A stretch of 64,000 nucleotides of DNA from Demequina litoralis (GTDB taxonomy: Bacteria; Actinomycetota; Actinomycetes; Actinomycetales; Demequinaceae): positions 124,001 to 188,000 of the forward strand of contig NZ_JAUHPW010000001.1 of assembly GCF_030418455.1 (NCBI RefSeq), in the 5' to 3' direction. The notes under the pieces were generated by a model. The model had not been told where the DNA came from and did not search any database. It saw only the letters and a list, made by a program, of their open reading frames with translations. The first letter of the stretch is position 1; the number at the start of each line of letters is the position of its first letter. Of this stretch, positions 1 through 64,000 are shown one piece after another. The position numbers and the translations under genes were made by a program.

Positions 1-892
1 CGAGCCGCCTCGCCTGGGTCGCGGCGCGCCTCGCGAGGTCCGCGCCCCCGATGCCCTGGGGGAACCCCAGATAGTTCTCGATGCGTGCGCTCGTCCCCGC
101 CTGCCCTCCCGGGACCTCCCGCTCGACCACCACCGTGCGCAGCCCCTCGGAGGCTCCGTACACCGCGGCCGCGAGGCCCGCGGGGCCGGCGCCGATGACG
201 ATGAGGTCGTAGAACGGCTTGAGCGCCGGCGTCCTCAGCCCCACCTTGTCGGCCAGCACGTGCAGGTCGGGGTCCTCGAGGAGGGTCCCGTCGGGGAAGA
301 ACAGCACGGGGACCACGCTCCGGTCCCCGGTGGACGCCTCGACGAGGGCGCGCGCCTCGTCGTCCTTCTCGATGTCGAGCCACTGGTACGGGATCTGTCC
401 GCGCGCGAGGAACTCCTTGACCGCGTGCGAGCGCGGCGACCACAGCGTGCCCGCGACCCTGATGCCGTCGTAGGGCACGGGGACGTGCGCGGCCCAGCCG
501 TCCAGCAGGTCGTCGAGGACGGGGTAGAGCTGTTCCTCCGGAGGATCCCACGGCTTCATCAGGTAGTAGTCGAGGGCGACCTCGTTGATGCTGGCGATCG
601 CGGCGTTGGTGTCGGCGTACGCCGTCAGCAGCACCCGCTTCGCGTCGGGGTACAAGGTGATGGCCTCTGTCAGCAGCTCCACGCCGCTCATCCCCGGCAT
701 CCGCTGGTCCACCACGAGCAGGGCGACCGCGCTGCCGCGCCGCTTGAACTCCTGGACCGCCTCGAGGGCCTCCTGCCCGGACAGCGCCTTCACGATGCGG
801 TAGTCGCCGCGGTAGCGCTCCTGGAGGTCGCGCGCGACGGCGTTCAGGACGTGCGGCTCGTCGTCGACGGCGAGGATGATCGGCTTGGCCAT
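1..892 (-). CDS. Response regulator fused to thioredoxin-disulfide reductase (partial, C-terminus off window)
   Basis: The frame runs unbroken from an ATG at 892 to the left edge. Residues 1-125 form a CheY-like receiver (acidic pair D10-D11, phospho-acceptor D62 in VVDQRMPG, Lys in YLMKPW). A thioredoxin-like middle segment follows. From about residue 229 there is an FAD-binding thioredoxin reductase (GAGPAGL, then GGQAGTSARIENYLGFP). The redox CxxC would lie beyond the window. The ATG is 9 bp downstream of the stop of the sensor kinase, so the two form one operon and probably one signalling pair. Fused response regulator/thioredoxin-disulfide reductases are a known architecture. The input signal and redox partner are unknown; a redox or oxygen response is inference. 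Confidence 0.88.
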   Translation of the reverse strand, partial: MAKPIILAVDDEPHVLNAVARDLQERYRGDYRIVKALSGQEALEAVQEFKRRGSAVALLVVDQRMPGMSGVELLTEAITLYPDAKRVLLTAYADTNAAIASINEVALDYYLMKPWDPPEEQLYPVLDDLLDGWAAHVPVPYDGIRVAGTLWSPRSHAVKEFLARGQIPYQWLDIEKDDEARALVEASTGDRSVVPVLFFPDGTLLEDPDLHVLADKVGLRTPALKPFYDLIVIGAGPAGLAAAVYGASEGLRTVVVEREVPGGQAGTSARIENYLGFPQGIGGADLARRAATQARRL

Positions 893-901
893 GGTGAACC
901 C

Positions 902-3064
902 CTAGAGCTCCGGCGGCGAGTAGTCGACCGGGAGCCTGACCTCGAAGCAGGTCTGGCCCGGGCGCGAGGTGACATCGATCTCGCCGTGGTGCTTCTGCAC
1001 GACGATGGACCTCGAGATGTTGAGACCCAGGCCGGTTCCCTCTCCGGGGCCCTTGGTGGTGAAGAACGGGTCGAAGATCTGCGACCTGACCTCACGGGGG
1101 ATCACGGGGCCGTCGTCCTCGATCTGCACCACCACCCACGGGTCGCGGTGGAACGCTCGTACGACGATGCGTCCCTCGCCGTCCATGGCGTCGACGGCGT
1201 TGTCGACGATGTTCGTCCACACCTGGTTGAGCTCGCTCGCGAACGCCTGGATCCGGGGCAGGTCCTCCTCGTACTCCCGCACCACGGTCACGCCCTTCTT
1301 CAGCTTGTTCTGCAGGATGATCAGGGTGTTGTCGAGGCCCTCGCGCACGTCCGTCTCCCGCACCGGTGCCTGGTCCATGTAGGTGTAGGTCTTCAGCGCC
1401 TTCACCAGCTCGACGATCCGGCTCGTGCCGACGGCGATCTCGGAGAAGAGCGAATGGATCGTGTAGGTGAATCCGACCCACTCGACCACGATCGGCATCG
1501 CCGCGTCGTCGAAGAGGGCGCGGAGGCGGTCCAAGTCCTCGGTCGTGAACCCGAGGCTGACGAGGGATGCGGCCACGTCGCCGGCCACCTCGCCGTCGAG
1601 CTCCGCGAGCCACTCCTCGAGCCGCTCCTCGCGATCGCTGCGCGTGACGGCGTTGAGCTCCGCCGGACGCAGCGCCCGGTCGACGATGAGCGTGTCGAGC
1701 CGATCGATCTCCGCGCGCTGGGGAGAGGTCAGGCCGACCGCGCACAACCGCCGGTGGATCTGGTCGAGCCGCGCGAAGGCCGTACGGAGCTGAGCCGCTC
1801 CGCGCTGCGCGGACGCCGCGGGATTGTTGATCTCGTGCGCCATCCCGGCGCTGAGCTTGCCCAGCGAGGCCATCTTCTCCTGGATCACCAGCTGGTCCTG
1901 CATCTCGTTCAACCGGGCCAGGGTCTCGACCAGCGCATCGTTCTTCCGCCCGAGCTCCTCGGTGCGCTCGCGCAGCTCGGCCTCGCTGGTACGCAGCGCG
2001 TCCTCGGCGCGCTTGCGTTCGCGGATGTCGCGGATGATGCCCGTGTAGTAGCGCGCGTCCCGCACCGTCCAGGTCGACAGCGACAGCTCGATCGGCAGCT
2101 CCTCGCCGGACCGGTGGATCGCGGCAAGCTCGACGGTCTTGCCGATCACGTGCGCCTCGCCTGTCGCCGTGAAGCGTGCCATGCCCGCGCGATGCGCCTC
2201 GTGGAAGCGTGGCGGGATGATCATCTCGAGCCGGTGCCCGACCACCTCGTCCTCCGTGTAGCCGAGGATCCTGGTGGCGGCCTTGTTCCAGCTGATGATC
2301 TCGCCCGAGTGGTCCGCGGAGATGATCGCGTCGATCGCCGACTCGGTGACGGACCGGAACTTCTCCTCGGCCTGCTTGCGCTCGCTGATGTCGCGGATGA
2401 TGCCCGTGTAGTAGCGCGAGTCGTCGAGGAACCAGGTCGCGAGCGACAGCTCGACCGGGAACTCGGTGCCGTTCGCGCGCAGCCCGGAGAGCTCGACAGT
2501 CTTGCCGATCACGTGGGTCTCGCCGCCGCCCGAGACGCGGTCCACGCCGGTACGGTGCTGCTGCCGGTAGGTCGGCGGGATGATGAGCTCGAGCGGGCGT
2601 CCGATCACCTCGTCCTCGGTGTAGCCGAACAGCGCCGCCGCGGCCGTGTTCCACGACCGGATGCGTCCGCGGGCGTCCGCCGAGATGATCGCGTCGATGG
2701 CCGACTCCATCACGGACCTGAACTTCGCCTCCGACTCGCGCAGCGCCATGCGCACCTTCGAGACGGTGACCTGGCGCTCCACCCGCGCGAGCACCTCTCG
2801 GGGGTCGAAGGGGCGGCTGATCAGGTCGTCGCCCGCCTCGAGGCCGAGCGCGCGCGAGGTGGGGTCGTCCGCGTTGGCGATGAGGATGACGGGGGTGTCC
2901 TGCGTGCGGGGGTTCGCCTTGAGGTCCCGGATGAACGTGGACGGGTGGACGCCCGAGATGCTCGGATCGACCATGACGAGGTCGGGGGAGACGCGCATGA
3001 CGGCGTCGAGCGCGAAGGCGCTGCCGGCCGCGGTGGTGACCGCGTAGCCGCCGGCCTCGACCAC
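902..3064 (-). CDS. Hybrid-type sensor histidine kinase with N-terminal receiver-like domain and two PAS domains
   Basis: From the GTG at 3064, residues 1-100 are most of a receiver domain (VMVDPSISG holds the acceptor Asp). Two closely similar PAS/PAC repeats follow (about 110-230 and 235-355), then a coiled coil, a HisKA-like helix with H410 in MAHEINN, and a HATPase domain (N-box NIVDNAVDAM, G-boxes GPGEGTGLGLN). No membrane segment is seen, so it is probably cytosolic and senses through PAS. The GTG start would delete strand 1 of the receiver. The frame continues 22 codons upstream with LILIIGDDP, preceded by an AGGAG seven bases before an ATC at 3130 and with no ATG, GTG or TTG available. 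The true start may therefore be the non-standard ATC. It is co-transcribed with the response regulator-TrxR gene. Confidence 0.85.
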   Translation of the reverse strand: MVEAGGYAVTTAAGSAFALDAVMRVSPDLVMVDPSISGVHPSTFIRDLKANPRTQDTPVILIANADDPTSRALGLEAGDDLISRPFDPREVLARVERQVTVSKVRMALRESEAKFRSVMESAIDAIISADARGRIRSWNTAAAALFGYTEDEVIGRPLELIIPPTYRQQHRTGVDRVSGGGETHVIGKTVELSGLRANGTEFPVELSLATWFLDDSRYYTGIIRDISERKQAEEKFRSVTESAIDAIISADHSGEIISWNKAATRILGYTEDEVVGHRLEMIIPPRFHEAHRAGMARFTATGEAHVIGKTVELAAIHRSGEELPIELSLSTWTVRDARYYTGIIRDIRERKRAEDALRTSEAELRERTEELGRKNDALVETLARLNEMQDQLVIQEKMASLGKLSAGMAHEINNPAASAQRGAAQLRTAFARLDQIHRRLCAVGLTSPQRAEIDRLDTLIVDRALRPAELNAVTRSDREERLEEWLAELDGEVAGDVAASLVSLGFTTEDLDRLRALFDDAAMPIVVEWVGFTYTIHSLFSEIAVGTSRIVELVKALKTYTYMDQAPVRETDVREGLDNTLIILQNKLKKGVTVVREYEEDLPRIQAFASELNQVWTNIVDNAVDAMDGEGRIVVRAFHRDPWVVVQIEDDGPVIPREVRSQIFDPFFTTKGPGEGTGLGLNISRSIVVQKHHGEIDVTSRPGQTCFEVRLPVDYSPPEL

Positions 3065-3349
3065 CTCCTGCAGCTCCGCGGCGCAGGCGGGATCGTCTCC
3101 GATGATGAGGATCAGGCCGGTGTCGGGGATGGCGGCGCTCCTCGCTGGAACGGCGCGGCGTCGCGCGCGTACTTCCCTTCAACGTACGGGCGCCCTGGCA
3201 GACCGTCAAAAGATGCGCGCCATCCCCACCCGCACGCCACACCTGATCGGGTAGCGGAACCCTGGGGCATGTCGGACCGGCCCGCCGCGCCAAGGGTGTG
3301 GGCGAGGAGGAGAATGGAAGAGGGACTCGCCACCGGTGGGAGGTGGCTC

Positions 3350-4204
3350 ATGCGACTGCAGCATGCGGGAGCGATTCTCGCGTTGGCCCTGTGCGGGGCA
3401 GGTTGCTCCGCACAGGATTCGAGGTCGATGTGTCCCTCCGATGGCTGCGAGGTGGCAGACCCGCGCACGGTGCCCTACACCGAGCCCGCATCGGTGCTGC
3501 ACGACATGCAGGTGCTCGAGCCCGTAGAGGACGGGTCCTGGCCGGTGGTGATCCTGGCGCATGGCACGGCGCAGAGCCGCTCCGCATTGAAGGGCTGGGC
3601 GACCGGCATCGCGGCGAACGGCGCGATCACGTACAACCTCACGTGGCCCTCCGGAGCGGGCCCCGTGCCGGAGGCGGTCGAGAATCTCGCGTGCGCGGTC
3701 TCGGCCGCGGTGGCCGATGCGGGCCGGCACGGCGGGGATACCTCGCGCGTCGTGTTCGTGGGTCACTCGTTCGGCGCCGGCGTGGGCGCGGCCGCCGCCC
3801 TCGGTGGCGGGGAGCACCTCGAGGACTGCGCGGTCGCGGCGGACGAGGACGCTCTGCCCACCGGCTTCGTCGGCTACGAGGGTCCCTACGACATCGCCTC
3901 CGTCGACTACATGCGCGATCGTGCGACGCCCGACCCGCCTGTCGACGAGGCGGCGGATCCCTACGCCAACATCGGTGGAAACCCGGACCTGGTCGTGCGG
4001 GCGCTCCACGGTGACGCGGAGGACTTCGCCTGGTACGACGTGCCCCTGAGCGTCTCCGAGGATTTCGTCGAGGCGCTCGATGAGGCGGGCTATGACGCCG
4101 AGCTCACCATCGTCGAAGGAGGCAGCCACGTGGAGATCGGCCACCGAGGGCCGGTGCAGCCCGCTGTGATCGCGACGGTGAGCGAGCTGCTCGCGGATCT
4201 CTAG
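3350..4204 (+). CDS. Secreted alpha/beta hydrolase (lipase/cutinase-like)
   Basis: 284 aa. The N-terminus has a short basic region and a hydrophobic stretch ending in a Cys (ALALCGAGC), so it is a signal peptide and possibly a weak lipobox. The body shows alpha/beta hydrolase landmarks: VVILAHG (oxyanion region), the nucleophile elbow GHSFGAG, an acidic candidate in HGDAEDF and a late His in GGSHVEIG. This is a complete Ser-Asp-His set in the right order. It resembles the chlorophyllase/PET-hydrolase-like dienelactone group, but the substrate cannot be named. ATG 3350 is preferred because GGGAGGTGG lies just upstream; an in-frame ATG at 3314 has its purine run too close. It stands alone, divergent from the sensor kinase. 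Confidence 0.72.
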   Translation: MRLQHAGAILALALCGAGCSAQDSRSMCPSDGCEVADPRTVPYTEPASVLHDMQVLEPVEDGSWPVVILAHGTAQSRSALKGWATGIAANGAITYNLTWPSGAGPVPEAVENLACAVSAAVADAGRHGGDTSRVVFVGHSFGAGVGAAAALGGGEHLEDCAVAADEDALPTGFVGYEGPYDIASVDYMRDRATPDPPVDEAADPYANIGGNPDLVVRALHGDAEDFAWYDVPLSVSEDFVEALDEAGYDAELTIVEGGSHVEIGHRGPVQPAVIATVSELLADL

Positions 4205-4345
4205 CCCGTGCGGACGGAGAGCAGGGGCGGACGGTCAGCCCCTCCAGGACGAGGCACCCGCCGGGGAGGAGCGCCGGCGACGTGGCGCTAGGCTCTGTCT
4301 ACCAGCGACGTCGTCACCGAGGACGATGCGCGGGATGGGGGCATC

Positions 4346-4858
4346 ATGGGAGCACGTTCGTGGTGGACCGCGCGGGCGATCGGAGCGGTCCTGGTGTCCG
4401 CATCCCTGGCGGGCTGCTCGGATGGGGACGATACCGAGGCAGACGCATTCGCGCTCACCGACCCCACGGTCTCGATCGTCGCCACCGACGACGGCCCCGC
4501 GCTCCGCATCGCCGGCACCGTCGCCAACATCTCCGACGAGGTGCTGGACGATGTCGCCGTGGCCGTCGTGCTCGACGAGGCGCTCGACGCGTACATCCCG
4601 GCTGGCGCCGCGACGCTGCCCGTCGACGGCGTCGACCGGATCTATCCCGCCGGCACCCCCCACGACGAGGTCCCGGAGGACGGCGCGCTCGGCATCGAGG
4701 TCGGGGACACGCGGCACCTCGACGGGACCGGCGACTACCTGGCGGAGGTGGTCGACCTCGCGGACGAGGTCGTCCTCCAGGTGACCTGGGACGGGGGAGA
4801 GCAGGTCCTCACCGCCCCCGCCGAGGTCCTCGACCCGGACGGTCTCGTCGCGCGCTGA
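4346..4858 (+). CDS. Small lipoprotein, Ig-like fold predicted
   Basis: 170 aa. A clear lipoprotein signal ends at the lipobox LAGC (about residue 24), followed by an acidic linker. The rest alternates beta-type segments (LRIAGTVANISDEVLDDVAVAVVL and onward), resembling the FxLYD/DUF4352 type of extracellular Ig-like module that tunes protein-protein interaction at the membrane. No catalytic residues are evident. A TAGGCT hexamer at about 4289 could be its -10, and a copy of the GGACGATGCG motif lies at 4321-4330 between promoter and start. It ends at a hairpin shared with the convergent helicase gene. Function unknown. Confidence 0.6.
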   Translation: MGARSWWTARAIGAVLVSASLAGCSDGDDTEADAFALTDPTVSIVATDDGPALRIAGTVANISDEVLDDVAVAVVLDEALDAYIPAGAATLPVDGVDRIYPAGTPHDEVPEDGALGIEVGDTRHLDGTGDYLAEVVDLADEVVLQVTWDGGEQVLTAPAEVLDPDGLVAR

Positions 4859-4860
4859 CC

Positions 4861-4875
4861 GTCCGTTCGACGGAC
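4861..4875. terminator. Hairpin between convergent genes
   Basis: GTCCGT-TCG-ACGGAC is a perfect six-base stem with a three-base loop, directly after the lipoprotein stop and before the helicase stop. It has no T-run, as is usual in this window, so it is a candidate bidirectional terminator. Confidence 0.45.
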
Positions 4876-4935
4876 CATCGTGGGGTGAGCCGGACCGTCC
4901 CCTCCGTGAGCCGCTGCCGGACGGCGGCGCGTGCC

Positions 4936-6786
4936 CTAGTAGGAACGGCGCGGCTTGCGGGGTCCGCGGTCCTCCCGTCCGCCGCGGTCGCGGTCGCCGT
5001 AGCGCCCACCGCGCGACCCGCCATCGCGGTCGCCGTAGCCGCCGCGAGAGCCCCCGCGCCCACCGCCGCTGCGCGACGGGCCCCCGCCGTCGGGCTTGAT
5101 CTCGATCAGCCGGCCCGAGATGCGGGTCCCGCGCAGCCGGTCGAACGCCGACGGCGGCAGCGAGGACGGCAGCTCCACCAGCGAGAACTCCGGCAGGATC
5201 GTGATCTTGCCGAAGTCGCCGCGCGAGAAGCCGCCCTCGTTGGCGAGCGCGCCCACGATCTGCCTCGGCTCGACCTTGTGACGCTTGCCCACCTCGATGC
5301 GGTAGGCGGTGAAGCCCTCGCTCGGGCCCCGCGAGGCGCGGCCGCCGCGGTCGTCGCGGCCGCCGCGCGCATCGTCCCCGCGGGCGTCGCGCGCGCGACG
5401 GTCGGGGGCGAAGGACTGCCGCTTGGGCTCGTCGGCAGGGTCGAGCAGCAGAGGAGTGTCGCCCTGCGCGACCACCGCGAGCGCCGCGGCGACGTCCGCC
5501 TCGGGCACGTCGTGGTGCTCGACGTAGTGGGCGATGATGTCGCGGAAGCGGCTGATCCGGTCGGCCTGCTCGAGCGCGGCCGTGATCGAGTCGTCGAAGC
5601 GCGCCAGACGCGTCGCGTTGACCTCGTCCGCGGAGGGCCAGTGCATCTCCGTGAGGGGCTGGCGGGTCGCCTTCTCGATCGCCGTGAGCAGGCGGCGCTC
5701 GCGCGGCGTGATGAAGCTGATGGCGTCGCCCGTGCGGCCCGCGCGGCCGGTGCGGCCCACGCGGTGGACGTACGACTCGGTGTCGATCGGGATGTCGAAG
5801 TTGACGACGTGGCTGATGCGGTCGACGTCGAGGCCGCGCGCGGCGACGTCCGTCGCGACGAGGATGTCGAGCTTGCCGTCCTTGAGCTGCTTGATGGTGC
5901 GCTCGCGCTGCGCCTGCGCGACGTCGCCGCTGATCGCCGCGGCCGCGAGGCCGCGCGCGCGCAGGCGCTCGGCGACGGTCTCGGTGTCGTTCTTGGTACG
6001 CGTGAACACGATCATCGCCTCGAAGTTCTCGACCTCGAGGAGGCGCGTGAGCGCGTCCATCTTCTGCTGGTACGACACGATGAGGTAGCGCTGGGTGATC
6101 GTGGACGAGGTCGTGGTCTTGCGCTTGACCGTGATCTCGGCTGGGTCGTCGAGGTAGCGCTGCGACAGCCGGCGGATCTGAGCCGGCATCGTCGCGGAGA
6201 ACAGCGCGACCTGCTTGTCGTCCGGCGTGGACGCGAGGATCGTCTCGACGTCCTCGGCGAAGCCCATCTTGAGCATCTCGTCGGCCTCGTCGAGCACCAG
6301 GTACTTGAGCTCGGACAGGTCGAGCGTGCCCTTGTCGAGGTGGTCCATGATGCGGCCGGGGGTGCCGACCACCACGTGCACGCCGCGCCGCAGGGCCGAC
6401 AGCTGCACGCCGTAGCCCTGCCCGCCGTAGACGGGGAGCACGTGGACGCCCTTGAGGTCCGCCGCGTACCGCTCGAAGGCCTCGCAGACCTGCAGCGCGA
6501 GCTCGCGGGTCGGCGCGAGCACCAGCGCCTGCGGAGTCTTCTGGGACTTGTCGAGGCGCGCGAGGATCGGAAGGGCGAAGGCGGCGGTCTTGCCCGTGCC
6601 GGTCTGGGCCAGACCCACCACGTCGCGGCCGCTGAGCAGCAGCGGGATGGTCTCCGCCTGGATGGCGGACGGGGTCTCGTACCCGACGGCCTTGAGCGCC
6701 TTGAGGATGGGCCCGTCGAGGCCCAGGTCGGCGAAGGTCTGCGTGGGAGCGTCGGTTGCGTCGGTCTCGACGCTCTCGGAAGTCAT
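4936..6786 (-). CDS. deaD: DEAD-box ATP-dependent RNA helicase, DeaD/CsdA type
   Basis: 616 aa. All core motifs are present in order: AQTGTGKT (Walker A), PTRELA, TPGRI, DEAD, SAT, the ARGLD motif and HRVGRTGRAG. After the two RecA domains (about 1-380) there is a DbpA-type RNA-binding domain (roughly 480-555, with YRIEVGKRHKV and a GTRISGRLIEIKP end) and an Arg/Gly-rich tail. This is the CsdA/DeaD arrangement, which unwinds structured RNA during ribosome assembly and mRNA decay, especially in the cold. The gene is the last of a same-strand run after the SDR and a small ORF, 56 bp from the latter. A GGACGATGCG copy lies inside it (5368) and another just upstream (6829). Confidence 0.93.
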   Translation of the reverse strand: MTSESVETDATDAPTQTFADLGLDGPILKALKAVGYETPSAIQAETIPLLLSGRDVVGLAQTGTGKTAAFALPILARLDKSQKTPQALVLAPTRELALQVCEAFERYAADLKGVHVLPVYGGQGYGVQLSALRRGVHVVVGTPGRIMDHLDKGTLDLSELKYLVLDEADEMLKMGFAEDVETILASTPDDKQVALFSATMPAQIRRLSQRYLDDPAEITVKRKTTTSSTITQRYLIVSYQQKMDALTRLLEVENFEAMIVFTRTKNDTETVAERLRARGLAAAAISGDVAQAQRERTIKQLKDGKLDILVATDVAARGLDVDRISHVVNFDIPIDTESYVHRVGRTGRAGRTGDAISFITPRERRLLTAIEKATRQPLTEMHWPSADEVNATRLARFDDSITAALEQADRISRFRDIIAHYVEHHDVPEADVAAALAVVAQGDTPLLLDPADEPKRQSFAPDRRARDARGDDARGGRDDRGGRASRGPSEGFTAYRIEVGKRHKVEPRQIVGALANEGGFSRGDFGKITILPEFSLVELPSSLPPSAFDRLRGTRISGRLIEIKPDGGGPSRSGGGRGGSRGGYGDRDGGSRGGRYGDRDRGGREDRGPRKPRRSY

Positions 6787-6842
6787 GTGACCACCGTAGG
6801 CGCCCGCGGTCCCGAACGCGGCATCGAGGGACGATGCGACGG

Positions 6843-7082
6843 TCAGGAATCTGCCGGTCGACCGTCCGCGGTCGCCCGTGGGGCCCGCCGCGGCGGCGCC
6901 GGCGGCACCTCCTTGGCGGCGACGATGGCGTCCCCGGCGACGCGCACGGTCCCGCGGCGGGTCTCGACCACCACCGCCTCGGCGTCCGCGCTGAGGAGGG
7001 TGCCCAGCGCATCGGTCGCCTGCCCGGTGGGCAGGAGGTAGCGCACCACGACGCGCCGTCCGGGCGCGGGGAGGCGGATCAC
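6843..7082 (-). CDS. Stand-alone N-terminal domain of Rv0428c/cg3035-type acetyltransferase
   Basis: 79 aa. The pattern (RVVVRYLLP, then TDALGTLLS, VVVETRRGTVRVAGDAIVAAKEVPPAP) matches, from memory of that family, the SH3-like N-terminal module of the actinobacterial GNAT proteins cg3035/Rv0428c, including the closing Val-Ala-Ala-Lys-x-Val-Pro-Pro. Here the frame stops after a short proline/arginine tail and no GNAT domain follows. It starts 4 bp after the SDR stop, so it is translationally linked to it. It may be a remnant or a genuine small protein; the codon bias looks normal and no frameshift continuation was found downstream. Confidence 0.55.
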   Translation of the reverse strand: MIRLPAPGRRVVVRYLLPTGQATDALGTLLSADAEAVVVETRRGTVRVAGDAIVAAKEVPPAPPRRAPRATADGRPADS

Positions 7083-7086
7083 CGGG

Positions 7087-8607
7087 TCACCACCGCGAGG
7101 GAACGTAGTCCTTGAGGAACACCCCGAAGAGGTCCTCGCCCGCCTCGCCCCGCACCACCGGGTCGTAGACCCGCGCCGCGCCGTCGACCAGGTCCAGCGG
7201 CGCGTGGAAGCCCTCCTCCGCGAGCCGCACCTTGGTGGGGTGCGGGCGCTCGTCGGTGATCCAGCCGGTGTCGACGCTGGTCATGAGGATCCGGTCCGAC
7301 TCGAACATCTCCCGCGCGCTGGTGCGGGTGAGCATGTTGAGCGCCGCCTTCGCCATGTTGGTGTGCGGGTGGCCCGGCCCCTTGTAGCCGCGCTCGAACA
7401 CGCCCTCCATCGCGGACACGTTGACCACGTAGGAACGGCCGGTGGACGATGCGGCGGCCGCCGCCGCGAGGGCCGGACGCAGGCGGTTGATGAGGATGAA
7501 CGGCGCGGTCGAGTTGCACAGCTGCACCTCGAGCAGCTCGAGCGGGGTGACCTCGCCCACGGCCTGCACCCACGAGTTCGAGTCGTGCAGGTCGGGTACC
7601 AGCCCTCCTGCGTCGATGGCGCTGCCGTCGGCGAGCCTCTCGAGCGAGGACGATCCGGGCGCGAGCGCGAGGTCCGTGAGGCGCTGCGCGTCGTGGGCGC
7701 CCATCTCCTCGAGGTGCGCGGACGCGAGCAGCGGATGCGTGGCGACGGACGACTCGATGCTCAGCGGGTGCGCGTCGCTGGTGCGGCCCAGGGTGAGCAG
7801 CTGCGGTCCGCGGCCGTCCTCCCACAGCCCGTGCGGGATGGGGGCCTGCTCGGCGTCGACGAGCGGGGCGTACGCGCCGGGGGAGCGGCGCACCGTCTGC
7901 GCGGCGTTGTTGATGAGGATGTCGAGCGGCCCGTGCGCCGCGACCGAGTCCGCGAGCGCGACCACCTGCGCGGGATCGCGCAGGTCGATGCCGACCACGG
8001 TGACGCGGTGGAGCCACTCGGCGGCGTCGGGCATCGCCGCGAAGCGTCGCACCGCGTCGCGGGGGAAGCGGGTGGTGACGGTGAGGTCGGCGCCGTCGCG
8101 CAGCAGGCGCAGCGCGATGTGCATGCCGATCTTCGCGCGCCCGCCCGTGAGCAGCGCGCGGCGGCCGCGCAGGTCCGTGCGGGCGTGCCGCTTGGCGTGG
8201 CCCGTCTCCGCGCATGCGGGGCACAGCTGGTGGTAGAACGCGTCGACCTGGGTGTACTTCTGCTTGCAGATGTAGCAGGGACGTGCCTTGAGGTAGGTGC
8301 CGGCGGTCGGCGACGACGCCCGCGCCTCGAGGGTCAGCCCGCGGGTCTCGTCGTCGATGCGGTCCGCGGCGCCGGTGGCCGTCGCCGCGACCACCGCGCT
8401 GTCGGCGGTCGCGATGGCGGCGCGGCGCTCCTGGCGCCGGCTGCGCTTGACCGACTTGATCATCGCGGCGGTCGCGTTGCGCACGGTCGCGAAGTCGGGG
8501 TCGTCCTCGCCGACGTCGCTCAGCGAGGCGAGCACGCGCAGCGTGGTCGCGAGGTCGTCGGGGTCGATGCGGTGCTCGCGCGAGGAGGGGAGGGTGGTCT
8601 CGGACAC
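7087..8607 (-). CDS. SDR-family oxidoreductase with N-terminal zinc-ribbon and non-canonical active site
   Basis: 506 aa. Residues 1-105 are a helical, charged region of unknown role. C111-x2-C114 and C129-x2-C132 form a rubredoxin-like zinc knuckle. From about 145 comes a Rossmann domain with TGGRAKIG in place of the usual TGxxxGIG, and ILINNAAQT. At the catalytic site the sequence is SAMEG followed by HTNMAKAAL: the Lys is kept, but the position of the SDR Tyr is Thr. The substrate is unknown and the altered site may mean unusual chemistry or binding only. Start: GTG at 8607, seven bases after a TAGAAT -10, so the transcript is probably leaderless. A small ORF follows 4 bp later. Confidence 0.75.
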   Translation of the reverse strand: MSETTLPSSREHRIDPDDLATTLRVLASLSDVGEDDPDFATVRNATAAMIKSVKRSRRQERRAAIATADSAVVAATATGAADRIDDETRGLTLEARASSPTAGTYLKARPCYICKQKYTQVDAFYHQLCPACAETGHAKRHARTDLRGRRALLTGGRAKIGMHIALRLLRDGADLTVTTRFPRDAVRRFAAMPDAAEWLHRVTVVGIDLRDPAQVVALADSVAAHGPLDILINNAAQTVRRSPGAYAPLVDAEQAPIPHGLWEDGRGPQLLTLGRTSDAHPLSIESSVATHPLLASAHLEEMGAHDAQRLTDLALAPGSSSLERLADGSAIDAGGLVPDLHDSNSWVQAVGEVTPLELLEVQLCNSTAPFILINRLRPALAAAAAASSTGRSYVVNVSAMEGVFERGYKGPGHPHTNMAKAALNMLTRTSAREMFESDRILMTSVDTGWITDERPHPTKVRLAEEGFHAPLDLVDGAARVYDPVVRGEAGEDLFGVFLKDYVPSRW

Positions 8608-8614
8608 CCGCTCG

Positions 8615-8620
8615 ATTCTA
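8615..8620 (-). promoter_or_regulatory. -10 hexamer TAGAAT, leaderless SDR transcript
   Basis: On the minus strand TAGAAT is separated by seven bases from the GTG at 8607. This spacing puts the transcription start at or next to the start codon, a common actinobacterial leaderless layout, and supports the GTG choice. Confidence 0.5.
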
Positions 8621-8631
8621 CCGACGAGCGG

Positions 8632-10569
<1,938 letters not shown>

Positions 10570-10671
10570 GTGTCCCTCCTCGATGGCCTCGCCTCATCGT
10601 GACACGCGGGCCCCGCCGGCGCAGGGTGGCGGCGGCGGACGATGCGCGGCCGGACGCGGCCGCGTCACCGC

Positions 10672-10677
10672 TAGGGT
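10672..10677 (+). promoter_or_regulatory. -10 hexamer TAGGGT upstream of membrane hydrolase
   Basis: TAGGGT lies about 24 bases before ATG 10701, leaving a short leader with the Shine-Dalgarno-like AAAGGTGAGG. A GGACGATGCG copy sits at 10637-10646, in the -35 neighbourhood. Confidence 0.4.
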
Positions 10678-10700
10678 GAGGGCGACGAAAGGTGAGGTAC

Positions 10701-12374
10701 ATGGTCAAGATCGTGCGCATCGGCTCCCGCTTGGACGTCGCCGGTGCGACCGTCGGGCTCGTCGCGCTCGCCCTGTCCCTCACGCCCTCGCTCCTGCCGC
10801 GTCCCGCGTGGGGCCAGGGCTTCGTGTCGGGTCTCGCGTTCGCCGTCGGCTACGGCGTGGGCGTGCTGCTGTGGCGCGGCGTCGCCCGCCTGTCGCGCGG
10901 CCGGCTGCCGGCCGCCGCCGAGGCACCCGTGTGGGCGGTCGCCCTCATCGGGCTCGCGGGCGCGGCGGCGCTCATGCCCTTCGCGCTCGGCTGGCAGAAC
11001 TCGGTGCGCGAGGCCGTCGGGATGCCCGATACCAACGGCTTCGACTGGTTCGTCGCGGCGGTGTTCTTCGCGATCGGCGCGTGGCTGGCCTTCGCGATCG
11101 GCCGCGGCGTGGCAGCGGGCTACCGCAGCCTCCACCGGCTCATCGCACCGCGCATCCCCGGTCGGGGGTCCCGCCCCCGGGTGGCCGCGTCCGCCACAGG
11201 CGCCGCGACCGTCGTCGCGATGCTCGCGGTGCTCTCGATCGGGCTGTCGGTCCTGTCGTGGCTGCTGACGCTGGCCTCGGAGCACAAGAACCGCCAGTAC
11301 GACCCCGAGTACGCCCAGCCGACGAGCCCGCTCCGCTCGGGCAGCGCCGACAGCCTCGTCGCGTGGGAGGACCTCGGCCAGGCCGGGGTGAAGGTCGTCG
11401 CGGGCGGGCCGACCGCCGCCGACATCGAGCTCGTGACCGGGGCGCCCGCCGTCGAGCCCATCCGCGTCTACGTCGGGGTGGACGTGCCGGGCACGTTCGA
11501 CGAGCGCGCACAGATCGCGGTGGACGAGCTGGAGCGCACCGGCGCCGCGGACCGCTCCGTGCTGATGATCGCCGGCACCACCGGGAGCGGCTGGCTCGAC
11601 CCCGCCGCGATCGACGGCTTCGAGTACCTGCACGCGGGCGACACCGCGCTCGTCACGCTCCAGTACGGCGCGACCGGCAGCCCCGTCTCGGCCCTCCTCA
11701 CCCCGGACCTGTCGCAGGACGGCACCACCGCGCTCGTGCGGGCGGTCACCGCCTGGTGGGAGGCACTGCCCGAGGACGATCGCCCGCAGCTGCTCGTGTA
11801 CGGGCTCAGCCTCGGCAGCTTCGGCATCCAGTCGGCCTACGACGATGCAGCGGACCTGCTGGCCTCGACCGAGGGCGCCGTGCTCGCGGGGACGCCGTCG
11901 TTCACGCCCATCTGGATCGAGGAGGAGGACGCCCGCGACGCGGGCAGCCCGTACTCCCTGCCCGTGCTCGACGACGGCGAGCACGTCCGCTGGTCCGACG
12001 AGTGGGGCGGCCTTGAGGCGCTGCCCGGCGCGTGGGAGGACACCCGCGTCGCGTACCTCCAGCACGGCAACGACCCGATCGTGTGGATCGGGCCCAGCGT
12101 GATCTGGTCCGAGCCGGCGTGGCTGCTGCCGGGCCAGCGCTCGGAGCAGGTGAGCGACGACATGGTGTGGATCCCGGTGGTGACCGCCTTCCAGGGTGTC
12201 ATCGACCTCATCCTCTCGACCGCCGTGCCCGAGGACGCCGGCCACAAGTACGGCAACCTCGCCGTGGACGCGCTCCATCAGGTCGCCGGCGACGCGGACC
12301 TGAGTGACGATGCGGTGGCGCGCGTGCGCGCGGTGATCGAGCAGTACGACACTTACTCGCCGGTCGCGAACTGA
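10701..12374 (+). CDS. Membrane-anchored alpha/beta hydrolase (DUF2319 type)
   Basis: 557 aa from ATG 10701 (a GTG nine bases earlier is possible, but AAAGGTGAGG favours 10701). Four or five membrane segments fill residues 10-200, including a TPSLLPRP motif. The soluble C-terminal part (about 240-557) has DVPGTF, LMIAGTTGSGWLDP, the nucleophile elbow YGLSLGSFG, and late HGNDPIVW and HKYGN. This two-domain plan (N-terminal membrane and C-terminal hydrolase) matches the actinobacterial Abhydrolase_9 proteins, whose physiological substrate is not known; a lipid or envelope ester is a guess. Confidence 0.78.
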   Translation: MVKIVRIGSRLDVAGATVGLVALALSLTPSLLPRPAWGQGFVSGLAFAVGYGVGVLLWRGVARLSRGRLPAAAEAPVWAVALIGLAGAAALMPFALGWQNSVREAVGMPDTNGFDWFVAAVFFAIGAWLAFAIGRGVAAGYRSLHRLIAPRIPGRGSRPRVAASATGAATVVAMLAVLSIGLSVLSWLLTLASEHKNRQYDPEYAQPTSPLRSGSADSLVAWEDLGQAGVKVVAGGPTAADIELVTGAPAVEPIRVYVGVDVPGTFDERAQIAVDELERTGAADRSVLMIAGTTGSGWLDPAAIDGFEYLHAGDTALVTLQYGATGSPVSALLTPDLSQDGTTALVRAVTAWWEALPEDDRPQLLVYGLSLGSFGIQSAYDDAADLLASTEGAVLAGTPSFTPIWIEEEDARDAGSPYSLPVLDDGEHVRWSDEWGGLEALPGAWEDTRVAYLQHGNDPIVWIGPSVIWSEPAWLLPGQRSEQVSDDMVWIPVVTAFQGVIDLILSTAVPEDAGHKYGNLAVDALHQVAGDADLSDDAVARVRAVIEQYDTYSPVAN

Positions 12375-12377
12375 CAC

Positions 12378-12398
12378 CCGGGCGGTCCGGAGGCCCGG
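12378..12398. terminator. GC hairpin between convergent genes
   Basis: CCGGGC (12378-12383) pairs with GCCCGG (12393-12398) across a nine-base loop, in the 25 bp between the stops of two convergent genes. There is no T-tract, and the stem is short, so this is a weak call. Confidence 0.35.
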
Positions 12399-12399
12399 T

Positions 12400-14001
12400 T
12401 CAGCCCGCGACAGCCGCCTCGCCCTCGGCCTCGGCGACGATGCGGTTGACCATGCCGCTGAAGATGAGGCCGTGGAACGGCAGCATCGACAGCCAGTAGA
12501 GGCGACCCGTGAGGCCGCGGGGGAAGAAGACGGCACGCTGCCAGTAGGTGGAGCCGTCCTCGGTCGGGTCGACGCCCAGCTCGAGCCACGCGCTGCCCGG
12601 CACCCGCATCTCGGCACGCAGACGCAGCAGCCGCCCCGGTTCGACATGCTCGACCCGCCACACGTCGATCGCGTCGCCGACAGTGACGCTGCCCTGGGTG
12701 CGACGCCCGCGACGCAGCCCAACCCCGCCCGACAGCCGGTCGACGAGGCCCCGCGCCGCCCACAGCACCGACGCGGAGTACCAGCCGGTTGCGCCGCCGA
12801 TCTGCGAGATCACCTCCCACACGGCCGCGGGTGTCGCGCTGGTCGGCTTGGTGCGGGCGTCCCTGAACACGGTCCGCCCGGCCCAGTCGGGGTCGCTCGG
12901 CATGGGGTCGCTGGGCGCGTCGGGCACGCGCGCGTCGACCCAGCTGGTCTCGACACGGTCGATCTCGATGCGGCCGAGCGCCAGGCGGACGGAGTCGGCG
13001 TAGCCGGTGAGCCCGCCAGGCGGGGGAGGGATGAGGCCGTCGATCGCATCGTCCTTCACGACGCACGAGTGGAGCAGCGACTCGACCAGCGGGCGCGCGA
13101 TCTGGCGCGGGACCGGCGTGACGAGCCCCACCCAGTGCGAGGCGAGGCTCGGGGTGAGGACCGGCAGCGCCGTGATGACGCGCGTCGGCAGGCCGGCCAC
13201 GGCGGCGTAGCCGTTCATCATCTCGGAGTACCGCATCACGTCGGGCCCGCCGATGTCGTACTCGCGGTCGAGGTCGCCCTCCGCACGCGCGGCGGCCAGC
13301 AGGTAGTAGAGGACGTCCCGGACCGCGATCGGCTGGATGCGGTTGCGGACCCAACGCGGCGCCGGCATGTAGGGGAGCACCTCGGTGAGGTGGCGGATCA
13401 TCTCGAACGACGCGGAGCCCGAGCCGATGACCACCCCGGCCTGGAGCACGAGCGTCGGCGTCGCGGACGCGATGAGGATGTCGCCGACCTCCTGACGCGA
13501 CGCGAGGTGCGCGGAGAGCTCGACGCCGTCGGGATGCAGGCCGCTGAGGTAGACGATGCGTCCCACGCCGTGCCCCGCCGCCGCCTTCGCGACGGTGAGG
13601 GCGATCGCCCGGTCGAGCCTGCCGTAGTCGCGGCCGGCGTGCATCGAGTGCACGAGGTAGTAGACGACGTCGACGTCCGCCATGGCGCGGCCCAGCGCCT
13701 CGGGATCGGAGGCGTCGCCCTCCACCACCTCGACGGCATGCGCCCACGGCAGCGCGTCGATGCGGCGCGCGGACCTCGACAGCACGCGCACGCGGTAGCC
13801 GCCGGCGAGCAGGCGCGGCACGAGCCTGCCGCCGATGTAGCCCGTCGCTCCGAGCACCAGCACGCGCGGGGCGGCGCCGTCGGGGCCCCGGGCCGCGCGC
13901 AGCGAGGGCTCGGCCCCGGTCGGGCTGCTGAGGCCCTCCGCGTCGGTCACGCCGCCGTCGCCGTCGCTCACGCCCGCCTCCCGTCCTCCCGGCACCCGCA
14001 T
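12400..14001 (-). CDS. NAD(P)-binding protein with C-terminal DUF2867 domain
   Basis: 533 aa. Residues 45-330 are an atypical SDR/NmrA-like Rossmann domain (RVLVLGATGYIGGRLVPRLLAGG, YYLVHSMHAG). Residues 350-520 match the DUF2867 SRPBCC-like module (WYSASVLWAARGLVDRLSGGVGLRRGR, ending PRGLTGRLYWLSMLPFHGLIFSGM). It is a common actinobacterial protein of unknown substrate. The ATG at 14001 lies inside a copy of the dispersed GGACGATGCG motif, with AGGA correctly spaced upstream; a GTG 30 bases further in is an alternative. It is divergent from the polysaccharide cluster across a 319-bp AT-richer region. Confidence 0.82.
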   Translation of the reverse strand: MRVPGGREAGVSDGDGGVTDAEGLSSPTGAEPSLRAARGPDGAAPRVLVLGATGYIGGRLVPRLLAGGYRVRVLSRSARRIDALPWAHAVEVVEGDASDPEALGRAMADVDVVYYLVHSMHAGRDYGRLDRAIALTVAKAAAGHGVGRIVYLSGLHPDGVELSAHLASRQEVGDILIASATPTLVLQAGVVIGSGSASFEMIRHLTEVLPYMPAPRWVRNRIQPIAVRDVLYYLLAAARAEGDLDREYDIGGPDVMRYSEMMNGYAAVAGLPTRVITALPVLTPSLASHWVGLVTPVPRQIARPLVESLLHSCVVKDDAIDGLIPPPPGGLTGYADSVRLALGRIEIDRVETSWVDARVPDAPSDPMPSDPDWAGRTVFRDARTKPTSATPAAVWEVISQIGGATGWYSASVLWAARGLVDRLSGGVGLRRGRRTQGSVTVGDAIDVWRVEHVEPGRLLRLRAEMRVPGSAWLELGVDPTEDGSTYWQRAVFFPRGLTGRLYWLSMLPFHGLIFSGMVNRIVAEAEGEAAVAG

Positions 14002-14320
14002 CGTCCTGTGCCAGGGGCAACGGTGGCGCGGGGGCCGCGCATTCCCCGCGGGTGCGCGACGCGGGCGGGACCCGCAGGCGAACCCTATGTGACGAGTATG
14101 TTAAATGTCCGTTTCGTCCTATACAACCGGTTACACCGCCGCTAGGTTGGCGGTTGTCAGCGTTGCCGCGGTGCTGGGGGGGCCAGGATCGGAGCGACGC
14201 ATACGTCGACTCCTCTCCGGAATCCACCCGCTCTGCTGACGCTCCGCCGTGCCCGTTCGCGGCTGGGCTCGTGGCGACTGTACGCGGACCCTGCCCACGG
14301 AACCAGTGAGGACCACGGCG
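14002..14320. other. AT-richer divergent control region of the polysaccharide cluster
   Basis: No gene fits here. Bases 14091-14160 are strikingly AT-rich for this window and probably hold both divergent promoters: on the plus strand a TATACA at about 14120 and TAGGTT at 14152; on the minus strand a TAGGGT at about 14083-14088. The palindrome AACCGGTT (14125-14132), inside an imperfect longer repeat, is a possible operator. The remaining 160 bp before the ATG at 14321 look like a long leader with GTGAGGA as ribosome-binding site. A GGACGATGCG copy (reverse) marks the left end at 13997-14006. Confidence 0.45.
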
Positions 14321-15583
14321 ATGGCTTCCTACCCGATCCAGCCCGACCACGAGCCGCGCCGGACCGCGCCCCCGCGGACCGCGCTGATGATCGTCCCCAC
14401 CTACAACGAGTCGGGCAACATCGCGGCCCTGCTCGAGCAGCTGTTCGCGCTGCCGACGCGGAAGCGCACCGGCTGGGACCTGCACGTCCTCGTGCGTGAC
14501 GACCGGTCGCCCGACGGCACCGGCGAGATCGTGGAGGAGCTCGCGGCGGGGCGCTACCGCGGCCGGCTGCTCCTGTCGCGGGGCACCAAGCAGGGGCTGG
14601 GCAAGGCCCTCGAGCTCGCGTTCGGCGAGGCGCTCGAGCTGGGGTACGAGGTCGTCATGACGATGGACGCCGACTTCTCGCACGCGCCGCTCGACGTGCT
14701 GCCGCTGCTCGCGGCGATCTCCGACGGTGCCGACGTCGCGGTCGGATCGCGGTACACGCCGGGCGGGCTCATCCCCGGCGACTGGCCGCTGAGCCAGATC
14801 GTGCGCACGCGCGTCGCCGGCTCGGTGGCGCGCGGGGTCGGCGGCATCGATCCGGGGCTGCGCGAGCTCACCACGAACTTCCGAGCGATGCGACGGACGG
14901 TGCTCGCCTCGATCGACTTCGGCCGCGTCAAGGCTCGCGGCTACGGCTTCCAGATCTTCCTCGCCAACGCCTTCTCGAGCGGCGGATGGAAGGTCACCGA
15001 GGTGCCCATCAGCTTCCACACGCGGGCGCACGGCGTGTCCAAGGCGAGCGTCAAGGACGTCCTCGAGTTCATCCGGATCGCGCTGCAGCTCAACGACGAC
15101 TCGCCGTTCAAGCAGCTCGTGCGCTTCCTGCTCGTCGGCGCCTCCGGCACCCTCGTCAACCTCGGCTCGCTGTGGGCGCTGCGCAGGATCCTCATGCCCG
15201 AGGACCCGGTGGACGACGGCATCTGGCTGCTGTCCGCCGCCGCCATCCAGATCTCCATCCTGTGGAACTTCTGCTGGCACACCGGCTTCACGTTCCGGCG
15301 GTACCGGCGTACCGGCGGGGTGCTCGGCGCCCGCCAGATCCTCGCCAACCTCCTCAAGTTCGAGGGGGCGAGCGCCCTCACCCAGACGGTGATCTTCAGC
15401 GCGTTCGTCGTGTTCTCCAACCTCGGCGTCTTCTACCTCTTCGCCCAGGCGCTCGGCATCGCGATCGCCGTCACCGTGAACTACTGGGTGAGCAGCCACT
15501 ACATCTGGGACTGGCGGCGCCGGACCTCCGGCACCACCCCATCGGTCCTCCCGACCACCCCGGAGCTGCGCCGTGTCGCATGA
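14321..15583 (+). CDS. GT2 polyprenyl-phosphate glycosyltransferase fused to GtrA
   Basis: 420 aa. Residues 15-250 are a Dpm1-like GT2 (IVPTYNESGNI, VRDDRSPDGTG, MDADFSHAP), which transfers mannose or glucose from a nucleotide sugar to undecaprenyl phosphate on the inner leaflet. Residues 265-410 are a four-helix GtrA domain (FLLVGASGTLVNLG, then WNFCWHTGFTFRRY), presumed to move the lipid-linked sugar across the membrane. ATG 14321 has GTGAGGA upstream. It overlaps the next gene by 11 bp, and five genes in a row are coupled or nearly so. It is the first gene of the polysaccharide cluster and likely its donor-supply step. Sugar identity is unknown. Confidence 0.9.
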   Translation: MASYPIQPDHEPRRTAPPRTALMIVPTYNESGNIAALLEQLFALPTRKRTGWDLHVLVRDDRSPDGTGEIVEELAAGRYRGRLLLSRGTKQGLGKALELAFGEALELGYEVVMTMDADFSHAPLDVLPLLAAISDGADVAVGSRYTPGGLIPGDWPLSQIVRTRVAGSVARGVGGIDPGLRELTTNFRAMRRTVLASIDFGRVKARGYGFQIFLANAFSSGGWKVTEVPISFHTRAHGVSKASVKDVLEFIRIALQLNDDSPFKQLVRFLLVGASGTLVNLGSLWALRRILMPEDPVDDGIWLLSAAAIQISILWNFCWHTGFTFRRYRRTGGVLGARQILANLLKFEGASALTQTVIFSAFVVFSNLGVFYLFAQALGIAIAVTVNYWVSSHYIWDWRRRTSGTTPSVLPTTPELRRVA

Positions 15584-16880
15584 GATCGTCACCGCCTTCG
15601 TCCTGACCATCGCGGTGGTGCTGCTCGTGCAGGCCGTCGCCAGCCTGGTCCAGACGCTCTACATCTGGGACTCGCCCGAGCGGATCCAGGCGGCGGGCAG
15701 GCCCGCGACCTTCGCGCGGCCGAAGCACGGCTTCACCGTGCTGCTGCCCGCGCGCCACGAGGCCGACGTCATCGGCGAGACCCTCCGCAAGCTCGGCGAG
15801 GCGCGGTATCCCAGCCACCTCGTCGAGCTGATGGTGATCTGCACCGCGGACGACACGGAGACCATCGCGGCGGCCGAGGAGGCGGCCCGCGAGCACGACC
15901 TCTCCAACGTCACCGTGCTCGTGTTCCGCGGTCGGCCCGGCAAGTCGCGGGCCATGAACCTGGGGCTCGAGGCGGCGAGGCACGAGATCGTGACGATCTT
16001 CGACTCGGAGGACGACGTCAGCCCCGAGATCTTCTCGATCGTCGACACGCTCTACCAGCGGCGCGCGATCGACGTGCTCCAGTGCGGCGTGCAGCTGATG
16101 GATCACGACAGCCACTGGTTCAGCGCCCACAACGTGCTCGAGTACTTCTTCTGGTTCAAGTCCCGGATGCACTACTTCGCCAAGGAGGGCGCCGTGCCGC
16201 TCGGCGGCAACACCGTGTTCTTCCGCGCCTCCGACCTCCGCGAGGTCGACGGCTGGGACGAGCACGGCCTCACGGAGGACGCCGACCTGGGGATCCGGCT
16301 GAGCCTCGCCGGGAAGCGGTTCGGCGTCATGTACGACGCCGAGCACGTCACCCGCGAGGAGGTGCCGCACTCGACCGGCGCCTTCATCAAGCAGCGCACG
16401 CGCTGGAACCAGGGTTTCCTGCAGGTCATCCGCAAGGGCGACTGGCTGCGGCTGCCGAGCCTGCGGCAGAAGGTGCTCATCGGCTCCGTGCTCACCGCGC
16501 CCACCTTCATGGCGATCGTGATCGCGTGCGCGCCGCTCTTCATCCTCATCGGCCTCACGATGAAGCTGCCCGTGCTCGTCAGCCTGCTCACCTTCGTGCC
16601 GCTCATGCTCGCCGTCGTGATGCTCGCGACGAGCGTGCTCGGCCTGTACGAGTTCGGCAAGGACCAGGGGCTCCGGATCTCCCCGTACCGCTACCTCGCG
16701 CTCGTCGTGAGCTTCATCCCGTACCAGGGGCTGCTCATGGTCAGCGCGGTGCGCGCGGGCTACCGCGAGGTCACCGGCCGGCGAGGCTGGGAGAAGACCG
16801 TCCACACCGGTCGGCACCGCATCGGCGCCGCCGAGGCCCGCCCGGTGCTCGCACCCGTGATGGCCCAGGAGGCCGCGTGA
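15573..16880 (+). CDS. Processive GT2 glycosyltransferase, cellulose-synthase-like
   Basis: 435 aa from GTG 15573. One N-terminal membrane helix, then a GT2 domain with the processive set: FDSEDD (DxD), GLTEDADLGIRL (TED catalytic base) and QRTRWNQG (QxxRW), followed by four C-terminal helices. This is the layout of cellulose synthase, hyaluronan synthase and relatives that polymerise and extrude a beta-glycan. No PilZ domain is present. The downstream gene carries a GH8 domain of the BcsZ family, which strengthens a beta-glucan reading, but the polymer is inferred. Start overlaps the preceding gene by 11 bp; the stop overlaps the next start by 4 bp (GTGA). Confidence 0.88.
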   Translation: MSHEIVTAFVLTIAVVLLVQAVASLVQTLYIWDSPERIQAAGRPATFARPKHGFTVLLPARHEADVIGETLRKLGEARYPSHLVELMVICTADDTETIAAAEEAAREHDLSNVTVLVFRGRPGKSRAMNLGLEAARHEIVTIFDSEDDVSPEIFSIVDTLYQRRAIDVLQCGVQLMDHDSHWFSAHNVLEYFFWFKSRMHYFAKEGAVPLGGNTVFFRASDLREVDGWDEHGLTEDADLGIRLSLAGKRFGVMYDAEHVTREEVPHSTGAFIKQRTRWNQGFLQVIRKGDWLRLPSLRQKVLIGSVLTAPTFMAIVIACAPLFILIGLTMKLPVLVSLLTFVPLMLAVVMLATSVLGLYEFGKDQGLRISPYRYLALVVSFIPYQGLLMVSAVRAGYREVTGRRGWEKTVHTGRHRIGAAEARPVLAPVMAQEAA

Positions 16881-19468
16881 CGACCCTGGCGGTGCGCCCG
16901 ATCCGGGCGCATGCCAAGCCCCGCGCGTCGCGTCGCACCGAGGTGGTCCTCGTGGTCGCGGTGCTGGTGGTCAGCGCGGTGCTCCACGCCTGGAACATGT
17001 TCGGCTACCCCTACTTCGAGAACGACGAGGCGACCTACCTGTCGCGCGGCTGGGCGTTCATCACCGAGGGTCAGCTCGACGTCAACACCTACCGCTACGA
17101 CCACGCCCCGCTCGGGTGGATGGGCATCGGCGGCTGGCTCGGCGCGACCGGCGGCGGCGCGCTCTTCGGCGGGATGCTCGAGGCGGGCCGCGTGCTCATG
17201 CTGCTCGTGCACGTCGCGAACACCTTCCTCGTCTACCTCGTCGGCAAGCGGCTCACCCACGGCCGTATCACCGCCGGCATGATCGCCGCGCTCGTGTTCG
17301 CGCTGTCGCCGCTCGGGATCTACTTCCAGCGACGCGTGCTGCTCGACAACCTCATGGTGCTGTGGGTGCTGCTCGCGATCCTCCTGCTGGTGCGGCGTCC
17401 GCTCACGCTCGGCCGCACCATCGGCAGCGGCATCGCGTTCGGCGTCGCAGTGCTCACCAAGCTCAACGCCGCGTTCTTCGGCATCGGCTTCCTCGTGCTG
17501 CTGTGGGCCGGCGCCGCGGGCCCCCAGCGCAAGCACGCGGTGCTGCACTGGCTCGCGAGCGCCGGCGGGACGGTGCTGCTGTTCTTCGTGTACGCGATGC
17601 TCAACGACGAGCTGCTGCCGGCGCCCGTCGACGCGGACGGCGTACCCGCCCGGGTGAGCCTCGTCGACACCTTCGGGCTGCAGCTGGGGCGCGGCGACTT
17701 CGCGTGGCCGTGGGAGGCCGAATCCAGCTTCCAGCTCGCCGTCGGGTCCTGGCTGGTGAAGGACCAGTTCACCATGGTGATCGGCGCGGGGGCGACCCTC
17801 GCGCTGCTGGCGATGATGGTGCTCCGCCGCTTCCGCGACGCCGGCACCGTCGCGGTCGTCGTCTTCATCCTGTCGTACTGCCTGTTCCTCGCGCGCGGCG
17901 GCATCGTCATCGACCTCTACGTGGTGCCCGCGCTGCCGTTCCTCGCGCTCGCGGTCGGCATCCTCGTGGCGAGGATCACCGAGATCGCTCCACCCGGAGC
18001 GCTGCGCCCGGTGATCGGCTCGGCCGCGGCGGTCGCGATCGTCGCCGGCTACGTCATGGTCGCCGACCAGAAGCACCTCGTCACCGACGAGACCGCCAAC
18101 CAGGTCGCGGCCGTCGAATGGATCGAGCAGGAGGTCGACCCCGACGCGGTCATCGCCGCGGACAACTACGTCTACCCCGAGCTCGCCCAGGAGGGCGGCT
18201 ACTCCGGGACCATGTACTTCTTCAACGCCGAGTACGACCCGGAGCTGCGCGAGTCCTACGCCGACGACTGGCGCGACATCGAGTACCTCGTCCTCACCCA
18301 CGAGGTGCTCGACCAGATCGCGCAGGGCACCGTGCCGCGCATGGCCGAGGTGCTCGCCCACTCCGAGCTCGTGGCGTCGTACACGTCGGGCTCCTCGAGC
18401 TTCATCGACCTCGACGCGCGCATCTCCACCAACGGCGACTGGGTGCAGGTGTGGCGGACGAAGAGCCGGAACGAGATCGTGCTGCAGGACGCATGGGAGC
18501 GGTTCCGCGACGACTGGCTCGTCTCGTACGGCCAGGTGCTCGAGGACGAGCCCGGCACCACCACGTCGCTGGACCAGGCCCTCGCGCTCGAGCAGGCGCT
18601 CGCGCAGGACGACCAGGCGGCCTTCCGCGGCATCTGGGCCTGGACGACCGACCACCTGCGCCACCGCGAGGCGGACTCGCTCGCGTCGTGGCAGTGGATC
18701 ACCGACGAGCTCGGCGACGGCGAGCTCGCCAGCCCCGACACCGTGTGCGCCGCCGACCAGCGCTTCATCGGCCTGCTCCTCGACGCGGCGGACGCGTGGG
18801 AGCTCGGCGGGCTCCGGGCCGAGGCCTCGGACATCGCGGACGACTGGTGGAGCCGCTGCACCTTCACGGTCGACGGGCTGCGCCTCGTCGACTCGTCCGC
18901 GGACGGCTCCGTCGACGACCAGCTCGTCAACCCCTCGTACTTCGACCCGGTGCTGTACCGCCGCCTGGCCGAGGAGCTGCCCGACCACGACTGGCAGCGG
19001 CTGGTCGACGACGGCTACGCGTTCCTCGGGCGCGTCGCGGACGAGCGCGGGACGGTGCCCAACTGGGTGGTCCTCACCCAGGACGGCGAGCTCGAGCGCG
19101 CGTCGCGCCTCACGGGCGCGGGCGCGGACCGCTTCGGCGAGGACACGCTGCGGCTCGTGCCGACCCTGCTGCGCGAGGAGCTGGCCGGCGAGGAGCGCGC
19201 GAGCGACATCCTCGACACGCTCGTGCCGCAGCTCGTGTCCTACGCGGCCGATTCCCCGGGGCTGCCCGCGGGGTCCACGCTCGCGATGGTCGCGCAGGTG
19301 CGCGACATCGGATACGACCCGGCGGCGCTCTACCGCACGCAGGTCGCGTCGCAGATCGACCCCGACACCGGTACGTGGGACAGCACGCTCGCGGACTTCG
19401 CCTGGACCTACTCGTGGCACCGCTTCCAGCGGAGCCTGCCGACGGACGTCACCGTCCCGCTCGCCTGA
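16877..19468 (+). CDS. Membrane glycosyltransferase (GT39/ArnT-like) fused to a degenerate GH8 (BcsZ-like) domain
   Basis: 863 aa from GTG 16877. Residues 20-400 are a multi-helix GT-C enzyme (early Asp-Glu in YFENDEATYLSRGW, YRYDHAPLGW loop, RRVLLDNLMVLW), which uses a polyprenyl-phosphate sugar. Residues 400-535 are a soluble link. Residues 538-860 align with the (alpha/alpha)6 GH8 cellulase BcsZ: DAWERFRDDW, TTTSLDQALAL where BcsZ has TTSEGQSYGM, AAFRGIWAWTTDHL, DTVCAADQ, NPSYFDPVL (685-693), VPNWV and EDTLRL (D756 matches the BcsZ base). The acid Glu of SEGQ is L565, so hydrolysis is probably lost and the domain may bind glycan. I know no described GT-C/GH8 fusion. It sits between a processive GT2 and GtrA. 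Confidence 0.82.
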   Translation: MTTLAVRPIRAHAKPRASRRTEVVLVVAVLVVSAVLHAWNMFGYPYFENDEATYLSRGWAFITEGQLDVNTYRYDHAPLGWMGIGGWLGATGGGALFGGMLEAGRVLMLLVHVANTFLVYLVGKRLTHGRITAGMIAALVFALSPLGIYFQRRVLLDNLMVLWVLLAILLLVRRPLTLGRTIGSGIAFGVAVLTKLNAAFFGIGFLVLLWAGAAGPQRKHAVLHWLASAGGTVLLFFVYAMLNDELLPAPVDADGVPARVSLVDTFGLQLGRGDFAWPWEAESSFQLAVGSWLVKDQFTMVIGAGATLALLAMMVLRRFRDAGTVAVVVFILSYCLFLARGGIVIDLYVVPALPFLALAVGILVARITEIAPPGALRPVIGSAAAVAIVAGYVMVADQKHLVTDETANQVAAVEWIEQEVDPDAVIAADNYVYPELAQEGGYSGTMYFFNAEYDPELRESYADDWRDIEYLVLTHEVLDQIAQGTVPRMAEVLAHSELVASYTSGSSSFIDLDARISTNGDWVQVWRTKSRNEIVLQDAWERFRDDWLVSYGQVLEDEPGTTTSLDQALALEQALAQDDQAAFRGIWAWTTDHLRHREADSLASWQWITDELGDGELASPDTVCAADQRFIGLLLDAADAWELGGLRAEASDIADDWWSRCTFTVDGLRLVDSSADGSVDDQLVNPSYFDPVLYRRLAEELPDHDWQRLVDDGYAFLGRVADERGTVPNWVVLTQDGELERASRLTGAGADRFGEDTLRLVPTLLREELAGEERASDILDTLVPQLVSYAADSPGLPAGSTLAMVAQVRDIGYDPAALYRTQVASQIDPDTGTWDSTLADFAWTYSWHRFQRSLPTDVTVPLA

Positions 19469-19489
19469 CCCGCACGCCGAGGAGAACCC

Positions 19490-19939
19490 ATGAACGCCGT
19501 CACCGCCACCCCCACCCCATCGGCCCGGCTGCTCGCGCTCGCGGACCGCTACCGCCGGTTCCTGCTCTACGTCGCGATCGGCGGTGGCGCGCTCGCCGTC
19601 GACGTGGGCATCTACGCGCTACTCGCCGTCGGAGCCGGGATGCACCCCGTGCTCGCGAATACGACCTCGACGTTCGTCGCGATGATCGTCAGCTTCGCGG
19701 CGAACAGCCTCCTCAACTTCAAGGTGAAGGACCGCATCGTCGCACGGTTCCTGTCGTTCACCCTCGTCACCGGCGCCGGGTACGTCGTGAGCACGCTCAT
19801 GCTCGCGGTCCTCGTGGACGGGCTGCACGTCGACGCGCTGCTCGCCAAGGGCGCGACCCTGCCGGTGGTCGTGATCCTCCAGTACACGCTCAACAAGAAG
19901 CTCACGTTCGCCACTCCTGAGGAAGGGACAGCATCATGA
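19490..19939 (+). CDS. GtrA-family membrane protein
   Basis: 149 aa with four predicted helices, opening with RFLLYVAIGGGALAVDVGIYALL and ending with a VILQYTLNKKLTF motif, typical of GtrA proteins that flip or assist flipping of polyprenyl-linked sugars. It is the second GtrA domain of the cluster after the fused copy at 14321. It has its own ribosome-binding site (GAGGAGAACCC before ATG 19490) and overlaps the next gene by 4 bp (ATGA). Confidence 0.87.
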   Translation: MNAVTATPTPSARLLALADRYRRFLLYVAIGGGALAVDVGIYALLAVGAGMHPVLANTTSTFVAMIVSFAANSLLNFKVKDRIVARFLSFTLVTGAGYVVSTLMLAVLVDGLHVDALLAKGATLPVVVILQYTLNKKLTFATPEEGTAS

Positions 19940-21339
19940 CCGGGACCGCACCCGCACGCGTCGCCATCGTCGGCGGCGGCTTCACCGGCCTCACGGCCGC
20001 CTACGAGCTCGCCAAGGCGGGCCATCACGTCGAGGTGTACGAGGCCGCCCCGACGTTCGGGGGGCTCGTCGCCGGCTTCGAGCTCGCCGACGGCTTCCCG
20101 CTCGAGCGCGCGTACCACTTCCTCTACACGACCGACGAGTGGATGATCGGGATGGCCGAGGAGCTCGGCATCCGCGACAGGCTGGACTTCTACCCGAGCT
20201 CGATCAAGGCGTTCCACGAGGGCAAGCGGTACGGCTTCACGACCCCTCTCGAGCTGCTGTCCTTCAAGCCCCTGTCGTTCGTCGACCGGGTCCGCACCGG
20301 CCTCACCGGGCTGCGCACCCTGTCGCTCAAGAGGTGGCAGCCGCTGACGACCGTCACGGCCTACGACTGGCTGTGCAAGGTCAACGGCAAGCGCGCGACC
20401 GACATCGTGTGGAAGCCGCTGCTCGTGGGCAAGTTCGACGTGTACTGGGACAAGGTCACGATGGCGTGGCTGTGGACGCGCATCCACGTGCGCCAGACGT
20501 CGAAGATCAAGGGCGAGCAGACCGAGCGGCTCGGCTACTTCGAGGGCGGCTTCCGCATCATGGTCGACCGCTGGCTCGAGGAGCTCGAGGCGCGGGGGGC
20601 CGTGCTGCGCCCCAGCACGCCCATCCAGGCGTTCACCGAGGTCGACGGCCGGCCCGCGCTGGTGATCGACGGCGAGGAGCGACGCTTCGACGCGGTGCTG
20701 GGGGCCATCCCGAGCAACGCCCTCGCGCGCGCCGCGAAGGACCACCCCGCCATGACCGCCGAGTACTCGAAGCAGCTCACGGACATCGACTACCTCGGCG
20801 CGGCGCTCATGGTCGTGACGACGAGCGAGCCGATCACCGACACCTACTGGCACCAGATCCACGATCTGGACGCGCCCTTCCTCGTGTTCCTCAGCCTGGA
20901 CTCGCTCATCGGCACCGAGAACACGGGCGGCCGGTACATCTACTACGTCGGCGACTACGTGCAGAACGACGACGAGGTCATGACGATGGACGAGGACGAG
21001 CTGCGGGAGCGCTGGTACGCCGGCCTCGAGCGGCTTCTGCCCGAGTTCCGGCGCGACCTCGTCACCGAGTCGCACATCTTCCGTTTCCGCAACGCCCAGC
21101 ACATCGTCGACGTGACCTTCCAGTCGCGCATCCCCGAGATGGTCACGCCCCTGCCCGGCTACTTCCTCGCGAACTTCTCCCAGGTGTTCCCCGAGGACCG
21201 CGGCACCAACTACGCGGTGCGCGACGGTCTCAGGGTCGCGGGCCTCATGGACGAGGCGCTGCGCGCGGAGCCCTCCCGCGTCGCGGAGCAGGAGGCGGTG
21301 GCCGTGCCGGCGTCGGAGCTGGACAAGGCCGCGTCCTAG
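19936..21339 (+). CDS. FAD-dependent amine oxidase-like oxidoreductase of the polysaccharide cluster
   Basis: 467 aa. The N-terminal dinucleotide motif is VAIVGGGFTGLTAAYELAKAGHHVEVYEA, followed by FGGLVAGFEL. The fold resembles protoporphyrinogen oxidase, phytoene desaturase and UDP-galactopyranose mutase. No signal peptide. Proteins of this kind often accompany GT2 and GtrA genes; a role in modifying a lipid-linked or nucleotide-linked sugar is inference. The start overlaps gtrA by 4 bp. Its TAG shares the tetranucleotide CTAG with the stop of the convergent GH5 gene, leaving no room for a terminator between them. Confidence 0.83.
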   Translation: MTGTAPARVAIVGGGFTGLTAAYELAKAGHHVEVYEAAPTFGGLVAGFELADGFPLERAYHFLYTTDEWMIGMAEELGIRDRLDFYPSSIKAFHEGKRYGFTTPLELLSFKPLSFVDRVRTGLTGLRTLSLKRWQPLTTVTAYDWLCKVNGKRATDIVWKPLLVGKFDVYWDKVTMAWLWTRIHVRQTSKIKGEQTERLGYFEGGFRIMVDRWLEELEARGAVLRPSTPIQAFTEVDGRPALVIDGEERRFDAVLGAIPSNALARAAKDHPAMTAEYSKQLTDIDYLGAALMVVTTSEPITDTYWHQIHDLDAPFLVFLSLDSLIGTENTGGRYIYYVGDYVQNDDEVMTMDEDELRERWYAGLERLLPEFRRDLVTESHIFRFRNAQHIVDVTFQSRIPEMVTPLPGYFLANFSQVFPEDRGTNYAVRDGLRVAGLMDEALRAEPSRVAEQEAVAVPASELDKAAS

Positions 21340-22583
21340 CCTGCGGGCGTCGCCGCCAGCTCGTCGGCGTAGGGGAGCACGTACTTGCCCTCGCCGTAGG
21401 CGTCCCAGTAGTGGTGGGCCTCGTAGAGGAAGTTCCCGGAGGCGTCGTCGATCCACCCCGTCGGGTGGGTCGACCGCCACCGCGCGAGGCTCGACCAGTC
21501 GTACCCCGCGACGACGAGCAGGTGCTCGTCGCCGGCGGCGCGCAACGCCGCGACCGTCTCCTGGGTCATCTGCTCCCACACGGCCGCCGCGCCGCGCTCG
21601 TCGCCGCCGCCGAGGTCGTGGGGCTCGTTCATGAGGCCGTAGCCGAGCAGCGCGGGGTGGTCGCCCCAGGTGCGGGCGATCCGCAGCCACACGTCCGTCA
21701 TGCGTGCGCCCGGCAGCGCGTCGGAGCCCAGCAGCTGGGTGCCGGCGTCGGTGACGTAGGCCCCGTAGTTGTGCAGGTCGAGGATCACGTCGATGCCGGC
21801 CGCGGAGGCCGCGTCGAGCTGCGCCGTGACCGCGGCGACCTGGGCGGGGTCGAGCCGGCCCTCGAGCGCGGGCTGCAGCCGCTCCCACCGCACGGGCAGG
21901 CGCACGAGGTCGATTCCGCGCCCGGCGAGCCACGCGTAGGAGGCGACCGGCTCGGCGAAGTAGTCGGTGCCGAGCGTGCCGGGGTCGGCGCTGCTGAACC
22001 CGTTCTCGGTGCCGAACTCGAGGCCCGCGAGGGAGACGCCGTGGCGGGCGCCCGTGCCGTCCGCATCCTGCCCCGCCTGCAGCGCCTCGATGACCCGCGC
22101 CTGCCCGCTCGCGGTGTCGAGCGAACCGCTCCCAGAGTCGCCGTAGGTGACGAGCGGGTAGCCGGAGGACCAGTGGCTGCCCGCGGCCCAGGCGGCCGTC
22201 CACAGGCCCTCCTGGTCGGCCAGCAGGTACCAGTACTCGCCCAGCTCGTCCCAGTCGCTGTCGGTGGCGGACGGCCAGCCGACCTCGCCGATGAAGCCCG
22301 CGGCCGCGTTCTCCTCGAGCCAGGACGCGAAGTCCCGGAGCGCGTCGATCTGCTTCTGCTGGAGCGCGTCCAGCTCGACGTCGGCGAGCACATCCGGATC
22401 GGCAGGGGTGGGCGAGGGTGTCGGCGTGGGCGACGTCGCTGCCGGGCTGGCGGCGGGCGTGCTCGGGGCCGCCGCGGGCGCGTCCGCGCGCGTGACCGCC
22501 GCGGTGATCGCGAGCGCGGCCGCCCCGACGCCGAGCATCGCGGTCCAGGCCAGACGGCTGGCTGACGGGCGGCGACTGCTCAC
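21336..22583 (-). CDS. Secreted GH5 cellulase-like enzyme with circularly permuted barrel
   Basis: 415 aa from GTG 22583 (GGAAGGTGAT upstream). Residues 1-34 are a signal/anchor, 35-62 a Pro/Thr linker. The GH5 strands then appear in the order 7, 8, 1-6. GFIGEVGW (nucleophile E100) and LWTAAWAAGSHW (126-138), normally the last barrel elements, come first. They are followed by HGVSLAGLEFG (strand 1, 181-191), LVRLPVRWERLQP (R228), ILDLHNYGAY (H271), GLMNEPH (acid/base E320), LVVAGYDW and NFLYEAHHYWD (H390, Y392), and the protein ends at 415. All catalytic residues are present, so this is not a simple truncation. It is convergent with, and interlocked by CTAG to, the polysaccharide operon; it probably trims or releases its glycan. 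Confidence 0.85.
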   Translation of the reverse strand: MSSRRPSASRLAWTAMLGVGAAALAITAAVTRADAPAAAPSTPAASPAATSPTPTPSPTPADPDVLADVELDALQQKQIDALRDFASWLEENAAAGFIGEVGWPSATDSDWDELGEYWYLLADQEGLWTAAWAAGSHWSSGYPLVTYGDSGSGSLDTASGQARVIEALQAGQDADGTGARHGVSLAGLEFGTENGFSSADPGTLGTDYFAEPVASYAWLAGRGIDLVRLPVRWERLQPALEGRLDPAQVAAVTAQLDAASAAGIDVILDLHNYGAYVTDAGTQLLGSDALPGARMTDVWLRIARTWGDHPALLGYGLMNEPHDLGGGDERGAAAVWEQMTQETVAALRAAGDEHLLVVAGYDWSSLARWRSTHPTGWIDDASGNFLYEAHHYWDAYGEGKYVLPYADELAATPAG

Positions 22584-22680
22584 GGGATCACCTTCCGGGC
22601 GGTCCGACGGTTCCGGACCTTGGGGATCGACGACGCTGGGTGCTCTGACGGCCGAGCGGCGGGGCGTGCGCTCGTGGCCG

Positions 22681-22686
22681 ATGCTA
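22681..22686 (-). promoter_or_regulatory. -10 hexamer TAGCAT for the GH5 gene
   Basis: On the minus strand TAGCAT lies about 98 bases before the GTG at 22583, giving a leader of roughly 90 nt. Weak single-hexamer evidence. Confidence 0.3.
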
Positions 22687-22735
22687 CCTGGCAGACCCCT
22701 GGCTGCGGCACCCCCTTCGGAGCGTCGGCGGCGTC

Positions 22736-24157
22736 CTAGGCCGGGAGGATGTTGTTGTTGATGCGGAAGAGGTTGTCCGGGTCGTAGGTCCGCTTGACCT
22801 CGCGCAGCCGGCCCAGGTTCGCGCCGTACTGCTGGTCGACCACCTGACGGTCCGACGCATCGTCCCCGACGAAGTTGAGGTACGTGCCTCCCGCCCCGTC
22901 GAGGCCCCGCGCGGCCTCGACGGTGGCGCGCACCCAGGCGCGCACCTCGGGCAGGCGCGCCGCGTCCTCCGTCATGCCGTCGACGCTCAGCATGAACGGC
23001 GCGCTCCGGTCGCCGAAGGCGGTGTCCGCCGCGCCCACGCGCCCGCACGCGCCGCCCATCGCGGGGAGGTGGACGAGGATCCTCGGGTCCGGCCGCTCGA
23101 GCGCACGGGCATAGACGAAGGAGAGGGCCTCGTCGTCGAGACGATCGAGGTAGAGGGACTTCCAGTACGAGTGGACGGGAGTGTCGTCGCCGTCCAGGGC
23201 GTACTGGAGGAACCGGTAGTCGCCGAGCATGTCGCTCATGTCGACGAGCGGCTCGCCGAGCGCGCGGTAGGGCGCCAGCGCCTCGCGGCCTCGCGAGGCG
23301 TCGCCCGCGTAGACCGCGCCGATGATGAGGACGTCGCGCCCGCGGGCCGGCGGCGGCGCGGTGTCGTCGTCCGCCATCGTCCACAGCATCGCCCGCGAGG
23401 TCACCTCGTCGGGCGCGTCGACGGCGAGGTCGCGCCAGCCACGCAGCACGCCCTCGGAGCCGGCGAGCGGGTGGAGCACGAAGGCCGCCGCGATCTCCGG
23501 GCCGAGCGGGTGCGCCCGGAACGTGAGGTCGACGGCGACGCCGAAGTTGCCGCCGCCGCCGCGGATCGCCCAGAACAGGTCCGCGTGCTCCGTCGCGCTC
23601 GCGGTCACCACCTCGCCGGAGGCGAGCACGATGCGGGCGGACAGCAGGCTGTCGCAGCTCAGCCCCCACTTCCGGACGAGCCAGCCGACCCCGCCGCCGA
23701 GGGTCAGGCCGCCCACGCCCGTGGTCGACACGATCCCGCCGGGCACCGCGAGCCCGAAGGCCTGGGTCTCGCGGTCGACCTGGCCCCAGGTGGCGCCGCC
23801 CTGCACGCGCACGGTCAGGTTGGCGGGATCGACCCAGACGCCCTTCATGTCGCGCAGGTCGAGCACGATGCCGTCGTCGACCGAGCCGTGCCCGCCGACG
23901 TGGTGGCCGCCCGAGCGGATCGCGAGGGGAGCGCCCGTGGTGCGAGCGAGGTTGACGCCGTCGACGACGTCGGCCGGTCCGGTGCACCGGATGATCAGCG
24001 CGGGTCGACGGTCGATGGCGGCGTTGTCGAGCCGCCGCAGATCGTCGTACCCGGGGTCGGTGGGCGTGACGAGCGCGCCACGGAAGACCGCGCCGAGCTC
24101 GCCCAGCCTCTCCGCGTCGACCGAGAAGGGCGTGGGGGTGCTGCTGGTGGTGGCCAT
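22736..24157 (-). CDS. Bicovalent FAD-binding oxidoreductase, berberine-bridge type
   Basis: 473 aa. PP-loop and FAD domain (IRSGGHHVGGHGSVDDGIVLDL) with the His used for 8-alpha-histidyl linkage, and GLSCDSLLSA with the Cys used for 6-S-cysteinyl linkage, so the flavin is probably bound twice. GGGVGWL and RGGGGNFG follow, and the C-terminal BBE motif ends YDPDNLFRINNNI. Such enzymes oxidise sugars, alkaloids or alcohols with O2. No signal peptide is evident from ATG 24157; in-frame GTG 24190 is an alternative start with no better ribosome-binding site. It lies upstream of the GH5 gene on the same strand but 150 bp away. Confidence 0.85.
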   Translation of the reverse strand: MATTSSTPTPFSVDAERLGELGAVFRGALVTPTDPGYDDLRRLDNAAIDRRPALIIRCTGPADVVDGVNLARTTGAPLAIRSGGHHVGGHGSVDDGIVLDLRDMKGVWVDPANLTVRVQGGATWGQVDRETQAFGLAVPGGIVSTTGVGGLTLGGGVGWLVRKWGLSCDSLLSARIVLASGEVVTASATEHADLFWAIRGGGGNFGVAVDLTFRAHPLGPEIAAAFVLHPLAGSEGVLRGWRDLAVDAPDEVTSRAMLWTMADDDTAPPPARGRDVLIIGAVYAGDASRGREALAPYRALGEPLVDMSDMLGDYRFLQYALDGDDTPVHSYWKSLYLDRLDDEALSFVYARALERPDPRILVHLPAMGGACGRVGAADTAFGDRSAPFMLSVDGMTEDAARLPEVRAWVRATVEAARGLDGAGGTYLNFVGDDASDRQVVDQQYGANLGRLREVKRTYDPDNLFRINNNILPA

Positions 24158-24618
24158 GCTGGGGACCGTTCCTGTGCCGTGCCGGCCCATGTTCCGGGGA
24201 TGCGCGCCCAGGCCGGCATCCGGCCGCTCAGGGCCTGGGGTTCGGGCGCGGCGATCGAGGCGGGGCGGTGGCGGCCCGGCTCGCGAGGGTGGGGGAGCCT
24301 GGGCGTGGACGCAGGCCTCATGGCGCTCGCATCACGGTGGTGCTCGTTGCTGCTCATGCGCTTCCCGTCCCCCCTGGTCGGTGCGCCGGCATCTCGCGTC
24401 CCGTCCATTGCAGCACCGTCGGCACGGCCCCGCAAGGTGACCGGGTGCGTCGTGGCCAGGGCGACGGGCAGGAATCCCGCGCGGGCCTCATCGGGCCTGC
24501 CGTACCGCAGCCGCGGTACGCCGGGAAGACCACGGCTGGACGATGCGGCGGGCGCCCGTGCCCGCGAGGCTGGGGTCATCGCTGAACGGCAGCGCGAGCA
24601 CGAGGGAGCCTGAGGATC
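24158..24618. other. 461-bp divergent gap with palindrome and GGACGATGCG copy
   Basis: No convincing gene. The reading frames here have no ribosome-binding site and no family resemblance. Noted items: a perfect palindrome at 24501-24520 (listed separately), a GGACGATGCG copy at 24538-24547, and CTGAGGATC as ribosome-binding site for the gene at 24619. No clear -10 was found for either divergent gene. Confidence 0.4.
24501..24520. promoter_or_regulatory. Perfect inverted repeat, possible operator
   Basis: CGTACCGC-AGCC-GCGGTACG, eight-base arms with a four-base centre, about 100 bp upstream of the lipoprotein gene at 24619. It could be an operator or an RNA hairpin. No T-run follows. Confidence 0.4.
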
Positions 24619-25113
24619 ATGACGACCACGCCCGACGGAACGGGTATCAGGAGCGGCAGCGGGATCGGCGTGGTGGTGGCGCTCGCGGTCGTGCTCGCGG
24701 CGTGCGCCATCCCCGGCGCCGGAGCGGCGCCCGCGCTGGAGGAGGGCGTGGTGGCCGCGCCCGTCGCGGCGGTCGGCACGGCCCTCGACCGTGCGTTCGA
24801 TGCCAACATCGCCGAGGTCGAGCGGTTCATCGACCTCGGCGGCCGGGTGTCCGACGGGCCGGACGGACTGCTGCTGCTCGACGCGAGCGGCGAGCTCGCG
24901 CGGACGGGCCTGGTCGCGCTCGCGGCCCACCTCGCGGACTCGCTCGACCTGGACGCCGGCATCGTGCGCGAGGCCGTCGCGGCGGCGGCCACGGCGCAGC
25001 CCGACGCCGCGAGCGGCCTGGCGACCGGCACCGCTGAGCGCGACGGCTACGTCCTCATCTGCACCGCCTCCCACGGAGGCATCACCCTCGCGTTCGACGA
25101 TCACCGGGCCTGA
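24619..25113 (+). CDS. Hypothetical lipoprotein
   Basis: 164 aa. A hydrophobic N-terminal segment ends with the lipobox VLAAC (about residue 29). The remainder is mostly alpha-helical in character, alanine and acid rich (EEGVVAAPVAAVGTALDRAFDANIAEVERF), with a short conserved-looking end GYVLICTASHGGITLAFDDH. No domain recognised. ATG has CTGAGGA nine bases upstream. It is convergent with the amine oxidase gene, 12 bp apart. Confidence 0.55.
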   Translation: MTTTPDGTGIRSGSGIGVVVALAVVLAACAIPGAGAAPALEEGVVAAPVAAVGTALDRAFDANIAEVERFIDLGGRVSDGPDGLLLLDASGELARTGLVALAAHLADSLDLDAGIVREAVAAAATAQPDAASGLATGTAERDGYVLICTASHGGITLAFDDHRA

Positions 25114-25125
25114 GCCGCTCGACCT

Positions 25126-26457
25126 TCAGGCCCGCGACCACAGCCGTTCGATCGGGACCGTGCGGCCCAGGATCCGCCCGGCCGCGCGATGCCCGGAGAG
25201 CATCGCCGCGGGCACGGTGGCCGGGTCGTCGGTCCACGTCGCCTCGCCGGCGAGGTGGAGGACGTCGCCCACGGGGGTCGCGAGATCGTCGTGGTCCGCG
25301 GTGGTCGAGCCCACCGTCATGTACGCGTACGAGCCGCGCGCGAAGGGGTCGGCATGCCATGCCGTCACCTGGACGGAGACCGGCTCCTCGGCGCGTTCCC
25401 CGTACAGGCGCCGCAGCTGCTCCATCACGGAGGCCGCGACCCGCGCATCGTCCCATCCCTCGATCTCGCGGGCGGTGGGGCCGGCCGCGAAGGTCAGCAG
25501 GGTGGGCGCGTCGTGCAGGCGGGTGAGGTCGTAGAAGGAGTGCCAGCGGCGGCCCTCGGGACCCTGCTGGCGGACGGCGTGCACGCCGTCGTCCCAGAAG
25601 CGCGAGGGGAAGCGCAGCACGACCTTCTCGAAGCGGTTCATCTCCAGCCGTGCGAGGGCACCCGCCACGGGCTCCGGAAGCGGTGGCGTGATCGCGAGGT
25701 CGCCGGACTTGAGCACGCCGACGGGGACGGTGAGCACGGCGGTCGAGGCTCGCAGCTCGGCGCCGGCGGCCGTGGCGACCCGCACCCCGTCGGCGGACCA
25801 GCGCAGCCGCGTGACGACGTGCGCCAGGCGCACGTCCAGCCCGTCCGCGAGGGCCTGTGGCAGCCGGTCGTAGCCGTCGGGGAAGATGACCTCGTCGCCT
25901 TCGACGTCATCGTCGTCCAGCCCATGCGCGGCGAGGTCCTCGATCCACGCGCCGTACTGCTCCTCGGACCGGTGCTCGAGGAACTCGCGCACGCGCGCCG
26001 TGCGCGCGCCGCCCCAGCCCTGCGCGGCGAGCGCGCGCTCGGTGACGTCCCGGTACGAGTCGTGCGGGCCGGAGCGCGCGACCTCACCCGCGAGCACCGC
26101 GTCGACGGCGTGCACGTCGTCCGCGAAGCGCGCCGCCGCATCGTCCGTCAGCCGGGCGGCGGCGGGGGAGAAGTATGCGATCGGGCGGCCGTCGGGCTGG
26201 TAGCTGCCGACGGTGAACTCCGTGGTGCGCATCCCGAACGCCTCGACCGCCGCGGCGACCGGGCAGCCGTCGACGCCGTGGATCCACGAGGCGCCCAGGT
26301 CCGTCCCGAGGCCGTCTCTGCGGTCGGTCCACACCCGCCCGCCGATGCGGTCACGTGCCTCGAGCACCGCGACGCGCCTCCCTGCGTCGGCGAGCAGCCG
26401 TGCCGCGGTCAGGCCGGCGACGCCGGCTCCGATGACGATCGTGTCGAGCTGTTCCAT
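25126..26457 (-). CDS. Flavin monoamine oxidase family protein
   Basis: 443 aa. It begins with the FAD-binding motif TIVIGAGVAGLTAARLLADAGRRVAVLEARDRIGGRVWT and shows the amine oxidase landmarks LGASWIHG near residue 65 and LHLAGEATWTDDPATVPAAMLSGHRAA at the C-terminus. It probably oxidises a polyamine or other primary/secondary amine. No signal peptide. ATG 26457 gives the normal N-terminus directly before the FAD motif; a start at 26502 would only add 15 residues. Two GGACGATGCG copies lie within it (25444 and 26137), both read as Asp-Asp-Ala. Confidence 0.87.
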   Translation of the reverse strand: MEQLDTIVIGAGVAGLTAARLLADAGRRVAVLEARDRIGGRVWTDRRDGLGTDLGASWIHGVDGCPVAAAVEAFGMRTTEFTVGSYQPDGRPIAYFSPAAARLTDDAAARFADDVHAVDAVLAGEVARSGPHDSYRDVTERALAAQGWGGARTARVREFLEHRSEEQYGAWIEDLAAHGLDDDDVEGDEVIFPDGYDRLPQALADGLDVRLAHVVTRLRWSADGVRVATAAGAELRASTAVLTVPVGVLKSGDLAITPPLPEPVAGALARLEMNRFEKVVLRFPSRFWDDGVHAVRQQGPEGRRWHSFYDLTRLHDAPTLLTFAAGPTAREIEGWDDARVAASVMEQLRRLYGERAEEPVSVQVTAWHADPFARGSYAYMTVGSTTADHDDLATPVGDVLHLAGEATWTDDPATVPAAMLSGHRAAGRILGRTVPIERLWSRA

Positions 26458-26690
26458 GGCCGGCGGGGCTCCATCGCGAGGGGTCGTGGGTGAGCGCGAC
26501 ACTAGCGGACGCCCCGCCGGGCCGTCCGCGGCACGTGGACGCGTCGCGCCGCCGCCGGGGGGCCCTCCCCCCGCCGCTCATGTGAATGCGGATTAACAAA
26601 TTCCGTGACATCCGGGTCCGGAGAGTCCACACTGGACGCGACCGCACCGGCGCGGTCCGTGTTCGTACAACGCCGTACGGAAGGAATGGG

Positions 26691-28316
26691 ATGAGCCTCG
26701 AGACCCCGGTCCTCGCCGCCGTCGTGCACTCCAGCGGGTCCGAGCCCGTCACCGCGGAGGTGCGCCTCGACGCGCTGCGGCCCGACGAGGTGCTCGTTGA
26801 CGTCGCCGCGTCCGGCATCTGTCATACGGACCTCACCGCGATCGACGGCGGCTCGCCGTTCGCGTACCCCGCGGTGTTCGGGCACGAGGGCGCCGGCACG
26901 GTGGTGCGGGTGGGCGACGCGGTGACGCGCGTCGCGCCGGGGGACCGGGTGGTGCTCACGTTCGACTCGTGCGGCGGATGCCGCCGCTGCCGGGACGGTC
27001 ACCCCGCGTACTGCGAGGAGTTCGCGGCGCGCAACTACCGCGGCGCGCGTCCGGACGGCTCCGCGACCGTCGCGGACCGGGCCGGCGAGCCCATCCGCGC
27101 CGCATGGATGGCGCAGTCCTCGTGGGCGACGCGCGCCATCGCACGCGAGACCAACGTGGTGCCCCTCGGCGAGGACCTGCCGTTCGCCCTCGCCGCGCCT
27201 CTGGGCTGCGGGGTGCTCACCGGCGCCGGGACGGTGCTCAACGTGCTCGCGCCCGCGCACGAGGACCGGCTGCTCGTCGTCGGCGCGGGCAGCGTGGGCC
27301 TCGCGGGCCTCATGGCCGCGCGGGCACGCGGGTGCGCCGCCGTCACTGTCGTCGAACCCGATCCCGCCCGCCGCGAGCTCGCGCTGGCGCTGGGCGCGAC
27401 GCGCGCGCTGGCGCCCGCGGAGCTCGAGGTGCGCCGCGGGTCGTTCGAGCACGCGCTCGACACCGTCGGCAGCCAGGAGGCCCTCGACCTCGCGATCGGG
27501 GCGCTCGCCACGCCCGGCACGTGCGCGACGGTCGCGCTGCGGCGGGGAGGCAACCCGGTGACCGTCAGCCAGACGGCCCTGCTGTGGGGGCGCACGCTCA
27601 CGGGCGTGATCGAGGGGGACGCCGTCCCTACCGAGGCCGTCCCGCTGCTGGTCGGGCTATGGCGCGCGGGCCTCTTCCCGCTGGAGAGGCTGGTCTCGCC
27701 CTTCCCGTTCTCGCGCCTGGACGATGCGGTGGCGGCCGCGCGCACCGGAGCCGCCGTCAAGGCGGTGCTCGTGATGCGCGAGGACGGGGCGACGCCGGCC
27801 GGTGCGGCGGCGACGCGCGGCGGTACCGCCGCGGACCGCGTCCGGGCGATCGCGGCGGCCGGGCAGGGCGACGCCGACGAGCTCGCCGCCCTGTGGGACG
27901 TGCTGCCCGAGGCGCGCGCCGCCGATCTCACCGGTCTGTGGCGGGGCACCGGCATCGACACCGGCCACCGCATCCATAGCACGCTCGAGCGGTCCGGATG
28001 GTTCGGAAAGAACTTCGTCGACGACGCCCACGTCCAGCCCATCGTCTGCCGCGACCCCGACGGCACGCTGGTCGCCGACGCCGGGCTCGCCGGCGGCGGC
28101 GCGTGGCTGGCCGACTGCGCGCACCGGGGCAAGGTCACGGCGACCATGACGTACGACTCCCGACCCATCCACGACCACTTCGTGCGCGTCGACCGCGACA
28201 CCCTGCTCGGCGTGATGGCCGGGCGGGCAGCCGGCGACCCGCGCATCCCGTACTACTTCGTCCTCGCGCGCGTGGAGGGGGCGCCGGCCGGACCGCTGCC
28301 GGAGCGCGGTGCCTGA
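26691..28316 (+). CDS. Zinc-dependent alcohol dehydrogenase fused to GXWXG/DUF4334 domain
   Basis: 541 aa. Residues 1-370 are a medium-chain aryl-alcohol-type dehydrogenase: catalytic zinc ligands in GICHTDL and GHEGAG, the structural zinc lobe CGGCRRCRDGHPAYC, and the Rossmann motif VGAGSVGLAG. After a 35-residue linker, residues 400-535 carry GLWRG (415-419, the GXWXG module), GWFGKNF, then the DUF4334 part ending IPYYFVLARVE. DUF4334 proteins are normally separate small proteins of unknown function; the fusion suggests the domain binds the enzyme's substrate or product. Start ATG 26691 has GGAAGGA upstream. The preceding 230 bp includes AT-rich sequence and a partial repeat TTCGTAC/GTACGGAA near 26662-26682. 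Confidence 0.85.
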   Translation: MSLETPVLAAVVHSSGSEPVTAEVRLDALRPDEVLVDVAASGICHTDLTAIDGGSPFAYPAVFGHEGAGTVVRVGDAVTRVAPGDRVVLTFDSCGGCRRCRDGHPAYCEEFAARNYRGARPDGSATVADRAGEPIRAAWMAQSSWATRAIARETNVVPLGEDLPFALAAPLGCGVLTGAGTVLNVLAPAHEDRLLVVGAGSVGLAGLMAARARGCAAVTVVEPDPARRELALALGATRALAPAELEVRRGSFEHALDTVGSQEALDLAIGALATPGTCATVALRRGGNPVTVSQTALLWGRTLTGVIEGDAVPTEAVPLLVGLWRAGLFPLERLVSPFPFSRLDDAVAAARTGAAVKAVLVMREDGATPAGAAATRGGTAADRVRAIAAAGQGDADELAALWDVLPEARAADLTGLWRGTGIDTGHRIHSTLERSGWFGKNFVDDAHVQPIVCRDPDGTLVADAGLAGGGAWLADCAHRGKVTATMTYDSRPIHDHFVRVDRDTLLGVMAGRAAGDPRIPYYFVLARVEGAPAGPLPERGA

Positions 28317-28353
28317 GCGTCCGGCCACCCCGACGGCGGAGGCGCCGCGGACG

Positions 28354-28359
28354 TAGGCT
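28354..28359 (+). promoter_or_regulatory. -10 hexamer TAGGCT
   Basis: TAGGCT lies 51 bases before ATG 28411, in the short gap after the dehydrogenase, giving the SRPBCC gene its own promoter. The ribosome-binding site is GAGAGGGGGTGAG. Confidence 0.4.
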
Positions 28360-28410
28360 GGAGAGGTGGGCGCACCACCACCGTCTCGGTCGCGAGAGGG
28401 GGTGAGCAAC

Positions 28411-28890
28411 ATGACTGTGACGCAGCCCTACTTCGCGTTGTCGGCTCACGTCGACGCGCCCGTGCACACCGTGTTCGAATACTGCCGCGACCCGCGCAAG
28501 CTCCACGACGGCGACCCCATCGAGGTGGTCGACGCCGATGTCACCGACGCGGGCCCGGGCACCACCGCGCAGCTCCGGTACCCGGCGCCGTTCCCGCTGG
28601 ACGAGGACGTCGCCTTCACCTTCACGGAGGAGGTCCCGGACGAGCGGATCGTGTTCGAGGCGGTCCCGACCCTGTGGATGCGGGGACACCACCGGCCGCA
28701 CCACGGATTCCCGCCCGACACGTTCATCTGGACGTTCGAGCCGGAGGACGGAGGCACGCGCCTCGGGGTGGAGGTCCGGGTCCCGGACGTCACCCTGAGC
28801 TACCGCCTCGGACGCAAGTCCATGATCGCGCGCGTCCAGGCGCGGCTCGACCGCGTCGTCGACCACATCGAGCACCCTGCGGCGGCCTGA
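28411..28890 (+). CDS. SRPBCC-family protein
   Basis: 159 aa with the START/polyketide-cyclase pattern: an opening beta strand FALSAHVDAPVHTVFEYCRDP, central strands ending WTFEPEDGGTRLGVEVRVPDV, and a long C-terminal helix MIARVQARLDRVVDHIEH. These domains form a hydrophobic cavity for lipids or aromatic ligands; the ligand is unknown. It has its own promoter and is followed by a membrane protein. Confidence 0.72.
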   Translation: MTVTQPYFALSAHVDAPVHTVFEYCRDPRKLHDGDPIEVVDADVTDAGPGTTAQLRYPAPFPLDEDVAFTFTEEVPDERIVFEAVPTLWMRGHHRPHHGFPPDTFIWTFEPEDGGTRLGVEVRVPDVTLSYRLGRKSMIARVQARLDRVVDHIEHPAAA

Positions 28891-29006
28891 CCGCCGCCAC
28901 CGCGGGCCCCTCCGGCGGGAGGGGCCCGTCCCACGCCGCGCCCGGTCCGCGCATCCGACCTACAGTGGAGGGGATCACCCTTCGCAGCGGGGCCAAGGGG
29001 GTTGTC

Positions 29007-29801
29007 ATGGCAGGCGTGCGCGGCTGGTTCAGGCGGTGGGTCTATCACGACGCGACGGCGACGCCGCGGTACTCGGCGCTGTGGGCGCTGTTCCTCTCCG
29101 CCGTGATCTCCGTCGGCGTCCTGGGGGCCTCGGTCTACCTGCTCGGACGCCTCGCCACCGAGACGCAGGACAGCCCGGAGGCGGCGCTGTCGCTGGTCTT
29201 CGTGGCGGCGGCCGTGGTGCTGGTCCTCGTGATCTCGGCGCTGGCCGTCGTCCTCAAACGTCTCAAGCTGCACGACGCGTCGCAGGCGATGGGCCTGCCC
29301 GCCGGCAGCATCCGCGCGGTGATCGCGCTGCTGCTCATCATGCTGTTCTTCATCGCCGCGATCTTCATCTTCAACAGCACGCAGCAGACCGCCGACACCG
29401 CGGACGTCCGCGAGCTCACCGGGATCACGCAGGACCGGTACAACGGCATCCCGACGGAGCTCCTCAAGGAGGCCACGCCGCGCCTCGTCGACGGCGAGAC
29501 CGTGTACGACGTGATCCTGTACCCGCCGTCGCGCAACACCGCGACCTCCGACGACATCGCCAAGCAGCTCGTCACCACCGTCGGCACGCTCGTGACCGCC
29601 GTCGCGGCCTTCTACTTCGGCACCGCGACCGCGGCGCACTCGGCGCAGACGGGCGCCGTGGCCGCGAGGCGACGGGAGGACGAGGAGGCGGACGACGCGG
29701 ACGACGGTGACGGCCCGGACCACGGGGACGCGACGCGCGACGAGGGCGAGGACGCCGACCGCAAGGACGACGGCTCGAGGCCGGGTGACGGCGCGCGCTA
29801 G
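29007..29801 (+). CDS. Membrane protein with acidic, disordered cytoplasmic tail
   Basis: 264 aa. Three hydrophobic helices (about 25-50, 58-83 and 103-127), an intervening soluble stretch, a further weakly hydrophobic helix near 195-215, and then a tail of about 45 residues very rich in Asp, Glu and Arg. No family recognised. A TACAGT hexamer at 28961-28966 is a likely -10; the leader has AAGGGGG before ATG 29007. It may scaffold or sense at the membrane, but this is unsupported. Confidence 0.6.
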   Translation: MAGVRGWFRRWVYHDATATPRYSALWALFLSAVISVGVLGASVYLLGRLATETQDSPEAALSLVFVAAAVVLVLVISALAVVLKRLKLHDASQAMGLPAGSIRAVIALLLIMLFFIAAIFIFNSTQQTADTADVRELTGITQDRYNGIPTELLKEATPRLVDGETVYDVILYPPSRNTATSDDIAKQLVTTVGTLVTAVAAFYFGTATAAHSAQTGAVAARRREDEEADDADDGDGPDHGDATRDEGEDADRKDDGSRPGDGAR

Positions 29802-29838
29802 GGTCGGAGGCGAGCCCCAACAGTCGAAGGAGACACCC

Positions 29839-30507
29839 ATGCCCACGCTCGCGATCGTCGGAGCAGGACCAGGACTCGGTGCGGCCGTCGCACGCAGGTT
29901 CGCCCGCGAGGGCTTCTCGGTCGCCCTCATCTCGCGCGACCAGGGCAGGCTCGACGCCCTCGCGGAGGAGCTCGCCGGGGACGGCGTCACGGCCCGCGGC
30001 TACGCCGCCGACGTGCGCGACGGCGCGTCGCTCGACGATGCGCTGGCACGCGCGGCGGCAGAGCTCGGCCCGATCACGGCGCTCCAGTACAGCCCGCTGC
30101 CCTCGCGCGACTATCTCAAGCCCGTCCTCGACCTCACGCCCGACCTCGCGCTCGAGGCGCTGCGGTTCTCCGCGCTCGGCCTCATCCATGCCGCCCGCGC
30201 CGTCCTGCCCGCGATGCGCGCGGCCGGCGAGGGCAGCATCGTCCTCATCAACGGCGGGACGTCCGTCCAGGCGCGCGCGGGCTTCGCCGGCACCTCGGTC
30301 GCGTTCCCCGCCGAGAGCGCATATGGCGAGATGCTGCACGATGCGCTCTCGGAGGAGGGCGTTCGGGTGGTGCAGCTGGTCATCCCCGGCGCCATCCCGA
30401 AGCTGCGCTACACGCTCGACGAGGTCGCGGACCGCATCTGGGGGCTGCACGCCGGCGCCGAGGAGTTCCGGACCATGCTGATCCCGCTCGACGAGGGCCG
30501 CGAGTAG
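29839..30507 (+). CDS. Atypical short-chain dehydrogenase, catalytic Tyr/Lys absent
   Basis: 222 aa. The nucleotide motif is good (LAIVGAGPGLGAAVARRFAREG) and residues 1-100 fit a short SDR. Where YxxxK should be, after the strand SIVLINGGTS, the sequence is ESAYGEMLHDAL without a Lys four residues after a Tyr, so normal SDR catalysis is doubtful. GAAGGAGACACCC before the ATG is the best ribosome-binding site in the area, and TAGGGT at 29799 is a likely -10. The role is unknown. Confidence 0.75.
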   Translation: MPTLAIVGAGPGLGAAVARRFAREGFSVALISRDQGRLDALAEELAGDGVTARGYAADVRDGASLDDALARAAAELGPITALQYSPLPSRDYLKPVLDLTPDLALEALRFSALGLIHAARAVLPAMRAAGEGSIVLINGGTSVQARAGFAGTSVAFPAESAYGEMLHDALSEEGVRVVQLVIPGAIPKLRYTLDEVADRIWGLHAGAEEFRTMLIPLDEGRE

Positions 30508-30583
30508 CGGCACGCCGCATCGTCCCTGGTCTCCCGGCGGTGCGCGCGCTACCGTGGCGGCACCGAAGCGATTGGAGCGAACC

Positions 30584-31096
30584 ATGGCCCTGCCACCGGT
30601 CCCCGAGGGGTACACGCGCTACCTCATGAAGAGCAAGTTCGGCATGGGACGCGACTTCCAGATCCTCGCTCCCGACACCGAGGAGCAGCTCTTCTTCGTC
30701 GACGGCAAGGTCGGGCCGCGCCCGCGCGCCGACGTCCAGGGCCCCGACGGCGCGCTGCTGTACGAGGTCACCGGGAGGATGTTCGGCATCCCCAAGCGCA
30801 TGGACGTCACCGATCCCGCGGGCGAGCAGGCGGCCCACCTCCACGCCCAGCCGTTCAAGTTCGTCAAGGACAAGATCGAGGTCTCCCTCGCATCGGGCGA
30901 CGAGTGGCTTCTCGAGGGCAACGTGATCGAGAAGGACTACACGCTGCGCAAGGAGGACGGCACGGTCGCGGTGCAGATCACCCAGAAGTGGGTGACCGTC
31001 CGCGACAAGTACACGATCGACATCCTCGACGGGGTGGAGCCCGGGCTCGCGTTCGCCCTGGTATGGGCCATCGACCGGTGGGTCGAGCGCGACTGA
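30584..31096 (+). CDS. LURP-one-related family protein
   Basis: 170 aa. Repeated beta strands with the family rhythm: YLMKSKFGMGRDFQIL, VDGKVGPR, LLYEVTGRMFGIPKRMDV, then FVKDKIEVSL and DKYTIDILDGVEPGLAFALVWAIDRW. The fold is a Tubby-like beta barrel around a central helix; bacterial members have no settled function. A TACCGT hexamer lies at 30550-30555. A GGACGATGCG copy (reverse) lies in the gap before it at 30526-30535. Confidence 0.78.
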   Translation: MALPPVPEGYTRYLMKSKFGMGRDFQILAPDTEEQLFFVDGKVGPRPRADVQGPDGALLYEVTGRMFGIPKRMDVTDPAGEQAAHLHAQPFKFVKDKIEVSLASGDEWLLEGNVIEKDYTLRKEDGTVAVQITQKWVTVRDKYTIDILDGVEPGLAFALVWAIDRWVERD

Positions 31097-31107
31097 GCCG
31101 ACCGATC

Positions 31108-31113
31108 TAGGGT
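31108..31113 (+). promoter_or_regulatory. -10 hexamer TAGGGT, leaderless ABM gene
   Basis: TAGGGT is followed by exactly six bases and then ATG 31120, the classical leaderless arrangement. Confidence 0.5.
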
Positions 31114-31119
31114 GGGCTC

Positions 31120-31401
31120 ATGTTCGTGCTGATGTCGGTCCATCACCCCCACCCGGAGCACCGCGACGCTCTCGTCGACTCGATGCACCGCTACGGCGCC
31201 GCCATCCGCGGCCAGGCGGGCCTGGTGCGGATCCACACGCTCGCCGATGAGCGCTCGGACCGGCTCGTCGGGCTCGCGATCTTCGAGTCGCGTGAGGACT
31301 TCGAGCGCCTCGCACCGATCGCGCGCGCCGCGGTCGCCGACGACCCCTTCGACGAGTGGGAGCAGCGCGACATCGACGGCCTCGCGCTCACCGAGATCTA
31401 G
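31120..31401 (+). CDS. Antibiotic biosynthesis monooxygenase (ABM) domain protein
   Basis: 93 aa. A single dimeric alpha+beta barrel: a first strand MFVLMSVHHPHPEHRDALVDSMHRYG, a middle strand GLVRIHTLADERSDRLVGLAIFES and an end DPFDEWEQRDIDGLAL. Such small proteins act on quinones, haem or reactive small molecules, or are detoxifying monooxygenases without cofactor. The start is set by the leaderless promoter. Confidence 0.72.
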   Translation: MFVLMSVHHPHPEHRDALVDSMHRYGAAIRGQAGLVRIHTLADERSDRLVGLAIFESREDFERLAPIARAAVADDPFDEWEQRDIDGLALTEI

Positions 31402-31441
31402 CCGCACCTCGGCTCCCGTTGCCGGGCCCCGAGCCCGGGCG

Positions 31442-31447
31442 TAGCCT
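31442..31447 (+). promoter_or_regulatory. -10 hexamer TAGCCT for the MMPL operon
   Basis: TAGCCT lies about 78 bases upstream of ATG 31525, after the ABM gene, and would give a leader of about 70 nt. No -35 was sought beyond inspection. Confidence 0.35.
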
Positions 31448-31524
31448 GGCGAACGCGCAGCATTCGTGACGATTCCTCTCACTGGGCCGCCTCCCCACCG
31501 GTGCGAGCGGAGCGAGGTGAGCCG

Positions 31525-34338
31525 ATGTCCGCGATGCTCTACGCCCTGGGCCGGTGGGCCTACGAGGCGCGCCGCCTCGTGCTCGCGGGCTGGATCGTCG
31601 TGCTCGGGGTCGCCATCGCGCTCGCGTCCTTCGTCGGCACGGGCACCAACAACAGCTACACGTTCCCCGGCACCGAGTCGCAGGACGCCCTCGACGCCCT
31701 CGCGCGCACCTTCCCGCAGTTCTCCGGGACGTCCGCGCAGCTCATCGCGGTCGCCCCGGACGGGCGCGAGGTCACGGGCCGCGGGTTCCAGGCGGCGGTC
31801 GAGGACGCGGTCGACCAGATCCAGCAGATCGACCAGGTCGCCGGCGCCACCTCGCCCTATGGCGGCACCACGAGCAGCAACATCGCGCCCGACGGCTCGG
31901 CCGCCCTCGTGCCGATCCAGCTCTCGGTCCAGGTCCCGCAGGTGCTCCCGTCGACGGAGGCGGCGCTGCAGCGCGCGGGGCGGCACCTCGAGGACGCGCT
32001 GCCGGACGGTTCCCGGGTCGCGGTCGGCGGCCAGCTGTTCTCGCAGACCGATCCGGGCATCGGCGCGAGCGAGGTCACCAGCCTCGGTCTCGCCTACGTG
32101 GTGCTCGCGATCACGTTCGCCTCCCTCATCGCCGCGGGCATGCCGCTCGTGACCGCGACGCTCGGCGTCGGGATCGCTGTCGCCCTGGTCTTCGCGGTGA
32201 CGCGCTGGGTGACCATCACGTCGACCGCGCCGCTGCTGGCCGTGATGCTCGGCCTCGCCGTGGGCGTGGACTACGCGCTCTTCGTCATCAGCCGCCATCA
32301 GGACCAGCTGCGCCGCGGCATGGCGCCCGAGGAGTCCGCGCCGCGCGCGATCGCCACCGCGGGATCCGCGGTCGTCTTCGCCGCGACCACCGTCATCATC
32401 GCGCTGCTCGGACTGTCGGTCGCCGGCATCCCGTTCCTCACGGTCACGGGCGTGGCGGCCGCCGCCGGCGTGGCCGCCGCCGCGCTCATCGGGCTCACGC
32501 TCACCCCGGCGCTGCTCGGCTTCGCCCGCTGGCATGCGGTCGGACGGCGGTACCGGCCCTCCCACGCACCGCCGCCAGGCGAGGACGATGCGGCGGTGTC
32601 CGACGACGTCGGCGTGGACGATGACGCCGACGCCGCGGGCGAGGAGCAGGAGCCGGTCGGCGGGTTCTTCGGCGGGTGGGTGCGTGCCGTCACGAGGTGG
32701 CCGCCGGTCACGGTCGTGCTGGTCGTCGGGGTCCTGGGCGCGGCTGCGGTGCCAGCGCTCGACCTCCGGCTCGCGCTGCCCGACGCGGGATCCCTTCCGG
32801 AGGGCGAGCCGGGACGGACCACCTACGACCTTGTCGCCGAGCACTTCGGGCCCGGCTTCAACGGGCCGCTGCTGCTGACCGGGTCGGTCATCCAGAGCAC
32901 GGATCCGGTCACGCTCGTGGACGACCTCGCCGACGAGGTGGCCGCGGTCCCCGGAGTCGCCTCGATCGCGCTCGCGACGCCCAACCAGACCGGCGACACG
33001 GCGATCATCCAGGCCATCCCGGCCGGCGCGCCCGACTCGGAGCGCACCGAGCGGCTCGTGCACGCGCTGCGCGCGCTCGAGCCGACGTGGCTCGAGGAGT
33101 ACGCGGTCGAGCTGTCCGTCACCGGGTACACCGCGGTCGGGATCGACATCTCCGACACGCTGGGCGGCGCGCTGGTGCCGTTCGCGCTGCTCGTCGTCGG
33201 GCTGTCGCTCGTGCTCCTCGCGATGGTGTTCCGGTCGCTCGTCGTGCCCGTCACGGCAGCGCTGGGCTACCTCCTGTCGATCGGGGTCGCGTTCGGGGTG
33301 ACGTCGCTCGTGTTCGTCGACGGCGCGCTCACGGGACCGCTCGAGGTGGCGCACGTCGGGTCGATCATCAGCTTCATGCCCATCATCGTGATGGGGGTGC
33401 TGTTCGGGCTGGCGATGGACTACGAGGTGTTCCTCGTGAGCCGGATGCGCGAGGCCTACCTCGACCGGGCGGAGCCGCGGCGCGCCATCCACCACGGCTT
33501 CGTCGGGTCGGCGCGGGTGGTCACCGCGGCCGCGATCATCATGACCGCCGTGTTCGGCGGCTTCGTGCGCGGTGGGGAGGCCTCCATCCAGCCGATCGCG
33601 CTGGGCCTCGCCGTCGGCGTGGCATGCGACGCGTTCCTGGTCCGGATGACGCTCATCCCCGCGGTGCTCGCGCTCTTCGGTCATGCGACGTGGTGGTTCC
33701 CCCGGTCTCTCGACCGTGCGCTGCCGCACTTCGACGTCGAGGGAGCCGGACTTGCCGCGGAGGATGCCCTCGCCGACTGGCCCGTGCCGGGCGACCGCGT
33801 CGCGATCGCGCTCGAGGGGGTGCGCATCCACGGGATGCCCGATGCCGCACGCGCGCTCTCCACCATCGTCGAGCCCGGCGACGTGCTCGTCGTCGAGGGC
33901 GGGGACGCGGCCGCGCGCACGCGCGTGCTGCTCGGCCTCACGGGTCGCACACCCGTGGCCGTGGGGCGTGCGAAGGTGGCCGGGCTCGTGCTGCCCGTGC
34001 GGGCAGCCTCGGTGAGGAGCCGTTCCGGCTACGTGCGGCTCGCGGGTGAGGACGATGCGCCGGCCCGCCTCGCGGACGCCGCCGCCGGGCACCGCACGGT
34101 GGTGCTCGCCGTCGACGGCGCGGCGCTCGCGCCCGATGCCGCCGACCGGGCGGCGCTGGCACGTGCGCTCGACGATCTCCGTCGGACCGTGCCCGGCCGC
34201 ACGGGGGAGGCCCTCACGCTCGTGCTGGCGAGCGAGCACGAGGTCGACGTCGTCGGCCTCCTCCCGGCCGGTGCGCGCATCCGCGGCGTCGACCTGGGGC
34301 CCGTGCCCGCGGCGCGGCGGGCGGGGGCCGCCGTATGA
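31525..34338 (+). CDS. MMPL/RND-family transporter with degenerate ABC-ATPase-like C-terminal domain
   Basis: 937 aa. It has two MMPL halves, each a first helix, an exocytoplasmic porter domain and a five- to six-helix block, with the proton-relay signatures GVDYALFVISR and AMDYEVFLVSR. An acidic linker (about 345-380) separates them. From about residue 745 there is a 190-residue soluble tail whose order mimics an ABC ATPase (VLVVEGGDAAARTRVLLGLTGRTPVAVGRAKVAGLVLP) but lacks Walker A Gly-Lys-Ser/Thr at 791-800. It is translationally coupled to the YhgE gene (ATGA). Likely exports a lipid or small molecule together with it. ATG 31525 has GAGGTGAG upstream. Confidence 0.86.
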   Translation: MSAMLYALGRWAYEARRLVLAGWIVVLGVAIALASFVGTGTNNSYTFPGTESQDALDALARTFPQFSGTSAQLIAVAPDGREVTGRGFQAAVEDAVDQIQQIDQVAGATSPYGGTTSSNIAPDGSAALVPIQLSVQVPQVLPSTEAALQRAGRHLEDALPDGSRVAVGGQLFSQTDPGIGASEVTSLGLAYVVLAITFASLIAAGMPLVTATLGVGIAVALVFAVTRWVTITSTAPLLAVMLGLAVGVDYALFVISRHQDQLRRGMAPEESAPRAIATAGSAVVFAATTVIIALLGLSVAGIPFLTVTGVAAAAGVAAAALIGLTLTPALLGFARWHAVGRRYRPSHAPPPGEDDAAVSDDVGVDDDADAAGEEQEPVGGFFGGWVRAVTRWPPVTVVLVVGVLGAAAVPALDLRLALPDAGSLPEGEPGRTTYDLVAEHFGPGFNGPLLLTGSVIQSTDPVTLVDDLADEVAAVPGVASIALATPNQTGDTAIIQAIPAGAPDSERTERLVHALRALEPTWLEEYAVELSVTGYTAVGIDISDTLGGALVPFALLVVGLSLVLLAMVFRSLVVPVTAALGYLLSIGVAFGVTSLVFVDGALTGPLEVAHVGSIISFMPIIVMGVLFGLAMDYEVFLVSRMREAYLDRAEPRRAIHHGFVGSARVVTAAAIIMTAVFGGFVRGGEASIQPIALGLAVGVACDAFLVRMTLIPAVLALFGHATWWFPRSLDRALPHFDVEGAGLAAEDALADWPVPGDRVAIALEGVRIHGMPDAARALSTIVEPGDVLVVEGGDAAARTRVLLGLTGRTPVAVGRAKVAGLVLPVRAASVRSRSGYVRLAGEDDAPARLADAAAGHRTVVLAVDGAALAPDAADRAALARALDDLRRTVPGRTGEALTLVLASEHEVDVVGLLPAGARIRGVDLGPVPAARRAGAAV

Positions 34339-36197
34339 GCGCGCGGCCGTTCGACGGCACCGCCGGCGCCGAGCGCTGGGGATGGCGCGCGCTGCTCGGC
34401 GTTCTGCTCGTGCCGCTCGTGGTGGCGGGCCTGCTCGCGTGGGCGCTGGCCGCACCGTCGGAGGACCTCGACCGGGTCACCGCTGCCATCGTCAACGCCG
34501 ACGACCCCGTGCAGGTCGACGGCCAGACGGTGCCCCTGGGGCGGGAGTTCGCGGGCGAGCTCATCGGGGGGCAGGCGGGCACGGGAGCACCCGACGACCC
34601 GGGCCCGGACGCGAGTGCGAGCCCGGCCCCGTCCGGTCCGAGCTTCACCTGGGTCCTCACGAACGAGTCCGACGCGAGGGAGGGGCTGGACAGCGGCACG
34701 TACGCCGCGATCGTGCGGATCCCGCCGTCGTTCTCCGCCGACGCGACCTCGCTGTCCGGGCCCGCGAAGGACGCCGTGGCGGCGACGATCCACGTCACGA
34801 CCACCCCGGCCACCGCGTTCCTCGACCCGGCGCTCACCGAGGTGGTGGTCGAGGCGGCGGTCGCGAGCCTCAACCAGCAGCTCACCGCGCGCTACCTCAC
34901 GAACGTCTACGACGGCTTCAACCAGATCCAGTCCTCGGTCGCGCAGGCGGCGGACGGAGCGGCGCAGCTGGCGGAAGGCGCGGACTCGCTCGCGTCCGGC
35001 GCCGAGCAGCTCGCCGCCGGTGCCGACCGGCTCGAGGCCGGGCTGGACTCGCTCGACGAGGGTGCGGCGACGCTGGCGGCAGGCCTCGACCGCCTCGCCG
35101 CCTCGGTGCAGGCGTTGCCGGGGGAGACCGCCCGGCTCGCGGCCGGGGCGGGCGAGGTGGCGGCCGCGCTCGACACCGAGGCGGCCGTCCTGGGCGCGAG
35201 CGTCGCGGAGGCCTCCGCGTTCGTCGCCGACCTCTGCGCGCGGCCCCGCCAGCCCGGCTGCACACGTGGCACCGCGCTGGTGGCGCGCCTGCGCTCGGCA
35301 CAGCAGGCGGTGGATGCGCTGGCCGGCGGCGCCGACCAGGTCGCCGCCGGCAACGCGGCCCTCGCGGCGGGCATGCCCGGCCTGGTCGACGGGGCGGACG
35401 CGTCCGCCGCCGGTGGCGAGGAGGTCGCCGCGGGTGCCGCGGACTCCGCGGCCGGGGGTGCCGAGGTCGCGCAGGGCGCGGGGTCGGTCGACTCGGGCGC
35501 GGCGGACCTCGACGACGGCGCGGGCCAGCTCGCGGACGGCCTCGCGGACGCGGCGGACCAGATCCCCACCTACGGGGACAACGCGATCGCCACGTTGTCG
35601 ACGGTCGCCTCCCGGCCGGTCGCCACGACGGTGGCGCCCGCGCCCGACGGCGTCGTCTCCGTCCCGCTGTTCGCGGTGGTCGGCCTGTGGGTCGGGGGCA
35701 TCGTGGCTGCGCTCGCGCATCGTGCCGTGCCGCGCCGCCGCCTCCTCACCGCCGCCTCCACGGCGGCGATCGCGGGCGGCGCGGTGCGCGCGTCCGCGCT
35801 CGTCGGGCTCGCGCAGGGCGCGGTCGTCGGCATCGCGGTCGCTCGCTTCGTCGACGCCGGGCTCGGGCCGCGCGTCCTGTTCGGCCTGGCGACCATGGGC
35901 ATCGGGACGGTCTTCGCCGTCGCCAACGCCGGTCTCGCCGCGGCGCTCGGCGGGGTCGGGCGGATCCTCGCAGCGATGGTGGGCGTCGCGACGCTGGCCG
36001 TGGGCACGTCGTCGACCGTGCCCGCCGCGCTGTCCGGGTCCGTCCTGCTGCTGCCGACCGATGCCGGCAGGCGGCTGCTCGGCGCCTCCCTCGGCATCGG
36101 CCCGGGAGGCGCGGCGATCGCCGCGCTCGTCGTGGTCGCGGTCACGGGCGTGCTGCTCGTCATCGTCGGGGTCGCGCGTCGCCGCACCGTGGCGTGA
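34335..36197 (+). CDS. YhgE/Pip-family membrane protein
   Basis: 620 aa. One N-terminal helix (about 15-36), a large outer domain, a long run of glycine-alanine-aspartate heptads (LAEGADSLASGAEQLAAGADRLEAG and onward, about 205-410) typical of YhgE/Pip proteins, and five C-terminal helices resembling ABC-2 permeases. Family members include phage-infection proteins and type VII secretion companions. It overlaps the MMPL gene by 4 bp, so the two are made together and probably form one export assembly. The gene ends at a strong hairpin. Confidence 0.86.
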   Translation: MSARPFDGTAGAERWGWRALLGVLLVPLVVAGLLAWALAAPSEDLDRVTAAIVNADDPVQVDGQTVPLGREFAGELIGGQAGTGAPDDPGPDASASPAPSGPSFTWVLTNESDAREGLDSGTYAAIVRIPPSFSADATSLSGPAKDAVAATIHVTTTPATAFLDPALTEVVVEAAVASLNQQLTARYLTNVYDGFNQIQSSVAQAADGAAQLAEGADSLASGAEQLAAGADRLEAGLDSLDEGAATLAAGLDRLAASVQALPGETARLAAGAGEVAAALDTEAAVLGASVAEASAFVADLCARPRQPGCTRGTALVARLRSAQQAVDALAGGADQVAAGNAALAAGMPGLVDGADASAAGGEEVAAGAADSAAGGAEVAQGAGSVDSGAADLDDGAGQLADGLADAADQIPTYGDNAIATLSTVASRPVATTVAPAPDGVVSVPLFAVVGLWVGGIVAALAHRAVPRRRLLTAASTAAIAGGAVRASALVGLAQGAVVGIAVARFVDAGLGPRVLFGLATMGIGTVFAVANAGLAAALGGVGRILAAMVGVATLAVGTSSTVPAALSGSVLLLPTDAGRRLLGASLGIGPGGAAIAALVVVAVTGVLLVIVGVARRRTVA

Positions 36198-36216
36198 TCG
36201 GACGCGGGCCGCGCGC

Positions 36217-36247
36217 CGACGCCCCCGGCCGGAGGTCGGGGGCGTCG
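36217..36247. terminator. Strong bidirectional hairpin terminator
   Basis: CGACGCCCCCG (36217-36227) pairs perfectly with CGGGGGCGTCG (36237-36247), eleven base pairs around a nine-base loop, placed between the stops of the YhgE and aldose epimerase genes. It is the best simple terminator in the window. Confidence 0.7.
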
Positions 36248-36261
36248 CACGTGGCACCGGG

Positions 36262-37164
36262 TCAGCGCAGGCGCATGCCCCACGTCAGCGCGTGGGTCGC
36301 GCCCGGCTCGAGGGTGACGAGGTGGTCGCCGGTGCGGAAGGCGTCGGCGATGCAGCTCATCGGCTCGATCGCGACGCCCGCGCGCTTCACTCCCGGCACC
36401 TCGTCGCCCGTGCAGATCTGCCAGGCGGTCGCCTCGGAGTCCGCCCAGATCTCGACGGTCGATCCGTCGGCCCAGCCCAGGCGCGCCCACGAGCGGCCGT
36501 CGGCGTCGAGGATCGGGTCCACCCAGGCGTCGTCGAAGGCGACGCCGGGCAGGTCGCGCGGCGTGCGCAGGTCGAAGTCGCCGTCCACGGGCACCACATC
36601 GGCGGGCAGGAGGCGGTCGTCGACCGTCACGCGCGAGGAGGCGTCGAGCTGGAGCGTGCACTCGTCGAGCGGGGTGCCGCCCGGCGCGAACCACGGGTGG
36701 AAGCCCACGCCGTAGGGGAGCGCCTCGGTGCCGGCGTTGCGTGCCACGGTGGTGATGGTGAGGCCGTCGTCGGTCAGCGCGTAGGTGACGGCGAGCGACA
36801 GCTGGAACGGGTAGCCGGGACTCGCGGGCAGGTCGAGCGTGAGCGTCGCCTCCGCGCCGGTGGACGATGCGACGGTCCAGTCCTCCCAGCACACGAGGCC
36901 GTGGAGGGCGGTGCCTCGTCCGGGCTCGGTGAGCGCCACCTGCAGCTCGCGGCCGCCGAAGTCGTAGCGGCCGTCGCGCAGACGGTTGGGCCACGGGGCG
37001 AGCACCATGCCGTGGAAGGCGGGGGCGATCTCGTCGGCCCCGAACGGGACCACGACGTCGCGCCCGCCGACGGTGTACGCGCGGAGCGCCGCACCGATCG
37101 TCGCGAGCGTGGCGACCTGGTCGCCGTGGGTGAGGGTGATCGGTGTACCGGAGATGTGGCTCAT
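36262..37164 (-). CDS. Aldose 1-epimerase
   Basis: 300 aa, the usual size for the bacterial YeaD/GalM-like group. Beta-sandwich pattern with NRLRDGRYDFGG, ALHGLVCWEDW, catalytic His in GVGFHPWF and catalytic Glu in GVAIEPMSC. It interconverts alpha and beta anomers of aldoses, feeding glucose or galactose into metabolism. ATG 37164 fits the family N-terminus; the open frame upstream is not needed. It follows the NlpC gene by 68 bp on the same strand and ends at the hairpin at 36217. Confidence 0.9.
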   Translation of the reverse strand: MSHISGTPITLTHGDQVATLATIGAALRAYTVGGRDVVVPFGADEIAPAFHGMVLAPWPNRLRDGRYDFGGRELQVALTEPGRGTALHGLVCWEDWTVASSTGAEATLTLDLPASPGYPFQLSLAVTYALTDDGLTITTVARNAGTEALPYGVGFHPWFAPGGTPLDECTLQLDASSRVTVDDRLLPADVVPVDGDFDLRTPRDLPGVAFDDAWVDPILDADGRSWARLGWADGSTVEIWADSEATAWQICTGDEVPGVKRAGVAIEPMSCIADAFRTGDHLVTLEPGATHALTWGMRLR

Positions 37165-37232
37165 GGCGCGACCGTACCGCGCCCCGGCCGGGATCGCCGA
37201 CCGGCGGGCGCCCGAGGTGCCGGCGTCCCGCG

Positions 37233-38171
37233 TCAGAAGCGCAGGAACACCGGGCTCGACTGCCAGATGCTCGTCTGCTGCACGCCGCTGCCGGGTCCGA
37301 CCGCCTCGACCTGCTGGCCGTTGCCGAGGTAGATCGAGACGTGCCCCGGGGACCAGATGATGTCGCCCGGCTGCGCGGCCGAGGCGGGGATCACCGTGCC
37401 GGTGGCGCGGATGGCGCTCGAGGAGTGCGGGACGCTCTTGCCCACCTGGGCGTACGCCCACGACACCAGGCCCGAGCAGTCGAAGGCGCCCGGGGTCGCC
37501 GACGCGAACGCGTACGCGGAGCCCACCTGCGACAGCGCGGCCGAGACGATGCTCGCGTAGCTGGCGGACGACGCGGTGCTCGACGAGGCGGTGCTGCTGG
37601 ACCCGCTCGCCGTGCTGGAGCCCGACGACGAGGAGGTCGAGGTCGACGCGGCGGTCTCCTCGACCTCGACCACGTAGTCGTCGAGGAGGCGGGTCGCGAT
37701 GAATCCCGTGAGCCCGTCCTCCGTGTAGACGCGGGTGAAGCGTCCCTGGGTGACCGCATCGGCGTCCGTGCCGAGCTCGGACCCTTCGGGAACGACGGTG
37801 AGCGAGTCGGCGTCCACCGACGCGTCCGCACGGAGGTGCACCGCGGCGGTGGTGACGACCTCGGGGTCCGAGGCCAGGCGGCGCGCCTTCGCGATCTGCT
37901 TCGGCTGCTCCCAGAGGGGCGTGACCTCCACCTCCGGGACCTCGGCGCCGCCCCAGCTGGCCTCCGCGTCAGCGGAGATCGGCGCGACGGTCAGCTCCGC
38001 GGTGCGCACGGTCTCCTGCGCCTGCGACGGCAGCTCCGATGCATCCGCGGGCGTGCCCGCGGGGGAGGCGAGCGCGGCGGTGGCGTAGCCGAGGCTGAGC
38101 GCGCCGCCCGCCACGGTGGCGGAGGCGGCGCGCTGGGCACGGCGGGGGAAGGGCAGTCGGGCGAAGAACAA
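37233..38171 (-). CDS. Secreted NlpC/P60 peptidoglycan hydrolase with SH3 domain
   Basis: 312 aa. Signal peptide to about residue 36, a variable region, a bacterial SH3-like domain (about 100-170, AVHLRADASVDADSLTVVPEGSEL), a Ser/Thr-rich linker, then NlpC/P60 with C232 in FDCSGL, His in GDIIWSPGHVSIYLG, and a final acidic/polar residue. It cleaves peptide stems in the cell wall. The start is TTG at 38171: AAGGAG lies six bases upstream and no ATG or GTG fits. The leader is AT-rich (see the separate entry). Confidence 0.9.
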   Translation of the reverse strand: MFFARLPFPRRAQRAASATVAGGALSLGYATAALASPAGTPADASELPSQAQETVRTAELTVAPISADAEASWGGAEVPEVEVTPLWEQPKQIAKARRLASDPEVVTTAAVHLRADASVDADSLTVVPEGSELGTDADAVTQGRFTRVYTEDGLTGFIATRLLDDYVVEVEETAASTSTSSSSGSSTASGSSSTASSSTASSASYASIVSAALSQVGSAYAFASATPGAFDCSGLVSWAYAQVGKSVPHSSSAIRATGTVIPASAAQPGDIIWSPGHVSIYLGNGQQVEAVGPGSGVQQTSIWQSSPVFLRF

Positions 38172-38225
38172 GCGGTACTCCTTGAAATGTCTCGAAAGAA
38201 GATAACAAATTGATTACGAGACTCA
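38172..38225 (-). promoter_or_regulatory. AT-rich leader and promoter of NlpC/P60 gene with GTCTCG/CGAGAC repeat
   Basis: On the minus strand TTGAGT (possible -35) is followed by an AT-rich stretch with TTGTTATCTT, then CGAGAC and AAGGAG before the TTG start. GTCTCG and CGAGAC flank the AT-rich 22 bases, which could form a hairpin or an operator. I compared it with the c-di-AMP (ydaO) riboswitch, often found before such genes, and saw no match. Confidence 0.4.
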
Positions 38226-38325
38226 ACTCGGATCCTTCGATGCGCTATGCATCCGGGGGCTCACGGTTGTCGACCGAGGCCCCCTGGGACAGCCGCTCGC
38301 CCGGCGCGTACGCGTGCCGCGGACC

Positions 38326-38331
38326 TAGAGT
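38326..38331 (+). promoter_or_regulatory. -10 hexamer TAGAGT, leaderless YrhK-like gene
   Basis: TAGAGT is followed by six bases and ATG 38338, which is a leaderless layout and also fixes the start. Confidence 0.5.
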
Positions 38332-38337
38332 CGAAGC

Positions 38338-39003
38338 ATGGCCGCACAGGGGCGCGAGGCGGTGTCTCCTCGCAGGTACATCCGGCTGCGGGCGGAGGCG
38401 GTGGGCTTCGCCCTCGGGTCGCTGTGCTTCATCGTCGGGGCGCTGCCCTGGTACGCCGATGCGGTGGGTGCGATCGCGACCGGTGTGACGTTCTTCACGG
38501 GATCGCTGCTCTTCACCGCCGCGGGGCTGATCCAGCTGCTCCTCAGCGGTCGTCGGGCACCCCGGCGCGGTGCCCCCGCGGGCGATCGCCTCGACTGGTG
38601 GGCGGCCGCCGTCCAGGCCGTCGGGACCCTGCTGTTCAACATCAGCACGTTCGTCGCGCTGCTGGCCGCGATCGCCGCTCCCGACGCGGTCGGGATCGGC
38701 TGGCGCTCGAACGCGTGGGGATCGCTCGCGTTCCTCGTCTCCGGGGTGCTGGCGCTGGCCGCCTCCCGCCGGCGCGACGAGCTGTGGCACATCCGCGCGC
38801 GCACGCCCGAGGCGGCCTGGCTCAACATGGCCGGCTCGGTCGCGTTCGGGGTGTCCGCGATCGGCGCCTACGTGGTGCCGGAGACCACGACCTTCGTGAG
38901 CCAGCTGTGGGCGAACCTCGGCACCGTGCTCGGCGGCCTGTGCTTCCTCGCCGCCGCCGTGCTCGTGCGCCCCGGCGCGACCGCCGAGGTCGCGCCCTCC
39001 TGA
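38338..39003 (+). CDS. Membrane protein with YrhK-like repeats
   Basis: 221 aa with six hydrophobic helices in two similar halves. Each half has the pattern of a helix ending in a glycine, a turn and FxxGSxLF-like residues (GVTFFTGSLLFTAAGL; LGGLCFLAAAVLV), resembling the YrhK domain. Function unknown. It is convergent with the glutamate decarboxylase gene, only 3 bp apart. Confidence 0.62.
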   Translation: MAAQGREAVSPRRYIRLRAEAVGFALGSLCFIVGALPWYADAVGAIATGVTFFTGSLLFTAAGLIQLLLSGRRAPRRGAPAGDRLDWWAAAVQAVGTLLFNISTFVALLAAIAAPDAVGIGWRSNAWGSLAFLVSGVLALAASRRRDELWHIRARTPEAAWLNMAGSVAFGVSAIGAYVVPETTTFVSQLWANLGTVLGGLCFLAAAVLVRPGATAEVAPS

Positions 39004-39006
39004 CCG

Positions 39007-40395
39007 TCAGTGGTGGAAGCCGGAGCCCTCGCGCTCCACGGGGATGGGGCCGGAGAGGCCGTCGAGGTACTCGACGCAGGCCCGGAAGTCCTTGAGGAAG
39101 TCGCGAGCGGCGACGCGACGGCCGCGCCGCACGACGATGCGCTGCACGGTGACGTCCTGCATGTCCTCGGGCAGGGGGTACGCGGGAACCTGCCAACCGC
39201 GGGCGCGGAGCTTGTCGGACAGGTTGTAGAGGGTCCAGTTGTCGGTGTGGCCGTCCTTGAGGCGCCACGCGAAGACGGGGATGTCGCCGCCGTCGCTCAC
39301 CAGCTCGAACGGCCCCATGCGCGCGATCTCTCCGGACGTGAAGAGGGCGACGTCCTGGGTGTGCTGATGGACGGCTCGATAGCCCTCGAAGCCGAGCCGG
39401 AGGAACAGGTAGTACTGGAGCAGCACCTGCGCGCCGGGACGCGAGAAGTTGAGGGCGAGCGTCGGCATGTCGCCGCCGAGGTAGCTCACCGAGAAGATCA
39501 TGTCGTCCGGCAGGTGGTCCCTCGTGCGCCACACCACCCAGCCCAGGCCGGGGTACACGAGGCCGTACTTGTGGCCCGAGGTGTTGATCGATACCACCCG
39601 GTCCACCTGGAAGTCCCACGCGATCTCGGGCTGGATGAACGGGGCGACCATGGCGCCGGAGGCGCCGTCCACGTGGACGGGCACGTCGAGGCCCGTGTCC
39701 TCCTGGATGCGGTCGAGCGCACGGGCGATGTCGGCGACGGGCTCGTACGCGCCGGTGTAGGTGACGCCCATGATGGCGACCACGCCGATGGTGTTCTCGT
39801 CGACGTACGAGGCGAGGTCGTGGCCGTCGAAGGTCGGGTGCGCGAGCGAGACGGGCACCAGCCGGGCCTCGATGTCCCAGTAGTTGCAGAACTTCTCCCA
39901 GCACACCTGGACCGCGGCGCTCATCACGAGGTTGGGGCGGTCCGTCGGGAGACCCGCCTCCCGGCGGCGCGCCCTCCACCGTCGCATGAGGGCGAGGCCC
40001 GCGAGCATCGCCGCCTCCGACGATCCGATCGTCGAGGTGCCGATGGTGCTCTCGGGGTCCGGGGCATGCCAGAGGTCGGCCAGGATTCGCCAGCACCGGG
40101 TCTCGATCTCCGCGGTCTTGGGATACTCGTCCTTGTCGATCATGTTCTTGTCGAACGTCTCGGCGTACAGCCGGTTGGCATGCTCGTCCATCCAGGTGCC
40201 GACGAACGTCGCGAGGTTGAGGCGGGCGTTGCCGTCGAGCATCGCCTCCTCGTGCACGATCTCGTACGCCATCTGCGGCGGCATGGGCCCTCGCGGGATC
40301 CTGAACCAGGACTCGGAGAAGTCGTCGAAGTCGTTGGTGAAGCCGTGGGGCCCGGACGGCTCCGTCCCACGGTCGTCGCGTGCGGATGCCATCAT
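39007..40395 (-). CDS. gadB: Glutamate decarboxylase
   Basis: 462 aa, normal length. PLP-dependent decarboxylase of the GAD group: [26 protein letters not shown]276 in [15 protein letters not shown], and the C-terminal GSGFHH whose His residues lock the active site at neutral pH in E. coli GadB. It converts glutamate to GABA and consumes a proton, giving acid resistance or feeding a GABA shunt. No antiporter gene is adjacent. Two ATGs in a row (40395 and 40392) share the GAGGAGG site. Confidence 0.95.
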
Positions 40396-40479
40396 GACCC
40401 TCCTCGGCCCTGCTGCCAGGTGAGCTCCCCCTCGATCAACGTAGCCCTCGTGGAGGCGGCCCGCAGGGCGACGATGGCG

Positions 40480-41139
40480 TCAGTCGCGGGGCGGCTGCGC
40501 ACCCCGCGCGGGGACGCGCGCCCGGACGGGCCCCGGCCAGAAGGTCGCGGGACGCAGCACCGCGAGGACGCGCAGGATCCCGGAGACGCCGAGGCCCACC
40601 GCCGCGATCGCGCCGAGCGTGGCCAGGATCGCCGCGAGGCCGCGCGCGGGATCGAGGAACGGGTACGGCACCCACCCGTCGAGGAAGGCGCGGAACAGCA
40701 GGTAGGACACCCATGCCGCGGGCAGGCCCAGCACGCTCCAGAGGGTGCCGAGCGGCAGCCTCCGCCGACCACCGATGAGGATCCAGTCGAGCACGAGGAT
40801 CGCGCCCGATCCGCCGTGGAGGATCGCGTTCGCCCACGGGAAGTACGGGGTGGTGAACGGGGCGAGGAGCGCCCAGTAGACGGCTCCCACCACGACGAGG
40901 TAGGTCGCCGAGTTGACGCGCAGCACGGTGACCCACCGCGCCTCGGGGCGGCTCACGCGGGATGCGGCCAGGAGCGCGACGATGCCGGCCAGGTTGGCGA
41001 GCGGCGTGAAGTATCCCGGCAGCTGCCCCCACGTGAACGTGCCGTACGTGAGGTCGGCCCACGCCTGGAATCCCAGGGCGGACAGGATGACGGAGGCGCC
41101 GATGAGGCGCAGGGTGCGGATGGTGGCGTCCTTGCTCAC
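40480..41139 (-). CDS. Pr6Pr-family membrane protein
   Basis: 219 aa, six helices. Matches the Pr6Pr pattern: [16 protein letters not shown], then [40 protein letters not shown]. Function unknown. It lies downstream of the RamB-like gene with its own AT-rich upstream region (41140-41170, containing TTCTTTAGAA), so it probably has a separate promoter. Confidence 0.72.
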
Positions 41140-41217
41140 GCGAGGGACGTTACCAATTCTTTAGAAAGATTTGAAGGACATTCGCGCGTGTCTTCGCTCG
41201 CACATGGTGACCGCGGC

Positions 41218-42681
41218 TCACGCGTCCGGCGCGTGCTCCTCGAGGAACTCGTACACGGCGATCCGGTCGATTCCCGTCGCGGAGCCCGACGGCGTCGCCG
41301 CGAGGAGCGACGAGTTGATGCGGGCGGCCGGGCGCGCGGTGCCGTCCCAGCGCGCCGCGAGCGCGGGGGAGGGCGCGCCGCAGCAGTCCGGCTCGGGGCA
41401 GCTCGAGTAGCGCCGCGTCGTGGTGTCCCGCCCCCGGAACCACTTCGAATGCGCGTACTGCGTGCCCACCGAGACCGAGAAGTCGCCGCTCGCGTCGGTC
41501 TGGACCGCCGAGGTGCACCAGTAGGTGCCGTTCGGCTTGTCGGTGTACTGGTGGTAGATGCCGTAGCGGTCGTCGCGCTCGAACACCTGCCGCGCGCTCC
41601 ACTGCCGGCACACGCGCTGGCCCAGGACGTTGCCGAGCGCGTCCTGCGGGAAGCGCACGTCGTCGTTCTCGTAGGCCTTCGACAGCACGCCCGAGGAGTT
41701 CACCTTGAGGAAGTGCACCGGCAGCCCAAGGTGCTCCGTCGCGAGGTTGCAGAAGCGGTGCGCCGCGGCCTCGTAGCTCACGGAGAACGCGTCGCGCAGG
41801 TCCTCGACGGACAGCTCGCGCGCGGCCTTGGCCTCGACGAGCATGCCGACCGCCGACTCCTCGGGCATCATCAGCGCCGCCGCGAGGTAGTTCGCCTCGA
41901 CGCGTTGGCGCAGCAGCGCCGCATAGTCGCGAGGCTCCTCGTGACCGAGCACCGACGCGGCGAGCGCCTGCAGCAGGACCACGCGGCGCTCGGTGCCGTC
42001 GTGGCGGATGGGCAGGTAGATGCGTCCGTGCCGGCCATCGGTCACCGAGCGGGTGGTCACCGGCAGGTCGTGCACGTAGTGCAGCGTGTAGCCCAGGTGG
42101 GCGGCGAGGGACGATGCGGCGGAGTGCGACAGCGGCCCGCCGGCGTGGCCGATCGCGGCGTGGAGCTTCCGGGCGGTCGCCTCGAGCTCGGGGTAGTAGT
42201 TGGCCCGCCCCCGCTGCACCTGGCGCAGCTCCGTGTTGGCGCGGCGCGCCTCCTCGGGGGTCGAGGCCCGACGCTCGTGCAGGCGCACGAGCTCCGCGTG
42301 CATCGCCAGGATCGTCTCGATCGCCTCGTCGGGCAGGGACTTGCGCGCCGCGAGGCGGGGGAGCCGCAGGGAGGCGAACAGCGGACCCTCCTGCACGCGG
42401 GCGAGCTCCATCTCGAGGGCGTCGCGGCGCGATGGCGGCGTCGGGTCGAGCAGGTCGTCGAGCGAGGCGCCGAGCGCGGTCGCGAGGGTGCGCAGCTCGG
42501 ACACGCGCAGCTCGCGGCGCCCGTTCTCGATGACGGAGACCTGCGACGCGGCGCGGTCGATGGCCTCGCCGAGCTGCGCGACGGTCATGCCGCGGGCCTG
42601 GCGGAGCGCGCGCACGCGCCGGCCGATGGACAGGGGTGTGGGGCCCGCCTCGTCGTCGAGGCCCGCCGGAGGCGTGGTCAT
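41218..42681 (-). CDS. ramB: RamB-type XRE/ImmA-IrrE regulator of acetate metabolism
   Basis: 487 aa. Residues 18-78 are a Cro/C1 helix-turn-helix ([37 protein letters not shown]); the middle holds the ImmA/IrrE-like domain ([14 protein letters not shown]) and the C-terminus the ScfR-type domain with paired Cys (CPEPDCCG). In Corynebacterium and Mycobacterium, RamB represses or tunes aceA and aceB in response to carbon source. Here it is transcribed away from aceA-aceB across a 138-bp gap with two palindromes, which supports the assignment. It likely also controls its own promoter. Confidence 0.85.
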
Positions 42682-42704
42682 GGGCCGATCTTGGCACGCC
42701 CGTG

Positions 42705-42730
42705 TTCTGTTCGCCAGAAATTCGCGCGAA
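42705..42730. promoter_or_regulatory. Adjacent palindromes between ramB-like gene and aceA
   Basis: TTCTG-N5-CAGAA (42705-42719) is directly followed by TTCGCGCGAA (42721-42730), and a third TTCTG occurs at 42732. The AAATTCGCGCGAA string recalls the AA-TTTGC-AAA RamB box of corynebacteria with GC-rich replacements. Its location between ramB and aceA makes it the likely RamB site. Confidence 0.55.
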
Positions 42731-42773
42731 GTTCTGCCCGGGCGACCACCGCATCGTCCCTTCCGTGCTGCCT

Positions 42774-42779
42774 ACGGTC
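42774..42779 (+). promoter_or_regulatory. -10 hexamer TACGGT for aceA-aceB
   Basis: TACGGT lies 41 bases before ATG 42820. A GGACGATGCG copy (reverse, 42750-42759) sits at the -35 position and the palindromes lie just upstream of it. Confidence 0.4.
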
Positions 42780-42819
42780 GAGTCACGACCACGACGACGT
42801 GGCGGGAACAGGAGCCGAC

Positions 42820-44130
42820 ATGAACACCACGATCCGCCCCGGGGATCAGATCCAGAGCGCCGCCGACCTCGAGGCCGAGTGGGCGTGGGACCCCCGCTGG
42901 TCCGGTGTCCGCCGCGACTACGCGGCCGAGGACGTGATCCGCCTGCGCGGGCCCGTCCGCGAGGACGCGACGCTGGCCCGCCGCGGCGCGGAGCACCTGT
43001 GGGACATGATCGAGACCAACCGCAGCCGTCCCGAGCAGTGGGTCGCGGCGCTCGGGGCGCTCACCGGCAACCAGGCGGTCCAGCAGGTGCGCGCGGGCCT
43101 CAAGGCCATCTACCTGTCCGGCTGGCAGGTCGCCGCGGACGCCAACCTCGCCGGGCAGACGTACCCCGACCAGAGCCTGTACCCGGCCAACTCCGTCCCG
43201 GCGGTGGTGCGCCGCATCAACAACGCGCTGCTGCGCGCCGCGCAGATCGAGCACGCCGAGACCGGCGCCACGTCGCGCGACTGGCTCGCACCCATCGTGG
43301 CCGACGCGGAGGCCGGCTTCGGCGGCCCGCTCAACGCCTACGAGCTCATGCAGGCGATGATCGGCGCGGGCGCGGCCGGGGTGCACTGGGAGGACCAGCT
43401 CGCCTCGGAGAAGAAGTGCGGCCACATGGGCGGCAAGGTGCTCGTGCCCACCTCCCAGCACGTGAGGACCCTCAACGCGGCGAGGCTGGCGGCGGACGTC
43501 GCCGGCGCCCCCAGCGTGATCATCGCGCGGACCGACGCGCTCGCCGCGACGCTCCTCACGTCCGACGTCGACGAGCGGGACCGCGAGTTCCTCACCGGGG
43601 AGCGCACGGCGGAGGGGTTCTACGAGGTGCGGGGCGGCATCGAGCCGGTGATCGCCCGGGGCCTCGCGTACGCGCCGTACGCCGATCTGCTGTGGGTCGA
43701 GTCGTCGACGCCGGACCTCGAGCTGGCGCGCCGGTTCGCCGAGGCGATCCATGCGGAGCACCCGGAGCAGCGCCTCGCGTACAACTGCTCGCCGAGCTTC
43801 AACTGGCGGCGCCACCTCGACGACGCCCAGATCGCCTCGTTCCAGCGCGAGCTGGCCGCGATGGGCTACGCGTTCCAGTTCATCACCCTCGCGGGCTTCC
43901 ACTCGCTCAACCACGGCATGTTCGAGCTGGCGCAGGACTACGCCGCCACCCAGATGAGCGCCTACGTGCGGCTGCAGGAGGCGGAGCTCGCGGCGGAGGC
44001 CCGCGGCTACACCGCCACCAAGCACCAGGCCGAGGTGGGCACCGGGTACTTCGACCGGATCTCGACCGCGCTCAACCCCACCGCATCGACGCTCGCGCTC
44101 GTGGGCTCGACCGAGGCCGAGCAGTTCTAG
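42820..44130 (+). CDS. aceA: Isocitrate lyase
   Basis: 436 aa. The active-site loop [13 protein letters not shown] (C200) and the NCSPSFNW segment identify isocitrate lyase, which splits isocitrate to glyoxylate and succinate in the glyoxylate shunt, allowing growth on acetate or fatty acids. ATG with GGAGCC just upstream. It is 8 bp before aceB, forming an operon; the divergent neighbour is the RamB-like regulator. Confidence 0.97.
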
Positions 44131-44138
44131 GAGGAGCC

Positions 44139-45758
<1,620 letters not shown>

Positions 45759-45851
45759 ATCGTGCGTGAGGCGGCGCCCCGCTTGCGGGTCGCCGCCACG
45801 GCGGTGACGATGGACGGGGGCCGGCACCGGGCCGGGTGCAGGGGGGATGTC

Positions 45852-47027
45852 ATGGAGCTGTCGGCACGGGCGCGCGCGGCGGAGGACGAGATCGGGCCGA
45901 TGGCGGCCTTCCTCGCGGAGGTGGGACGGCGGGCGGACGAGCCCGGCATCGCGGACCTCACGTTCGGCAACCCGCACGAGATGCCCCTGAGCGGCCTCGT
46001 CGACGCGCTGCGCGCGGGGGTGGAGCCGCGTTCGGAGCAATGGTTCGCGTACAAGACGAACGAGGCGCCGGCTCAGGAGGCGATCGCGGCGGGGCTGCGC
46101 GACGAGCTCGACCTGCCGTTCGAGGCCGCCGACATCGCGCTCACCCAGGGGGCGTTCGGCGCGATCGACCTGGCCTTCCACCTCCTCGCCGACGAGGGCG
46201 ACGAGGTGATCGTGCCGGTGCCAGGGTGGTTCTGCTACGCCCCGATGCTGCGCATCAGCGGTGTGGTGCCCGTGCCCGTGGACCTCGACCCCGAGACCTT
46301 CGATCTCGACGTCGACGCGATCGCGGCCGCGGTGACGCCGCGCACGCGCATCGTCGTGGTGAACTCTCCCGCGAACCCCACCGGCCGCGTGTACCCGCGG
46401 GACCAGCTCGAGCGCCTCGCGGCGGCGCTCGAGGAGCGGTCCGCGGCCATCGGCCGTCGCATCTGGGTGCTCTCCGACGAGCCCTATCGACGCATCCGCT
46501 TCGACGGCATCGGCTTCACCAGCCCCGCCGCGGTCTACCCCTGGACCGTCATCGACTACAGCTACGGCAAGATCCTGCTCGCCCCGGGCCAGCGGCTGGG
46601 CTACCTCGCGCTCGGTCCCCTCATGCCCGCGGACGTGCGGACCACGCTCCGAGATGCTTTCGTGCCGGGCCAGCTGTCGATCGGCTGGGGCTTCCCGGAC
46701 GCGCTCATGCAGTACGCCGTGCCGGACCTCGAGTCCGTGTCGATCGACGTCGGGGAGCTGCAGCGACGGCGGGACCGGCTCCACGGGGCGCTCTCCGAGG
46801 CCGGCTACCGGCTCACGCCCGTCGAAGGGACGTTCTACCTGTGGGCCGAGGCGCCCGGCGGCGACGGCGAGGCGCTCGCCGCTCGCCTGGCCGAGCGCGG
46901 CGTGCTCATCATGCCGGGCACGCTCTTCGACCGGCCCGGCCACTTCCGCCTCAGCCTCACGGCGACGCCCGAGGCGATCGAGAAGGCCATCCCCGAGCTG
47001 GTGGCCGCCGCCGCGGTCGTCGGCTGA
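45852..47027 (+). CDS. Class I/II PLP-dependent aminotransferase
   Basis: 391 aa. Fold type I: LTFGNPHEMPL near the N-terminus, VVVNSPANPTGRVYP (Asn that binds PLP), VLSDEPYRRI, and K240 in YSYGKILLAPGQRLGYLALG for the Schiff base. The substrate cannot be read from sequence; alanine-, aromatic- or aspartate-type are all possible. Start ATG 45852; the 90 bp upstream holds no clear -10. It may be read from aceB by run-through. Confidence 0.88.
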   Translation: MELSARARAAEDEIGPMAAFLAEVGRRADEPGIADLTFGNPHEMPLSGLVDALRAGVEPRSEQWFAYKTNEAPAQEAIAAGLRDELDLPFEAADIALTQGAFGAIDLAFHLLADEGDEVIVPVPGWFCYAPMLRISGVVPVPVDLDPETFDLDVDAIAAAVTPRTRIVVVNSPANPTGRVYPRDQLERLAAALEERSAAIGRRIWVLSDEPYRRIRFDGIGFTSPAAVYPWTVIDYSYGKILLAPGQRLGYLALGPLMPADVRTTLRDAFVPGQLSIGWGFPDALMQYAVPDLESVSIDVGELQRRRDRLHGALSEAGYRLTPVEGTFYLWAEAPGGDGEALAARLAERGVLIMPGTLFDRPGHFRLSLTATPEAIEKAIPELVAAAAVVG

Positions 47028-47176
47028 CCCTCCCGCTTTGCCGAGGCGCGCGCAACCGGGCATGATGGCGCCACCGCCGCGCATCAAACGAGGCCTCGGA
47101 TCCACGTCGAGTGGGCATTGCCGGCGGGCTGTCCCTGCAGACCTGCGGGTGAACGCCCGCGCATAGAGGAGCCTCG

Positions 47177-48394
47177 ATGTCCGATCTCACCATCCAGACC
47201 ACCACCGCCGGATCGCTGCCGCGCTCGCCCGAGCTCGTGGAGGCCACCAAGGCGCTCGCCATCGCGGACGACGGCTTCACGCTCGTCCTCACGGACCAGT
47301 ACAGGCAGCTCGCGGCCCAGGCCGTGACCGACCTGGTCCAGCGCCAGGTGGACGCCGGCATCACGATCGTCGGCGACGGCGAGTACGGCAAGGCGATGAC
47401 CGCCGCGCACGACTTCGGCGCCTGGTGGTCGTACTCCTTCCAGCGGACCGCCGGCCTGGCGCTGCCGCAGGCGGACGCCCCGCGACCCGGTCCCGTCCGG
47501 TCGTCGCCCGGCAACGTCCGCCTCACCTCGATGGAGGACCGTCGGGACTGGGTCCGCTTCGCGGCCGCGTACTTCGACCCGACCTCGGGTGTGCTCATGG
47601 GCGAGCCGCCGTTCTGGCCCGAGGCCGTCGCTCCGCTGTCCTACCGGGGGCACGATGCGATCGCCTCCGACATCGCGCACCTGCGCGGCGGGCTCGACGC
47701 GGCGGGCCTCGAGACCGGCTTCATCACCTCGCTGGCGCCGGGCAGCGCGGCTCGCATCGGCAACTCCTACTTCGCGTCCGAGGAGGAGCACATCTGGGCC
47801 TGGGCGGACGTGATGCGCGAGGAGTACAAGGCGATCACCGACGCGGGCCTCACCGTCCAGCTCGACGACCCCTCGCTCGCCGAGAGCTGGGACCAGATCA
47901 ACCCCGAGCCGTCCGTCGCGGACTACCGCGCCTTCCTGCGCACCCGCATCGACGCGATCAACCACGCCATCGCGGGCCTGCCCCGCGACCAGGTCCGCAT
48001 CCACCTGTGCTGGGGCTCGTGGCACGGTCCGCACACCACGGACCTCGAGCTGCGCCACATCGTCGACCTCGTCGCCGAGATCGACGCCGGCTCCATCTCG
48101 TTCGAGGCGGGCAACGTCCGCCACGAGCACGAGTGGAAGGTGTGGCGCGACGTCGAGCTGCCCGCGGGCACGAAGCTGCTGCCGGGGGTCGTGAGCCACG
48201 CCACCAACGTCGTCGAGCACCCCGACCTGGTCGCGGACCGCATCGTGCGCTTCGCCGAGATCGTCGGTCCCGAGAACGTGGTCGCGTCGACCGACTGCGG
48301 CCTCGGCGGACGCGTCCACCCCCAGATCGCGTGGGCCAAGCTCGAGTCCCTCGGCGAGGGTGCGCGCCGCGCAGAAGCCCTGCTAGGCGGCTGA
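47177..48394 (+). CDS. Cobalamin-independent methionine synthase (MetE C-terminal) family protein
   Basis: 405 aa, only the catalytic half of MetE. TTTAGSLPRSPEL opening, GDGEYGK, zinc-ligand candidates in HLCWGSWHGPH and VASTDCGLGGR, and a C-terminal KLESLGEGARRAEALLG. Stand-alone proteins of this type include methionine synthases using other methyl donors and coenzyme-M transferases, so homocysteine methylation is likely but not certain. Ribosome-binding site AGAGGAG. The 149 bp upstream shows no SAM or B12 riboswitch. It ends just before an inverted-repeat element shared with the convergent decarboxylase. Confidence 0.84.
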   Translation: MSDLTIQTTTAGSLPRSPELVEATKALAIADDGFTLVLTDQYRQLAAQAVTDLVQRQVDAGITIVGDGEYGKAMTAAHDFGAWWSYSFQRTAGLALPQADAPRPGPVRSSPGNVRLTSMEDRRDWVRFAAAYFDPTSGVLMGEPPFWPEAVAPLSYRGHDAIASDIAHLRGGLDAAGLETGFITSLAPGSAARIGNSYFASEEEHIWAWADVMREEYKAITDAGLTVQLDDPSLAESWDQINPEPSVADYRAFLRTRIDAINHAIAGLPRDQVRIHLCWGSWHGPHTTDLELRHIVDLVAEIDAGSISFEAGNVRHEHEWKVWRDVELPAGTKLLPGVVSHATNVVEHPDLVADRIVRFAEIVGPENVVASTDCGLGGRVHPQIAWAKLESLGEGARRAEALLGG

Positions 48395-48400
48395 GCGCCG

Positions 48401-48497
48401 CGATTCCCAATGAAGAAGGTGAACCGTGGGGCTCGTGCGATCAGAGTGACGCCCGAGCCCCACGCTGCTCACCTGTCACCCTTGTCATTGGGAATCG
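48401..48497. repeat. Inverted-repeat element A between convergent genes
   Basis: Outer arms CGATTCCCAATGA (48401-48413) and TCATTGGGAATCG (48485-48497) are perfect complements, followed by related AGAAGGTGA and TCACCCTTG. Inside is an 11-bp stem (CGTGGGGCTCG at 48425-48435 with CGAGCCCCACG at 48454-48464). The right arm supplies the last codons and the stop of the decarboxylase gene. It is the same family as element B at 63293, in reverse orientation. Probable bidirectional terminator or small dispersed element. Confidence 0.7.
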
Positions 48498-49894
48498 TCG
48501 AGGGTGTCGAGGATCTCGTTGAGCAGCTCGAAGGTGGTGAGCGGGTTGACGATCGCGAAGCGCAGCACCGGTTCGCCATGGTGGGAGCTGGGCACCACGA
48601 AGGCCCTCTGATCGCCTAGCAGCCGGGCGCACCACGCGTCGTAGTCCGCGCGCGTCCACCCGTCCTTGCGGAACACCACGACGGACAGCTGCGGCCGTCG
48701 CACGAGCGTGAGCCCCTCGCGGCTCTCGATCTCGTCCGCCACCCGACCCGCGAGGTCGATGCCGTGCGCGATCGCGGCGCGGTACTCGTCCGTGCCGTAC
48801 GTGGCCAGCGAGAACCAGAGGGGCAGCCCGCGGGCGCGACGCGTCAGCTGCACCGACAGGTCGGACGGATTCGTCTCGGGGGCCTCGGTGAGCGTGTCGA
48901 GGTAGGACGCGTGCTGGGTGTGGGCGCGGCGGGCGACCTGGGGGTCGCGGTAGAGCAGCGCGCAGGCGTCGAACGGCGCGAACAGCCACTTGTGGGGGTC
49001 GACGATGAGCGAGTCGGCGTGCTCGACCCCGGCGTACGCCTCCCGCATCCGCGGCACGAGCATGCCGGCGAGCCCGTACGCGCCGTCGATGTGCAGCCAC
49101 ACGCCGGCGTCCCGGGTGACCCTCGCGATCCCGGCGATGTCGTCGACGATCCCGAAGTTGGTGGTGCCCGCGGTCGCGACCACCGCGAAGACGGCGTCGC
49201 CGTGCTCCGCGAGCGCCTCCGCGACGGCGTGCCCGTGGAGGCGACCGTCGTCGTCGGGCAGGATGCCGACGACGTCGACGTCCATCACCGCTGCGGCGGA
49301 CTCGACGGACGAATGCGACTCGCCGCTGCACACCACGGCCCAGCGGGCGGGGTCCGGGCGGCCGGCCTCGCGGTTGCGGCGGCGCGCCGCGTCGCGCGCC
49401 GCGACGAGCGCGGACAGGTTGCCGATGGTGCCGCCCTGGACGAAGACCCCGCCGGCGCTGTCGGGCAGGCCGAACTCGCCCGCGAGCCACGCGAGCACCT
49501 CGTTCTCCGCGTGGACCGCCCCCGCGCCCTCGAGCCACGAGCCCGCGTAGATGGACGATGCGGAGACCACCAGGTCGAAGGCCGACGCGGCCCTGCTCGG
49601 CGCGGAGGGGATGAAGGCCAGGTAGCCGGGATGGTCGGTCGACAGGCAGGTGGGGGCGAGCACGTCCCCGAACAGCGCGAGCGCGCGCGCCGCCCCGATC
49701 CCTCCCGGGGTGATGGACGCGGGGGCCTGCGCGGCCAGCTCGTCGGGCGTTGCGGGCACGTCGAGCGGGACGTCCTCCCACAGCACGCGACGGCGCGAGT
49801 AGTCGAGCACCGACTCGACGATCGCATGGCTCTCCGCGGAGACCGCGTGCATGCGTTCGGGCCGGAGGGGGTCGGGGACGGGGCGGGGGATCAC
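48485..49894 (-). CDS. PLP-dependent decarboxylase (aromatic amino acid/histidine decarboxylase family)
   Basis: 469 aa, type II group of fold I. Landmarks: HPGYLAFIPSAPS, VFVQGGTIGNLSALVAARD, HIDGAYG, K302 in VDPHKWLFAPFDACALLYRD, and SFSLATYG-like LWFSLATYG. These enzymes decarboxylate aromatic or other amino acids such as tyrosine, tryptophan, DOPA or diaminobutyrate; the substrate is open. GTG 49894 lies six bases after TATCCT, so it is leaderless. The final codons and TGA are inside element A. Confidence 0.88.
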   Translation of the reverse strand: MIPRPVPDPLRPERMHAVSAESHAIVESVLDYSRRRVLWEDVPLDVPATPDELAAQAPASITPGGIGAARALALFGDVLAPTCLSTDHPGYLAFIPSAPSRAASAFDLVVSASSIYAGSWLEGAGAVHAENEVLAWLAGEFGLPDSAGGVFVQGGTIGNLSALVAARDAARRRNREAGRPDPARWAVVCSGESHSSVESAAAVMDVDVVGILPDDDGRLHGHAVAEALAEHGDAVFAVVATAGTTNFGIVDDIAGIARVTRDAGVWLHIDGAYGLAGMLVPRMREAYAGVEHADSLIVDPHKWLFAPFDACALLYRDPQVARRAHTQHASYLDTLTEAPETNPSDLSVQLTRRARGLPLWFSLATYGTDEYRAAIAHGIDLAGRVADEIESREGLTLVRRPQLSVVVFRKDGWTRADYDAWCARLLGDQRAFVVPSSHHGEPVLRFAIVNPLTTFELLNEILDTLDDSQ

Positions 49895-49900
49895 CGAGCC

Positions 49901-49906
49901 AGGATA
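49901..49906 (-). promoter_or_regulatory. -10 hexamer TATCCT, leaderless decarboxylase
   Basis: On the minus strand TATCCT is followed by six bases and GTG 49894. This supports the GTG start and transcription separate from the upstream glycosyltransferase gene. Confidence 0.5.
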
Positions 49907-49933
49907 GGGTTCGGGTCGCGCACGAGACGTGTG

Positions 49934-51007
49934 CTAAACCTGCGCACACGGCGTGGAATCCTGCATAGATCTGGCGCTCGCGCGCGTTTGCTGTGTGCTG
50001 AACACGACCGAGCGCTGCATCCGATACGACAGCGCCCAGAGGAGCGCATCCGTGACGAGCTTGGCCGGGAGCAGGGGTGCGCCCGCCTCCGTGAGGGTGC
50101 GGAGCGACGCATAGCTGAGGAAGAGCATCACGGCCGCGAGCAGCGCGTAGCGCACCGCCTGGCCCGCCACCGGGCCTCGCGCGCGGAACACCGCGCGGCG
50201 GTTGACCGCGAAGTTGACCGATGCGCTGACGAGGCGGGCGCCCACGACGGCGATCGCGAGCGATCCGGTGGCGGCGGACAGCGCGAGGACCGCGACGGCG
50301 TCGATCGCGAAGGCGGCGAGCGAGGAGGCCGCGAAGAGCGCCAGAGGCCACAGCACGCGCGCGGAGTCGACGACGGGCCGGAAATGGGAGGACGCGTTGC
50401 CGTCGAGGTAGACGGTCCGGATGGGCACCTCGACGACGGGGACGCCCTGGCGGCTCGCGTCGAGCAGCAGCTCGAGCTCGTAGGCGAAGCGCTCACCGCG
50501 CACGCCGAGCGCCCACGGCAGGAGCGACGCCGGATATCCGCGCAGCCCCGTCTGGGTGTCGGAGACCCGCACGCCCGCCACGGCCGTCAGCAGCACCGCC
50601 GTGACGCGGTTGCCGAGCCGCGATCGCAGCGGCACGTCGCCCACGAAGGCACGGACACCCAGCACCACCGCATCGTCCCGCCGTGCGTCGCTCCTGTCCG
50701 CCAGCGCCGCGGCGACCCTGCCGATGTCGGCGGCGGTGTGCTGACCGTCGCTGTCGGCGCAGACGACCGCCTCGCCGGGCGCATGCCCCACCATCCACGC
50801 GAATCCGGTGCGCAGGGCGGCCGCCTTGCCGCGGTTGGACTCGTGCCGGAGGACGGTGGCGCCGCGCGCGGCCACCTCGGCGAAGACCGCGTCGTACGCA
50901 GAGCCGGAGCCGTCGTCCACGACGAGAACGCGGTGGGCCGGCTGCAGGGCCTCCACGAGGGCGATGAGGCGCGCGTCGGGCTCGTAGGCCGGGATGAGGA
51001 CGCGCAC
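49934..51007 (-). CDS. GT2 glycosyltransferase fused to GtrA domain
   Basis: 357 aa. Residues 1-215 are GT2 (IPAYEPDARLIALVEAL, VVDDGSGS, ADSDGQHT, TQTGLRGYP). Residues 225-345 are a four-helix GtrA module (LFAASSLAAFAIDAVAVLAL, FAVNRRAVF, YRMQRSVVF). It probably makes and flips a polyprenyl-phosphate sugar. GTG 51007 is one base after the stop of the phosphodiester glycosidase gene, so both are one operon. This is the second GT2-GtrA fusion in the window, of a different subtype from the 14321 gene. Confidence 0.87.
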   Translation of the reverse strand: MRVLIPAYEPDARLIALVEALQPAHRVLVVDDGSGSAYDAVFAEVAARGATVLRHESNRGKAAALRTGFAWMVGHAPGEAVVCADSDGQHTAADIGRVAAALADRSDARRDDAVVLGVRAFVGDVPLRSRLGNRVTAVLLTAVAGVRVSDTQTGLRGYPASLLPWALGVRGERFAYELELLLDASRQGVPVVEVPIRTVYLDGNASSHFRPVVDSARVLWPLALFAASSLAAFAIDAVAVLALSAATGSLAIAVVGARLVSASVNFAVNRRAVFRARGPVAGQAVRYALLAAVMLFLSYASLRTLTEAGAPLLPAKLVTDALLWALSYRMQRSVVFSTQQTRASARSMQDSTPCAQV

Positions 51008-51008
51008 G

Positions 51009-51959
51009 TCAGCCCACCCACAGGATGTCGGACGTGCCCCGCTCCTCGCCCCGCCTGCCCGGCACGTTGACGACGGAGCCGTCGCTCACCATCGTCGAGG
51101 AGCCGCCGCCGTCGAGGTTGTACGCCTCGGTGGCGCCGAGGTCGGTCATGATCTCCGCGAGCTCGGTCAGCGTCACGCCGGCGCTCTCGCTCGACCGGCC
51201 GTCGACCACGACGAGCACGTAGTGGTTCGCGTCGATCATGCCGATCGCGGTGCGCGGCTGGTCGCCCTGGATGGAGTGGTTGCCGAAGTTCGTGTCGACC
51301 TCGACCTGGTCGATGCCGTCGACGATCTCCCCGTCGTCCACGAGCGCGGGTCCGAAGGACAGCGTCTGCCACGCGCCCGCGTCGAGGAGCTCCTGCGCGC
51401 TGGTGGTGGTCTCGTCGTACACCTCCATGGTGCCGTCCGCGTAGATCACGGCACCCTCGCGGGCGGGCTCGTCGCGGTAGATCACGCCGTTGCGGATCTC
51501 GATGCCGGTGGTCCGGAAGCCGTAGTAGTCGCCGTTGATCGCGAGCGCGGCGCCCACGTCGGCGGCGATGTCGGACGGGTACTCGACGATGTTCTCGCCG
51601 AAGGCGTCCTGCGCGAAGGCGGAGCGCAGCTGGGTGATGTCGCTCAGCACCACGTCCGCCACGTAGTACGTCGCCTGGTCGTCGCCGCTGCCGTAGGTGT
51701 GCTCCGTGACGGTGATGTCAGCCGCGTCCTCGGCGACCGCGTCCGTGTCGTCGGTGGCGGCGGTCGCGAGGGCGGGCTCGTTCGCGTCCGCGGCGACCTC
51801 CGCCTCGTAGGCGGAGGCGTTCGCCACCTCGACGTGGTCGAGCACGTAGCGGTCGAGCGCCCACGCGGTGACGGCGGCGAGCGCGAGCAGGAAGGTGGCG
51901 GCCGCGGCGACGATGCGCCGGCGCAGGCGGTGGGGGCGGGAGGCGGCGGTCGAGGTCAT
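51009..51959 (-). CDS. Membrane-anchored phosphodiester glycosidase (NAGPA domain)
   Basis: 316 aa. A single N-terminal helix (about 14-36) anchors it outside the cell. From about residue 90 the NAGPA domain shows AINGDYYGF, PRTAIGMID, VVVDGRSSESAG and the signature YNLDGGGSSTMV. Bacterial members remove sugar-phosphodiester caps or act on wall polymers. The partnership with a GT2-GtrA enzyme one base downstream suggests one adds a sugar to a surface polymer and the other removes or edits it. Confidence 0.85.
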   Translation of the reverse strand: MTSTAASRPHRLRRRIVAAAATFLLALAAVTAWALDRYVLDHVEVANASAYEAEVAADANEPALATAATDDTDAVAEDAADITVTEHTYGSGDDQATYYVADVVLSDITQLRSAFAQDAFGENIVEYPSDIAADVGAALAINGDYYGFRTTGIEIRNGVIYRDEPAREGAVIYADGTMEVYDETTTSAQELLDAGAWQTLSFGPALVDDGEIVDGIDQVEVDTNFGNHSIQGDQPRTAIGMIDANHYVLVVVDGRSSESAGVTLTELAEIMTDLGATEAYNLDGGGSSTMVSDGSVVNVPGRRGEERGTSDILWVG

Positions 51960-52028
51960 GAGGGGAACGCTACGAAGGCCGCACCGCGTTTTCCCTGGCA
52001 GCCACCTCAGGGTTTGCCGAGAGCGGCG

Positions 52029-53399
52029 CTACGCCGCGAGCCCGGCGAGCTCCGCGAGTCGCCGCATGCCCGCGGGGCCGTGGCGCGCGATCCGCTCCCG
52101 CGCGTCGTCGAGCGCGGCCGAGGCGGCGCCGGTGGGCACGCGCGCGGGGTTGAGCGCGACGGAGTCCGCCCACGCGCGGATGTCGGGCTCACGGAGGAAC
52201 GACGCGGACGAGCGGGCTCCTCGCACGGTCATCTCGGCCCAGTCGGGGAGCGTGTCGCCGTAGCGGGTGGGCGCGCACAGCGCGTTGCGGGCGGCGTCGT
52301 CCGTGCGGGTGGCCTCGACGTATCCGACCAGGGCCGCGCCGAAGCACGGGAACCCCGCGCGCACGGGCTGGAGCGTGATCGCGTCGGGCACCCACACGGG
52401 CACCGCCGGCGGGCGGCGCAGGCCGTCCGCGGCGCAGTGCACCGCGACCGCACCGGGTGGCACGTCGACCTCGCCCCGGTCGAGGACGATCCGTCCGGGG
52501 GTGACCGCGCGCACGTGTCCCAGCCGCACGACCCTCTCGACGGACCGGAGGAGGTCCAGCTCCCAGCGGCCCAGCGTCGGGGCCTTCGCCATCGTGGGGG
52601 CGACACCGGGGTCGATCCGCATCATCACGCCCGCGTCCTCGAGCCGGAGGAACACGTCCGCGAGCGAACGCGCCGACGCCGCCGCCTCCCAGGTCGCCGC
52701 GACCATGCCGTGGAAGATCGCGGGATCGGGCTGGACGACCGCACGATCCAGCATCCAGGGATCCCGCGGCCGGATCCAGGTGAGGCGGTCGGGCGCGACG
52801 CCCGCGCCGAGGGCATGGACGATCGCGTCCGTCGCGGTCTTGCCCGACCCGACGACCACGATCGCGGGCGCGTCCAGCGCCTCGTCGAGGAGTCCGACGG
52901 GCACCACGTGGGCCTCGGGATCGACGGCGAACGGGGGTGCGGTCGATGCGGGGATGACGGGGGAGAGGTAGCGCGCGTCGACGAGGCGGGTGCCGGGACG
53001 GGCGCGCGCGACGGGTGCGCCGTCGGCCGCCTCGAGCCGGCCGCCGCCGGTATGCGCGACGCCGCCCACGAAGCCGACCCGGCCCGTCCCGCGGAGGCGT
53101 GCGAGCACGCGCTCGTAGTAGGCGAGCACCTGCGCACCCGTGGCACGCACCTGGAGCCCACGCTCCGGGCCGGCCGTCTGGAGCGCGCCGCCCAGCACGG
53201 TCGACGCCACGCCGTAGAACGTCGAGGCCTGATGGAGGCGCACGAACGGGTACGCGTCGCGCCAGTGCCCGCCCGGCGCGTCCCGTCGGTCCACGAGGGC
53301 GACGGTCGCGTCGGAGTGGTCGACCAGCGCATCGGCGAACGCGAGGCCGGCCGCGCCCGCGCCGACCACCAGGTAGTCGGCGTCGATCTCCGGGGTCAC
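52029..53399 (-). CDS. FAD/NAD(P)-binding oxidoreductase, monooxygenase-like
   Basis: 456 aa. N-terminal dinucleotide motif DYLVVGAGAAGLAFADALVDH, then GGHWRDAYPFVRLHQAS, and a second nucleotide motif VVVGSGKTATDAIVHAL near residue 180, as in flavoprotein monooxygenases (FMO/BVMO-like). No classical BVMO fingerprint is seen. A late Cys-containing segment (GFPCFGAAL) is also present. Substrate unknown. GTG 53399; it is divergent from the DHOD-like gene with 91 bp between. Confidence 0.75.
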   Translation of the reverse strand: MTPEIDADYLVVGAGAAGLAFADALVDHSDATVALVDRRDAPGGHWRDAYPFVRLHQASTFYGVASTVLGGALQTAGPERGLQVRATGAQVLAYYERVLARLRGTGRVGFVGGVAHTGGGRLEAADGAPVARARPGTRLVDARYLSPVIPASTAPPFAVDPEAHVVPVGLLDEALDAPAIVVVGSGKTATDAIVHALGAGVAPDRLTWIRPRDPWMLDRAVVQPDPAIFHGMVAATWEAAASARSLADVFLRLEDAGVMMRIDPGVAPTMAKAPTLGRWELDLLRSVERVVRLGHVRAVTPGRIVLDRGEVDVPPGAVAVHCAADGLRRPPAVPVWVPDAITLQPVRAGFPCFGAALVGYVEATRTDDAARNALCAPTRYGDTLPDWAEMTVRGARSSASFLREPDIRAWADSVALNPARVPTGAASAALDDARERIARHGPAGMRRLAELAGLAA

Positions 53400-53475
53400 G
53401 CCCTCAGCACACCACGGCTCGGGGCGTCGTGCCCGGTCCGGCCGGAGGTCCCGGCAGGGCGCCCAAGGCCGGGGC

Positions 53476-53481
53476 TAGCCT
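53476..53481 (+). promoter_or_regulatory. -10 hexamer TAGCCT for DHOD-like gene
   Basis: TAGCCT is nine bases before ATG 53491, so the transcript is leaderless or nearly so. Confidence 0.42.
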
Positions 53482-53490
53482 GCAGCCACC

Positions 53491-54561
53491 ATGACCTGGT
53501 TCTACGACCCCCGCCGCACCTACGACGACAACTACGCGCACGGACCGTTCGGGGCGCTCTCCTCCGCGCCGGACGGACTCTCGGACCCGGAGGACGGCGC
53601 CTCGCTCCTCGGGCTGCCCGTCGCCCGCCCCTTCGGCATCCCCGCGGGCCCGCTGGTGAACGCCGCGTACGTCGCGGCGGCCTTCCGTCATGGCTTCGAC
53701 GTCAACGTCTACAAGACCGTGCGGACGCGCGCCTGGCCGTCGCACCCGTTCCCCAACGCCCTCGCGGTGCACGTCGACGGCGACCTCGGTGCGGACCGGC
53801 GGGAGCCGCTCCTGGCCGACGACGCGCTCGACGATGCCACCAGCATCTCCAACTCGTTCGGCGTGCCGTCGCGCGATCCCGACGCGTGGCAGCCCGACAT
53901 GGCGGCCGCGGTCCGGGCGGCCGGAGCTGGCCAGCTGCTGGTCGGCTCGTTCCAGGGCACCCACCCGCCGGCGGGCGCGGCCGACCGGGAGGCGGCCTAC
54001 GTCGCCGACCACGTCGCCGCCGCACGCCTCGTCGTCGAGACCGGCGCGCCGGTGCTCGAGATGAACCTCAGCTGCCCCAACGAGGGCACGGGTGCGCTGC
54101 TGTGCTTCGACGCGCCGCAGGCCGCCCGCATCGCCGGCGCGGTCAAGGACGCCGTCGGGGACGTGCCGCTGCTGCTCAAGCTGGCCTACTTCGCGGACGA
54201 TGCGGCGCTGGCGACGCTCGTGGACGCGACGGCGGGCATCGTCGACGGGTACGCGGCCGTCAACACCCTGCCGGCACGGCTGGTCGACCGCGACGGCCGG
54301 GCCGCGCTCCCGGGGGAGGGTCGCGAGATCGCGGGCGTGTGCGGAGATGCGATCCGCTGGGCCGGCCTCGACATGACCGCCCGCCTCGCGCGCCTGCGCG
54401 AGCGCGGCGGACGGCGGTACGCGATCGTCGGCGTCGGCGGCGTGCTCACCGCCGCGCACTACCGCGCATACCGTGCCGCGGGTGCCGACGCGGTGATGAG
54501 CGCGACGGGCGCGATGATCGACCCGGGCCTGGGCGCGGCCGTGCGCCGCGTCTCCGTCTAG
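53491..54561 (+). CDS. Dihydroorotate dehydrogenase-like flavoprotein
   Basis: 356 aa. FMN-binding TIM barrel with GIPAGPLVNAAYV, VYKTVRTR, ISNSFGVPS, MNLSCPNEG (catalytic loop; a Cys is present as in class 1 enzymes), LLLKLAYF and IVGVGGVLTAAHYRAYRAAGADAV. It may not be the pyrimidine enzyme: no pyr genes adjoin and the N-terminal 40 residues are unusual, so a dihydropyrimidine or related substrate is possible. The stop shares CTAG with the convergent VanY gene. Confidence 0.8.
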   Translation: MTWFYDPRRTYDDNYAHGPFGALSSAPDGLSDPEDGASLLGLPVARPFGIPAGPLVNAAYVAAAFRHGFDVNVYKTVRTRAWPSHPFPNALAVHVDGDLGADRREPLLADDALDDATSISNSFGVPSRDPDAWQPDMAAAVRAAGAGQLLVGSFQGTHPPAGAADREAAYVADHVAAARLVVETGAPVLEMNLSCPNEGTGALLCFDAPQAARIAGAVKDAVGDVPLLLKLAYFADDAALATLVDATAGIVDGYAAVNTLPARLVDRDGRAALPGEGREIAGVCGDAIRWAGLDMTARLARLRERGGRRYAIVGVGGVLTAAHYRAYRAAGADAVMSATGAMIDPGLGAAVRRVSV

Positions 54562-56288
54562 CCCTGGAGCGAGCTCTTCACCCTCTTCAGCAGCGTCGGC
54601 TTGTCGGGCATGTCGACATCGATGCCGGGCGCCACGAACTCGAGGTGCCAGGACTCGGGCTTGGAACCGCCGGAGCGGGCCCACAGCGGGTGCACCCAGC
54701 CGTACTTCTCGCCGTTGGCACGCATCCACGTGGCCGAGGCCGGCGCGAAGTCGGCCGCCATGCCCCAGCCGTGGTTCGACGTGCCCGGGGTCGCGGCGAG
54801 GTAGCCCTTCGATGCCTTGGTCGCGACCTGGGCGCTGTAGGACCGGTACGACGAGCTCACCGACAGGTGGTTGCCCGTCTGGGCGTAGTAGTCGTCGTCG
54901 GCGCGCTCGAGCGCCTCCGCGGCATCGCACTGGAGCTGGTGGCCCGAGGCGAAGGACAGCGAGCACAGCTGCGAGGCGGGCACCTGGCCGTTGCTGTAGC
55001 TGATGCCGGTCGGCGCGCCCGACCAGCCGTCCTGGTGGTTCGCGGCGGCCTGGGCGTACTTGGACCAGCTGTTCGCGTAGGCCTTCTCGACCTGGCGCTC
55101 GTACGCGGCCATCCGCTTCTTGTTGATCGCGGTGCGGCGCTGGTTCTCCGCCTTCACCCACCTCCGGTGGGACGTGTAGAGCGCCTGCTCGGCCTGCTCG
55201 ACGTCGGCGGTCGCCGCCTGGACGTCGGCGACGAGCGCCTCGACCGCCTCGGCATCGTCGCGGTCCACGTCGACCTTGCGCAGGTCGAGGAGGGCGCGGC
55301 GGGCCTCGTTGAGATCGGTGATGACGGAGCGCTTCTGCACGTTGCCGTCGACGGCCTCGACCATGTCCTTCGCGGAGTCGGCGATGGCCTTGACGGCATC
55401 GAGCTTCTCCTCGAGGGACAGGTTGGCGCGCTCGAGCGCGGCGTCGGCGGTGGCCGCCTCGAGCACCGCGGTGGTGCCCTCGATGCGGCGCGTCGCGGCG
55501 TCGAGCTGGGCCGCGGCCTCCTCGAGGCGGGTGACGGTGGCGGCGACGGTCTCCAGGTCGTCCACCTCGCCGCGCAGGACCTGCGCGACCTCCGTGTCGT
55601 CGATGAGGGCCGCCAGGGCCTCGGCGTCGTCCTCGGTCACCGCCGCATCCGTGCTGGGCTCGGCGTCGGGGGAGGCGCTCGGCTCGGCCGACGGCGAGGC
55701 TGATGCGCTCGCGTCGGTAGTCGGGGAGGCGCTCGGGGAGGTGCTGGGCTCTGCCGAGGGCTCCGCGGAGGCGTCGTCCGTGGAGGACGCGCTCGCCTCG
55801 GTCTGCTCGGCGGCGTCGTCGAGGGTCGCGTCGGTGGCGGAGGCCTCCTCGGCCTCGCCCAGCACCGCGGCCACGTCGACCTCGAGGGACGGCGTGGACG
55901 CGAACGGCCCGCGCGCGGTCTCGACGCCCAGCGGCGCGTTCGCCCACACCGGCGGGACCACGGCGGTGGCGCTCACCACGATGTTGTGCTGCTCGGCCGC
56001 GTAGGCGGCCGATGTGGCCGCCTGCGCGAGCTCGGCGGCCGCCGAGGCGACCAGATCCTCGTCCGAGACAGACTCGGACACCTGCGACACCTCGCGCGCC
56101 TTCTCGAGCGTCAGCTCGAGCTTCATCCGCTCGTCGTCGAGCAGGCGCGCCTGGGCGCGTGCCTCCTCGACGGCGCTTCCCACGCGCTGCTCGTGCACGC
56201 CGAGCGCGACGGCGATGCCGCCAAGAAAGCAGCAGACGGCGAACGTGGTCGCCGTCTGCCATCGGAAGGGCAGGTGAAACTTGCGCAC
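54558..56288 (-). CDS. Membrane-anchored D-Ala-D-Ala carboxypeptidase, VanY/M15 family
   Basis: 576 aa. N-terminal helix (about 12-32), a coiled coil, a low-complexity Ser/Asp/Glu/Pro segment (roughly 150-225), two further helical coiled coils, then the M15 zinc peptidase at the C-terminus: SSSYRSYSAQ, SNHGWGMAADF (zinc His and Asp) and ESWHLEFV (general base Glu and third zinc His). It trims wall stem peptides. The long stalk would span the envelope. GTG 56288 has GGAG five bases upstream; the in-frame alternative offers nothing better. A TATGGT hexamer at 56377-56382 is a likely -10. Confidence 0.88.
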   Translation of the reverse strand: MRKFHLPFRWQTATTFAVCCFLGGIAVALGVHEQRVGSAVEEARAQARLLDDERMKLELTLEKAREVSQVSESVSDEDLVASAAAELAQAATSAAYAAEQHNIVVSATAVVPPVWANAPLGVETARGPFASTPSLEVDVAAVLGEAEEASATDATLDDAAEQTEASASSTDDASAEPSAEPSTSPSASPTTDASASASPSAEPSASPDAEPSTDAAVTEDDAEALAALIDDTEVAQVLRGEVDDLETVAATVTRLEEAAAQLDAATRRIEGTTAVLEAATADAALERANLSLEEKLDAVKAIADSAKDMVEAVDGNVQKRSVITDLNEARRALLDLRKVDVDRDDAEAVEALVADVQAATADVEQAEQALYTSHRRWVKAENQRRTAINKKRMAAYERQVEKAYANSWSKYAQAAANHQDGWSGAPTGISYSNGQVPASQLCSLSFASGHQLQCDAAEALERADDDYYAQTGNHLSVSSSYRSYSAQVATKASKGYLAATPGTSNHGWGMAADFAPASATWMRANGEKYGWVHPLWARSGGSKPESWHLEFVAPGIDVDMPDKPTLLKRVKSSLQG

Positions 56289-56549
56289 ATGTCTCCAGGG
56301 TGGGGGTCAAGGGCTGCCGTCCGCGCCGAGCTGCCGGGCCTTGCCAGCGGCGCTTCGTGGGGCGGAGGCTCGTAAGACCATAACTGCGATATCCATGGGA
56401 CCCAGGAGCACGATTCCGGCATCGGGGCGCGCGCGTGCGGATGTACGTTGCGCCGCGCGGCGGGAATCGGCGGCGTATGCAGGGATGTCATGTCCCGGGG
56501 GGCATCGCGGTGCTTCCCGATGTGATCTCCGTCTCACCGGGGCCGATCC

Positions 56550-56565
56550 GTCACCTCGGGGTGAC
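56550..56565. promoter_or_regulatory. Inverted repeat GTCACC-N4-GGTGAC
   Basis: A perfect six-base palindrome with a four-base centre. The half-site GGTGAC is also the inner arm of elements A and B. It could be an operator for the vanY-like gene or an upstream transcript. Confidence 0.35.
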
Positions 56566-56745
56566 CCGCTGCCACTAAGGTGCGCGGCCGCGTCCCCCGC
56601 AGCCGGTCAACGCCACGCCCGGGCGAGCGACACGCCGGGCGTCGCTCCATCCGCACGGCGCCGTTTCGGCCGCTTCCCCGCACGGCCGGCCGCCGCATCG
56701 TCCCCGCGGACCCGCGCCTGGGACCAAGGGCCCACCCGCGTCGAA

Positions 56746-56761
56746 CCACGAGATCTAGTGT
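56746..56761. promoter_or_regulatory. NrdR box 1, nrdD promoter
   Basis: CCACGAGATCTAGTGT agrees at 12 of 16 positions with the NrdR consensus ACACTATATATAGTGT. The partner box lies 32 bases downstream, centre to centre, which is three helical turns and the spacing typical of NrdR-regulated operons. Confidence 0.7.
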
Positions 56762-56777
56762 TCAGGTGCGACCGGGG

Positions 56778-56793
56778 GCCCTAGATGTTGTGT
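56778..56793. promoter_or_regulatory. NrdR box 2, nrdD promoter
   Basis: GCCCTAGATGTTGTGT agrees at 11 of 16 positions with the NrdR consensus. It contains TAGATG, a candidate -10, so NrdR bound here would block transcription of nrdDG when dATP is high. Confidence 0.68.
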
Positions 56794-56838
56794 TGTGGGT
56801 GTGACCGGCGGGACCACAGGACACGAAGGGGAGCCCTC

Positions 56839-59094
56839 ATGAGCATCACCGAGCTGGACCGCACGCCGACCGGGGAGGGCGAGGACCGCCCGGTGCTGCG
56901 GGTCGTCAAGCGCGACGGCCGCACGCTGATCTTCGACGACCGTCGCATCGCGGCCGCGCTCGCCAAGGCCTTCACCGCCGTGCACGGGACGCTCACCCCG
57001 GCACAGGAGGCCGCCCTCGATGGGCTGGTCGCGCGCATCGACGCGGAGCTCACCGCGCGCTTCACGGACGCCGTGAAGATCTACGAGATCCAGAGCGTGG
57101 TCGAGCACGAGCTGCTCGAGGCGGGGGAGTACGACGTCGCCCGCGCCTACATCGACTACCGCGTCGAGCGCGACTTCTCCCGCTCGAAGGCGATGGACCT
57201 CAACCATTCGATCACGCGCCTCATCTCCAAGGACTCGAGCGTGGTCCACGAGAACGCGAACAAGGACGCCGAGGTCTACAACACGCAGCGCGACCTCACC
57301 GCCGGCATGGTCGGCAAGGCGGTCGGCCTGCGGATGCTCCCGGCGCACGTCGCCAACGCGCACCAGAAGGGAGACCTGCACTACCACGACCTCGACTACC
57401 ACCCCTATGCGCCGATGACGAACTGCTGCCTCATCGACTTCCGGACGATGCTGTCGACGGGCTTCCGCATCGGCAATGCGCAGGTGTCCCCGCCGAGGTC
57501 GATCCAGACCGCGACCGCGCAGATCTCGCAGATCATCGCGAACGTCTCGTCGAGCCAGTACGGCGGATGCACCGTCAACCGCATCGACGAGCTGCTCGCC
57601 CCGTACGCCGCGCTCAACCGCGCCAAGCACGAGGCGGACGCCGCGGAGTGGATCGACGACCCGGCGCGCCGCGAGGCCTACGTCCAGGCGAAGACGCGCA
57701 AGGACATCTACGACGCGATGCAGTCGCTCGAGTACGAGATCAACACGCTGTTCACGTCCAACGGGCAGACCCCGTTCACGTCCATCGGCTTCGGTCTCGG
57801 CACGGGCTGGTACGAGCGCGAGATCCAGAAGGCGATCCTGCAGATCCGGATCCGCGGCCTCGGCGCCGAGGGTCGCACCGCGATCTTCCCCAAGCTGCTG
57901 TTCACCGTGAAGCGCGGGCTCAACCTGTCCGAGGGCGACGCCAACTACGACATCAAGCAGCTGGCGGTCGAGTGCGCGACCAAGCGCATGTACCCCGACG
58001 TCCTCAGCTACGACAAGATCGTCGAGATCACCGGCTCGTTCAAGGCGCCGATGGGCTGCCGGTCGTTCCTGCAGGGCTGGGAGGACGAGGACGGCCAGGA
58101 CGTGGTCGAGGGGCGCATGAACCTCGGCGTCGTCACGCTCAACCTCCCGCGCATCGCGCTCGAGGCCGACGGCGACCACGCGGAGTTCTGGCGGCTGCTC
58201 GACGAGCGTCTCGAGACGATGCACGATGCGCTGAGCTACCGCATCGAGCGGTGCAAGGAGGCGGTGCCGGGCAACGCGCCGATCCTGTACGTGCACGGCG
58301 CCTTCGGCAAGCGGCTCGCGCCCGCGGAGGAGGTCGACACGCTGTTCCGCGACGGCCGCGCGACGGTGTCGCTCGGGTACATCGGGCTCTACGAGGTGGC
58401 GACGGCGTTCTACGGCGGCGAGTGGGAGTCCGACCCCGAGGCCAAGGAGCTGACGGTCCGCGTGCTGCGGACGCTGCGGGAGCGTGCCGCGGCGTGGAAG
58501 GAGGCGTCGGGCTACCACTTCAGCGTCTACTCGACGCCCTCGGAGAGCCTCACGGACCGCTTCTGCCGGCTCGACAAGGAGCGCTTCGGCTCGGTGGCGG
58601 ACATCACCGACAAGGACTACTACACCAACAGCTTCCACTACGACGTGCGCAAGAACCCCACGCCGTTCGAGAAGCTCGACTTCGAGGCGGAGTACGCCCC
58701 CCTCACCTCGGGCGGCTTCATCCACTACTGCGAGTACCCGGTGCTCCAGCAGAATCCCAAGGCGCTCGAGGCGGTGTGGGACTACGCGTACGACCGGGTG
58801 GGCTACCTCGGCACCAACACCCCGATCGACCGCTGCTTCGCGTGCGGCTACGCGGGGGACTTCGACCCCACCGCGCGTGGCTTCTCGTGCCCGGCGTGCG
58901 GCAACGACGACCCGCGCACGTGCGACGTCGTCAAGCGCACGTGCGGCTACCTGGGCAACCCGCAGCAGCGGCCCATGGTGCACGGGCGCCACCAGGAGAT
59001 CTCCTCGCGGGTCAAGCACATGGACGACGACGTCCGGGTGCCGCTGTCGGCGCTCGACCCGTGCGACCGGATCGCGCGCACCGAGCAGGGCTGA
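56839..59094 (+). CDS. nrdD: Anaerobic ribonucleoside-triphosphate reductase
   Basis: 751 aa. ATP-cone (about 18-107, VLRVVKRDGRTLIFDD) for dATP control; then the glycyl-radical reductase with NDLNHSIT-like core, QVSPPRSIQTATAQ, FTSIGFGLG and CATKRMYPD. A zinc site CFAC and CPAC lies near 670-690, and the radical Gly is G703 in RTCGYLG. It reduces ribonucleotides without oxygen, so the organism can make DNA anaerobically. ATG 56839 follows GAAGGGGAG; nrdG starts 2 bp after the stop. Two NrdR-like boxes precede it. Confidence 0.96.
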   Translation: MSITELDRTPTGEGEDRPVLRVVKRDGRTLIFDDRRIAAALAKAFTAVHGTLTPAQEAALDGLVARIDAELTARFTDAVKIYEIQSVVEHELLEAGEYDVARAYIDYRVERDFSRSKAMDLNHSITRLISKDSSVVHENANKDAEVYNTQRDLTAGMVGKAVGLRMLPAHVANAHQKGDLHYHDLDYHPYAPMTNCCLIDFRTMLSTGFRIGNAQVSPPRSIQTATAQISQIIANVSSSQYGGCTVNRIDELLAPYAALNRAKHEADAAEWIDDPARREAYVQAKTRKDIYDAMQSLEYEINTLFTSNGQTPFTSIGFGLGTGWYEREIQKAILQIRIRGLGAEGRTAIFPKLLFTVKRGLNLSEGDANYDIKQLAVECATKRMYPDVLSYDKIVEITGSFKAPMGCRSFLQGWEDEDGQDVVEGRMNLGVVTLNLPRIALEADGDHAEFWRLLDERLETMHDALSYRIERCKEAVPGNAPILYVHGAFGKRLAPAEEVDTLFRDGRATVSLGYIGLYEVATAFYGGEWESDPEAKELTVRVLRTLRERAAAWKEASGYHFSVYSTPSESLTDRFCRLDKERFGSVADITDKDYYTNSFHYDVRKNPTPFEKLDFEAEYAPLTSGGFIHYCEYPVLQQNPKALEAVWDYAYDRVGYLGTNTPIDRCFACGYAGDFDPTARGFSCPACGNDDPRTCDVVKRTCGYLGNPQQRPMVHGRHQEISSRVKHMDDDVRVPLSALDPCDRIARTEQG

Positions 59095-59096
59095 CG

Positions 59097-59660
59097 ATGC
59101 ATCGGACGCCCGTGCGCGAGTCCTGGCTGGCCTCCCGGGTCAGCCAGGGCCACGTCGCCGACTACAAGCCGTTCGTCTTCGTCGACGGCGAGGGCGTGCG
59201 GTGCTCGCTGTATGTGTCGGGCTGCCTGTTCCAGTGCGAGGGCTGCTTCAACGAGGACGCGTGGAGCTTCCGGTGCGGCGAGCCGTACACGCTGGAGATG
59301 GAGCAGCGCATCCTCGCCGACCTCGCGCATCCCGCGGTGCAGGGCCTGTCCCTGGTGGGCGGCGAGCCGTTCCTCAACACCGGCACGTGCCTGTCCCTGG
59401 TGCGCCGCATGCGGGCCGAGCTGCCGGGCAAGGACGTGTGGTGCTGGACCGGCTACACGCTCGAGCAGCTGCTCGCCGAGAGCGACGACAAGCGGGCCCT
59501 GCTCGAGGAGATCGACGTGCTCGTCGACGGCCCGTTCGACCTCGCGCGGCGCGACCTCACCCTCGCGTTCCGGGGCAGCCGCAACCAGCGCGTGCTCGAC
59601 GTGCCGGCGTCGCTCGCCGCCGGCGCGGCCGTGCCGTGGCGAGGCGCCGCGGCATCCTAG
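59097..59660 (+). CDS. nrdG: Anaerobic ribonucleotide reductase activating protein (radical SAM)
   Basis: 187 aa. The radical-SAM cluster motif is C43-x3-C47-x2-C50 (GCLFQCEGCFN), followed by LSLVGGEPFLN and VDVLVDGPFDLARRD. It uses S-adenosylmethionine to install the glycyl radical on NrdD. The family's usual length is near 155-200 aa. It is coupled to nrdD by a 2-bp gap and ends before a long inverted-repeat region. Confidence 0.95.
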   Translation: MHRTPVRESWLASRVSQGHVADYKPFVFVDGEGVRCSLYVSGCLFQCEGCFNEDAWSFRCGEPYTLEMEQRILADLAHPAVQGLSLVGGEPFLNTGTCLSLVRRMRAELPGKDVWCWTGYTLEQLLAESDDKRALLEEIDVLVDGPFDLARRDLTLAFRGSRNQRVLDVPASLAAGAAVPWRGAAAS

Positions 59661-59680
59661 GCGGGGTGTCCCGTCCGCGT

Positions 59681-59856
59681 GCTCGCCGTTTTCATGCACC
59701 TTCGGCGCGCGCGACCGCGCCACGGGACCTGCGAGCCCACCCGGAGAGCGATAGGCGCCATCTAGCAGGACGTTCGCGAGCGGGCATCCCGAGGGCGCCG
59801 CTCGGCGGCGCCGCCGAGGCGCCCCCGGGCGCGCTTCGTGCATGAAATCGGCGAGC
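59681..59856. repeat. Inverted-repeat element C between nrdG and aguA
   Basis: GCTCGCCGTTTTCATGCAC (59681-59699) and GTGCATGAAATCGGCGAGC (59838-59856) are complementary at 18 of 19 positions. The 138 bases between them contain GC-rich internal palindromes (GGCGCC repeats around 59790-59822) and no open reading frame. It differs in sequence from elements A and B but has the same place, between convergent genes. Either a large terminator or a non-autonomous mobile element. Confidence 0.6.
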
Positions 59857-59905
59857 GTCGGGAAGGCGTGCAGGCGGGGCAGCGGATGGGGTGGGAGCGG
59901 GCTCG

Positions 59906-60928
59906 TCAGGCCCTGATCGCCGGCTGCTGCTGCGTGATGCAGTGGATGCCGCCTCCGCGGTCGAAGATCGGGCGTGCGTCCACCGGCACGATCTCGCGGC
60001 CCGGGTAGGCGGCCGCCAGGACCTCGAGCGCCGCGGCGTCGTGCGGATCGTCGAACACGCACGCGACGACTGCGCCGTTGAGGACGTAGTGGTTGACGTA
60101 GGACCAGTCGACCCAGCCCTCGTCGTCGCGCAGCGTCGCCGGCGCCGGGATCGCGACGAGGTCCAACGGGCCGCCGTCGGCATCCGTCGCGGCCGCCAGC
60201 ACCTCGCGCACCTGCGCGGAGACCACGTGATCCGGGTGCGCCGGGTCGCGCTGGTCGTGCACCAGCACCTGGCCACCGGGGGTGAAGCACGCGACGATGT
60301 CCACGTGGCCGCGAGTGCCGTAGCGCTCCGAGTCGCGGGTGAGGCCGCGCGGAAGCCAGATCACCTTGCGCGCGCCAAGGGTGCGCTCGAGCTCGTCCTC
60401 CACCCGGGCACGCGTCCAGCCGGGGTTGCGGCCCGGATCGAGCTGCACGGTCTCGGTGACGAGGAAGGTGCCGCGGCCGTCGGTATGGATGCCCCCGCCC
60501 TCGTTCACCATGGCGCTGCCGATGCGCGGCACGTCCGCCGATGCCAGGGCGGCGCGCGCGGCCAGCGCGTCCCTGTCCCAGGTGGCCCAGTCCTGCGCGC
60601 CCCAGCCGTTGAAGACCCAGTCGACGCCGGCGAGCTCGCCCGCGTCATCGATGAAGGTGGGCCCGATGTCGCGGAACCACGCGTCGTCCAGCGGCGCCTC
60701 CAGCAGCACGATGCGCGGATCGAGGTGCGCGCGCGCCGCGCCGACGGCCTCCGGGCCGACGAGCATCGTGAGGGGCTCGCGCGCGATCACGGCGTTCGCG
60801 ACGGCGGCCCACGTGCGCCGTGCCTCCTCGGCCAGGTCAGCCGTGTCGCCCAGCGTGTAGCCCGTGCTGGGCCAGGCCATCCAGGTGCGGGTGTGGGGCT
60901 CCCACTCGGCGGGCATGCGGCGGCTCAT
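59906..60928 (-). CDS. aguA: Agmatine deiminase
   Basis: 340 aa. Guanidino-group modifying enzyme fold: MPAEWEPHTRTWMAWPS, DAWFRDIGPTF, NEGGGIHTDGRGT, GHVDIVACF and the catalytic C330 in GGGIHCITQQQ. It converts agmatine to N-carbamoylputrescine. No N-carbamoylputrescine amidohydrolase of the nitrilase type is next to it; instead it overlaps by 4 bp an amidase of the signature family, which could act on the product. ATG 60928 with GAGGAG upstream. Confidence 0.95.
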   Translation of the reverse strand: MSRRMPAEWEPHTRTWMAWPSTGYTLGDTADLAEEARRTWAAVANAVIAREPLTMLVGPEAVGAARAHLDPRIVLLEAPLDDAWFRDIGPTFIDDAGELAGVDWVFNGWGAQDWATWDRDALAARAALASADVPRIGSAMVNEGGGIHTDGRGTFLVTETVQLDPGRNPGWTRARVEDELERTLGARKVIWLPRGLTRDSERYGTRGHVDIVACFTPGGQVLVHDQRDPAHPDHVVSAQVREVLAAATDADGGPLDLVAIPAPATLRDDEGWVDWSYVNHYVLNGAVVACVFDDPHDAAALEVLAAAYPGREIVPVDARPIFDRGGGIHCITQQQPAIRA

Positions 60929-62646
60929 GGGGTCTCCTCGGTGGCGGGAAGTCGGGGGGTGCGGGGTGGCGCGACGCGTCGGGGGCCGACCGCCTCGAAG
61001 GCGGTGCCGAGCCGCAGCAGCGCGCTGTCGTCGTACGCCCGGCCCGCGAAGGTGAGGCCCACCGGCATGCCGGTGCCGCGCATCGTGCCCATGGGGACCG
61101 TGACGGTGGGAACGCCCAGGTGGCGGATGGCGAGGTTGCCGTTGGCGATCCACACGCCGTTGCGCCATCCCTCGTCGGCGGAGACGGGATCGACGTCCAT
61201 GTCCGCGCGCGCGACGTCCGCGACGGCGGGGAACACCAGCGCGTCGAGCCCGTGGCGGTCCATCCAGTCCTCGAGGTCCGCCTTCCGGATCGCCTCGAGC
61301 CCCGCGAGGCCCTCGGCGAGCGTCGGGATGTCCTCGAGGCGCGTTCCCGGGTGGGCGCGCACCCACGCGGGGTAGTCCGCGATGTCGTCGTCGAAGCCCG
61401 TGTAGCGGTCGGGGAGGGCGCCCTCGGGGTGGGGGAAGATCCGTGCGCCGTCGACGTCCGCGAGCGTGCGCAGCGCGGTGTCGTCGTTCGCCGACAGGAA
61501 GTCGTCCCAGGCCCACGCGGAGAGGTCCACGATCTCCCTGGCGAGGAACCCGGCGGGCAGCTCGGGCCGGTCCTTGATCGTCGGCGCGCCGGGCCGGTCG
61601 CCCTCGTAGCGCGACACCATCGGCAGGTCGACCTCGATGACGGTGGCCCCGGCCGCCTGGAGGTCCGCGCGGGCGCGCTCCCACAGCGCGATCACGTCGG
61701 GATGGGTGTCGATGCGGGTTCCCGTCGGGCCGCCGATGCCGGGGGACGATGCGGTGCCCGCCTCCGCGTCGGCGTTGACGTACATGCGGGGGATGCCGAG
61801 CACGACCCCGGTGAGGGAGGCCTCGTCCGCGAGCGCGGGGTACGAGTCGGGCCGGACCGCGGAGGCGCGCGGCAGCGCGACCCAGGGCTGCGCGCGCCAC
61901 AGGTCGCCGCGGGTCTCGGCGTCGTCGGCGACGATCACATCGAGCACCTCGAGGAGGTCTGCCATGGTGCGGGTGTGGGGGACCACCACGTCCATCGTCG
62001 GCACGAGCGGCCAGTTCCCCCGCACGGAGATCACGCCACGGGACGGCGTGTACGCGCAGAGCGCGTTGTGGGACGCGGGCCCGCGGCCGCTCGACCAGGT
62101 CTCCTCGCCGAGGCCGAAGGCGCACAGGCTCGCCGCGGTCGCCGTGCCGGATCCGTTCGACGAGCCCGAGGCGAACGGGGCGGTGAGGAAGTCGGCGTGG
62201 TAGGGGCTCTCGGCGCGGCCGTACACGCCGCGCTGCATCCCGCCGTTCGCCATGGGCGGCATGTTCGTGAGGCCCAGGCAGATCGCGCCGGCCGCGCGCA
62301 GGCGCGCGATCGTGAACGCGTCGTGCTGTGCCACCAGGTCCTTGAAGGCCGCGCTGCCGGCGGCCGCGGTGAGGCCCTCGACCAGGTACGAGTCCTTGGC
62401 GGTGTAGGGGATCCCGTCGAGCGGGCCCCGAGCGGCGCCGGCGGCCCGGCGTGCGTCGGAGGCCTCGGCCTCGGCGAGCGCGTCGGGGTTGGTCACGACG
62501 ATGGCGTTGAGTGCGGTCGCCGTGCCCGGCGCGTCGTACGCCGCCGCGCGCGCGGCGTATGCCCGGACGAGCTCGACCGCGGTGGTCCGTCCCGACTCGA
62601 GCGCGGCACGCAGCTCGGCGATGGTGGCCTCGACGACGTCGATCAC
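60925..62646 (-). CDS. Amidase-signature family amidase
   Basis: 573 aa from GTG 62646. Catalytic Lys in GIPYTAKDSYLVEG and the Ser-cisSer-Ser region ASGSSNGSGTATAASLC, with the ending NLAIRHLGVPTVTVPMG and GLTFAGRAYDDSALL. It hydrolyses a linear amide; in this operon the substrate may come from agmatine breakdown (inference). A TTG at 62700 is in frame but would place the start inside the TetR operator; GTG 62646 has GGGAG six bases upstream and is preferred. It overlaps aguA by 4 bp. Confidence 0.87.
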   Translation of the reverse strand: MIDVVEATIAELRAALESGRTTAVELVRAYAARAAAYDAPGTATALNAIVVTNPDALAEAEASDARRAAGAARGPLDGIPYTAKDSYLVEGLTAAAGSAAFKDLVAQHDAFTIARLRAAGAICLGLTNMPPMANGGMQRGVYGRAESPYHADFLTAPFASGSSNGSGTATAASLCAFGLGEETWSSGRGPASHNALCAYTPSRGVISVRGNWPLVPTMDVVVPHTRTMADLLEVLDVIVADDAETRGDLWRAQPWVALPRASAVRPDSYPALADEASLTGVVLGIPRMYVNADAEAGTASSPGIGGPTGTRIDTHPDVIALWERARADLQAAGATVIEVDLPMVSRYEGDRPGAPTIKDRPELPAGFLAREIVDLSAWAWDDFLSANDDTALRTLADVDGARIFPHPEGALPDRYTGFDDDIADYPAWVRAHPGTRLEDIPTLAEGLAGLEAIRKADLEDWMDRHGLDALVFPAVADVARADMDVDPVSADEGWRNGVWIANGNLAIRHLGVPTVTVPMGTMRGTGMPVGLTFAGRAYDDSALLRLGTAFEAVGPRRVAPPRTPRLPATEETP

Positions 62647-62682
62647 GGGCGCTCCCGTCCCCGCGGGTGGCCCCGCGACCGC

Positions 62683-62702
62683 AGTTGATCGGTTGATCAA
62701 CT
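62683..62702. promoter_or_regulatory. 20-bp TetR-type operator between amidase and tetR genes
   Basis: AGTTGATC-GGTT-GATCAACT: eight-base arms in perfect complement around a four-base centre. On the plus strand it lies just before TACAGA (62714), the likely -10 of the tetR-like gene; on the minus strand it lies just after TAGGTT (62711-62716), the likely -10 of the amidase gene. Binding would therefore repress both. Confidence 0.7.
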
Positions 62703-62728
62703 GGGCCCGAACCTACAGAATCGTCCCC

Positions 62729-63304
62729 ATGCCGTCAACGACCCCCGCAGCCGCGCAGCGCCTCGCCGGACCCGAGCGACGCGCCGCGATCCTCACCGCC
62801 GCCACCGAGCTCGCGCTCTCCGAGGGCCTCGCCGCGCTTACGCTGCGCCGCGTGGGGGAGCGCGCCGGCGTCGCGTCGGGCCTGGTCGCCCACTACGTGG
62901 ATGGCATGGACGCGCTGGTGGCCGAGGTGTTCGCCCGCATCTCCGGGGAGGAGCGCGCCGAGGTGGCCCGGGTGGAAGGCGTCGCGGCGGTGGTGCGCAC
63001 CCTCACCGACGGCAGCCGCGACGCGGTCACCCTCGTGTGGGTGCAGGCCTGGGCGGCGGCGCCCGGCAATGCGGAGCTCGCGCGCGCCGTGCGCGCGGAG
63101 ATGGACGCCTGGCAGGGGCTGCTCGAGGAGCGGCTCCGTGAGGCCGGAGCCCCCGACCCTGCCCCTGTCGCGCGGGTCCTGCTGGGCATGATCGACGGCG
63201 TCAACGCCCATGGCCTCGCCGACTGGCGAGATCGCGCCGACCACGCGCCCCTGCTGATGCGGGCCCTCGAGTCGATGCTGGGCCTCCCCCTCGACTCCCC
63301 ATGA
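62729..63304 (+). CDS. TetR-family transcriptional regulator
   Basis: 191 aa. Helix-turn-helix at about 20-65 (RRAAILTAATELALSEGLAALTLRRVGERAGVASGLVAHYVDG). The C-terminal part resembles BetI/TetR_C_6 regulators. It is divergent from amidase-aguA and the palindrome at 62683-62702 fits its operator, so agmatine or another amide is the likely inducer. ATG 62729 is nine bases after TACAGA. The last codons and TGA are in the left arm of element B. Confidence 0.9.
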   Translation: MPSTTPAAAQRLAGPERRAAILTAATELALSEGLAALTLRRVGERAGVASGLVAHYVDGMDALVAEVFARISGEERAEVARVEGVAAVVRTLTDGSRDAVTLVWVQAWAAAPGNAELARAVRAEMDAWQGLLEERLREAGAPDPAPVARVLLGMIDGVNAHGLADWRDRADHAPLLMRALESMLGLPLDSP

Positions 63305-63377
63305 CAAAGGTGACAGGAGTGACTGCCGACACCTGAAGTCACCTGCGCCACATGCGTCACCTTCTTCATGGGGAATC
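63293..63377. repeat. Inverted-repeat element B between convergent genes
   Basis: Left arm GACTCCCCATGA-CAAAGGTGAC (63293-63314) and right arm GTCACCTTCT-TCATGGGGAATC (63356-63377) are complementary at 19 of 22 positions. Reversed, it aligns with element A end to end (GATTCCC-ATGAAGAAGGTGA at one end, TGTCACC-TTGTCAT-GGG at the other), with a divergent middle rich in GGTGAC/GTCAC. It provides the stop of the tetR-like gene, just as A does for the decarboxylase. Confidence 0.7.
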
Positions 63378-64000
63378 AGGAGAGCAGCGCTGGGGCAAGG
63401 GTCCTCGCGATCCTTTGCGCGCGCAGGGGGTTGCCGGTCGGGTCGAGGCCGGGGGAGTAGGCGGCGAGGGCGCCCGCGCCCGGCGCGACCATCACGAGCC
63501 CGCCGGCGATGCCGCTCTTGGCCGGCAGACCGACCTCCGCCCTCCAGGACGCGGTCGCCTCGTACAGCCCGGCGAGCGCCATCGCCTCGAGCGCGATCGC
63601 GGCCGCCTCCTCGGACACGACCCGCGCGCCGGAGACGGGGTCGAGCCCGCCGTGGGCGAGCACGGCGCCCATGCGCGCGAGCTCCCGCACCGTGAGGCCC
63701 AGGCACGACTGGTACGTGTACAGGTGAAGCGCGTCCTCGAGGTCGCAGCCGAGCAGGGAGTGCTCGGCGAGCAGGCCCGCGAGCACCCGGTTGCGCTCGT
63801 TGGTGGCGTGGATCGCATCGACCATCACCGCGTCCGCGGCGAGCGCACGACCCGCGAAGGCCGATAGCCCTTCCCGGATCGCGGCCTCGCCCGCGCGCAC
63901 GTCGCCGCCCCCGAGCAGGCTCGACGCCGTGATCGCGCCCGGGTTGACCATGGGGTTGGTCCTGCCGTCGGGCGCGTCGGTGATGGCGGCCGGGTCGTTG
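63376..64000 (-). CDS. glsA: Glutaminase (partial, N-terminus off window)
   Basis: The C-terminal 208 codons are present; the frame is open to the right edge. Serine-dependent glutaminase signatures: NPMVNPGAI, NERNRVLAGLLAEH, LYTYQSCLGLTVRELARMG (Tyr and Cys region), and GLPAKSGIAGGLVMVAPG. It deaminates glutamine to glutamate and ammonia. Together with gadB elsewhere in the window it could contribute to acid resistance. The stop lies at the edge of element B. Confidence 0.92.
   Translation of the reverse strand, partial: NDPAAITDAPDGRTNPMVNPGAITASSLLGGGDVRAGEAAIREGLSAFAGRALAADAVMVDAIHATNERNRVLAGLLAEHSLLGCDLEDALHLYTYQSCLGLTVRELARMGAVLAHGGLDPVSGARVVSEEAAAIALEAMALAGLYEATASWRAEVGLPAKSGIAGGLVMVAPGAGALAAYSPGLDPTGNPLRAQRIARTLAPALLS

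Follow-up and report, generated by a model that had tools for sequence, protein, structure and literature searches.

Few glycosidase families are as large or as well studied as GH5, and the window analysed here (a stretch of 64,000 nucleotides of Demequina litoralis DNA) holds a GH5 gene in which the blocks that usually complete the barrel are encoded first. The locus raises the question of whether this protein is a complete enzyme with a reordered chain or the remnant of a truncated one. The sequence-only reading had proposed the former, and a naturally circularly permuted GH5, whose blocks close into one eight-stranded barrel acting as an endo-beta-1,4-glucanase, is very probably the right explanation; it is based on the block order, the relatives, the active-site residues and the gene neighbourhood, together with a closure predicted by AlphaFold2. 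The open reading frame and its limits were found as first described, and the protein is laid out as follows.

21336..22583, minus strand: circularly permuted GH5 gene, 415 aa, GTG start at 22583, TAG stop at 21338-21336
22386..22583, minus strand: residues 1-66, Arg-rich start, hydrophobic stretch and Pro/Thr/Ser linker, assigned by eye (pLDDT means of 41-53 over residues 1-40)
22071..22367, minus strand: residues 73-171 (N-block), helix 6, strand 7, helix 7, strand 8, helix 8
22044..22070, minus strand: linker, residues 172-180, joining helix 8 to strand 1 in the AlphaFold2 model
21408..22043, minus strand: main block, residues 181-392, strand 1 to strand 6, with R228, H271, N319, E320, H390 and Y392
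21339..21407, minus strand: C-terminal tail, residues 393-415, derived from the beta6-alpha6 loop and ending freely in the AlphaFold2 model

By Pfam, AlphaFold2 and profile comparisons, the N-block corresponds to the C-terminal third of the canonical GH5 barrel. The strand-7 and strand-8 blocks do precede strand 1, as had been claimed, but the cut lies one element earlier, in the beta6-alpha6 loop, and the barrel starts not with strand 7 but with helix 6 (residues 73-91).

The swapped order was seen in several sequence comparisons. PF00150 matched the protein with 112.5 bits (curated cut-off 23.5) in two stretches, the best of which aligned residues 219-396 with profile positions 30-199; when the N-terminal part was scanned alone, residues 76-136 aligned with positions 211-270 at 14.5 bits (E 0.026), below the family cut-off on its own. 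The expected pair of matches in swapped order was thus obtained. Apart from PF00150, the Pfam scan gave two sub-threshold families, and none of GH13 or GH70. In phmmer searches against the PDB, two stretches were matched in each of the best ten chains, the top ones being bacterial endoglucanases; in the three alignments printed, the main block covered query residues 176-403 and the second stretch (79-152) matched further along the target chain. A profile built from 20 permuted N-blocks (A3) found RBcel1 chains best in the PDB (E 5.4e-10, chain positions 226-295), followed by P. stutzeri Cel5A (5.5e-7) and XacCel5A (about 7.5e-7); every one of these matches lay within the C-terminal third. It aligned E100 with the GEFG glutamate of RBcel1 (residue 245, counted by hand). 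Unrelated chains were also listed with weak E-values, the best being a designed TPR protein at 0.0017. In profile-profile comparisons, the N-block matched eight canonical C-terminal blocks with a probability of 97.9 (E 4.8e-13), and columns 271-355 of 426 in nine full canonical sequences with a probability of 97.1.

An N-block profile was also located in proteins of canonical order. It followed the main block directly in 10/10 canonical genome-contig loci (8.7-30.2 bits) and scored 11.7-39.5 bits in 120 canonical relatives, compared to a maximum of 4.7 bits in 119 shuffled canonical proteins, 97 of which gave any match. The N-block starts 1-11 residues past the main block in canonical proteins (n=119); in permuted ones (n=117), the distance from the N-block to the beginning of the main block has a median of 8 residues, and the tail beyond the main block one of 10. 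The swapped block order is therefore real and not a product of chance.

The residues expected of the active site are found on both blocks, three of the positions being the following.

22284..22286, minus strand: E100, predicted catalytic nucleophile, conserved in 91/91 aligned sequences
22188..22190, minus strand: W132, the strand-8 tryptophan of the GH5 active site, 91/91
21624..21629, minus strand: N319-E320 (NEP motif), predicted acid/base, with E in 91/91 and N in 90/91

These counts come from an alignment of 91 out of 121 sequences (A1), with most of the long or near-duplicate ones omitted, in which the other 90 sequences are 37-78% identical to the window protein. The two catalytic glutamates are present together with R, H, N, H, Y and W, which we take to be the conserved GH5 active-site residues, and all are invariant or nearly so on both blocks; the numbering of E100, E320, H390 and Y392 was correct, and no catalytic residue is missing, as the sequence-only reading had stated. 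The linear order from strand 1 to strand 8 is not found in this protein, which by its sequence is GH5 by descent with a permuted block order. The enzyme is probably active, to judge from this conservation, and as a GH5 protein it would be a retaining hydrolase in which E320 serves as acid/base and E100 as nucleophile.

The AlphaFold2 model was compact, its eight main strands and their helices following each other in permuted order (pLDDT 90, pTM 0.84), with ten-residue pLDDT means of 82-99, mostly at or above 95, from residue 61 onward. It contains confident strands at residues 96-102 and 128-134 within one compact fold, in line with the earlier expectation that residues 96-140 would pack as strands 7 and 8 of the same barrel. 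Structure comparisons aligned mainly residues 169-414 and barely covered the part before residue 125, and the N-block folded alone (20 sequences) gave a poor model (pLDDT 67.8). By the AlphaFold2 prediction, the two blocks would together form a single, complete barrel of eight strands. If the barrel closes in this way, both chain ends would lie on the active-site face and not at the barrel bottom, because the cut opens the beta6-alpha6 loop. Residues 1-66 are a probable secretion signal or membrane anchor; this stretch would secrete or anchor the enzyme, and its linker may hold the active-site cleft towards the cell surface.

What the enzyme may act on is suggested by the neighbouring genes on the plus strand of the window, convergent with the GH5 gene.

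14249..15583, plus strand: DPM1-like GT2 with a GtrA domain, also in L010
15573..16880, plus strand: processive-type GT2 glycosyltransferase with a QRTRW motif, ORF cluster in 8/12 loci
16877..19468, plus strand: membrane glycosyltransferase of GT39 type with a fused GH8 domain (GTG start at 16877, chosen by the analyst), ORF cluster in 8/12 loci
19490..19939, plus strand: GtrA-like membrane protein (PF04138), ORF cluster in 7/12 loci
19936..21339, plus strand: FAD-dependent oxidoreductase, convergent with the GH5 gene, ORF cluster in 8/12 loci

The 12 loci compared were the window, L002-L011 and L020, some on short contigs. The ORF clusters of the GT39-GH8 fusion and of the processive GT2 were present in the window, L002-L007 and L010, and that of the oxidoreductase in the window and L002-L008; GT39 and GH8 domains together beside a permuted GH5 were also found in L006, L007 and L010. 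The stop codons of the oxidoreductase and GH5 genes, three bases each, overlap within a CTAG at 21336-21339. The second GT2 carries the QRTRW motif, presumably a sign of a processive-type enzyme, and matches PF13641 and PF13632, with no match to PF03552 (BcsA-type cellulose synthase) at E up to 0.01.

Within the genus Demequina, 5/44 genomes carry the permuted gene, and a GH8 domain lies 2.2-2.3 kb from it in all five, compared to any GH8 in 1/39 of the others; the chance of this co-occurrence, calculated by hand and ignoring kinship, is 6/1,086,008, about 5.5e-6. A GH8 domain was detected in 3/4 of the genomes reached via L006, L007, L010 and L011, and in 0/10 of those found by a phylum-wide survey (nine with a permuted locus and G379, with the main block only). 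Because the gene adjoins a synthase-type GT2 and the GT39-GH8 fusion, a setting of the BcsZ/CcsZ type that was found in the window's group only, we infer by analogy a BcsZ/CcsZ-like role for the protein on a self-made beta-glucan, in which it would cut the polymer made by the neighbouring GT2. This setting being limited to the window's group, the role may not extend to the family at large.

Two other roles were weighed against this one. The permuted barrel could be kept for binding, or act on mannan, mixed-linkage glucan or a chitin-like polymer instead of cellulose. Fungal GH5_5 enzymes sometimes act on mannan, according to the accessible part of one source (PMC13188850), the neighbouring GT2 matches general processive-type models rather than PF03552, and its homologue in L010 weakly matches Chitin_synth_2 too; against this, the closest solved relatives are named endoglucanases or cellulases and the GH8 partner would point to beta-1,4-glucan, so that such a function appears unlikely. 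We regard it as similarly improbable that the enzyme scavenges environmental cellulose rather than handling the cell's own polymer. The absence of GH8 outside the window's group would fit scavenging, as would the two strong matches found in each of G036, G206 and G248 (both shown to be permuted for G036 only), but the single PF00150 match of the window genome, the GH5 gene itself, adjoins its single PF01270 match, in the GT39-GH8 fusion, and gene presence tracks the GH8 domain within the genus. An endo-beta-1,4-glucanase acting on a self-made glucan is thus preferred.

The permuted order is widespread. Among the best 120 of 254 matches to the window protein, itself included, 119 had the N-block first and the remaining one was a fragment without it, which bears out the expectation that homologues would share the order. 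Names among the listed proteins include Demequina, Microcella, Homoserinimonas, Dactylosporangium, Rhodococcus and Candidatus Saccharibacteria, and public records call these proteins simply GH5, cellulase or endoglucanase. With a canonical query, 0/120 of the best 120 of 259 matches were permuted. On genome contigs, 11 of the 21 loci were permuted and 10 canonical (alignment A2 holds nine of the latter, L017 being omitted). In the survey of the genus, four loci (L053-L056) agree with Demequina L004, L002, L003 and L005 in frame length and score, so they are the same genes and not additional evidence. In a survey of 396 genomes across the phylum, at least 10, the window's included, carried both blocks in permuted order, a lower bound because at most four candidates were scored per genome, and two more (G178 and G379) had the main block only.

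Some of these records were unusual. A broken permuted copy (G280:C70:17338-17905) has three in-frame stops within its N-block part, and a Marisediminicola genome holds a second, far divergent permuted GH5-like frame (L076), which was used as a tree row only. Permuted GH5 genes also occur in Saccharimonadia/Saccharibacteria records (L010 and P0053), in L010 beside the same block of GT2, GT2 and GT39-GH8 as in the window; they could reflect either transfer or contamination of a MAG.

A second strand 7-8 block at the C-terminus was found in 0/120 of the listed proteins, and five extra N-block matches (2.2-7.5 bits) all lay within the main block. This bears on the view that the gene is a truncated or rearranged relic, its N-block being left from a second GH5 copy and its barrel incomplete or inactive. 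A tandem GH5 protein with a degenerate copy does exist elsewhere: one match to the canonical query (P0128) is a tandem canonical GH5 whose second copy lacks the NEP motif. In the window protein, however, both blocks together span PF00150 positions 30-199 and 211-270, and the catalytic residues of both are conserved throughout the aligned relatives, so that, with no second block in any listed protein, a simply truncated copy was ruled out, as the sequence-only reading had anticipated, and a relic of any kind is very improbable. An assembly or gene-calling artefact can be dismissed, because isolates and MAGs that were assembled separately and have different sources show the same order.

As for its origin, a likely route to the permuted GH5 would start with a tandem duplication, whose copies fused and then lost their outer pieces. 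This route is drawn by analogy: the permuted family yielded no tandem form, and the tandem P0128 was a match to the canonical query.

How often the order has switched was addressed with trees. When distant permuted members served as queries in a third protein search, 71 proteins were listed; 15 permuted and 27 canonical ones, along with two having the main block only, made up the 44 that were new. First trees of 236 rows, from a set whose canonical rows were all distant, gave a single, simple permuted clade with support of 0.999-1.0, but this picture was undone once the third search added rows, six canonical ones falling inside. A FastTree of 296 rows placed these six within the permuted group, whose base was weakly supported (0.27-0.61). 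When 51 of these rows were used for a careful tree, 30 permuted and six canonical rows formed one 100/100 clade; three order changes were needed, and 0% of 200 bootstrap trees had one, although the strongly supported branches alone force only one, and the AU test of a single permuted clade gave p 0.047. With viral rows included (63 rows), four changes were needed and strongly supported branches force three, with an AU p of 0.217. P0002 (a copy of the window protein), P0081 and P0128 were omitted from the 236- and 296-row trees, P0076 and P0106 from the former only, P0276, P0282, P0284, P0285 and rows under the score limits from the latter, and L087, a near copy of L085, from the 63-row tree. 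As both orders sit inside one well-supported clade, the order has probably switched more than once; with equivocal AU tests and long branches in the trees, repeated switching is favoured but not proven, and the trees do not separate gain of the permutation from its reversal.

Both orders also occur on contigs predicted to be viral, where five of the 11 loci were permuted (L077, L078, L081, L082 and L083) and six canonical (L079, L080 and L084-L087). Two adjacent permuted GH5 genes lie on one predicted viral contig (L082:3748-5349 and 5938-7524), the first with the phage fibre domain Gp80 and an N-block scoring only 10 bits, and the canonical L080:5782-7575 matches Mtd_N and tail-fibre PHROGs. 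The viral status of the other loci is that assigned by IMG/VR only, and the PHROGs search gave no match for the second L082 gene, L083 or L077. The last (L077:3700-8976) is an open frame of 1759 codons, likewise on a predicted viral contig, whose permuted GH5 block is surrounded by numerous short repeats. Like L080, P0256, P0261 and P0262 have canonical order within the otherwise permuted clade; they carry extra N-terminal stretches, tail-fibre-like by eye and with no Pfam match there. A viral scan with P0261 gave no match, and among annotated phages two records were 31-32% identical to P0261 over no more than 49% of its length.

Proteins of both orders can carry an insert after the NEP loop, very approximately 100-150 residues long: permuted (P0076, P0106, P0255, P0267, L082 and L083) as well as canonical ones (P0258 and L084). 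When these eight inserts, with boundaries drawn by eye, were compared, the beta-rich insert of permuted P0076 matched that of canonical P0258 at 31.9% over 113 residues (E 1.3e-9), which fits an order switch later than the insertion. Other pairs were weaker, the L084 and P0267 inserts were not demonstrably related, and Pfam gave no match for those of P0106, P0255, P0258 and the second L082 gene. It is conceivable, and we put it forward tentatively, that the same loop was cut and re-closed at least three times in one GH5 clade, in the forward and perhaps also the reverse direction, phage tail proteins and tandem gene copies serving as the workshop. If so, circular permutation would be a reversible and recurrent evolutionary mode within a single enzyme family.

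A large permuted clade with close canonical relatives lends itself to paired comparisons of how a (beta/alpha)8 enzyme of natural origin tolerates the relocation of its ends, a question approached until now by design or through the distant GH13/GH70 pair. A check of the best PF00150 stretch alone would call such proteins truncated. The chain ends expected on the active-site face, beside a polysaccharide synthase locus, offer a testable idea of why the change was kept.

Among solved structures, P. stutzeri Cel5A (4lx4, 6r2j), XacCel5A (4w7u) and RBcel1 (4ee9), which we take to be GH5_5-type bacterial endoglucanases, are 32-37% identical to the window protein over the main block and share its predicted fold there and the GH5 active-site residues, but they run from strand 1 to strand 8, whereas here helix 6 to helix 8 come first. 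The GH5_5 reference structure 1gzj (PMC3526467) was also a clear phmmer match. In the accessible parts of the sources (PMC7710045, PMC9693552, PMC5070118), cellulose synthases are described with the partners BcsZ (GH8) and CcsZ (GH5_25); both are encoded, as here, next to a synthase-type glycosyltransferase, with no mention of permutation in those parts, whereas here a GT39-GH8 fusion is present and the GT2 has no PF03552 match.

No natural permutation of GH5 was found among the matches listed in the open-licence literature (most subscription papers and all preprints lie outside it), which included accessible parts of PMC11046441, PMC7410926, PMC4176579, PMC8250049, PMC13105402, PMC2213659 and PMC10223318, so that the earlier statement that none was described is not contradicted. 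The string "permut" is absent from the accessible text of the 2012 GH5 subfamily paper (PMC3526467), and no paper with the word Demequina was among the best 10 listed for cellulases of this genus. Permuted glycosidase barrels are already known from GH70 versus GH13, and related cases are described in the accessible parts of their sources. E. coli MalS (GH13_19) is another natural permutation in a glycosidase, at the level of domains (C-A-B-A-C), whereas here the strand order within the barrel is changed (PMC10223318), and the de novo designed barrel sTIM11 was permuted to start with a helix, as here (PMC13105402). GH70 provides the closest parallel, a natural circular permutation of a (beta/alpha)8 barrel relative to GH13 whose chain also starts with a helix (PMC11046441); it starts at helix 3, acts on alpha-glucans and forms its own family, whereas the protein described here starts at helix 6, is still GH5 and belongs to a clade in which both orders coexist.
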